Positions 1 through 30,934 of a DNA stretch of 30,934 nucleotides are shown here, one piece after another. Source of the stretch: a virus. The first letter of the stretch is position 1. Every line of letters starts with the position of its first letter. Under the pieces are notes generated by a model. That model saw nothing but the letters and a program-made list of their open reading frames with translations, did not search any database and was not told the origin of the DNA. The translations under genes and the position numbers were made by a program. The stretch lies in the IMG/VR virus record IMGVR_UViG_3300027856_000372, positions 1 to 30,934 of that record, one strand, 5' to 3'.

Positions 1-111
1 GACGGTGAGCAATACGCCTACTTCTGAGCTCCAATGCCTATCGCTTGTGCTGTTGCCCTGGTTGGCGTTGTGCTGTACTTGGTTTTCAATGTTGTTGAAT
101 ATCTCTTGCAT
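1..111 (-). CDS. Partial CDS, N-terminal 37 aa of an unknown protein
   Basis: An ATG at 111 opens a reading frame that runs off the left edge without a stop. The visible protein starts MQEIFNNIENQVQHN and is rich in Asn, Gln and Ser; no family is recognised. It has the same strand and spacing as the genes to its right, so it is probably the next gene of the leftward operon. The bases before the ATG are A-rich, without the ACACC motif seen at many other starts of this operon. The real length cannot be judged from this window. Confidence 0.5.
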   Translation of the reverse strand, partial: MQEIFNNIENQVQHNANQGNSTSDRHWSSEVGVLLTV

Positions 112-165
112 TTTGTTTGTTTTTAACGTGTTTGCGCGTACCAATAAGGTAAACGGGTTTTTTGA

Positions 166-471
166 TTAGCTGAGGTGTTCCGAGTATATCTTGGTATTGA
201 CAGCCAGGGTGAACTGGAGTGTGTGAATCACACTTTCGGGCGGAATAACCACATTGAAAATATTTTGTTTCTCTTCGTCGCTCATTTCAGGCTCGTCGTT
301 TAAAGATAGCCATTTCTTGTAGATCACGAATGTTCCATTCATCCCTTTAACAAGGAGTCTAGCGAAGTAAATGCCATGGCGTGTATTAATCCTTACCTTG
401 AGGTAAGGTTTGACCAGCATTAGGTCTGGGGTCGCGTCTGAGATGGTGAATTTTCTTTTTCGGTTCTTCAT
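166..471 (-). CDS. Hypothetical protein, 101 aa
   Basis: The protein begins MKNRKRKFTISDATPDLM with a basic N-terminus, followed by a mixed beta-rich sequence (about residues 20-60) and an acidic stretch around EPEMSDEEKQ. I do not recognise a family. The start at 471 is favoured because GCACC lies directly before the ATG, the motif common to uncoupled starts in this operon. It lies just downstream of a 37-codon frame ending at 476, so the two are likely on one transcript. No signal peptide or membrane segment is visible. Confidence 0.75.
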   Translation of the reverse strand: MKNRKRKFTISDATPDLMLVKPYLKVRINTRHGIYFARLLVKGMNGTFVIYKKWLSLNDEPEMSDEEKQNIFNVVIPPESVIHTLQFTLAVNTKIYSEHLS

Positions 472-475
472 GGTG

Positions 476-589
476 CTAATTTATTCTAACAAATTTTCCG
501 TCGATGCCTGAATTTTTCAGGGCTTGTACATTATTCTCCCCGTAGGCCACAAGAACTGTGGGGGCTCCTATTCCTTTTGTGTGTGACAC
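476..589 (-). CDS. Short frame (37 codons), GTG start or TAG readthrough extension of the upstream gene
   Basis: Directly after the TAG stop of the 80-aa gene at 590-832, and in the same reading frame, lies an open frame of 37 sense codons: VSHTKGIGAPTVLVAY near the start, GKFVRIN at the end. It fills an otherwise empty gap and has protein-like composition. It can begin at the GTG immediately following the TAG, or it may be a C-terminal extension of the upstream protein made by stop-codon readthrough (context CAG TAG GTG). No ACACC motif precedes the GTG. Function is unknown. Confidence 0.5.
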   Translation of the reverse strand: MSHTKGIGAPTVLVAYGENNVQALKNSGIDGKFVRIN

Positions 590-832
590 CTACTGGAAAG
601 CTTTTTTGAGCGCGGAAACAGCTTGGTCTGGGTCCAGATACATATCATACTTGGAAGCTTCGTAGTCAGCTTTTGCGTGCCGCCCTACTCCGTGTAGCTC
701 CGGAACAACCGACCCTTGTGACACCTTGTAGCTGGCACAGCGGGCTTTGATGATTCGCATTCCGTTGTCTTTTCTCTTGATTCTTTCCTTTCGGATGAGG
801 TAGACGATGCTACCGATTTTTGGTTCTGCCAT
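590..832 (-). CDS. Hypothetical protein, 80 aa
   Basis: A basic small protein starting MAEPKIGSIVYLIRKERIKR; the N-terminal half may form a small beta-barrel-like fold (GSIVYLI, RIIKARCASYKV), and the C-terminus is helical (DPDQAVSALKKAFQ). No family is recognised. Its ATG overlaps the TAA of the gene at 832-1152 (TAATG), so it is probably translated by coupling, which fits the missing ACACC motif. Its TAG stop is followed in frame by another 37 sense codons. Confidence 0.8.
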   Translation of the reverse strand: MAEPKIGSIVYLIRKERIKRKDNGMRIIKARCASYKVSQGSVVPELHGVGRHAKADYEASKYDMYLDPDQAVSALKKAFQ

Positions 833-1152
833 TACTTTAGGATTTTTTCTAGGTGAATATCATTTGCTTTGGTCACCCCTAGTAAAAGGTTCTTGAATTC
901 TTCCTCATCCATCTTCCCTGAGGTGTACTTCTTGATGAGGTCATTCACTTTGAATAGTTTGAATGCTGTGTCGGGGGCGGAAGCGAGAAGTTGTGCATTT
1001 GCCTCATGTTCTTCCGGAGATCTGTCGTAATCTAATATTTGACAAACGGCCCCGTCTCTTTCGGAGTAGATGAACACGGAGTTATTTCCCGCCTTAGATT
1101 CTGTCTTCTTGCTCCAATCTCCTGGCGTTCCTTTAAATTCGAATTTGTCCAT
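832..1152 (-). CDS. Phage protein with EANAQLLASAPD motif, 106 aa
   Basis: The segment EHEANAQLLASAPDTAFKLF (about residues 48-67) matches a motif widespread in small phage and prophage proteins of unknown function (consensus like ANA.LIA.APDLL). The N-terminal part, TPGDWSKK, with a following beta-rich region, also fits that type. The C-terminal third is helical and acidic. It sits between the methyltransferase-like gene (two bases apart) and the 80-aa gene, with which it shares a TAATG overlap. The biochemical role is unknown. Confidence 0.8.
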   Translation of the reverse strand: MDKFEFKGTPGDWSKKTESKAGNNSVFIYSERDGAVCQILDYDRSPEEHEANAQLLASAPDTAFKLFKVNDLIKKYTSGKMDEEEFKNLLLGVTKANDIHLEKILK

Positions 1153-1154
1153 GA

Positions 1155-1901
1155 TTACTTATAAAATACGAGAAGCCTTGCGCTCACTCCGGTTCCACTT
1201 GATTTGAATGTTCCTTGCCCTAGCTCCACATTCATTGAAGCGTTTTCCTCTACGAACTCTCGGAAGGCAACTTGTTTTTTCTGCGATCCAAACGTCCAGC
1301 TTTGGGATGCGACGGTCACCATCTGTCCTCCAGGGGCCAGAAGCCCGTACATCTTCATTATATGGTCGATGTCTTGGTTCTTTGTGAATGGTGGATTGGC
1401 CAGAATGATGTCAAAAACAGGATTTATTTCCTTTGACATTTCCATGAAGTCCCCTTGATGAACCATTACGTTTGTGTAATCTTCATACTTTCTTTGGAGC
1501 TCTTTGTAGTTGAGCGCAGCCAACTCAATAGCTGTCACGGTAGCTGATGGGCGCAATTTTAGCACAGCATCAATAAGCGCCCCATGCCCAGCCTGAAACT
1601 CTCCAACTACCGGCATATCCATGTGCCCAACGATTTCATTACACATTTTTTCCGCTAGCTCGGGCGGAGTAGCAAAGAATTGAAATTCTTTCTTGAAGTC
1701 TACCACGGTTCCTCCTAGCAGTGTGCTGATTACATCCTGCGCTTGGTTAGGGAATACGAAGGCGTTCTTCTTGTACTTCCCGTTGGCCTTTGTCAAGGTC
1801 TTCTTCAGGGTTGCATAATCATTTAGCGGTGCGCTCGGTAAAGAGGCTACGTTGCCTTCGCATGTCAGTGCTTCAAGGTCTTTTTTCAATGTGTCTTTCA
1901 T
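1155..1901 (-). CDS. Adenine-N6 DNA methyltransferase-like protein, 248 aa
   Basis: A SAM-dependent methyltransferase fold is indicated by EFQAGHGAL (about residues 100-108) in the place of motif I (usually EP.AG.G), by TAIEL for the acidic residue after strand 2, and by DIILANPPF (about 162-170), the motif IV catalytic NPPF of adenine-N6 enzymes. FFATPPELAEKM before motif I resembles the substrate-side region of phage/plasmid N6-adenine methylases. No restriction enzyme is encoded nearby, so it probably protects phage DNA or marks it for regulation. Motif I carries Gln-Ala where Pro-Ser/Cys is usual. The ATG follows AACACC, the operon's start motif. Target sequence cannot be inferred. Confidence 0.85.
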   Translation of the reverse strand: MKDTLKKDLEALTCEGNVASLPSAPLNDYATLKKTLTKANGKYKKNAFVFPNQAQDVISTLLGGTVVDFKKEFQFFATPPELAEKMCNEIVGHMDMPVVGEFQAGHGALIDAVLKLRPSATVTAIELAALNYKELQRKYEDYTNVMVHQGDFMEMSKEINPVFDIILANPPFTKNQDIDHIMKMYGLLAPGGQMVTVASQSWTFGSQKKQVAFREFVEENASMNVELGQGTFKSSGTGVSARLLVFYK

Positions 1902-1910
1902 GGTGTTAGT

Positions 1911-2138
1911 TTAGTAGTCAATATCGCTCGAAGCGATTGACTCGGTTATTAATTCTTTTTGTTTCTGAGCTAGGAATAGATCCATGTCCCACCAGGCGGA
2001 TAGCCATTCTTTTTCCTCATCATTCTTTTTCTCGTCTTCCTTGAGGCTTCTCATTCTGTAGTTGATGCTCTCAATCTCGACGTTGATTTTCTCTAGTCGT
2101 TCAAGCAGTCCTGCTCTGTGCTGTTGGTTTAGTTCCAT
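1911..2138 (-). CDS. Coiled-coil small protein, 75 aa
   Basis: The sequence from MELNQQHRAGLLERLEKI through the KEDEKKNDEEKEW region is highly charged with heptad-like spacing, suggesting one long helical hairpin. I chose the ATG at 2138 because CTACACC stands directly before it, as at other uncoupled starts here. A GTG at 2201 would add 21 residues in the same frame and cannot be excluded. It lies nine bases upstream of the methyltransferase-like gene. No known family is recognised. Confidence 0.7.
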   Translation of the reverse strand: MELNQQHRAGLLERLEKINVEIESINYRMRSLKEDEKKNDEEKEWLSAWWDMDLFLAQKQKELITESIASSDIDY

Positions 2139-2230
2139 GGTGTAGATTTTGCGGGCGGTAACCCAGTTAATGATATGCGGTGAAACGGGAGCGCCTACCA
2201 CGGCAACTCCCTGTTACACCACGTAATGTT

Positions 2231-2872
2231 TTAAACATGTCCTTCGGCTTTGTCTAGCATGTGGTCGAGCATTGAGATAACTCCTTTCACGTTGCTGTCC
2301 ACTCCGTTGGACACGTCACTTGATTCAATGGTCAGCAGTGAGTCTCTTTGCTCTCTCAGCATTTCCACGTCGATGAGTTCGACAGTGATGGTCTGAATGT
2401 TTTTTTCCTTAGGAGTTATGTTATCCTCGTGGTTCTGAAACTGCTTGGTGATATACTCAGCCATCTCCATTTCCTCCTTGCTCATTGCGTTCCCATACCC
2501 TATGATGAACTCATCTAGGCTACAGGGGGTGAATATGGTTGAGCGCATGAACTCTCTGGCTTGGTCGTGAAGATCGGATTCCCTCTCTTCCTCGCTCAAT
2601 CCGTATTCGAACTTCGCAAACTCATTCCACAGGTATGACTGAACCTCAGCCAATGTTTTTCCCACCCAATCTCCGTTGCCTATAGTGACACGGTAAGTAT
2701 CGTCAATCAAATGGTCGATGTGCATACAGTCGTGGTCGATGACCTTTGCTACTTCCTCGGGGAAGTTGTCCTTACGTTCCTCTGGCGTGAGGTACAGTGA
2801 GCAGTACTGAAGCGGTGACATTACTACTGCCAGCCTTTTGAATTGTCTTAGTGATTTGATTTTCTTGTTCAT
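2231..2872 (-). CDS. Hypothetical acidic protein, 213 aa
   Basis: The protein starts MNKKIKSLRQFKRLAVV and is mostly helical and acidic, with a cluster HDCMHIDHLIDD (about residues 45-57) in which His, Cys and Asp could bind a metal, though this matches no motif I know. The start at 2872 follows TTACACC; an in-frame start at 2920 would add 16 residues but lacks the motif and would overlap the 49-aa gene upstream. No membrane segment is visible. Function is unknown. Confidence 0.75.
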   Translation of the reverse strand: MNKKIKSLRQFKRLAVVMSPLQYCSLYLTPEERKDNFPEEVAKVIDHDCMHIDHLIDDTYRVTIGNGDWVGKTLAEVQSYLWNEFAKFEYGLSEEERESDLHDQAREFMRSTIFTPCSLDEFIIGYGNAMSKEEMEMAEYITKQFQNHEDNITPKEKNIQTITVELIDVEMLREQRDSLLTIESSDVSNGVDSNVKGVISMLDHMLDKAEGHV

Positions 2873-2882
2873 GGTGTAAGGA

Positions 2883-3032
2883 TTAGTCTTCTTGATTGTA
2901 TTCGATTGCCTCCTCCTCAAAGTGGGAGTAGCATAGCTCGTTCATATCCATCGGCAGGGTCATGTCGATTGCCATTTCAACCAGCTTAGGATGGATTACT
3001 TGTAGGAAAAATTTTCTTTGTTCTTCGTTCAT
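2883..3032 (-). CDS. Small hypothetical protein, 49 aa
   Basis: The frame MNEEQRKFFLQVIHPKL... ends in a run of acidic residues (HFEEEAIEYNQED). It starts at an ATG preceded by AGCACC and fits between its neighbours with gaps of 10 and 4 bases, which supports it as a real gene despite its length. The sequence looks like a short amphipathic helix pair. Function is unknown. Confidence 0.65.
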   Translation of the reverse strand: MNEEQRKFFLQVIHPKLVEMAIDMTLPMDMNELCYSHFEEEAIEYNQED

Positions 3033-3036
3033 GGTG

Positions 3037-3303
3037 CTATTTGTTAAGATGTCTGATTGGTATTTGGTAGATGTCGATTCCCTCTCGGTGACACGCCTCG
3101 AAGGCTTCGTCTAACCTTTTGTTGAGGCTGTCCCCTTGAGCGTAGGTTAGTACTCGCTTAGCAGGCTCCCCCGTAACGTAGTCGTTGAAGTCATTGTCCG
3201 GTGAGAAGGTGAACTCCTCGCTACAAGCCTCTAAGAACTCGTTGATGTTGTCCTTGGTGATGGTCGTTTCTTCGAACGCCAGTGTCTTTGGTGTAGATGC
3301 CAT
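3037..3303 (-). CDS. Hypothetical protein, 88 aa
   Basis: The protein starts MASTPKTLAFEETTITK and has a helical acidic middle (NINEFLEACSEEF) and the segment GDSLNKRLDEAFEACHREGI. No family is recognised. Three bases separate the upstream stop from its ATG, which is preceded by TAAACC rather than full ACACC, so translation is probably coupled. Small acidic proteins of this sort are common in phage early operons and often act on host factors; that is inference only. Confidence 0.75.
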   Translation of the reverse strand: MASTPKTLAFEETTITKDNINEFLEACSEEFTFSPDNDFNDYVTGEPAKRVLTYAQGDSLNKRLDEAFEACHREGIDIYQIPIRHLNK

Positions 3304-3306
3304 GGT

Positions 3307-3537
3307 TTACAGTTTATCGAACTCCTCAGGAGTCAGTTCAACAAATCCCCACCACCCATCTAACTTCGATGCGAAGCTTGCTGGTGTTTCGGTGGCCGGG
3401 TGGTAGGTAATTGTTTCGTACCCTATTTCGTTCGCCTCGTAGCCTTTAACTACAGCGTCGATGCCTCCTTCTTCGAAGGCTTTTGATGCGTCCTCTCCTG
3501 CTAGGAATAGGTACGTCTTGTTTAGTTCAGTTGCCAT
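3307..3537 (-). CDS. Hypothetical protein, 76 aa
   Basis: The protein starts MATELNKTYLFLAGEDASKAF. Small acidic protein with an alternating strand/helix pattern (KTYLFLAG; GFVELTPEEFDKL at the C-terminus). It is closely packed with both neighbours (3-base gaps), so it belongs to the same translational unit. No recognised domain, no signal peptide or membrane segment. Confidence 0.75.
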   Translation of the reverse strand: MATELNKTYLFLAGEDASKAFEEGGIDAVVKGYEANEIGYETITYHPATETPASFASKLDGWWGFVELTPEEFDKL

Positions 3538-3540
3538 GGC

Positions 3541-3750
3541 TTATGAGTTGATTAGGGTTACGTAGAATCGAACGTCGTTCAGCGGCACGCTGTATATTAC
3601 GATTCTGCTTCCTTTAATGGTGTAATCCATTTTTCGTGACTTGAGAACCGCTATTACTGATTTGTCCCCTTCTTTATTTCGGTTATTACTAAGGCAAAAC
3701 GAAAGGTTGATTTTGTTCTGGATTTCTACTGTTGGTAAGTTGTTGTTCAT
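3541..3750 (-). CDS. Hypothetical protein, 69 aa
   Basis: Starts MNNNLPTVEIQNKINLSF; mostly beta-strand-like with basic residues in the middle (KEGDKSVIAVLKSRKMDY). The frame stays open upstream of the ATG into the intergenic segment but has no better start codon there. The ATG is preceded by ACATCAC, a degenerate version of the operon's start motif. Function is unknown. Confidence 0.7.
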   Translation of the reverse strand: MNNNLPTVEIQNKINLSFCLSNNRNKEGDKSVIAVLKSRKMDYTIKGSRIVIYSVPLNDVRFYVTLINS

Positions 3751-3814
3751 GTGATGTAGTTTGTTGATGAGTGCTACTTCTGAATTTTTGGCGCGGTAAC
3801 GCCCTGTTGATCTT

Positions 3815-4426
3815 TTAGTGTTGACATTCCATGCAGTCAGGACAGAACGGAAATGAGTCTGTGTAGCTCACGTCCTTGTCGCACTTTCTACAGTAGGTCG
3901 TTATCACCTCTGTGAATTCCTTGGTTGCAAATGGGTTGAAGATGATTTCGAAGTGCTCATAGATGCTTTGCTCGGTGTCTCCTGCAACCTGTACGTTGTC
4001 AGTCTTTCCGTTCTCATCGGTGACGCCTGTCCCTTCAATGGCTACGAAGCAGACCGTGATATCGTCCTCTTCTGCCCACTCGGTTCTGTCTTTGATGTCC
4101 TCAAGGCTTTTCACTGCCCCTTCAAATGTGTTTCGACCTTCGTAGATGCTCACCTCGTTAGGTTGGTAGTAGCTAATGATTAGCCAAGGCCAGTTTGGTA
4201 CATCGAATACCTGATAGCGTGGTATAGAGCATTCGTCTTCGCTTATGTACGACTTGTCTGCTTTGAATGGTGGCGAGTTTAATTGCTCTGGTTTCCATCC
4301 GTCGGCTTTGATTTGCATCTCCATTGCGACGATAGCGTCCTCTCTGGAGCCGAATAGCTTGAATAGGGTGTCAGTGTACCCGTCACCTGAATAAGTGCGG
4401 GAAAATAGATGTGGTGTCGTTTTCAT
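3815..4426 (-). CDS. Hypothetical protein with C-terminal zinc ribbon, 203 aa
   Basis: The last 30 residues contain CRKCDKDVSY and then FCPDCMECQH: two CxxC pairs about 18 residues apart, typical of a zinc ribbon. The first 170 residues are acidic and mixed alpha/beta, with a central Trp-rich segment (VFDVPNWPWLIISYY), and match no family I know. The start at 4426 follows ATACACCAC. A zinc ribbon on a small phage early protein suggests nucleic-acid or RNA-polymerase contact, but no target can be named. Confidence 0.8.
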   Translation of the reverse strand: MKTTPHLFSRTYSGDGYTDTLFKLFGSREDAIVAMEMQIKADGWKPEQLNSPPFKADKSYISEDECSIPRYQVFDVPNWPWLIISYYQPNEVSIYEGRNTFEGAVKSLEDIKDRTEWAEEDDITVCFVAIEGTGVTDENGKTDNVQVAGDTEQSIYEHFEIIFNPFATKEFTEVITTYCRKCDKDVSYTDSFPFCPDCMECQH

Positions 4427-4449
4427 GTGGTGTATTATTCGTTTAACAA

Positions 4450-4821
4450 TTATAGGAACCAGTCGATATCAACTTGATGTTGTGAGAAGTGTTCCCCTGC
4501 TGTGCTCACGTCGATGTCTAGTTGTTGAATTTCTTCGTCGGTAAGGTCGTCGGCTTTGAATGAGATGGTAACGTGTATGTAGTTCGTTTCCCTCATGGTC
4601 TTTACCCAGTAGCCGAACCCAGACACATCGTAGGCGCCGTAAACGGAATATTTTTCTCGTTCGATGCAGTAGTTGTCAATGTCTTTTTCGATGGCTTCAT
4701 AAGCCTCTTCATCCTCTGTGAAGAATGTTGTCTGGTCTTCCTCGCAATGCAGGCGCTTATCTTCTTTGTCCCCGTCGTGTACAAGGCGAGTTATTACGGT
4801 TGGTATGTCGTAGAATTTCAT
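4450..4821 (-). CDS. Hypothetical acidic protein, 123 aa
   Basis: Starts MKFYDIPTVITRLVHDGDKE and is rich in Asp and Glu throughout. The ATG at 4821 follows TCACACCAC, the recurrent start motif, and lies just after the stop of the upstream gene; the longer in-frame version from 4911 would overlap that gene by 80 bases and is not favoured. The C-terminal half alternates strands and helices (NYIHVTISFKADDLTDEEI). No family is recognised. Confidence 0.75.
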   Translation of the reverse strand: MKFYDIPTVITRLVHDGDKEDKRLHCEEDQTTFFTEDEEAYEAIEKDIDNYCIEREKYSVYGAYDVSGFGYWVKTMRETNYIHVTISFKADDLTDEEIQQLDIDVSTAGEHFSQHQVDIDWFL

Positions 4822-4831
4822 GTGGTGTGAT

Positions 4832-5149
4832 TTATCGCATTGGTGAAGCCCATTGGTCTCCGTACCCTTGGCTAATGAAATAGTGAAGTAGATTTTCTTT
4901 GGTGTATGCAACTATGTACAGTCCGCATTGGGCGCGGTAACCCTCCTTGGTCTTTACTACATTGTCGCTGTCCACCCAATACCTAAACGCATCGTCTAGG
5001 CTGTCGAAGTTTTCACGATACTGGAACCCTTCAATGTCCTCTTGGTAGGCGTCCCCATAGTATTCATGTGGATACACTCTGAAACGTCCTGTTTCGTCCA
5101 TGTTTGGGTCGGTGATGGTGACCCCTTGGAATTCAAATGATGTTGCCAT
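4832..5149 (-). CDS. Hypothetical protein, 105 aa
   Basis: Starts MATSFEFQGVTITDPNMDE and is rich in aromatic residues (YPHEYYGDAYQED, FQYRENFDSL). The ATG at 5149 follows CTCACCAC and lies 10 bases downstream of the 28-aa gene; a longer frame from 5206 would cover that gene. The aromatic, Gly-containing N-terminal half suggests a small beta-sheet protein, but no family is recognised. Confidence 0.75.
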   Translation of the reverse strand: MATSFEFQGVTITDPNMDETGRFRVYPHEYYGDAYQEDIEGFQYRENFDSLDDAFRYWVDSDNVVKTKEGYRAQCGLYIVAYTKENLLHYFISQGYGDQWASPMR

Positions 5150-5159
5150 GTGGTGAGGT

Positions 5160-5246
5160 TTAGAGGGCGGTAAATATTGCCACGAGTATTCCCATACCGT
5201 AACCAATTACATGCGCCATTGTTGTGAAGTCTGCTAGTTTTTTCAT
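5160..5246 (-). CDS. Tiny membrane peptide, 28 aa
   Basis: A 28-residue frame, MKKLADFTTMAHVIGYGMGI then LVAIFTAL, consists of a short basic start and one hydrophobic stretch of about 18 residues, enough for a single membrane span. Its ATG overlaps the TGA of the upstream 115-aa gene (ATGA), and it fills the gap before the next gene. That tight coupling is the main reason to accept such a short frame. Possible roles include membrane modulation or superinfection exclusion; this is speculative. Confidence 0.55.
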   Translation of the reverse strand: MKKLADFTTMAHVIGYGMGILVAIFTAL

Positions 5247-5590
5247 TCTGATTTTTTTTGGAAGTATTCGAAGATGTAATTGTTGTCCAGTTTCATCTCG
5301 TGTTTCTTCTGGTTCAGCTCTACTGATAGTTTATGAATGAGCACTTGAATACGGCTGTCAATATCGAGCGTTTCTAGGTTGCTCTTTGTGATTCCTTTGG
5401 TGGTCTTCTCTTCGTGCCCAGTGTCCTCTAGATATTGCCCTAAGCCAACAATTTGGCCCAGCTCGTCTAGTTGTTTATCCAGTATACCACAGGCTTCAAA
5501 ATCTGCCTGATTTGATTTGTATCGCTGGAATATGCCTTCGTCTCGGGTCTTATTATCTCCTGCTCTTGTTGATGATACTACATTTAACAT
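5243..5590 (-). CDS. Hypothetical helical protein, 115 aa
   Basis: Starts MLNVVSSTRAGDNKTRDEG; the remainder is predicted largely helical and charged, with long Leu/Glu/Lys stretches (DIDSRIQVLIHKLSVELNQK), consistent with a helical bundle or short coiled coil. The ATG follows CGCACC. Its TGA overlaps the ATG of the 28-aa membrane peptide, implying coupled synthesis. No catalytic motif is seen. Confidence 0.75.
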   Translation of the reverse strand: MLNVVSSTRAGDNKTRDEGIFQRYKSNQADFEACGILDKQLDELGQIVGLGQYLEDTGHEEKTTKGITKSNLETLDIDSRIQVLIHKLSVELNQKKHEMKLDNNYIFEYFQKKSE

Positions 5591-5601
5591 GGTGCGTGGT
5601 G

Positions 5602-6126
5602 TTATTTGAATAATTCTTTTTTCTCGTACTGTTTCACGGTCCCGTACTGGGCGTAATACTTTTCCCCTCGTTGGATACCACAGAGGTAAACGGCTTCGTT
5701 TTCGCTGTTGTGGTGGTGCGGTTCCCCGCTTACATAAGAGTTACCCCCTTGTCTACGCGGTGGCGTGCATTCTAAGAAGTGCCAAAATGCTTCTTCGCAC
5801 ATTTCAATTAGCCTACCTTCTTTGAGCAGGTCGAGACCTTCGCGCCATCTTGTTGGGTTGTTATAGTCGATGATAGGCGTCGGATGATTGTTGTAAAGGT
5901 TTGCTTTCCGTGCCTCTTCGATAGCGTCCAAACGTGCTTTTTCTTGCTTGTAAGCGTCTTCCTCTTCTGCTGTGGCTAGAGTGTACACTTGACCCGTTTC
6001 GGTGTCTGTAACCTGCCCCTGTTTTGATTCTCTGTCAAATCTGTCGTGGTTTGAATATCCTATGAAGGCGAAGAGTTGAGAATATAGCGCCTTTTGGCTA
6101 AGTGGTAGTAATTTGATTGGTTGCAT
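5602..6126 (-). CDS. Hypothetical phage protein, 174 aa
   Basis: The protein has a charged helical middle (EEEDAYKQEKARLDAIEE, about residues 55-72) and a C-terminal domain with FWHFLECTPPRRQ, then SGEPHHHNSENEAVYLCG. The pattern of a short helix, PP, then GEP..H...Y resembles small uncharacterised phage/plasmid proteins, but I cannot name a family with confidence. The His cluster might bind a metal. The ATG at 6126 follows CACACGAC. Confidence 0.75.
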   Translation of the reverse strand: MQPIKLLPLSQKALYSQLFAFIGYSNHDRFDRESKQGQVTDTETGQVYTLATAEEEDAYKQEKARLDAIEEARKANLYNNHPTPIIDYNNPTRWREGLDLLKEGRLIEMCEEAFWHFLECTPPRRQGGNSYVSGEPHHHNSENEAVYLCGIQRGEKYYAQYGTVKQYEKKELFK

Positions 6127-6137
6127 GTCGTGTGGTT

Positions 6138-6992
6138 TTAATAGAGTTGTTTTATTACTGTGGTGTTTCTAGTCATCCCATTATTGTAATAGGTTGACTC
6201 GAATCGAGGCGCGGAAAACATTTGTTTAACGGTTTCCCACTGTTTAATAAATAGCGGTTGCACTTTGAGTTGGTAACCTGCTGTTATGCTCATTGTGAGC
6301 CCTGTAGCCTTTTTAATCGATCGGGCCGTTGTGCTTGCTCTGTTGCTGTCTCGTATTATTAGTAATATTTCAGGCACTGGTAGTATATACTCTTGCCCGT
6401 TGCCGTTGATTCGTGTAATAGTTTCGGCGCTGTCTCGAATGGCTTGCTTTCTTGCTGCTTCGATTTGCGGAAGGCCTGACACGTCAGCACCTTTTTTAGG
6501 GCGGAAGACTCTGAATTGAATATCAAAGTCAACCCCTCTATTAGCTCCTGCGTAACCTTGGTCAAAGAACCACATTCGCCCTTCTTTTGTTTCGTTGGTT
6601 GGTTCGATGTCTGCTTTCTTCATTCCTGAGTCCAGTCCGCCTGAATAGCTAAAGTTTCCCCCACCACCTAAGTAGTAAGAGCCAGCCCCGCCGCCTGTTT
6701 GCATTGAAGTTTCCCAATCATGAGTAAATCGAGTGTGTCCGAGGCCGTTGGGTAGTTCTAAATAATCCCCTACTCGTGGGCCTTGTCTCTCATTGAATAA
6801 CTTGGTGCGGTCTTTTAGAATCTTCTGGTTGTTCTTGTACTTTTCGTCAATCTTAACCGTTATTGTCCATCCTTCGTGGGTCATTGCCCAGTCAGCCGAT
6901 TGACTTTGTAATCGTTGCAGCCTGTAATAGCAATCGTTTTCGCTGCCTTCGTGCTTCAGTTCTCCGTCTTGTTTGAGTTGGTAAGTGTTCAT
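6138..6992 (-). CDS. Conserved phage/plasmid hypothetical protein, 284 aa
   Basis: The central part, FNERQGPRVGDYLELPNG followed by RFTHDW and GGAGSYYLGGGGNFSYSGGL, resembles a domain of unknown function I associate with phage and plasmid genomes, recognised by VGD..., R.(T/S)H.W and SYSG elements. The Gly-rich stretch at about residues 95-115 stands out. The rest is mixed, with a basic C-terminal third (KKATGLTMSITAGYQLK). It is the largest gene of the leftward operon. Start by AATACACC plus ACGAT before the ATG, identical to the gene at 7865-8161. Confidence 0.8.
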   Translation of the reverse strand: MNTYQLKQDGELKHEGSENDCYYRLQRLQSQSADWAMTHEGWTITVKIDEKYKNNQKILKDRTKLFNERQGPRVGDYLELPNGLGHTRFTHDWETSMQTGGGAGSYYLGGGGNFSYSGGLDSGMKKADIEPTNETKEGRMWFFDQGYAGANRGVDFDIQFRVFRPKKGADVSGLPQIEAARKQAIRDSAETITRINGNGQEYILPVPEILLIIRDSNRASTTARSIKKATGLTMSITAGYQLKVQPLFIKQWETVKQMFSAPRFESTYYNNGMTRNTTVIKQLY

Positions 6993-7014
6993 ATCGTGGT
7001 GTATTTTTGTGGTG

Positions 7015-7257
7015 TTACTTGGCGCGGTTGGTCCGTGCCTTGTTCAATCTTTCTTGATACATTTCTTCGGGTAGGTTGGATATGGCATTTAATACCGTCC
7101 CGCTACCCTCTTGGTGGTACATTACTAGCTTTGTCCCTTTGGCGAACCATTTAGGGTCAAAGCCTGTACAGATGGTGCGGTAGTCCTTCTGTGTGTCCTC
7201 GTAGATGAGGTTGACTTCCTCCTGTGGTCGGTTAAACTTAGGTTGTAGATTTGCCAT
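7015..7257 (-). CDS. Hypothetical protein, 80 aa
   Basis: Starts MANLQPKFNRPQEEVNLIYE and ends in a basic helix (ERLNKARTNRAK). The segment GFDPKWFAKGTKLVMYHQ suggests a small beta-barrel core. It overlaps the end of the upstream gene by 20 bases, fitting translational coupling and the absence of ACACC before its ATG. No family is recognised. Confidence 0.75.
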   Translation of the reverse strand: MANLQPKFNRPQEEVNLIYEDTQKDYRTICTGFDPKWFAKGTKLVMYHQEGSGTVLNAISNLPEEMYQERLNKARTNRAK

Positions 7258-7567
7258 AATTCTTGATGTTTCTTTGTGCGCTTACGCTGTCGAGTGTTGC
7301 GAAGGCGTTGAAGTCGTTTAAATTGGTTCCGTCGTAGTCAGTGTAGCCATACAGCAGGTCTTTTAACTTTAGCGTTTTACCGTTTTCTAACCAGAAGCAA
7401 TACTTTTGACGCGCCTCTTCGTCTCGGTGACTTTTTTCGACTAATTGTTCCATCAGTATTTTTGCTCGTTGGTATTGTCCATCTACGCACTGTCTGTCGA
7501 GCACGTAAACGTCTAAGTACTTGCGAAACATTTGGTTGAGTTTGTGAAGTTTCTTTCTCGTTATCAT
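7238..7567 (-). CDS. Hypothetical protein, 109 aa
   Basis: The ATG at 7567 overlaps the TGA of the upstream gene (ATGA) and is preferred over an in-frame start at 7618 lying inside that gene. The protein (MITRKKLHKLNQMFRKYLDV...) is basic at the N-terminus, then has helical segments (QRAKILMEQLVEKSHRDEEA) and an aromatic C-terminal part (KDLLYGYTDYDGTNLNDF). Function is unknown. Confidence 0.75.
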   Translation of the reverse strand: MITRKKLHKLNQMFRKYLDVYVLDRQCVDGQYQRAKILMEQLVEKSHRDEEARQKYCFWLENGKTLKLKDLLYGYTDYDGTNLNDFNAFATLDSVSAQRNIKNYGKSTT

Positions 7568-7854
7568 ACTACCATTTTTGCGTACTTGTAAACACCTTTC
7601 TCGATGTCGTTGGTACATTGGGTTATAAAATCAGAGATACGCGCGGAAAACAGCTCATTTGCCTCTGTTGAATATTGTGCTCTGACGTGTGTCGCTAATT
7701 GTTTGCGCATTAGCTCACATAGTCCATGGTCGAGCATTCCAAAGGCTAATACTGCCTTTTTGTCGTCGTCCATTTCGTGCATTTCGCATAGTCCTTTGGC
7801 TAGTGCGTCGGTGTTCACTTCTACGAAGCGATTTGCTATTTCTAGTCGGTTCAT
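7564..7854 (-). CDS. Hypothetical helical protein, 96 aa
   Basis: Starts MNRLEIANRFVEVNTDALAK and is almost wholly helical, with a hydrophobic segment KAVLAFGMLDHGLCELM too short and polar to be a clear membrane span. The start at 7854 follows AACACCACAAA, a variant of the operon's start motif. Its TGA overlaps the next gene's ATG. No recognised domain. Confidence 0.75.
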   Translation of the reverse strand: MNRLEIANRFVEVNTDALAKGLCEMHEMDDDKKAVLAFGMLDHGLCELMRKQLATHVRAQYSTEANELFSARISDFITQCTNDIEKGVYKYAKMVV

Positions 7855-7864
7855 TTTGTGGTGT

Positions 7865-8161
7865 TTATGTGCATGTAATATCTGAGATGTCCCCCGCTGC
7901 TATCCATAGTATGCGTTCGAGGTTGTCTTGATGGTTTGATAGTTCTTCATTATCCCACGCCCCGTATTCGTCTAACTCCTTGCGTAGTTGTTCGGGGTCG
8001 ATGTCTTCGAGTTCCTTTTTTATTTCGGGCATCTGTAGGCACGCTTTTATGTCCTCTGTGCAATCTCCTTGATGGCTACACATTTCTACCACGTCAACAG
8101 GTAGTGTAATACTTCCTATGTAGTTGAAATATGCCTCTTTGAATTCTTTGCTTGCGTTCAT
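7865..8161 (-). CDS. Hypothetical protein, 98 aa
   Basis: Starts MNASKEFKEAYFNYIGSITL; acidic and helical, with several Cys residues (EMCSHQGDCTEDIKACL) that could form a metal site but match no known motif. The sequence before the ATG (AATACACC then ACGAT) is the same as that of the 284-aa gene at 6138-6992. The ATG also overlaps the TGA of the upstream 50-aa gene, so it may be both coupled and independently started. Confidence 0.75.
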   Translation of the reverse strand: MNASKEFKEAYFNYIGSITLPVDVVEMCSHQGDCTEDIKACLQMPEIKKELEDIDPEQLRKELDEYGAWDNEELSNHQDNLERILWIAAGDISDITCT

Positions 8162-8310
8162 ATCGTGGTGTATTTAGAATAACTTGGTTGTATGTGGCAC
8201 CACTGCGCGTAGACTTGTGAAATTGCGTGGTGTTTCGATTCGGCTGGCCCTGAGTATTTACGGGCTTGCCTTCCTTCTGGTAGGCGTATGATGACTAGAT
8301 ATGGTTTCAT
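8158..8310 (-). CDS. Small hypothetical protein, 50 aa
   Basis: A frame of 50 codons, MKPYLVIIRLPEGRQARKYS at its start, with ATGA overlaps to both neighbours: its ATG overlaps the TGA of the 32-aa gene and its TGA overlaps the ATG of the 98-aa gene. The start forms a plausible beta strand, then a basic segment and a helix (KHHAISQVYAQW). This chain of overlaps is strong evidence for translation despite the length. Function is unknown. Confidence 0.7.
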   Translation of the reverse strand: MKPYLVIIRLPEGRQARKYSGPAESKHHAISQVYAQWCHIQPSYSKYTTI

Positions 8311-8405
8311 AGTGCTATGATTAGGACAAGGGAGAGCAGGAGCCCGCCCGTTAATATTACGGCCTCTCTTAGTGCCTGTGCTTTTTCTCTACGCGTCAAT
8401 CTCAT
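8307..8405 (-). CDS. Tiny membrane protein, 32 aa
   Basis: MRLTRREKAQALREAVILTG is followed by GLLLSLVLIIAL: a basic N-terminus and one hydrophobic segment of about 17 residues, i.e. a single-span membrane peptide with an N-in orientation expected from the positive-inside rule. It has ATGA overlaps at both ends with the 39-aa and 50-aa genes. Its role cannot be inferred; a holin-like or host-membrane role is possible but unproven. Confidence 0.6.
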   Translation of the reverse strand: MRLTRREKAQALREAVILTGGLLLSLVLIIAL

Positions 8406-8521
8406 GCGTTTTGCAGTTGAGCCCTTAGGCGGTTAATTTTTGCCTCGCGGTCATTGCATGGCCATTTCTTGTTAGCCTTGCTTAGTTTAGCAATGGCATT
8501 CGTCAATTTATCTTTCGACAT
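8402..8521 (-). CDS. Small basic protein, 39 aa; first gene of the leftward operon
   Basis: MSKDKLTNAIAKLSKANKKW then PCNDREAKINRLRAQLQNA: a basic, helical peptide without recognised domain. Its ATG follows TATACACC, the start motif of this operon, and nothing coding is seen upstream, so it appears to be the promoter-proximal gene. Its TGA overlaps the ATG of the 32-aa membrane peptide. Confidence 0.6.
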   Translation of the reverse strand: MSKDKLTNAIAKLSKANKKWPCNDREAKINRLRAQLQNA

Positions 8522-9291
8522 GGTGTATAGATTTGAATGGACGCACGTTCCCCTGGTTTTTGAGATCAGTTGGAGTCGAGTGCATACATGTTGTTTATAG
8601 CCGTTGTTCAGGATTCGAACCCTCGCGCGGTAACGCCTTCTCTTTCCTCTATTACATTAGAGATGTCAACGGTTTACTAGTTTAGTTTAGAGACCCTTAT
8701 TAGGATAGTTCCATAGTTTCGCGGTCTGTGTTTATACTCGTGCAGTTGGCTTCCTTCGCCTCAAGTGGTGGCGTACTAGGTACGCGCCTGCTGTCTTGAC
8801 GTGTTGCCCCCATCGGGGTTAATTTTGGAGCGCTTTGGAATGACCCTAGGCGCGGTAAAGCTTTAAGATTGACTCTACCAAGTTTCTACCAACTCACTAA
8901 CAATTAACAGAGGCAACACTATAGCTAGTTATTAAGAGTATCAAGTACTCAGCTCTGTAGCTTCTGGGACGTCTTTAGGGTGCTTCGTTGCATTGCCTGC
9001 AGGTAGTTAGCTGCCATGCCCAGTCACTAACGTTTTACGCTTCTTATAGAGTTGTAGCGGCGAGGCTTCCTCTATAGCGGTCTACGCTTCTGTTAATCTA
9101 TGTCAAAGAACGATTCTAACATCATTCGTGTACCTGTTGGATTGTGTGACACTCAATCTGATAGTGTTAACGGTATTCAAGGCCATCGCCTCGTTGTGTC
9201 TTAGTCCTATCGCCCTAGTAAGTCTTGCAGTTGTATTGACTCGTGCCTTTATACTAGTGGCTGTGTGTGTGTGTGTCTCAATCGAACAATA

Positions 9292-9299
9292 CAAACATA
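9292..9299 (-). promoter_or_regulatory. Candidate leftward Bacteroidota-type promoter (-7 box TATGTTTG)
   Basis: On the minus strand the octamer TATGTTTG fits the Bacteroidota -7 consensus TAnnTTTG, and TTG/TTTG triplets lie 20-25 bases upstream (plus-strand positions 9319-9325). It is the best match in the divergent region for driving the leftward operon, but it implies a leader of about 760 nt before the first gene at 8521. A closer, less canonical promoter is possible. Confidence 0.35.
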
Positions 9300-9720
9300 C
9301 AGCAAACAATCCAGAACACCAAACAAAACAACAATAAAATGATTGATAGGTGCTTATTTAGAGCCATTCTAAATAGTAGCCACAGTAGCAGAGGACTACA
9401 AACGACTACAAACGGATAACGCCAAAGGCAGTGATACCAAGGAATTCGAGAGGGTAGAAGGTAGGGTTTATTATGTTGGGCACACAAATACACCCGCTTT
9501 CCTTCACTGCTCAGATACTAGGCGCCTATACTGTCTCATAATATTTATTATGTTAAATAGGCCAGGTTGGCAGGTCACCTATCCCCTACCCTAGCAAGGC
9601 ACAGAGCACACAGGCCACCAAAAAAACACACAGCGCACCGACCGACACCAGCGCTTAGAGCCTCAAGGCGTAGAGCATAGAGCAACACACGAACCAAACC
9701 GGATATATAACAAGGGGCAC

Positions 9721-9773
9721 CCCCCGCCCCCTCTCTATGCGTTTGCTGTTTTCCTTTCGTTAGGGGGTGGGGG
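9721..9773. repeat. Long GC-rich inverted repeat (12-bp arms, G-runs)
   Basis: CCCCCGCCCCCT (9721-9732) and AGGGGGTGGGGG (9762-9773) pair over 12 bp with one G-T wobble, enclosing a 29-base loop that is T-rich. No T-tract follows, so it is not a standard terminator. The G-rich arm on one strand and the C-rich arm on the other could also form G-quadruplex-type structures. It stands 70-80 bases ahead of the palindromic operator of the rightward block. Confidence 0.6.
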
Positions 9774-9851
9774 CAGTCTTATCTATACTATACCCCACAC
9801 ACACGATCTACTTTTCACCCTCCGGACAGAATATTCCCTATACAGTTGTTA

Positions 9852-9900
9852 TGTAACTAAAAAAATGGTTACATTAGCTGTAACCAAAAAACTAGTTACA
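9852..9900. promoter_or_regulatory. Tandem palindromic operators TGTAAC-N10-GTTACA, abutting a start codon
   Basis: Two perfect palindromes, TGTAAC-N10-GTTACA, occupy 9852-9873 and 9879-9900. Together they also read as a larger symmetric array of four half-sites centred on 9876. The second ends directly before the ATG at 9901. A possible -7 box TACAGTTG (one mismatch to TAnnTTTG) lies at 9842-9849, so a bound repressor would block transcription or initiation. An ATG at 9865 lies inside the first palindrome and is therefore an unlikely start. Confidence 0.7.
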
Positions 9901-10578
9901 ATGAATTTAGAGAAGGCTTCGGTGGTATATGTGATAGAGAACGCAACTGCTGGCATCAGGAAGATCGGGATTAGCCAGGACGTACACGCTAGGATGAAGA
10001 CCCTTCAGTGCGCCGGGGGCTGTTTGCTAGAGTTGAAGTATACTACTAGGCCGTTGCTGCGGTTTTATTGCGAGAAGCTTGAGAAGCGCTTGCACGAGTT
10101 GTTTGATGCTGACCGCACTTATGGGGAGTGGTTCACGACTGACCTGGCTTCTATCGTTGAGAAGCTTGAGCAGGTTGGTTCTGATGTTAAGGTGCCTCTT
10201 GATTATGAGTTGCTGTGCCAGGGGAAGAGCGTTGCTTACATAGCGAACCACTTTGATGTGAGCCGTGCAGCTGTGTTCAAGAGGGTGAAGGGGATGAATG
10301 TTCCTTATGATGATCTGAAGCAGAAAATGGAAGAGGCTAAAAAGGACCCTAAGATTCCGGCTACGCTTAATAGAATGGCGAACGACTTTAAGGGTACTGA
10401 AGGCGGCAGTTATGGGGAGTCTTTGGTTGTTAGAGGGAAGTTTGAGAGGGTAAGCGCCGGTATATACACTAACGGAAATTGCTTTAAGGCACAGAAGTAT
10501 AGGGATGGTCGAATGCGGGAGAAATTTTTTGAGACCCTTCTTGAGGCGGAGCAGCATTTGTCGGATCTTGAAAAGTAG
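9901..10578 (+). CDS. T5orf172/GIY-YIG-like protein with HTH and AP2-like C-terminus, 225 aa
   Basis: Residues about 7-90 fit the T5orf172/MUG113 branch of the GIY-YIG superfamily: VYVIENATAGIRKIGIS, an Arg-containing helix (VHARMKTLQ), LEKRLHELF and then YGEWF. About residues 110-130 (GKSVAYIANHFDVSRAAVFK) form a helix-turn-helix. The C-terminus, GIYTNGNCFKAQKYRDGRM, resembles the AP2-like DNA-binding domain found in phage homing endonucleases. This architecture suggests a DNA-binding nuclease or regulator. The start at 9901 is chosen because the palindromic operator ends there and the domain begins at once. The operator suggests autoregulation. Whether the nuclease site is active is uncertain. 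Confidence 0.75.
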   Translation: MNLEKASVVYVIENATAGIRKIGISQDVHARMKTLQCAGGCLLELKYTTRPLLRFYCEKLEKRLHELFDADRTYGEWFTTDLASIVEKLEQVGSDVKVPLDYELLCQGKSVAYIANHFDVSRAAVFKRVKGMNVPYDDLKQKMEEAKKDPKIPATLNRMANDFKGTEGGSYGESLVVRGKFERVSAGIYTNGNCFKAQKYRDGRMREKFFETLLEAEQHLSDLEK

Positions 10579-10615
10579 GGGGGTGTGTTTTGGGACCCTA
10601 GGGTATCCTTGCGTA

Positions 10616-10669
10616 TGTAAATAAAAGTTTACACTATATTGTTAGGATAAGTGTAAAGTATTGTTTACA
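10616..10669. promoter_or_regulatory. Two palindromic operators TGTAAA-N6-TTTACA
   Basis: Perfect 18-bp palindromes TGTAAA-N6-TTTACA lie at 10616-10633 and 10652-10669, centres 36 bp apart. A weak -7-like sequence TATATTGT (10635-10642) sits between them, so they probably flank or cover the promoter of the rightward gene set starting at 10698. A third near-identical site (TGTAAA-N6-TTTACT) overlaps the promoter of the RNA locus at 13666-13683, pointing to one shared regulator. Confidence 0.7.
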
Positions 10670-10697
10670 TTCGTTGTTCACTATTAAATGCAAGGTA

Positions 10698-11138
10698 ATG
10701 GGATTATTTAGAAGAATAGCAGAGGCGCAGGAGAGGATTGCTATTGCTCAGGAGAGCTTGGTTATTGTTTCGCTTCGCATGTCAAATGCTCAGGAGGACA
10801 TTGAAAAGCGGATGCGCGACAGGGACAATGGTCCTGTTGATTCTAGGCTTACCGCGTGTGAAAACGAGCCAGTTGAGAACTGGGACTCTTATAGCAACTG
10901 GGAAAGACTTGGGTTCGAACGCTCTTTTTCAGAGGGAAAGGGGCGTGGGTGGTCTATTGAAACGCTGGACAAGGATACAAGGATTTGGGTGTTCTCTTTT
11001 TTTAAAGACGGATACATCGATACGTATTATAGAATTTACTTTGGATCAAAACAGCCTTCTTTTTGTGTCTACGAGGACACTATAAACGGAGAAGGAGATC
11101 TGAAAAGATTATTCAAAAACTGGGGGATTGAGCTATGA
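10698..11138 (+). CDS. Hypothetical protein with N-terminal coiled coil, 146 aa
   Basis: The N-terminal 45 residues (MGLFRRIAEAQERIAIAQES...) have repeated Ala/Glu/Gln heptad-like spacing, compatible with a short coiled coil. The C-terminal half looks like a compact beta-rich domain (TRIWVFSFFKDGYIDTYYRI). I use the ATG at 10698; the frame stays open to a TTG at 10674, adding eight residues. The TGA overlaps the next ATG (ATGA). The gene follows a pair of TGTAAA/TTTACA palindromes and is likely under their control. No family is recognised. Confidence 0.7.
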   Translation: MGLFRRIAEAQERIAIAQESLVIVSLRMSNAQEDIEKRMRDRDNGPVDSRLTACENEPVENWDSYSNWERLGFERSFSEGKGRGWSIETLDKDTRIWVFSFFKDGYIDTYYRIYFGSKQPSFCVYEDTINGEGDLKRLFKNWGIEL

Positions 11139-11527
11139 TGACTGATAGAAGCGTGCTTGAGAAAGTCATTAATAAGGCCCTGAAGAACGGCATGAGCCCT
11201 AGCGTTGTTGATAACGGAACTTTCTACCAGGTTTATGCTATGGTGAAGACCAGAACAGGAAACACTCAAATGGCTAACGGGTTCTCTCCGGAGGACTGCT
11301 ACGGCCTTATCTTCTCCCACGACTTCGCTAAGGCGTTTTGGGGAGAGGAAAACTACACTGGTTTTTACGCGGTGAAAGTTGGGGGTCGTAATTTTACTAT
11401 GAAGCTCCCGACCGAAAAATGGCGTACACCTCCGAAAGAATGGGAGTACCACCTCCAGCAGATGGTGCTGGAAGAGAACCCTATTGATTACTTACGTAAA
11501 TTTGTCGAGACAGATGGCAAGGAATAA
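11135..11527 (+). CDS. Hypothetical protein, 130 aa
   Basis: Starts MMTDRSVLEKVINKALKNGM; the middle is beta-rich (FYQVYAMVKTRTGNTQM; FYAVKVGGRNFTMKL) and the C-terminus is helical with EWEYHLQQMVLEENPIDYLR. The segment LIFSHDFAKAFWGEE resembles short stretches in small uncharacterised phage proteins, but I cannot assign a family. The start overlaps the previous stop by ATGA, so the two are translationally coupled. Confidence 0.75.
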   Translation: MMTDRSVLEKVINKALKNGMSPSVVDNGTFYQVYAMVKTRTGNTQMANGFSPEDCYGLIFSHDFAKAFWGEENYTGFYAVKVGGRNFTMKLPTEKWRTPPKEWEYHLQQMVLEENPIDYLRKFVETDGKE

Positions 11528-11957
11528 TAACAGTCACAACATGCGCGAGGATATACAGGCTTATTTTTACCGCGCCGAAAAACCAAACAAGATGCAAGAA
11601 AAGTATGAACACCATGAGGAGATGTTTATCAAGGACAACCTCGCTCAAGTTGAAGTAAGCGAAGTGAATATCACTTTACTGAATCGTAAAGTTAAGAGGC
11701 GTGGGTTTTGGCGTTTTTTACCAAAAAAGACTATGACCCGCTACAGCATTGATGTTGTTGGCAGCGTTGATGGTTCAATAAGAATCTGCGACGCTGTTAT
11801 TTCGAGTGAAAACACCAGATTCTATGTAATTGCTTTTCGTAAAAACGGAGACGTTTGTTTGGCTGCAGAGTCATCGGTTCCTGTTATGATAAAAACCAAG
11901 ATGACTGTATGCGTGTTGTCAAGTGCTTTTGCTGAAGGAGATTCTTCTCCGCGCTAA
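11514..11957 (+). CDS. Hypothetical protein, 147 aa
   Basis: Starts MARNNNSHNMREDIQAYFY, 14 bases before the end of the previous gene; a second ATG nine codons in (11541) is also possible. A basic middle (NRKVKRRGFWRFLPKKTMTR, about residues 57-76) is followed by a beta-rich domain (YSIDVVGSVDGSIRICDAVI). No known family. The basic patch suggests nucleic-acid contact, without further support. Confidence 0.7.
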   Translation: MARNNNSHNMREDIQAYFYRAEKPNKMQEKYEHHEEMFIKDNLAQVEVSEVNITLLNRKVKRRGFWRFLPKKTMTRYSIDVVGSVDGSIRICDAVISSENTRFYVIAFRKNGDVCLAAESSVPVMIKTKMTVCVLSSAFAEGDSSPR

Positions 11958-12022
11958 AAAATGATAAAATAACTGACGAAGAAAAAAAAGAGTTTTATGT
12001 GAGATCCCTCGGAGGGATACAG

Positions 12023-12166
12023 ATGAAGAATCCAATGAGAACATTCTCGACGGAAGCCGGTGCTCACGCGGAAGAAGATAAAAGTATTAGTGAAGTTTCT
12101 CACGAAGAAAAAAAATATGAAAAAAGAAGAAAAAGAAGGCCTTCCAGCCACAAAAGCAAGTATTGA
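12023..12166 (+). CDS. Possible small basic protein, 47 aa (overlaps next gene)
   Basis: A frame beginning MKNPMRTFSTEAGAHAEEDK and ending in a very basic tail (KRRKRRPSSHKSKY) fills the gap between 11957 and 12117. It remains open upstream to 11935, with a GTG at 11999 as an alternative start, and overlaps the next gene by 50 bases in another frame. The A-rich stretch at 12110-12140, where the frames overlap, could cause slippage. Amino-acid composition looks protein-like, but evidence is thin. Confidence 0.35.
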   Translation: MKNPMRTFSTEAGAHAEEDKSISEVSHEEKKYEKRRKRRPSSHKSKY

Positions 12167-12659
12167 TTCGAGGTACTATGTGCCAGAGATTGGGGAGTTC
12201 CATCCCGGATTCGAGTTCGAGTACAGGCCTCGGATTTACTTGGGGGTTATGGCTCACATGACCCTCCCGATTACATACGAAAAAGAATGGAAAAAGGCTG
12301 AGTTCAGAAAGAGGCTAGAAGACCCGGATTTCCCTGGGGAGCTTCATTTCGATGATCCGGCTGAAATGTACATAGGCGATGTTGTAAGAGCTGTTGAAAA
12401 TGATGCTATCCGCGTCAAGTACTTGGACGAAGCAGACATCCTTAATTTGGGAGGCTTCCCAGCCGGAGCTCCGTTTGAAGGGTCTTATGCAGTCGATTTG
12501 AACGATGACGATTTCCTTATTTCGATGTACGAAAGAAACATTGTCAAGATTTCGAAGACAGGCAAAAACTGGAAAATCAGGGACAAGGTTTTCGAGGGAG
12601 TGATCAAAAACAAATCCGAACTCAAGCGGGTTCTTAAACAAGTGGGGGTGATGTCATGA
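12117..12659 (+). CDS. Hypothetical acidic protein, 180 aa
   Basis: After a Lys/Glu-rich start (MKKEEKEGLPATKASIDSRY) the protein is mixed, with aromatic and proline-rich segments (EIGEFHPGFEFEYRPRIYLG) and acidic loops (AVDLNDDDFLISMYE). The region FEYRPRIYL.VMAHMTLPI may form a beta-sheet core. I prefer the ATG at 12117; an upstream GTG at 12060 would add 19 basic residues. Its TGA overlaps the next gene's ATG. No family is recognised. Confidence 0.75.
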   Translation: MKKEEKEGLPATKASIDSRYYVPEIGEFHPGFEFEYRPRIYLGVMAHMTLPITYEKEWKKAEFRKRLEDPDFPGELHFDDPAEMYIGDVVRAVENDAIRVKYLDEADILNLGGFPAGAPFEGSYAVDLNDDDFLISMYERNIVKISKTGKNWKIRDKVFEGVIKNKSELKRVLKQVGVMS

Positions 12660-12904
12660 AGAGGCGAAGATATTTTATTGTATTTTACACTACTCTAAAT
12701 TCTCGAGGAGAGAGGGTGTTCTATGACGGAGACTGCATAACTTATGCTCCAATGAACGATCCGAAAAAAGGAGCTCCATACATAAGCTCTGTTAAGTTCG
12801 CCATAGACCAGGGGGCATACCTTGGGGTTCCCTGGAAGACAATCGATATTACAAACGTCAACGAAGTAACCTTTGAAGACTTCATGGACTGGAACAAAAA
12901 ATAA
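12656..12904 (+). CDS. Hypothetical protein, 82 aa
   Basis: Starts MKRRRYFIVFYTTLNSRGER. The pattern of an N-terminal strand, GERVFYDGDCITY, then a helix and acidic tail (NEVTFEDFMDWNKK) suggests a compact alpha/beta protein. It overlaps the previous gene by ATGA and the next by TAATG, so it sits in a tightly coupled chain leading to the HTH gene. Function is unknown. Confidence 0.75.
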   Translation: MKRRRYFIVFYTTLNSRGERVFYDGDCITYAPMNDPKKGAPYISSVKFAIDQGAYLGVPWKTIDITNVNEVTFEDFMDWNKK

Positions 12905-13110
12905 TGACAACTAGAAAAATACTTAGATCGCTCAAGAAGAAGCGAGGAATGAACAATGTCGAGCTCGCGAAGATTTTCGGAGTGTCCCGACAGCAGATCA
13001 ATTCCTACCTGAAAGGGTCGGAGATGCCACTGTGCAAGATGTACAACGGGCTGGAGAAGATAGGATTCACTATTAAAATTGTAAAGGATGAGCAAGGAGA
13101 TGCTGTTTGA
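12904..13110 (+). CDS. Cro/CI-type (XRE) helix-turn-helix regulator, 68 aa
   Basis: Residues about 17-37, NNVELAKIFGVSRQQINSYL, are a classic helix-turn-helix: helix 2 (ELAKIFG), the turn Gly-Val-Ser, and recognition helix RQQINSYL, followed by KGSEMPLCKMYNGLEKIGF. The 68-aa length fits a Cro-like protein with a single DNA-binding domain, expected to bind palindromes as a dimer. It is the obvious candidate to bind the TGTAAA-N6-TTTACA sites at 10616, 10652 and 13666, which frame its own block; no direct evidence links them. Confidence 0.85.
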   Translation: MTTRKILRSLKKKRGMNNVELAKIFGVSRQQINSYLKGSEMPLCKMYNGLEKIGFTIKIVKDEQGDAV

Positions 13111-13375
13111 GAGCGTATACATCGAGAAAGGCGTGGCAGCTAAGTTCGAAGGTAAGTACTGGGGGGTTGACGGATATGACTCTCCTGATTTCGTTTCTTT
13201 CGATAGGGCCGACATAATCGATCCGGAATTCTGTAAGAAGACCACCGACATGACGTACGACCCAAAAAACACATGCGGGGTGAATGCGAATTACAACAAG
13301 CTTCTTAAAGCTGAGCTTGTCAGCGTAACCAGAACAACGACTATAATTTTCGAAGAAGAGCCTAAACAACCTTAA
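13088..13375 (+). CDS. Hypothetical protein, 95 aa
   Basis: Starts MSKEMLFESVYIEKGVAAKF and overlaps the HTH gene by 23 bases. Mostly beta-strand-like and acidic (YWGVDGYDSPDFVSFDRADI) with two Cys residues. It is the last gene of the rightward accessory block and converges with the minus-strand zinc-site gene, the two sharing 14 bases at their 3' ends. No recognised family. Confidence 0.7.
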   Translation: MSKEMLFESVYIEKGVAAKFEGKYWGVDGYDSPDFVSFDRADIIDPEFCKKTTDMTYDPKNTCGVNANYNKLLKAELVSVTRTTTIIFEEEPKQP

Positions 13376-13556
13376 GCGGCTTCCCAGCGTTCCGGATCTT
13401 TAAGGCTTGCTCCGACTCTTCACATGTATGCTTGACATGGTGCCAGTCTAGGAAATTATCTCCCTCAGGAGGTCTGTTTCCATCCTTCACTAAAGCCAGG
13501 GCGACCGGTTCACCGCAGTAAACGCATATTGGTCGAAGATTTTGTGAAGTAGCCAT
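13362..13556 (-). CDS. Putative zinc-binding protein, 64 aa
   Basis: CVYCGEP (about residues 11-17) followed by WHHVKHTCEES (about 38-48) supplies a CxxC pair and a His/Cys group, a likely zinc site like those of HNH-type or treble-clef proteins, although no HNH catalytic set is clear. The start at 13556 is preferred to 13586 because TTACACCTG precedes it, matching the start motif of the left operon. It is convergent with the preceding rightward gene. Confidence 0.65.
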   Translation of the reverse strand: MATSQNLRPICVYCGEPVALALVKDGNRPPEGDNFLDWHHVKHTCEESEQALKIRNAGKPLKVV

Positions 13557-13601
13557 CAGGTGTAAGATAAGAAAATTTCCGTACATTTACCGTGTGTGAA
13601 A

Positions 13602-13619
13602 GGCCCCACCCACGGGGCC
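13602..13619 (-). terminator. GC-rich hairpin, possible leftward terminator
   Basis: GGCCCC-N6-GGGGCC is a perfect 6-bp hairpin. On the minus strand it is followed by TTTC, on the plus strand by no T-run, so any termination would act on leftward transcription coming from the RNA locus. The T-tract is short, which limits confidence. Confidence 0.45.
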
Positions 13620-13629
13620 CTCAATCGAC

Positions 13630-13666
13630 ACCCCTTTCTGACTTGTTCGGAGAGGGGTTTCTTTTT
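13630..13666 (+). terminator. Intrinsic terminator
   Basis: ACCCCT (13630-13635) pairs with AGGGGT (13653-13658) around a 17-base loop that itself partly pairs (TCT with GGA), followed by TTTCTTTTT. It probably ends rightward transcripts of the accessory block that read past 13375, and insulates the RNA locus. Confidence 0.65.
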
Positions 13667-13690
13667 GTAAAGAAAAGTTTACTACATTTG
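13666..13690 (+). promoter_or_regulatory. Promoter TACATTTG overlapped by a TGTAAA-N6-TTTACt operator
   Basis: The -7 box TACATTTG (13683-13690) matches TAnnTTTG exactly. Directly upstream, and sharing one base with it, is the palindrome TGTAAA-N6-TTTACT (13666-13683), one base short of the two perfect sites at 10616 and 10652. A protein bound here would cover the -10 to -33 spacer, so repression is the simplest expectation. Confidence 0.7.
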
Positions 13691-13695
13691 TCTTG

Positions 13696-13768
13696 TCGCA
13701 AACGGTATTGGCCTACTTACTATCGATCATTTTAAAAGCCTCGCATGGGAATGTGGGGCTTTTTTTGT
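13696..13768 (+). ncRNA. Putative small RNA of about 70 nt
   Basis: A good -7 box ends at 13690, and a terminator hairpin lies at about 13738-13768 (GCCTCGCAT pairing with ATGTGGGGC across GGGA, then seven T). The transcript between them has no frame of useful length, so a short RNA is the likely product. Its 5' part is unpaired by eye and could act as a seed region. Start and end are predictions; targets are unknown. Confidence 0.5.
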
Positions 13769-13769
13769 A

Positions 13770-13887
13770 CATTAGCCCCATGAAGAAGATTTCATTTGAA
13801 ACTCAACAACCGCAACCCACTACCGAATAGGAAGGCAGTTGCGCATACAATACTTTGGAGCCCTGCTATTTATAGTGGGGCTTTTTT
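13770..13887 (+). ncRNA. Short transcription unit with a 16-codon frame, ended by a terminator
   Basis: A near-consensus -7 box TACATTAG (13770-13777) is followed by an ATG at 13780 opening a 16-codon frame (MKKISFETQQPQPTTE) that ends at 13830. The unit closes with a terminator at 13859-13887 (AGCCC..CTAT pairing with ATAG..GGGCT, then six T). The ATG is too close to the predicted transcription start unless the message is leaderless, so either a leaderless micropeptide or a small RNA is possible. It might also be the 5' end of the tRNA transcript. Confidence 0.4.
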
Positions 13888-13899
13888 GTTGTAGTAAAT

Positions 13900-13973
13900 C
13901 GGGGTGTAGCGCAGTTTGGTAGCGCGGGTGCTTTGGGAGCATCAGGTCGCAGGTTCGATCCCTGTCACCCCGA
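13900..13973 (+). tRNA. tRNA-Pro(TGG)
   Basis: Complete cloverleaf: acceptor CGGGGTG/CACCCCG, D arm with AGTTTGGTAG loop, anticodon stem GGTGC/GCATC around TTTGGGA (anticodon TGG), and T arm with GTTCGATCC. The discriminator base is A and CCA is not encoded. It starts 13 bases after the preceding terminator and 6 bases before the next tRNA, so both are probably processed from one precursor. Confidence 0.95.
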
Positions 13974-13979
13974 CATAAC

Positions 13980-14050
13980 TCTCCGGTCGTCTAGGGGCAG
14001 GACGTCTGGTTTTGGGCCAGAAAACGGTAGTTCGAATCTATCTCGGAGAA
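13980..14050 (+). tRNA. tRNA-Gln(TTG)
   Basis: Acceptor TCTCCGG pairs with TCGGAGA (one G-T), D stem GTC/GAC, anticodon stem TCTGG/CCAGA around TTTTGGG (anticodon TTG), T arm GGTAG/CTATC with loop TTCGAAT. Discriminator A, no encoded CCA. A Gln UUG anticodon is near-cognate to UAG, of interest given the in-frame TAG at 590-592, though nothing shows suppression. Confidence 0.93.
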
Positions 14051-14056
14051 CTTTAT

Positions 14057-14064
14057 TATATTTG
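14057..14064 (+). promoter_or_regulatory. Promoter -7 box TATATTTG of the tmRNA gene
   Basis: Exact match to TAnnTTTG. It begins 7 bases after the tRNA-Gln 3' end and predicts a transcription start at about 14069-14072, at the 5' edge of the segment that pairs as P2 of the tmRNA. Upstream -33 sequence falls within the tRNA gene and is not clearly consensus. Confidence 0.7.
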
Positions 14065-14067
14065 CAC

Positions 14068-14350
14068 CAGATTCGTTTGAGAAGAAACGGTGTTTGGACG
14101 AGGGTTCGATACCCTCCGGCTCCACAAGAAAACAGTATTGCCCGTCTAGGACAAACCTCATCTCCATTGTGGAAGAGTGTAAAGGTAATGACGTAAAGCG
14201 ATTATACTGGGGCCGACTGGTTTTGACTGCATTATAAATGTATACTTCGAGAGTCTGATCCTATAACAGGAAAAGTAATACCTCTTTTCTCACCTCAGCT
14301 TAGAGCTGTGGCGTAGAAACGTCCCATAGGCACGACACGTCTGTAGAAGA
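14068..14350 (+). ncRNA. ssrA: Circularly permuted (two-piece) tmRNA
   Basis: The acceptor half comes first: GTTTGGACGAGGGTTCGATA and onward, with T arm GAGGG/CCCTC (14100-14116), acceptor strand CGGCTCC (14117-14123), discriminator A14124, no CCA. An intervening segment (14125-14208) contains TATTGCC/GGTAATG. The coding half starts at 14209 with GGGGCCG, which pairs with CGGCTCC over 7 bp including G3-U70, the alanyl-tRNA synthetase identity pair. ACTGGTTTTGAC is the D-arm analogue. CAGATTC (14068-14074) pairs with GAGTCTG (14251-14257) as P2. A hairpin CAGCT-TAG-AGCTG (14296-14308) places the tag stop codon in its loop, like P5. The half-order matches permuted ssrA genes of alphaproteobacteria and cyanobacteria. 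Product: ribosome rescue by trans-translation. Confidence 0.92.
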
Positions 14351-14378
14351 AGCATCAGCCATTGGTTGGTGCTTTTTT
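14351..14378 (+). terminator. Intrinsic terminator of the tmRNA gene
   Basis: AGCATCAGCC (14351-14360) pairs with GGTTGGTGCT (14364-14373) over 10 bp with G-T pairs around a 3-base loop, followed by six T. It closes a transcription unit of about 310 nt begun at the TATATTTG box, containing both tmRNA halves. Confidence 0.8.
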
Positions 14379-14383
14379 ATTTG

Positions 14384-14527
14384 TATATTCGTGGTAAGCT
14401 GTGGATGCGAAAGCGATCAGCGGTGGAAAAACACCGGAGCTCCCGAGGTAAGATTTCAAAGTCAAACCCGAGGTTGAGCACTAGGACTGGAACACGACCA
14501 AGCTGGGGCCCTTTTAGGCCCCTTTTT
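14384..14527 (+). ncRNA. Structured RNA of about 130 nt, unidentified, with own promoter and terminator
   Basis: A -7-like box TATATTCG (14384-14391, one mismatch) predicts a start near 14397. The first bases, AGCT(G)TGG, pair with CCAAGCT (14498-14504) as a 7-bp closing stem with one bulge. Inside are hairpins GC-GAAA-GC near 14406-14413 and CGGTG/CACCG (14421-14436), and a direct repeat CCCGAGGT at 14442 and 14467. The end is a strong terminator, GGGGCC/GGCCCC (14505-14522) plus five T. No coding frame. It could be a 6S-type RNA or phage regulatory RNA; I do not recognise the family. Confidence 0.6.
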
Positions 14528-14530
14528 GCA

Positions 14531-14743
14531 TTACTCTAGTTTCTTCTTCTTGTTCAGAAGTCCAGTGTAGTCTAGGTCGTACCGCACCTTCACGGCGTTG
14601 AAGTCATCCCATTCGTATTTAGGCTTCTTTCCGAGGTGTACCATCATCTGGTTCTCGGCCTTCATTGCTTCAATGTCAACCATTGCCGCTACTCGGTCGT
14701 TTGCCTGCTTGCATGTTTCTATTTGGATCCAATCTTTGCTCAT
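14531..14743 (-). CDS. Hypothetical protein, 70 aa
   Basis: Starts MSKDWIQIETCKQANDRVAA and is helical in its first half, ending in a lysine run (NKKKKLE). Its stop is just beyond the terminator of the structured RNA, so the two units converge. It begins one base after the stop of the GroES-like gene, indicating coupled translation. No family recognised. Confidence 0.7.
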   Translation of the reverse strand: MSKDWIQIETCKQANDRVAAMVDIEAMKAENQMMVHLGKKPKYEWDDFNAVKVRYDLDYTGLLNKKKKLE

Positions 14744-14744
14744 A

Positions 14745-15059
14745 CTATTCCGGTATTATCCCCATTATGTTTGCTTCGAAAATTCGAAACAGTCGATCAT
14801 TCATTTTCCAGGCGAGGTTCGCTGGATATAGTATTACGTCCCCTTCTTTCACTTCGCAATCCTCTATTCTCGGATCCACGGAGATTATGCGAGCTCTTTT
14901 CGGCGCGGTAGTTCGTTTGTCCGGCGGGAGAATCAAATCCCCCTTCTTTCTCTCGAGGTCTCGCATGGGAGTCGCGTAGATGTGGGACGAGTGAGGAGTT
15001 ATCTTCTCCGGGCAGTCCCTGTAGCTGTGCGAGTCGTCCCCGCAGAATACACATTCCAT
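14745..15059 (-). CDS. Zinc-knuckle plus GroES-like (Cpn10-fold) protein, 104 aa
   Basis: Residues 3-16, CVFCGDDSHSYRDC, have the exact CX2CX4HX4C spacing of a retroviral-type zinc knuckle. From about residue 31 the pattern follows Cpn10 co-chaperonins: GDLILPPDKRTTAPKRARII then EVKEGDVILYP and a final RIFEANIMGIIPE. In GroES these correspond to the first strands, the mobile-loop region, the GD.V.Y core and the closing strand. Phages such as T4 carry their own co-chaperonin (gp31) for capsid folding, and this could serve the capsid protein made here. A zinc knuckle fused to a GroES-like domain is unusual. A generic beta-barrel is the alternative. Confidence 0.6.
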   Translation of the reverse strand: MECVFCGDDSHSYRDCPEKITPHSSHIYATPMRDLERKKGDLILPPDKRTTAPKRARIISVDPRIEDCEVKEGDVILYPANLAWKMNDRLFRIFEANIMGIIPE

Positions 15060-15060
15060 A

Positions 15061-15303
15061 TTAAAACATTTTGTTGTTCGTGAATAAAATACGCTCGATG
15101 TCCGTGCAGGGGAGGAATCTCCACTCCCTTTGCTTCATCAGTGTTGATATAATGCGATTCGCGTCATCCTTTCCAAAGAATAGCGCCTCGTCTAGGTGAG
15201 GCATCATCTCATCCGATACCGCAAACCCTCTACCTTCCTTCTCTGTCTTGGATAGCCATAGCTGGATATAGGGCAAGGGTAGCTTATGCTCTTCCTTACT
15301 CAT
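15061..15303 (-). CDS. Hypothetical protein, 80 aa
   Basis: Starts MSKEEHKLPLPYIQLWLSKT and contains FGKDDANRIISTLMKQREW, a helical segment, with a hydrophobic C-terminus. It overlaps the start of its upstream neighbour by four bases and is separated from the GroES-like gene by one base. No recognised domain. Confidence 0.7.
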   Translation of the reverse strand: MSKEEHKLPLPYIQLWLSKTEKEGRGFAVSDEMMPHLDEALFFGKDDANRIISTLMKQREWRFLPCTDIERILFTNNKMF

Positions 15304-15806
15304 TTGAACACGAGTATATTTGGATCCCGACCAATTCTCGGACGGTCGAACCAGGTTAAAAAATCAATGCAGTTATTGTACTTAGCTGCCATGCAGTCGT
15401 GAACAACCCACCTATCACAGTAAAACTGTTCTTCGCACACAACGGTAATCGTGTCGCCGTATTCGAACGGGCCACCTTTGTGCTTGAGCAGGTCCCTGCT
15501 TACGGCGCACCACCTCAGCTTTCTATACTGGAGCTCCACGGCGTTGATGAACGAACCGTCAGCAGTGTTGAATGGAGTGCTGTCGCACTGAGCCACTGTA
15601 GGCTGATAGGTTGTCCCTGTCAGTTGCAAAACCGGTGGCCATTCCTTGACTATGAACAATGTGTCGTGTATAACTTGCGTTTCCACAAAGTGTCCAGGCT
15701 CCTTGTGAACTATTTCCTTTTCTGGTCCTACCAGCAATCCGAACGTCCAGAAGACAAAAATAGCCCAAGTCGCTCCTCCTAAAAATATTAGCAATTCTCT
15801 TTTCAT
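15300..15806 (-). CDS. Membrane-anchored 3D/double-psi-barrel-like protein, 168 aa; possible lysis role
   Basis: The N-terminus MKRELLIFLGGATWAIFVFW then TFGLLV is a signal anchor (residues about 5-26), leaving the remainder outside the cytoplasm. The rest resembles the 3D/RlpA-like double-psi beta-barrel found in MltA-type enzymes: LTGTTYQPTVAQCDSTPF, then LRWCAVSRDLL, FEYGDTITV and WVVHDCMAAKYNNCIDFLTW, with conserved Asp residues in the expected places. Four or more Cys suggest disulphides. Such proteins often act on peptidoglycan, so a lysis or cell-wall role is plausible. It is coupled by ATGA to the gene at 15803. Confidence 0.6.
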   Translation of the reverse strand: MKRELLIFLGGATWAIFVFWTFGLLVGPEKEIVHKEPGHFVETQVIHDTLFIVKEWPPVLQLTGTTYQPTVAQCDSTPFNTADGSFINAVELQYRKLRWCAVSRDLLKHKGGPFEYGDTITVVCEEQFYCDRWVVHDCMAAKYNNCIDFLTWFDRPRIGRDPNILVFK

Positions 15807-16021
15807 GATACTTCGATTAATCCTTCTAATGAAGGGTGAAAATTAATATCTACTTGAATTCTAGGTACTTCGGTTGTGATATCGAAGTAGCCGATGGTAA
15901 TAGCCATGGGCACAAACGCCCCGTCTCTATTCGCCACGCCCTCGACGTGTTGCTGAACAACTCCAGGGATGCCGTTATTCTTCCTCTTCTGCTCCTCAAT
16001 CTTTTCCTGCATCTGGTCCAT
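15803..16021 (-). CDS. Hypothetical protein, 72 aa
   Basis: Starts MDQMQEKIEEQKRKNNGIPG: a charged helix followed by a beta-rich C-terminal half (FVPMAITIGYFDITTEVPRI). It overlaps the upstream gene by 26 bases and the downstream gene by ATGA, so it belongs to one translational chain. Function is unknown. Confidence 0.7.
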   Translation of the reverse strand: MDQMQEKIEEQKRKNNGIPGVVQQHVEGVANRDGAFVPMAITIGYFDITTEVPRIQVDINFHPSLEGLIEVS

Positions 16022-16427
16022 GTAGTAGTAGATTAAACTTGTCCGTCATTGGAGTCTGCTTGAGGTAGTCCGTGATAGAGATGTTCAAGCCAAGCGACTT
16101 GAGCACGGTGATTGCATCGAACATCTTTTCGATGGTGAAGGAGACCTTCGCCCCGCTCGGGTGAAGCATGATCCAGGTATTGCCTTGGGATGCTCGGGAG
16201 ATATTGAACCCGTCTCGAGAGTATATGCGGACCGTTCCGGACTCTTCATTGTCCATTGTTGATTCTTGGAAGCCAAGATATTCAGGAATGAATATTTCGT
16301 CTCTAAGCCCTTCACCTAGTTCGTAGCTTTCCTTGAGAATACGCACAAGCTCCTGACGTAGTTCGTACACCATGACTTCTGCTTTGTCTGCCCGCTTCTT
16401 GTGGGCTCCGAATTTGAATAGTTTCAT
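15996..16427 (-). CDS. Hypothetical protein, 143 aa
   Basis: The basic start MKLFKFGAHKKRADKAEVMV leads into a helix, then a beta-rich middle (SGTVRIYSRDGFNIS; TWIMLHPSGAKVSFTIEKMF) reminiscent of a small pleckstrin-like or ligand-binding sheet, without a family match. It is the first gene of the leftward group ending at 14531. A -7-like box TACATTTA on the minus strand (16445-16452) and an adjacent short palindrome sit just upstream. Confidence 0.75.
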   Translation of the reverse strand: MKLFKFGAHKKRADKAEVMVYELRQELVRILKESYELGEGLRDEIFIPEYLGFQESTMDNEESGTVRIYSRDGFNISRASQGNTWIMLHPSGAKVSFTIEKMFDAITVLKSLGLNISITDYLKQTPMTDKFNLLLHGPDAGKD

Positions 16428-16444
16428 CTGTTCTTTTTTTCTGT

Positions 16445-16469
16445 TAAATGTATGCGGTAAGAAACCGCA
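16445..16469 (-). promoter_or_regulatory. Candidate leftward promoter beside a 6-bp palindrome
   Basis: On the minus strand TACATTTA (16445-16452) differs from TAnnTTTG by one base. Directly upstream is TGCGGT-N5-ACCGCA (16453-16469), a perfect hairpin or operator. It can serve as an operator for this promoter or as a weak processing/termination hairpin for the winged-helix gene ending at 16487. Confidence 0.4.
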
Positions 16470-16486
16470 AGTTCATACTTTCTTCT

Positions 16487-17281
16487 TCATGCAATATAAT
16501 TAAAAGAGGCGATGAAATCCGGCTCACGATTCCAAGCTTTTCCACTGTACCAGAACATGCGTTCCGGAGTTTTGGACCTCGCTTTCATGAGAAGATATAA
16601 ATCGTAACGCCCTTTAAAGTCCCTCAGAAGCACTTGATTCGTTTCAACGGTGATACACTCCATTTCTACGAGTTTCTTCTTTAGGAGCTTCCCAGCCGTC
16701 CTTCCTCTGCCTATAAGTCCACCGAATCCCTTGCATGAAAGCACAACATCATTGAATCTCGCACTCACATTGGTTGAATACTTGTAGTTCCACCCTTTAT
16801 TCTTATATTTGGTGGCAAGTCTTCCAACGCTCGATTGTGAGTGAGTTGGTTTGTGTATTTCTGCACGGACCGCTATTGTAGAGATTTGTCGATCAATGTT
16901 AGCCTCCAACAGAATGGAGGCTAATTTTGTTATGAGCAAATCCGTACTGTCGTCGGAGCTTACATTTATTATCTTGTGGTAATTGAATTGTTTCTTGTTC
17001 AGCTTGTACTTGATGAACATTTCCTTGTAGCTGATGAAAACGTAATCGCTTCCGTTCTGCTTGATCCATCCTAGTCGCTTCATCTTGCCTACATACACTC
17101 TGCAGGTCTTGTCACTAAGGCCGGTGAGCCTAGATAGTTTCGCGCGATTGCCTTTGTTCAATGCCGAAGAATTGAATAATGACTTGAATCTAAGAAAATA
17201 GGAGTAGGTTCTTAACTCGTTCATTTCCACGATTGTGGAGAGCAGGAGGCTATGTGTTTTAATTTTCTTAGCGAGTAACAT
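16487..17281 (-). CDS. Winged-helix DNA-binding protein, 264 aa (possible replication or transcription factor)
   Basis: Residues about 46-75, GNRAKLSRLTGLSDKTCRVY followed by VGKMKRLGWIKQNG, form a winged helix of the kind in replication initiators and MarR-like regulators: a helix-turn-helix with Gly-Leu-Ser turn and a short wing. The remainder is very basic (KKLVEMECITV..., GRGRTAGKLLKKK), consistent with nucleic-acid binding. No catalytic motif is visible. It has its own promoter (17365-17372) and a long hairpin leader (17295-17350), suggesting tight control of its level. A role in replication initiation is possible but not shown. Confidence 0.65.
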   Translation of the reverse strand: MLLAKKIKTHSLLLSTIVEMNELRTYSYFLRFKSLFNSSALNKGNRAKLSRLTGLSDKTCRVYVGKMKRLGWIKQNGSDYVFISYKEMFIKYKLNKKQFNYHKIINVSSDDSTDLLITKLASILLEANIDRQISTIAVRAEIHKPTHSQSSVGRLATKYKNKGWNYKYSTNVSARFNDVVLSCKGFGGLIGRGRTAGKLLKKKLVEMECITVETNQVLLRDFKGRYDLYLLMKARSKTPERMFWYSGKAWNREPDFIASFNYIA

Positions 17282-17294
17282 AGTGTTATCTTTG

Positions 17295-17350
17295 TTTTAG
17301 CGAACCCCCTTGAGGCCGAAGCCTTTCAGGGGGAAATGTTCTCGCTAAAA
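17295..17350 (-). promoter_or_regulatory. Large 5' leader hairpin with UUCG tetraloop
   Basis: On the minus-strand transcript the hairpin is built from TTTTAGCGA/TCGCTAAAA (9 bp, outer), CCCCCT/AGGGGG (6 bp) and GGC/GCC closing a UUCG loop, with small internal loops. It lies immediately after the predicted start (about 17358) and 14 bases before the ATG at 17281. No T-run follows on the minus strand, so it looks like an mRNA-protecting or translation-controlling leader rather than a terminator. Confidence 0.65.
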
Positions 17351-17364
17351 AACACAAGTGACAA

Positions 17365-17396
17365 CAAATGTATGTCAAATAAATGGCTTTTCCAAA
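17365..17396 (-). promoter_or_regulatory. Leftward promoter, TTTG-N20-TACATTTG
   Basis: The minus strand has TTTG (plus 17393-17396), a 20-base spacer, and TACATTTG (17365-17372), a full match to the Bacteroidota -33/-7 pattern. It should drive the winged-helix gene and place its transcript start near 17358. Confidence 0.7.
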
Positions 17397-17660
17397 TTAG
17401 ACTGCAGTCGAGGCTAATGCCAAGATAGCTGCGTAAGCTGCGTCAAGAGCTGTCTCGTCCGCAAACTTCCAAGTCACCGACTTAGGGTTTTGGTCGTGGT
17501 CTCTCATTGCGAAAGCTAAATGAAATTCCGAAGTAGTGTTAATACCTGGATTGTCATTCACAACTCTCGTCATGGTTTGTATTTCTTCAACATTTACTGG
17601 GTCTGATTGCCCAGAAAGCACGTTGACGCTATGGATAAGTGGTTTTGCAAGTGCACTCAT
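17397..17660 (-). CDS. Small protein, paralogue of the next gene, 87 aa
   Basis: It aligns over most of its length with the 86-aa protein at 17681-17941: SGQSDPVNVEEI versus SPDPLNMNKV, NDNPGINTT versus ANKPGRNQI, and SVTWKFADETALDAAYAAI versus EVFWKFESEADRDSEYDKI. The pattern looks like a small beta-sheet with one C-terminal helix. A tandem duplication is the simplest origin. The two genes are 20 bases apart. The function is unknown; small abundant structural or decoration proteins have this size. Confidence 0.75.
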   Translation of the reverse strand: MSALAKPLIHSVNVLSGQSDPVNVEEIQTMTRVVNDNPGINTTSEFHLAFAMRDHDQNPKSVTWKFADETALDAAYAAILALASTAV

Positions 17661-17680
17661 GATCTATATAGATTTAATTG

Positions 17681-17941
17681 TTACGTAATTGGGGTGGCTA
17701 CCAAACAAACAATTTTGTCGTATTCGCTATCACGGTCTGCTTCTGATTCGAACTTCCAAAATACTTCTTTAGGCCCGACACTGTTTTCATCTCGGGTGAA
17801 TCGGATTTGATTCCTCCCCGGCTTATTGGCACTCTGAATGCCATCATCTTCATGTTTTGCGAAAGACACAACCTTGTTCATGTTCAGTGGGTCTGGTGAC
17901 CCAATGCCTTTCTCGGATACTAAAAATGGTTTATCTAGCAT
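17681..17941 (-). CDS. Small protein, paralogue of the preceding gene, 86 aa
   Basis: Starts MLDKPFLVSEKGIGSPDPLN and shares the DP.N, PG.N and V.WKF..E...D..Y..I elements with its neighbour at 17397-17660; the two have clearly diverged. A -7-like box TACTTTTA on the minus strand (17961-17968) lies 20 bases upstream, back to back with the rightward promoter for the packaging module. Function is unknown. Confidence 0.75.
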   Translation of the reverse strand: MLDKPFLVSEKGIGSPDPLNMNKVVSFAKHEDDGIQSANKPGRNQIRFTRDENSVGPKEVFWKFESEADRDSEYDKIVCLVATPIT

Positions 17942-17960
17942 AGTTAGATGTTTAATCCGA

Positions 17961-18017
17961 TAAAAGTACGATTTTTTATTCTGAAGAAAAACAATAAATT
18001 TGTTAGTGTTATATAAC
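17961..18017. promoter_or_regulatory. Divergent promoter region with a 10-bp palindrome
   Basis: Rightward: TAAATTTG (17995-18002) matches TAnnTTTG exactly and predicts a start near 18009 for the packaging module. Leftward: TACTTTTA (17961-17968, minus) is one base off. A perfect palindrome GTTATATAAC (18008-18017) sits at the rightward start point and could be an operator. Confidence 0.6.
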
Positions 18018-18031
18018 TAAAATTAGATAAG

Positions 18032-18511
18032 ATGAAATTAACAGCGTTTACACAGTTGGTAGAAGAGACTCGGAAGGAGTTATGCCAGTGCAAGAGTACA
18101 CTAAGATTTGTCATGCCTGAATTGGACGGTCCGCCGGAAAACATCTCAAAGGCAATCAATGGACTAGGAAACATGTTGGATGAGATTTATGTAGCCCAGG
18201 GCTTCGAAAAACACATTTCTCCATACGATCCTAAGTCGTACATCGCAGCACCGAAGAACTACCGACCGATGGTTTCGGATGATTCGAAGCTTACAGATGT
18301 GCTCTCAACATTAATGAACAAGCGTGACCTGGTTCATAAGTTCAATCAGAAGGAGCACGCAAGAAAATACAAAAGCTTGATCGATAACACAAACAAGAGA
18401 GTAAAGCTTTCGAAGAAGTATTTCGGACAACAGCGCTCTACGTTTACGAACTTAAAGAAAGCGGTCATCGCATTGGAAGATGTGATTGAAGCACGAGAAC
18501 AAGGTGAGTAA
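18032..18511 (+). CDS. Hypothetical helical protein upstream of TerL, 159 aa; possible small terminase subunit
   Basis: Starts MKLTAFTQLVEETRKELCQC and is highly helical and basic towards the end (NTNKRVKLSKKYFGQQRSTF). Position directly before the large terminase and size fit a small terminase subunit (DNA recognition), but no HTH is obvious by eye, so the call is positional only. A strong terminator at 18524-18554 separates it from terL, so the two are not necessarily expressed at the same level. Confidence 0.6.
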   Translation: MKLTAFTQLVEETRKELCQCKSTLRFVMPELDGPPENISKAINGLGNMLDEIYVAQGFEKHISPYDPKSYIAAPKNYRPMVSDDSKLTDVLSTLMNKRDLVHKFNQKEHARKYKSLIDNTNKRVKLSKKYFGQQRSTFTNLKKAVIALEDVIEAREQGE

Positions 18512-18523
18512 TTTCGTTTTAAG

Positions 18524-18554
18524 GCTGTCCTCATAACCGGGGACAGCTTTTTTT
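18524..18554 (+). terminator. Strong intrinsic terminator
   Basis: GCTGTCC/GGACAGC (7 bp) around a 10-base loop is followed by seven T. It lies between the 159-aa gene and the terminase gene, 14 bases before the TerL start, which may set a ratio between first gene and downstream module. Confidence 0.85.
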
Positions 18555-18568
18555 CGTATTTAGTATTG

Positions 18569-20896
18569 ATGTCAGAAGAAAGAAAGCAGAAAGCAGTAGA
18601 GAAGAAGGTCATTAGAGAGAACTATCTCGACTTCATAGAAGACCTTCACAGCAAAGGACTACCGATATCCCTGGAGCAAGAAGAGCAGCTCAAAGATGCC
18701 GGCAGAATCGATGTAATTGACAAGCCTAAGAAATCTCGTAAGAGAAGGGCTGTCCAGACCGACGACTCCGTAAAAACGGAGAAGCAAATAGAATCAGACA
18801 AACTTATCGACATCATCGAAGACGATGGTGAAGGAATGCACAGGGATTTCGAGATCCTTGACAATGAGACCTATGATAAGCTTCAAGAATCAGATTTATT
18901 TAAGTACAGGGGAGGAAAGGACGTCAAGACGTCTGATTGGATGCCTGATAGTGTCATCGAGCACGACGAAAAATTCATTCGCTGGATAGACAGCATTAAC
19001 AATGGATTCCAGAACATGCGTTCGTATGTTCCTTTCCAGATGTACTGCCAGCAGGCCTCCGATTGGCTGGCCGAAAACGGAGACATTACCGACTACAGTA
19101 ACGACGGAGATGCTAGAGCCTACGCCTACGAGGAAATAAGACGGTGCCGGGAAAACACCCTCTACTTCATGGACAAGTACCTGATGCTTAAGGAAGGGGA
19201 CATGTCTTCCGGCTCCATGAAATACATCGCCAAGCCTGTGCACAAGGTTATCGCTTTCATGTTCGATTGTGGATACTCCAGCATGACGGGTAAGCCTCGT
19301 CAGATTGCAGCAACATCGACATACGGGGCTTGTGCCCTGAAGAAGATTACGACCAACAGAAACTTCTTCCTCAAGTTCATTACCATGGATAAGGAATCGG
19401 GTATTGAGATTTTCGATGATAAGATTAAGTATCCATTTACGGAGCTCCCTAGGTGGTTCCGGCCTACTGTAGATAACGACCGTGACAACCTGTTCCGCCT
19501 CCGGAAAAAAGGCATCAAGAAGGGCGTCAAGAAAGGAATGAACTCATCCATCAGGGTGGTTGCTCCATCGGTTGCAGCGATTAACGGTGGTTCACCTCAA
19601 CTCGTTATGATTGATGAGGCTGGTTACATTGGCATTCTAGGGAAGATGATGAAGGAAGCTCGTCCGACCATGTTCTGGCAGAACCCGGAAACAAACAAGA
19701 TTGAGATGAAGCGTCAAATCATTATCTGGGGTACAGGTGGCGAAATGGATAAAGGAGGTAAGGCATACGAGGAAGAATACTTCCGGGCTCTCACTGCATG
19801 GAAGAATCGTGACTTTACATACGGCATCATCCCTATATTCTTCGATTGGACCACCAGACCAGGTATTACCAAGGAGCACTACGAATCTGAGCGTAGAGCA
19901 TATACGATCGAAGGGCCGGAAAAGGAATCTAGAAGAGTTCAGTTCCGCCAGCACTACCCGTCTATCGTTGAAGACATGTTCCTGACCTCATCGAAGCTTC
20001 TGGTGGGAATCGATTGGATTAACCAGAACATCGAGAAGATTTACAATGTTGAACATAGGCTCAGATCCAAGAAGGGGTATTTCGAACCGATATTCGACAC
20101 CTCCAAACCATCAGACGAGAACAGCGACGTGCCTTACGCTATAACAGGAGCTACATTTGTGGCGGTAGACGATGGAGACCCGAGAGCATCCGTAACGATG
20201 TTCATGGAGCCTCAGAAGAACTGGATGCACAGGTACTACATGGGAACTGACCCCATTATGTCAGACAACGGGTTCTCGAACATGGCCTCAGCTATATTTG
20301 ATGCCCACTACAAGACCGTATCTGCATTTGTGGACTACAGGGACTCCGACCACAAGTACACCTTCCTGCAGTGCATGTTGCTGGGCATATACTACTCGGC
20401 GGAGTCGTCCAAGTCTGCAAAAGAGCTAGTGGAGGCTAATATTGGAACTGCCTACACCGATTACAAGGAAGCAAAGGGCTTTGAGGACTCATTGGTGTGG
20501 GGAACGGAGCTTCCGCAAGCCTTCCACGGCGGCCAGAACACTTACGGAATTGACAACAGAGGGAACAGAACCAGATTCATTGTCAGCAAGATGCACGAGT
20601 TCTTTACGGTGTACGGAGACCGCGTATACATGACCACCCCTTTTGTGCAGCTCAGAACATTTGTGTGCACGATCACAAAATCAGGCAACGAGAGCTGGGG
20701 GACAGTAGACCCGCAGAAGTACCACGATGATGTGTTGTTTGCTATTGTTTTTGCCTATATTTGTAGTCTAAGCTACGAACATCTAACCCCTTTCGAAATC
20801 AAATCCGAAATGGAGAGATACAAGACTCAGCAGAAGCTTGTTAGGGGCAAGGACGGAAAGCTAACCAGGGTAGAAGTGAGAGTTCCAATCTATTAA
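18569..20896 (+). CDS. terL: Terminase large subunit, 775 aa
   Basis: ATPase part: TGKPRQIAATST (about residues 240-251) stands in the Walker A position as the PRQ..A(T/S) variant seen in many phage terminases, and QLVMIDEAGYI (about 344-354) is Walker B with the catalytic Glu. The nuclease part has VAVDDGDPRASV (about 531-542), an Asp-rich strand of the RNase H-like fold, and YHDDVLFAIVFAY (about 720-732), the second metal-binding Asp motif. The N-terminal 90 residues are charged and likely flexible. It translocates DNA into proheads and cuts it. Start ATG 18569 rather than TTG 18566. Length is within the crAss-like range. Confidence 0.92.
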   Translation: MSEERKQKAVEKKVIRENYLDFIEDLHSKGLPISLEQEEQLKDAGRIDVIDKPKKSRKRRAVQTDDSVKTEKQIESDKLIDIIEDDGEGMHRDFEILDNETYDKLQESDLFKYRGGKDVKTSDWMPDSVIEHDEKFIRWIDSINNGFQNMRSYVPFQMYCQQASDWLAENGDITDYSNDGDARAYAYEEIRRCRENTLYFMDKYLMLKEGDMSSGSMKYIAKPVHKVIAFMFDCGYSSMTGKPRQIAATSTYGACALKKITTNRNFFLKFITMDKESGIEIFDDKIKYPFTELPRWFRPTVDNDRDNLFRLRKKGIKKGVKKGMNSSIRVVAPSVAAINGGSPQLVMIDEAGYIGILGKMMKEARPTMFWQNPETNKIEMKRQIIIWGTGGEMDKGGKAYEEEYFRALTAWKNRDFTYGIIPIFFDWTTRPGITKEHYESERRAYTIEGPEKESRRVQFRQHYPSIVEDMFLTSSKLLVGIDWINQNIEKIYNVEHRLRSKKGYFEPIFDTSKPSDENSDVPYAITGATFVAVDDGDPRASVTMFMEPQKNWMHRYYMGTDPIMSDNGFSNMASAIFDAHYKTVSAFVDYRDSDHKYTFLQCMLLGIYYSAESSKSAKELVEANIGTAYTDYKEAKGFEDSLVWGTELPQAFHGGQNTYGIDNRGNRTRFIVSKMHEFFTVYGDRVYMTTPFVQLRTFVCTITKSGNESWGTVDPQKYHDDVLFAIVFAYICSLSYEHLTPFEIKSEMERYKTQQKLVRGKDGKLTRVEVRVPIY

Positions 20897-21514
20897 ATGG
20901 AAAAAAAAGAAGAGTCTATATCATTATTTGCTCCGAAGACGAAAAGAGGTCTTCTGGAAGATTATCCTGAGCTCAAAGATGCGCCAGAATTGAAAGACCT
21001 AAACAAGTCCGAAATCCTGTTCGTTTGGTTCTTCGCTTGTAAAGCGAGCCCAATATCTCACGTTGAAAGGTCTAGAATTCGTTCAGAAGAGGCTTTAAAG
21101 AGGTCTTTTGACCACCTTGGAAAAGAAAACCAGATGAAGCCTGCTGTTAGGGATAAGTTCGCTAGTTGTAACTTTGGATCCAAAATCAAAAGAGCTATCG
21201 ACAGGATGTCGAAGTATAATCCTAGTGCTAGGGATATCTCACGAAGGATTATTGAGAACACATTAAATAACTTTAGCAGGTTGTCTTCCGTAGAGATGAC
21301 AGATGCTTCATTTGTCGGCGAAGACGGGAAGGTTGACTACACAAAGAAGAACGCCTACGTCACATCGCAAAACAATATTGTAAAAGCCCTAGACGCCATT
21401 GTGCTTAAGTCAGAGCATGGGTTCGGAGTAACAGAAAAACAGATTGAAGAGGAGGACGCCTATGAATACGATGGGGACTCATTAGCAGACGATTACCACG
21501 AACAAACAAACTAA
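20897..21514 (+). CDS. Hypothetical protein between terminase and portal, 205 aa
   Basis: Starts MEKKEESISLFAPKTKRGLL immediately after the terL stop codon. The middle is helical (KSEILFVWFFACKASPISHV, RRIIENTLNNFSRL) and the C-terminus acidic (EEEDAYEYDGDSLADD). A gene in this slot is common in crAss-like structural modules, but I cannot assign a function. Coupled translation with terL and portal suggests a packaging or head role. Confidence 0.75.
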   Translation: MEKKEESISLFAPKTKRGLLEDYPELKDAPELKDLNKSEILFVWFFACKASPISHVERSRIRSEEALKRSFDHLGKENQMKPAVRDKFASCNFGSKIKRAIDRMSKYNPSARDISRRIIENTLNNFSRLSSVEMTDASFVGEDGKVDYTKKNAYVTSQNNIVKALDAIVLKSEHGFGVTEKQIEEEDAYEYDGDSLADDYHEQTN

Positions 21515-21524
21515 GAATACTGTT

Positions 21525-23819
21525 ATGTCACACCTTGTACTCTCAACACCAAACAAGCCAAACCGGATGGATAAGAAGGCTTATCCCGACAAGGCAAACA
21601 ACGAACAGTATCACCTAGACTATGGTAAATGGACTGTAGGACAAGCATTCAACAGCCAGCACAATGACTGGCTTCAGTCTATCGCTATCAATAAGCGATT
21701 TTACAAGGGAGACCAATGGATTGAGGACGAAGACCTCGAAGCCTTCTTAAAAGACACTACTGGGCAGACCAGAAACAGAATCCAGATTGTTCATAACCTC
21801 ATCCGTCCAATTATTGAGCAGTATAGAGGTAACGCTATTAGGTTGAGCGTAAACGCTGCGGCGAAAAGCGTATCTCAACGATCGATTAACCGAAGAGAGC
21901 AATCCTTGGCCAAGCAGCTATTCAAAACAGACGTTGCAAACCAATTTCCGGGACTTGGAGCTGTTGTTCGCCAGTTCGACAGGTCTATTGGTGAAAACGA
22001 AGAGGAAACTACTCAAATCCACAACAATCTGTATGTAGACAGCTTTGTGGATGCAATGAACTCTTTGATGAGGTATGTTGCTGACCTGAACGAATTTCAG
22101 AACATGCAAACCATGTTCGCTCAGAACCTGGGGCTAACAGGTCTTATTGTTTCCGAGGCATTTCAGCACGGAGGGCACCAGAGGTTTGAAACTAGAAAGT
22201 CTAACCAATTCTTTTTCGATAGAGATGCTGAAAAGCAGGATTTAACTGACGCAAACTTCATGGGCACGGTTACGCCGATGGATGCTTCAATGATTTTCGA
22301 GAGATGGGAGGAAATAAGCCACGAATCTAGAAAGGCTGTAGAGAACTACCTGTCGGTAATGTCTAACGGCGACACCAACTTCAACACCGAGCCTGGAAAC
22401 AGCCTGCACGGGGGAGTTGACCACAGAACTAACAGCGGAGGAAGAATCCCTGTTTACAAAACGTACTGGAAGGACTTTGATAGATACGACTACGGATGGG
22501 TGCTCGACGAGTATGGATATCCGTACCTAGTTAGAATCAACTTCACAAAGCCAGGGCAGGAAAAGCCTGAGTGGACCGAAAAAGACCTTATTGCGCCACC
22601 AGACAGCGCGAAAAATAGAGTCCTGTTCAAGGGCGGAAAGAAGAAGCGCAAGCTTTACGTTGATGTTCTAAGATATTGCATATTCATTCCAGGGGAGACT
22701 GTTGGGGCGAGAAGAATCAATTCGAATAACGAGCAGGAGACATTTGACATTGCTCTTGAGTGGGGTCTTTCTCCGTACCAAGAAACTGACTATCAAGATT
22801 TGTCAAACGTCAAGTTCCCATTCAAGTGTATGGCTTGGGGTTATGTTGATGGAGAGATCTTCAGCCCGGTAGACGACGCTATTGACCCTCAAAGGTTCAT
22901 TAACAGAATTTTATCGGTTATCGAGTCTCAGTTCAACAATGCTGGGGGTGCAGGTGTTATTCTTGATGAAGACACTATCAACCCGCAGGAAAGAGACCAG
23001 ATTTACGCAGACATTAACATGGGTAACCCGATTACCGTTCGAACGAAAGGTAGAGGTATACCGAACTCAGTGGGCTCATACGACGCGACCATATCAAACG
23101 GAGTGCACCAGATGTTCAACATCATTCCTCTCATGTCGAACCTCATCCAGAACACCACAGGTGTTAACGAGGGGCTTAAGGGTGAATCGATTGGTCAAGA
23201 CCAGCTTGTTGGGGTTACAGAGCTACTAATACAGCGTGGTTCATTGATGCAAGAGCCTTTTTATGACGCTATCGCTAGAGTGTTCGTTCAGATGTACCAA
23301 CACATCGCTACAGTTGGAAAACGATACTATATTGAGCATGAGCGCTCGCTATCAATAGCTGTTGGAGACGGACCGGCTGAGGTAATCAGGCTTTCTAAGG
23401 ACATGAACCTAGAAGACTTCCGCGCGTTCGTGGAGAGAGAGAACGCAGACGCAATGCTTAAAAAGCAGGCTGACCAGATGCTCACAATCTTCCTTGAGTC
23501 TCAAATGATAGACAGAACAACATTCACCGACCTATTTGGGCGATCAACTCCAACTCAGGTAACCTCAGCGATGAGAAGGCTTGCCGGAGTTCAGGCTGAG
23601 GCGGAAAGAAGAAACAGCGCAGCGACCCAGCAAGTGACCCAGAAAGACGCCCAAGCGCAAGAACAGGCAGTCCAGGGAGCTCAGCAGGAGCAGGGAAGGC
23701 TTGAGCAGAGAGAGGACGCTAAAGAGTCCCGAGCTCAAGACCATGAGATAGATAAGATTTTCGCGAAGGGAATGGCGGACTTTTCTAATCAACAAAATTC
23801 TCCGACCCCAGCGCCGTAA
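21525..23819 (+). CDS. Portal protein, 764 aa
   Basis: The N-terminal region has WLQSIAINKRFYKGDQWIED (about residues 48-67), the ...FY.G.QW signature of P22-type portals as in crAss-like phages, followed by RNRIQIVHNLIRPIIEQYRG. The central wing/clip parts are acidic with many aromatic residues, and the last 90 residues are helical and Gln/Ala/Glu-rich (about 690-750), as expected for a portal barrel or flexible tail. Twelve copies form the DNA entry ring. Position after terL and before scaffold and capsid genes supports the call. Confidence 0.88.
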   Translation: MSHLVLSTPNKPNRMDKKAYPDKANNEQYHLDYGKWTVGQAFNSQHNDWLQSIAINKRFYKGDQWIEDEDLEAFLKDTTGQTRNRIQIVHNLIRPIIEQYRGNAIRLSVNAAAKSVSQRSINRREQSLAKQLFKTDVANQFPGLGAVVRQFDRSIGENEEETTQIHNNLYVDSFVDAMNSLMRYVADLNEFQNMQTMFAQNLGLTGLIVSEAFQHGGHQRFETRKSNQFFFDRDAEKQDLTDANFMGTVTPMDASMIFERWEEISHESRKAVENYLSVMSNGDTNFNTEPGNSLHGGVDHRTNSGGRIPVYKTYWKDFDRYDYGWVLDEYGYPYLVRINFTKPGQEKPEWTEKDLIAPPDSAKNRVLFKGGKKKRKLYVDVLRYCIFIPGETVGARRINSNNEQETFDIALEWGLSPYQETDYQDLSNVKFPFKCMAWGYVDGEIFSPVDDAIDPQRFINRILSVIESQFNNAGGAGVILDEDTINPQERDQIYADINMGNPITVRTKGRGIPNSVGSYDATISNGVHQMFNIIPLMSNLIQNTTGVNEGLKGESIGQDQLVGVTELLIQRGSLMQEPFYDAIARVFVQMYQHIATVGKRYYIEHERSLSIAVGDGPAEVIRLSKDMNLEDFRAFVERENADAMLKKQADQMLTIFLESQMIDRTTFTDLFGRSTPTQVTSAMRRLAGVQAEAERRNSAATQQVTQKDAQAQEQAVQGAQQEQGRLEQREDAKESRAQDHEIDKIFAKGMADFSNQQNSPTPAP

Positions 23820-23831
23820 TGAATTTTTAAT

Positions 23832-23839
23832 TATATTTG
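23832..23839 (+). promoter_or_regulatory. Promoter -7 box TATATTTG before the scaffold gene
   Basis: Exact TAnnTTTG match in the 39-base gap between portal and scaffold-like genes, 20 bases before the ATG at 23859. No convincing -33 element is visible. It may add transcription of scaffold and capsid genes, needed in high copy number. Confidence 0.55.
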
Positions 23840-23858
23840 TGAATAGATAATCAGAAGA

Positions 23859-25139
23859 ATGGCAGACGAAACAGTAAGTGCACCACAGGCATCAGCACCA
23901 GCAGAAAACCAGACACCGGCGACAGCACCGCCAGCGCTACCTAACAATCCAGCCCTAAATGCCCTTCAGGGTATGAGCGGAGGGTCAGCACTAGCAAACG
24001 CTTTAGGTGAGATGAGACAACAGCAGGAGCAGAATACTCCTCCAGCGAACGAACCTCCTCCAAATGAGGCCCCACCGGTAGTAGAAGAAACACCAGCAGC
24101 ACCGCCTGTACCAGAAAATCAGGAAGCTCCACCGGCAGGAGAGAACACACCTCCAGCCAACGATGCTCCTCCACCAGCGGAAGAGCCAGAAAAAGTTACC
24201 ATAACTAGCCCTATTTTTGGGGAAAAGCCAGTGGAACTTGGGGATAAAGCTCCTGAATCACAGACTCCAGCTCCGCAAATCGAAAACCTTGAACAGGTTA
24301 ATTCGTATTTAAAGGAGAATCTTGGAATCGAAGATTTTTCAAGTCTCAACACAGAGGTGATGAGGCTAAGAGAAGTTGAAAAGACCACTGAGGGAACGTC
24401 TAAGAAGTTAGAAGGAATGGAGGGATTGTTCAAAACAATGCCGCCAGAGCTCTATCAGGCAATAGACTCGTTCAGTAAAGGTAAAGAATGGAGAGAGGAC
24501 TTGGTAAGCAGACCAGCTCTCGACTTTCAAAAAGAAGTATCAGACTACAAAGACCAAGAGCTACTGAATGCTTATGGGAAGTCTTTTACAAAAGAACAAT
24601 GGGAAGAATATAACGATGCTGATGGAGATCAGAACGTTAAACTAGCCATTAACACTGCGCTTGATTCTGTGAAGAATCAGTTTGGTAGTGATAAAGCCGG
24701 AATAGCTTTAAGAACGCAGAAAACGATAGATGACGCAGCGAAAACAACAACCGCTGTTAATCAATCACTAGAAGCTTCAGTAGCTAATTTCGCAGGAAGA
24801 ATTGAAGGCGTCAGCGACCAGTATATTCAGGACATCAAGAAAGGAATGTTGGACACACTTATCCGAGATTTGTTTTTTGAGGCTGATGGTACTTATAAAC
24901 CCGACGCAGTTGAAAGAGCGGTCATGGCTAAGGACGGCATGGGACTGATGACACAATATCAGACCATTGCTACTAGAGCCGCTGAAAGCTCAGAGCGACA
25001 AGAGATTCTATCAAGAGGAGCTGACACTCCACCAGCAGCAGGCGGTGGATCTTCAGCTTCTGCAGAAGAAGTAAGACCAGAGGTATTGAATCATATCGAC
25101 ATTATTACAGGAGGGCTTAACAAGAGAAACACTTATTAA
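23859..25139 (+). CDS. Scaffold-like protein with Pro/Ala-rich N-terminus, 426 aa
   Basis: The first 125 residues are almost entirely Pro, Ala, Glu and Asn (for example NTPPANEPPPNEAPPVVEET) and likely unfolded. The remainder is helical and charged, e.g. YLKENLGIEDFSSLNTEVM and DQELLNAYGKSFTKEQWEEY. Placement between portal and major capsid genes, high charge and helicity are the marks of an internal scaffolding protein that is later lost from the prohead. No protease motif is seen. The low-complexity N-terminus is longer than I would expect. Confidence 0.7.
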   Translation: MADETVSAPQASAPAENQTPATAPPALPNNPALNALQGMSGGSALANALGEMRQQQEQNTPPANEPPPNEAPPVVEETPAAPPVPENQEAPPAGENTPPANDAPPPAEEPEKVTITSPIFGEKPVELGDKAPESQTPAPQIENLEQVNSYLKENLGIEDFSSLNTEVMRLREVEKTTEGTSKKLEGMEGLFKTMPPELYQAIDSFSKGKEWREDLVSRPALDFQKEVSDYKDQELLNAYGKSFTKEQWEEYNDADGDQNVKLAINTALDSVKNQFGSDKAGIALRTQKTIDDAAKTTTAVNQSLEASVANFAGRIEGVSDQYIQDIKKGMLDTLIRDLFFEADGTYKPDAVERAVMAKDGMGLMTQYQTIATRAAESSERQEILSRGADTPPAAGGGSSASAEEVRPEVLNHIDIITGGLNKRNTY

Positions 25140-25160
25140 GTCAAACTAAACTAAAAAGTA

Positions 25161-26432
25161 ATGAGTAATACTAATTACACTCCGGGTCCAGGGAACATCC
25201 CTTTTGGTAACCAAAACACCAACCCACAAGCATCGTTTTACGGTGTTGAATCACAATTCTCGGTAACAGAGGCTAACCTGATTGCGAAAGCGATTCAGAG
25301 TACCCTTTTCGATGCTGCTCCGGCACAATTCGATACCTTGAAGTTGTTGTTCATGAAGCCTTTCGAGGATGTGAACAATGATGAATTCGAATATTTGGAA
25401 CACACTTTCGGTAGAAGTCCTCTTGAGGCAACTGCTATTGTAGGTGCTGCTGCGGCGGTTCCAGGAACTAACCAAACTCAGGTCATCCCGATGACTGCGG
25501 CGAGCATCGCGCATGTTTCTCCGGATTTGGTTATCATCTTTCCAGATGGTTCACACGGTGTTGTTGCCGCTGTCGGTGCTGCCGATATCACGGTTAACTC
25601 ACTAACCAACGCGGGTCTTCCTGCGGTAGCGATTGGAGACATATTCTCCATTCAGTCAACGATTCGTGCCGACGGTATGGATTCTTTCTCTAACTACGAG
25701 CGTTTGGAAACGATCACTCGTTACAACTACGTTCAGTTCTTCTTGAGAGCTCAGAGATGGGCACGTAGAGAGCTTCAGAAGTATAAAAACTCTGGAACTA
25801 CGAACTACCTCAACGTAGACAAAGAGGAGAAAATGAAGCAGTTAAGAATTGACATGTTCAACTCTTTCTGGAATGGTGAGCGTGGGGAATACGCCATCGC
25901 TAACAGCCATGTTGCGAAAGCAATGGGTGGTATCTATCCTTCGATGATTGCGGCTGGATCTGCAACGTCGAATCCAACAGTTGCAGGTTTGCAGTCGGCT
26001 TTCGAGACGCTTGCTTTCTCAACTAACTTCAAGAAAGAAGGGGCGACACGCTTCATCTACGGAACCGATCAAATTTTGAACGAGTTCTCGAAGGTGTACA
26101 AGCAGCCTGGACTTCGTTACGAGCCGAACGACGAAATCGCTAAGTTGAACCTTAAGCGAATTGAGTTGGGTACTTCAAACTACGTTCTAGTTCCTTGTGA
26201 GCTTTGGCGTGAAGAGTCTTGCTTCCCAGCAGACTGGCAACGAAGAGTGATTGTTTTGGATCAGGAGACAGTAGCTCCAAAGAAAATGAAAGGCTTGCCT
26301 GCATTTGAAATGGGACAAACTGACGACCTTGAAAAAGGTAGCTTCAGAGACTTCATCGACTTTTGGGTAGGTGGACAGTTGAGCATCCGATTCAACAACC
26401 CATTGGCATCCTTCATTTTGGATATCCAATAG
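25161..26432 (+). CDS. Major capsid protein, 423 aa
   Basis: HK97-fold major capsid protein of crAss-like type by context and by sequence pattern: an N-terminal arm (NYTPGPGNIPFGNQNTNPQA), then a helix region with NLIAKAIQSTLFDAAPAQFD and FEDVNNDEFEYLEHTFGRSP, which resembles the start of crAss-like capsid proteins. The rest contains beta-rich insertions (PMTAASIAHVSPDLVIIFPD) and ends with LSIRFNNPLASFILDI. Composition is balanced, as for highly expressed structural genes. A very strong terminator follows. Confidence 0.87.
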   Translation: MSNTNYTPGPGNIPFGNQNTNPQASFYGVESQFSVTEANLIAKAIQSTLFDAAPAQFDTLKLLFMKPFEDVNNDEFEYLEHTFGRSPLEATAIVGAAAAVPGTNQTQVIPMTAASIAHVSPDLVIIFPDGSHGVVAAVGAADITVNSLTNAGLPAVAIGDIFSIQSTIRADGMDSFSNYERLETITRYNYVQFFLRAQRWARRELQKYKNSGTTNYLNVDKEEKMKQLRIDMFNSFWNGERGEYAIANSHVAKAMGGIYPSMIAAGSATSNPTVAGLQSAFETLAFSTNFKKEGATRFIYGTDQILNEFSKVYKQPGLRYEPNDEIAKLNLKRIELGTSNYVLVPCELWREESCFPADWQRRVIVLDQETVAPKKMKGLPAFEMGQTDDLEKGSFRDFIDFWVGGQLSIRFNNPLASFILDIQ

Positions 26433-26439
26433 AATTTTT

Positions 26440-26468
26440 AGCCGGGGCTTCGGCCCTGGCTTTTTTTT
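26440..26468 (+). terminator. Strong intrinsic terminator with UUCG tetraloop
   Basis: AGCCGGGGC-TTCG-GCCCTGGCT forms a 9-bp stem with one G-T, followed by eight T. It ends the capsid transcript and would raise capsid protein over the downstream connector genes. Confidence 0.9.
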
Positions 26469-26490
26469 AACTTCAGATAAAGCAGAAAAG

Positions 26491-27318
26491 ATGGCTCTAG
26501 AAAGAGACGAACAGAAACCAGAAGAACGTTTGCCACAAGAACCGGCAAATACAAATACAAACCCAGCAGAAGCACCAGCCCCTCCATCAGCAGATGAGAT
26601 TCTATCTCAGATGAAGAAGATGCAGGAACGGTTAGACGCCTTCGAGAAGAGGGAGAGACAACCGGTAGAGGCGCCACAAGACAATAAAGCGTTGCTAAAG
26701 GCCATGGAGGCCATTGAAGCAATGAGCGCTAAGTCTGACGCCGATAAGTATGGTTCCGGACACGGATACGTGGATGTTGCAGACCTTGACCCAGACGATT
26801 TGCTGGACCAGGGTGAAGAAATTGTCTTTTACGCACATAAAACAGGTTATGTGATTGTTGATGATATCAGACAGGGGCTCCCTGTTAGAACTCCTTTTGG
26901 AAAGGAGATCATTTTCAAATATCAAGCAACGAGAAGACGACAAGCGGGTAAAGAGGTTGAGTTGTTCAACTTTTCTATTTACGTCTGTAAAAGCAAGAAG
27001 GAGGCAGCGTGGTTGATGGAGCACACCTATTATGGCACCATCTTCTACTCGAGAGCTGAAGAAGCTCTTAGCATGGATGCTAGAAAGGCTGCGAAGCTTG
27101 CCAAGTACATGACTTCTTTGAAGGCTCAGGATCAGTTTGGAGTTGCAAGGACGGCAAAAGCTCACGGAATCGGAATGATGGAGAACGTGAACGATATGCG
27201 AATTGCATTAGCCAACAAGCTGGCTGAAGAGGAAATGGCTAGAGAGAAAAGCGAGTCTCAAATGAGGCTTGTAGAAACTCAAAAAGCCGAGAAACTATTA
27301 GGCGAAGTGCCTGGATAA
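26491..27318 (+). CDS. Capsid-associated protein, 275 aa
   Basis: The N-terminal 35 residues are Pro/Glu/Asn/Ala-rich (NTNTNPAEAPAPPSADEI), like those of the scaffold-like protein, then a helix (SQMKKMQERLDAFEKRERQ). A central domain (about residues 85-200) is beta-rich (EIVFYAHKTGYVIVDDIRQG) and the C-terminus is a long charged helix (ALANKLAEEEMAREKSESQM). Position directly after the capsid gene suggests a capsid-binding or head-completion protein. No named family is recognised. Confidence 0.7.
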   Translation: MALERDEQKPEERLPQEPANTNTNPAEAPAPPSADEILSQMKKMQERLDAFEKRERQPVEAPQDNKALLKAMEAIEAMSAKSDADKYGSGHGYVDVADLDPDDLLDQGEEIVFYAHKTGYVIVDDIRQGLPVRTPFGKEIIFKYQATRRRQAGKEVELFNFSIYVCKSKKEAAWLMEHTYYGTIFYSRAEEALSMDARKAAKLAKYMTSLKAQDQFGVARTAKAHGIGMMENVNDMRIALANKLAEEEMAREKSESQMRLVETQKAEKLLGEVPG

Positions 27319-27329
27319 AACTAAAATGA

Positions 27330-28085
27330 ATGATACAAGTTCAGAGCGTAATAGAACGGATTAAATCAGCTTTGGACGCCGAGGGTTCTGACCGTTATCT
27401 TTTTGAGCAGGATCTCAAACCAGCAATCAACTATTCTGTTGAGTTTTTATCTGCTGTTGTAAATAAAGCTTTTGATGAGAAGAAGCTCTCTGGAGAAAAT
27501 TTCAGAGAGCTAATTTTCGTTAGAATATTTCAAGCTAGTCAATTTTCAAGAATAGCTTTTAACCAGCCGAACTTTACGGATAAGGTTTGGACGGTGATGA
27601 GAGTAAACCCACTGGCTACTGTGTACCCTAGCACAGCCCCAGCCCTCCTTTCGAACCCGGAAGATTCAGCATTCATGGATGGTCTTAGTTATGTGGACAG
27701 CGAACAGTCTGCGAGAAGGCTAACACTCGAAGAATGGGACGAGAATAAGAAAAACGTATTTGAGGCTGGAAACAACATCCTTACAGGCTCTCTTGTTAGC
27801 TATGCGTACCTTACTGACGCAAACTATGGCTCTACGTCGTACAGCACTCCTGGATCGGAAATAGAGGTTCGTCCTTCGGCTGCTGGTCAGTTCGTGGGTG
27901 TTACTTATTTAAAATACCCTAGCCCTATCACTCAGCAGACAGACTCAATAGAGTTTCCTGATACGATGATAAACCTGATTGTTCAGAAAGCATTGAACTT
28001 CATCGCTTTCAAGCAGGGGGACCAAACTAATTTGTACAATGTTACCACAAAGGACATTGCTGACCTAGTTCAACTCATGATGTAA
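27330..28085 (+). CDS. Connector/ring-type protein, 251 aa
   Basis: Starts MIQVQSVIERIKSALDAEGS; helical first half (LKPAINYSVEFLSAVVNKAF), then a beta-rich half (IEVRPSAAGQFVGVTYLKYP) and a final helix. A helical bundle with inserted strands fits the ring proteins under the portal in crAss-like phages, as do size and gene order. Overlaps the next gene by TAATG. Assignment is positional plus fold impression. Confidence 0.7.
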   Translation: MIQVQSVIERIKSALDAEGSDRYLFEQDLKPAINYSVEFLSAVVNKAFDEKKLSGENFRELIFVRIFQASQFSRIAFNQPNFTDKVWTVMRVNPLATVYPSTAPALLSNPEDSAFMDGLSYVDSEQSARRLTLEEWDENKKNVFEAGNNILTGSLVSYAYLTDANYGSTSYSTPGSEIEVRPSAAGQFVGVTYLKYPSPITQQTDSIEFPDTMINLIVQKALNFIAFKQGDQTNLYNVTTKDIADLVQLMM

Positions 28086-28819
28086 TGGCAACACTCTTAA
28101 GACATATCGTAGACGACATTGCGAAGGATCTAAAACAGACCTTCGATGACAAGATAGTTCAGAAGTCACAAGTTGCTTACTGGACGCTGATGCTTGGTAA
28201 TCGACTAAAGTCTCAACACATCGCCAAAAGAGATTCTGGGGCGTTCCTGAGCACTTTTATTGTTCCCGTACAGGTTCATGCTGTCAACGCTAATCCGAAC
28301 GAAATCAAGGGCCGGAAACACATTATACTCCCAAAGAGTATTTATGATTATGATAAGGACAACGGAGTTGAGTACATGTCGTACTACATCGAGGAGAAGG
28401 CAGAGGGGTGTCCGCCGCCTTTTACGCATAAAAAGATTTTACGAACTACCCCTGGAGATTCAGAGAGACTGTATTACACAAAATATGAGAAGCCATCTCC
28501 GAAGAACCCGTACTGGTATAGAACGGGAGACCACTTATATTTGCTTGGGCTCGAATGCGTTAATGTAACGCAAATTGAAATCGGAATTTATAGCACGTTT
28601 GATCCAATCACAAAGGTTGATTTGGATGAGCCGTTCGATTTCCCGGAAGAGCTGTTGATTCAGCTTAAGAGACAAGTGCTCGACTTGGGTAGATTTGTGC
28701 TTCTTATTCCTCAAGAGCGAGTGAATGACGGTGCAGACAGCACCACAAATAAAAGAGTTCCAACTAATAAGTTGGTTAGTGTTAACGAATTGAGCCAAGA
28801 CGCTCCAACCAATAAGTAA
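28085..28819 (+). CDS. Connector/ring-type protein, 244 aa
   Basis: The N-terminal helices (MATLLRHIVDDIAKDLKQTF) are followed by a beta-rich domain (EYMSYYIEEKAEGCPPPFTH; YRTGDHLYLLGLECVNVTQI) and a last helix with a polar tail. The arrangement of helix, beta domain, helix is that of head-tail connector rings of crAss-like phages. TAATG-type overlap on both sides. The exact ring cannot be named. Confidence 0.7.
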   Translation: MATLLRHIVDDIAKDLKQTFDDKIVQKSQVAYWTLMLGNRLKSQHIAKRDSGAFLSTFIVPVQVHAVNANPNEIKGRKHIILPKSIYDYDKDNGVEYMSYYIEEKAEGCPPPFTHKKILRTTPGDSERLYYTKYEKPSPKNPYWYRTGDHLYLLGLECVNVTQIEIGIYSTFDPITKVDLDEPFDFPEELLIQLKRQVLDLGRFVLLIPQERVNDGADSTTNKRVPTNKLVSVNELSQDAPTNK

Positions 28820-29622
28820 TGGATTTTAGCAGACAAAGCTTTGTGACGGTCAACGAGATTTTGGCTGACGTTTTGAAGATCGTAAAGGACTCATCATTCA
28901 AGGTGAACTCTAGAGGGTTCTATGTATCTCAGATTCAGCAGGCTCTAGAAGAGCTTTCGTTCGACACTTATTTCGACGAGAGAAGCGAGGTTTTTGAGGT
29001 TCCTGCAGACCTGAGGCTAGACATGCCTAAGGGCGCGTTTAACCTAAAGAACATGTACCTGTTCAACGGAACAGAGTGCGACATCTCAAGAAGCCAAAAC
29101 GTGTACTGGAAGAGAAACTTTATCAATTCTAAGTCTGGAAACGGCTTTGTTGCTAAAGACAGGCTCGACAACCACAACGACCCTTTTCACAGGGACAGAT
29201 TCAGAGGCGCTACAAACCGGCTAGGAAGAGATAACAACCTTACGGGCGTAGGTGGAGTCAATGAGCTCTTCTTCTTCAATGTACAGCAGGGCGTAATCAT
29301 GCTTAGCGAGAGCTGTAGAAAGTTTGGAAAAATATTGATTGAATTCAACGGAATGGGCGCTGATATTGGAGACTTGCCGGTTATACCGAACATGCTTCGT
29401 CAGGCGGTTAAAGACTACGTTTCCGAAGCAGGGCTAGACACTAGGATTGCAGACGCAGAAGGTGTTGAATTTAACAAGTGGAGCACCATACAGGCGAAAA
29501 TAACATCCAGAAAAGACAAGCCGTTTGACGGTAGCTGGGCTAAGGCTGAGCACAGGGTAAGCGCACTGAGTAACAAACAGCGACAAGACTTTAAAGAGTA
29601 CCTAGCTAGAATGAACTACTAA
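28819..29622 (+). CDS. Connector/ring-type protein (adaptor-like), 267 aa
   Basis: VNEILADVLKIVKDSSFKVN and YVSQIQQALEELSFDTYFDE (about residues 11-57) form the helical start typical of adaptor proteins related to P22 gp4/T7 gp11 and crAss-like rings. The middle has a long Asn/Arg-rich loop (DRFRGATNRLGRDNNLTG) followed by a beta segment, then a helical end (FIEFNGMGAD... AVKDYVSEAGLD). Gene order, directly before the muzzle-like gene, agrees. Confidence 0.75.
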   Translation: MDFSRQSFVTVNEILADVLKIVKDSSFKVNSRGFYVSQIQQALEELSFDTYFDERSEVFEVPADLRLDMPKGAFNLKNMYLFNGTECDISRSQNVYWKRNFINSKSGNGFVAKDRLDNHNDPFHRDRFRGATNRLGRDNNLTGVGGVNELFFFNVQQGVIMLSESCRKFGKILIEFNGMGADIGDLPVIPNMLRQAVKDYVSEAGLDTRIADAEGVEFNKWSTIQAKITSRKDKPFDGSWAKAEHRVSALSNKQRQDFKEYLARMNY

Positions 29623-30934
29623 TGAAGACGGAACACCATCCAAAAGACGCAAAATCGAACTGGAAAGGGGCGAATGTTGACATTGACCCTGAGCTTTCTG
29701 GTGCCGATAATGACGGAGAATACTACGACAGTAAGAACGGTCGCATATCCGATTCTACTGGCGGAAAACGATCACACGTTAAGATTCGCGGAGAAGAGGT
29801 TGAGTTCCCAGCTCAGAACATTCCTGGCGATTGGGTTTGCATAGGTGAAAAAGATATTAACAAGAACATTGTTGAAATCTGGGTGGATAGAAATGGGGCA
29901 GAGGCTCCAATCATCCGTATCGACGGCGTTATAATGGGTCAGTCCCCAGACATGCCTTGGCTAGTGGACTTCCCTATCCAGTGTGACAGAAACGAGAACT
30001 GTAAAGGAGGAGAGTGGTATATCACCGACAATAACACGACTCCGATGATATTCAACATTCAGGACATTATCGACTCACTCACGCTAGACCCTGACAAGTA
30101 TTTCACGAACTTCAATCCAGCTTTATACACGGTAAATCTAGATTCTCCACTTGACATCCCTGTTTTTACAGGTCTTGAGAATGTCGGGGGCGGAGGCGGA
30201 CTTCCTATAGGCTCTTATCAGTACTCTCTTAGATACGTTAATGACGAAGGAGACCGAACAAACTGGGGGCACCAAACCCCTCCAATTCCTGTGCTTCAAG
30301 GGTCGGGAACAGGAAGCAACCAGTACCCGTATACGAAGAGTTATGGCGACAGTCCTGACGTAACAGCTCCAACGAGCTTCGGGATTAAGCTTAAGTTTCG
30401 AATTACGAATCTGGTTAACTATGATTTTATTGAGATCCGTCGAGTGTCCTATCAGGCTGCTGGAGGTCTTGACTTTGTTCCGCAAGGAGAGGTAATCGCA
30501 AAACTTGAGGTTTCTCCAGGGGAGATATCTGTTCGAGAGTTTGTTGACCCGATTCAATCAAACGTAGAAGACACCCTTGCTGACGGAGAAGGAGAAAGCG
30601 AATTGTCGTTTATCGAGAAAGCGAAAGCAATCAGATACCACGACAAGAAGATAGTTCTAATGAACTACAGCACCGCTTCAAAAGAGACTAACCTTGTATT
30701 TGACGAGTTCAATGGCAAGAAGATTTTCCCAATCGTTCAGAAGCTCGGAAAAGCAGGGCACAACGACCCGGTGAATCACACGTACTACAAAAACTACACC
30801 GGCGGAGAGAGGTTCAGCTTTGCTGTAAACCTATTCGACGCACTTGGCGGTCGAGGTTTTGCCGAGGACGATGCTGGGATTCAGAACTTCCAAATACCGA
30901 ACAGAAGAGCTGAGGCAGACGTCGACTCTCAACT
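29622..30934 (+). CDS. Muzzle/tail-nozzle-like protein, N-terminal 437 aa (runs off right edge)
   Basis: Starts MKTEHHPKDAKSNWKGANVD at an ATG overlapping the upstream TAA and stays open to the window end. Features: ELSGADNDGEYYDSKNGRIS at the N-terminus, GSYQYSLRYVNDEGDRTNWG (about residues 199-218), NYDFIEIRRVSYQ and IRYHDKKIVLMNYS, the pattern I associate with the large muzzle/tail-stabilisation proteins of crAss-like phages (P22 gp10-related beta-propeller type). It should close the tail tube below the connector rings. The full length is unknown here. Confidence 0.75.
   Translation, partial: MKTEHHPKDAKSNWKGANVDIDPELSGADNDGEYYDSKNGRISDSTGGKRSHVKIRGEEVEFPAQNIPGDWVCIGEKDINKNIVEIWVDRNGAEAPIIRIDGVIMGQSPDMPWLVDFPIQCDRNENCKGGEWYITDNNTTPMIFNIQDIIDSLTLDPDKYFTNFNPALYTVNLDSPLDIPVFTGLENVGGGGGLPIGSYQYSLRYVNDEGDRTNWGHQTPPIPVLQGSGTGSNQYPYTKSYGDSPDVTAPTSFGIKLKFRITNLVNYDFIEIRRVSYQAAGGLDFVPQGEVIAKLEVSPGEISVREFVDPIQSNVEDTLADGEGESELSFIEKAKAIRYHDKKIVLMNYSTASKETNLVFDEFNGKKIFPIVQKLGKAGHNDPVNHTYYKNYTGGERFSFAVNLFDALGGRGFAEDDAGIQNFQIPNRRAEADVDSQ

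Follow-up and report, generated by a model that had tools for sequence, protein, structure and literature searches.

The two-piece form of tmRNA, in which the acceptor half is encoded ahead of the coding half, is attributed to three bacterial lineages and to related marine phages (PMC9004378, PMC11915505). The study of the methylophage Melnitz counted 53 two-piece tmRNAs, 50 of them from marine or aquatic phages (PMC9004378), and 79 bacteriophage sequences, of either form, are listed in the tmRNA database (PMC11915505). A description of permuted tmRNA in crAss-like phages was not found in the literature searched, mainly main texts of open-access papers. The window analyzed here (the whole 30,934-nt stretch, positions 1 to 30,934 of IMG/VR record IMGVR_UViG_3300027856_000372) very probably encodes such an RNA. 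A circularly permuted, two-piece tmRNA (ssrA) encoded by the phage is the best explanation for a single unit at 14068-14345, in which the acceptor half is followed by an 84-nt intervening sequence, the coding half and a terminator (Table 1).

In piece order, acceptor stem, T arm, D-arm analogue and cross-piece P2, the window gene matches the permuted tmRNAs of alphaproteobacteria, betaproteobacteria and cyanobacteria (RF01849, RF01850 and RF01851, merged as RF04321), but it lies below the gathering cut-off in all four models. Because those cut-offs are failed, the gene is filed apart from the three families, as a permuted tmRNA by anatomy and as its own variant. Melnitz and other marine phages likewise encode a permuted tmRNA, but these genes are relatives of alphaproteobacterial ssrA with a link to a glutamine riboswitch according to that study (PMC9004378), and Melnitz is a myophage, not crAss-like. 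The Cellulophaga phages phi38:1 and Calle_1 resemble the window in a phage-encoded tmRNA with a GACTGGTTTTGACA-like 5' motif, with a match to the crAss-type muzzle in the Calle_1 record too, whereas the gene order in both is one-piece and the tag starts ~112 nt from the 5' end. The permuted ssrA genes of Crassvirales and of Chryseobacterium phage MA9V-3 resemble the window copy in their permuted order, a tag distance of 59-62 nt and, in most, a P2 11-12 nt before the resume codon; their tags start with GN and often end in R-L/I-A-A or AVA. Compared with these, the window copy is distinguished by an intervening sequence of 84 nt without a tRNA, the acceptor strand CGGCTCC and a UAG stop, while some Crassvirales copies have longer intervening sequences.

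Model matches and anatomy of the gene

The earlier note on this DNA had placed a permuted two-piece tmRNA at this locus, a placement borne out by RF04321 (tmRNA_permuted; E 6.7e-8 against all Rfam families in a sensitive scan, 5.8e-10 in a one-family search) at 46.5 bits, which is 0.5 bit under the curated gathering score of 47 bits of a model whose seed comes from alpha, beta and cyano sequences alone. On the same two halves, in the same order, the beta, alpha and cyano tmRNA models score 33.3, 25.9 and 24.4 bits, short of their gathering scores of 84, 50 and 70. In the covariance search proposed in the earlier note, both halves match the permuted models, with scores below threshold in every one of them. 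The shortfall of 0.5 bit explains why the Rfam gathering scan is silent for a tmRNA; that scan and ARAGORN return only the tRNA-Pro and tRNA-Gln at the locus, and neither the default ARAGORN run nor loosened runs (down to ps50) called the window tmRNA on the right ends, with only wrong placements among those listed. Both ARAGORN and the Rfam cut-off thus miss members of the permuted tmRNA. A model of the coding half that uses sequence alone and was made from 10 homologues, the window sequence left out, ranks 14209-14244 top in the whole window (E 6.1e-5, runner-up 1.4) and so places the start of the half independently at exactly 14209. BLASTN with the whole region gave tRNA-Pro matches among the matches listed, and BLASTN with the tmRNA alone gave short T-arm/acceptor matches, which pointed to Crassvirales records.

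Table 1. Features of the permuted tmRNA locus (window coordinates)
Feature	Position	Strand	Basis
tRNA-Pro (TGG), upstream neighbor, probably co-transcribed	13900-13974	+	Rfam, ARAGORN
tRNA-Gln (TTG), ends 16 nt before the acceptor-half P2 strand	13980-14051	+	Rfam, ARAGORN
tmRNA acceptor half: P2 3' strand, linker, T arm, acceptor 3' strand, discriminator A	14068-14124	+	
P2 strand CAGATTC, partner of 14251-14257	14068-14074	+	Anchored stem test
T arm GAGGG-TTCGATA-CCCTC	14100-14116	+	Rfam match, alignment of homologues
Acceptor stem 3' strand CGGCTCC	14117-14123	+	Covarying stem, G3-U70 in 11/11
Intervening sequence, 84 nt, presumed excised by tRNA-processing enzymes	14125-14208	+	Position from sequence; removal inferred
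tmRNA coding half: acceptor 5' strand, D-arm analogue, P2 5' strand, tag, 3' hairpins	14209-14345	+	3' end uncertain
Acceptor stem 5' strand GGGGCCG	14209-14215	+	Covarying stem in homologues
P2 strand GAGTCTG, 11 nt between its end and the resume codon, as in homologues	14251-14257	+	Anchored stem test
Tag reading frame GGA...GCG TAG, predicted GKVIPLFSPQLRAVA and stop	14269-14316	+	Resume offset 60, AUAAC[A/U] then GGN context, GKVI start
Intrinsic terminator, 15-pair stem + T run	14346-14378	+	

The acceptor stem between the pieces forms all seven pairs, G3-U70 included, as the earlier note had claimed. An RNAalifold alignment of 11 homologues, put in mature order, recovered this cross-piece stem, with pairs 5-7 changing on both sides and G3-U70 present in 11 of 11. 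The T arm and the D-arm analogue GGUUUYGAC are both present; the motif of the latter in the coding half reads GGUUUUGAC, with GGTTTTGAC at 14219-14227. The acceptor half ends on its discriminator A at 14124, and CCA is not encoded.

The same note had drawn P2 from CAGATTC and GAGTCTG, a 7-bp helix in the window gene that leaves only 11 nt before the resume codon. Stems of 6-9 pairs ending 11-12 nt before that codon occur in L043 (the same gene as L018), L002, L003, L005, L008 and L010, several of them unrelated in sequence, and L007 and L009 fit this position poorly. Loose duplex energy discriminates P2 poorly, so an anchored stem test was added; in it, true strand pairs outscored swapped ones (permutation test, p = 0.0014 over ten sequences and 0.015 over six groups represented by one sequence each). 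The looser duplex test gave p = 0.044, and in it the window duplex taken alone was not better than shuffled sequence. The minimum free energy fold of the whole unit, which is weakly significant (z -2.0), scrambles P2. The misfit of L007 and L009, the weak looser test and the result for the window duplex keep the support for a P2 helix across the pieces, as predicted from these alignments, at a moderate level.

Tag reading frame and rival explanations

Homologues have their resume codon 57-62 nt into the coding half; it is usually GGN and in most follows AUAAC or AUAAAC. The window gene has AUAACA followed by GGA at an offset of 60, and comparison with these homologues, rather than an ARAGORN call, predicts the tag GKVIPLFSPQLRAVA with a UAG stop; UAG is read as a stop in this phage because the capsid gene ends in TAG. 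The tag of homologue L196 is GKVIQMNNAPVRLAA, with which the window shares its GKVI start, and the tags elsewhere include GNVID... in MA9V-3 and DNTVNMIATRATRIAA in L018. The window tag ends in LRAVA and not the canonical ALAA, and the cr10_1 tag ends in LAVA. In six permuted control tmRNAs from other viral contigs the tag starts 81-106 nt into the coding half, against 60 in the window, which leaves little room for the usual PK1. The distance of 57-62 nt is unusually short and sets the crAss-like group apart from the six controls; with its short coding half, the gene may indicate how a tmRNA can work without PK1.

The stop codon lies in the P5 hairpin loop in some standard tmRNAs. The same RNA could accordingly be read in another frame, such as SNTSFLTSA ending at the hairpin-loop UAG (14297-14309), whose position parallels the stop in those genes. 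Such a frame is unlikely, however, because its resume site would fall outside the 57-62 nt range and the context of AUAAC followed by GGN seen in relatives.

Two further explanations retain the locus but question its function or its unity. A decayed or tag-less permuted tmRNA, which folds without tagging or serves as an SmpB-binding decoy, a role suggested for the tmRNA of mycobacteriophage DS6A, which consists of the TLD only (PMC4131195, PMC11915505), would suit a gene that falls under the Rfam cut-off, is missed by ARAGORN and has an unusual tag end. Against this, the acceptor stem, T arm, D-arm analogue and P2 are all intact, and the tag frame is open at the conserved offset and context with a GKVI start common to a separate homologue, so that loss of tagging deserves little credence. 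The location within a tRNA cluster, where neither half reaches a gathering score, might instead suggest two unrelated tRNA-like fragments, or remnants of separate genes, in chance order. This is very improbable, as the permuted models match both halves in the right order and the cross-piece stem covaries in homologues of identical order. The preferred reading is a permuted tmRNA that would tag from the GGA codon.

Transcription and a possible route to ribosome rescue

The earlier note had described one promoter-to-terminator unit, of which the terminator hairpin is present and the private promoter is unsupported. The '-7 box' TATATTTG at 14057-14064 lacks an upstream box to match it, and transcription that began 6-7 nt past it would cut into the P2 strand. 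As tRNA-Gln ends at 14051, co-transcription with the two tRNA genes just upstream is more likely; transcription of the tmRNA is probably shared with them, and 14068, rather than 14057, is probably close to the start of the mature acceptor half.

For processing, charging, rescue and benefit to the phage, known tmRNA biology suggests the following course. A single transcript from the tRNA-Pro/tRNA-Gln cluster would fold with the acceptor stem at the base of a loop that consists of the intervening sequence; host RNase P and 3' tRNA processing would excise this loop before CCA is added. An acceptor piece of ~60 nt and a coding piece of ~137 nt would remain held together by the acceptor stem and P2, and host AlaRS could charge the two-piece RNA via G3-U70. 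Of the window proteins compared with Pfam, none matched SmpB, and host SmpB is therefore assumed for rescue. With it and EF-Tu, the charged RNA would enter stalled ribosomes and resume at GGA, and the appended tag, with termination at UAG, would free ribosomes and mark the peptide during infection. Processing, tagging and any benefit during infection are open to direct tests in Chryseobacterium phage MA9V-3, an isolate that carries this type of gene.

Downstream of this unit, the stretch at 14385-14524 lies between two terminators and is RNA-like, with no Rfam match, a fold not better than shuffles and an exact motif found only in near-identical contigs. Close to the tmRNA, 14745-15059 on the minus strand matches GroES/Cpn10 weakly (E 8.6e-4, slightly short of the Pfam cut-off).

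The phage, its relatives and their hosts

The genes downstream of the tmRNA include Pfam matches to P22_portal, the SU10_MCP capsid protein and crAss_MUZ (E 2.4e-10), structural genes of crAss type that agree with the crAss-like assignment of the earlier note. The placement is a distant one, because tblastn of the portal, capsid and terminase found no match in 50,697 phage records; the muzzle had no significant named relative. By eye, no clear Shine-Dalgarno motif was seen in the gene leaders, which fits the probable Bacteroidota host that the same note had proposed. Two near-identical contigs exist and are identical at the tmRNA gene, so selection on it cannot be read from them. Among the few DNA-level matches there, two relatives share, at 86-90% identity, a stretch of 36-40 nt at 9522-9561 that contains the palindrome CATAATATTTATTATG.

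A relative whose capsid protein is 61% identical (G005) has an ARAGORN-called permuted tmRNA that scores 67.2 bits with RF04321 and carries the tag DNTVNMIATRATRIAA. It sits between the terminase and a minus-strand gene cluster, and the window copy lies on the far side of that cluster. The DNA examined for relatives with 83% and 64% capsid identity held no tmRNA gene. Elsewhere, ARAGORN calls permuted tmRNAs in Crassvirales cr114_1, cr125_1, cr60_1, cr10_1 and cr50_1 and in MA9V-3, to which Rfam adds the unannotated cr53_1; the annotated GenBank records say only 'SsrA'. The novelty that the earlier note had implied for the permuted form in such phages fails, since the gene is already present in these records.

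The comparison with hosts agrees with the one-piece form that the earlier note had named for Bacteroidota. Only 1 of 395 Bacteroidota genomes passed the permuted cut-off, in a search whose stricter filters, as used at large scale, could miss weak host copies. That single copy sits in a phage region, with phage replication genes and RIIA/RIIB around it and a crAss muzzle gene ~53 kb away on its contig; the genome also keeps a one-piece tmRNA (160 bits). The seven lower-scoring matches checked were all one-piece genes. Two-piece tmRNA here spans crAss-like phages, several gut and environmental relatives of the window virus among them, whose probable hosts lack the permuted form and have the one-piece gene; the phage gene is thus not simply a copy of one from a present host. 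CrAss-like and allied Bacteroidota phages might constitute a fourth lineage of permuted ssrA, which arose in phages from a one-piece phage gene, lost PK1, acquired phage-specific tags and is maintained although the hosts keep a one-piece gene, a tentative proposal that we regard as less likely than not. The permuted gene may also have come by transfer, and the bases that can be aligned are too few to give a tree the power to separate the two. One-piece tmRNAs L033 and L035, from other viral contigs, have the exact 19-nt 5' end GGGGCCGACTGGTTTTGAC and GK-starting tags as in the window copy and are possible one-piece cousins of it.

Several observations concern the Crassvirales genes themselves. 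In cr114_1 (L003) a tRNA-His at 1544-1616 lies within the intervening sequence, between an acceptor half that ends at 1534 and a coding half that starts at 1694, and the intervening sequences of cr10_1 (L007) and cr50_1 (L009) have in common a T-arm-like stretch, AGAGGTTCGACTCCTCT, that is not called as a tRNA. RAGATH-9, -20 and -22 RNAs occur upstream of Crassvirales permuted tmRNAs (L003, 1020-1187; L005, 40-197 and 1132-1233; L008, 788-956; L009, 357-523), that of L008 overlapping the annotated 5' end of the tmRNA. The muzzle genes of cr114_1 (68114-71803) and G408 (55894-59622) contain 26 and 10 in-frame TAG codons, as expected for TAG recoding, and in cr114_1, cr60_1 and cr10_1 the tmRNA tag stops at UAA or UGA rather than at UAG.
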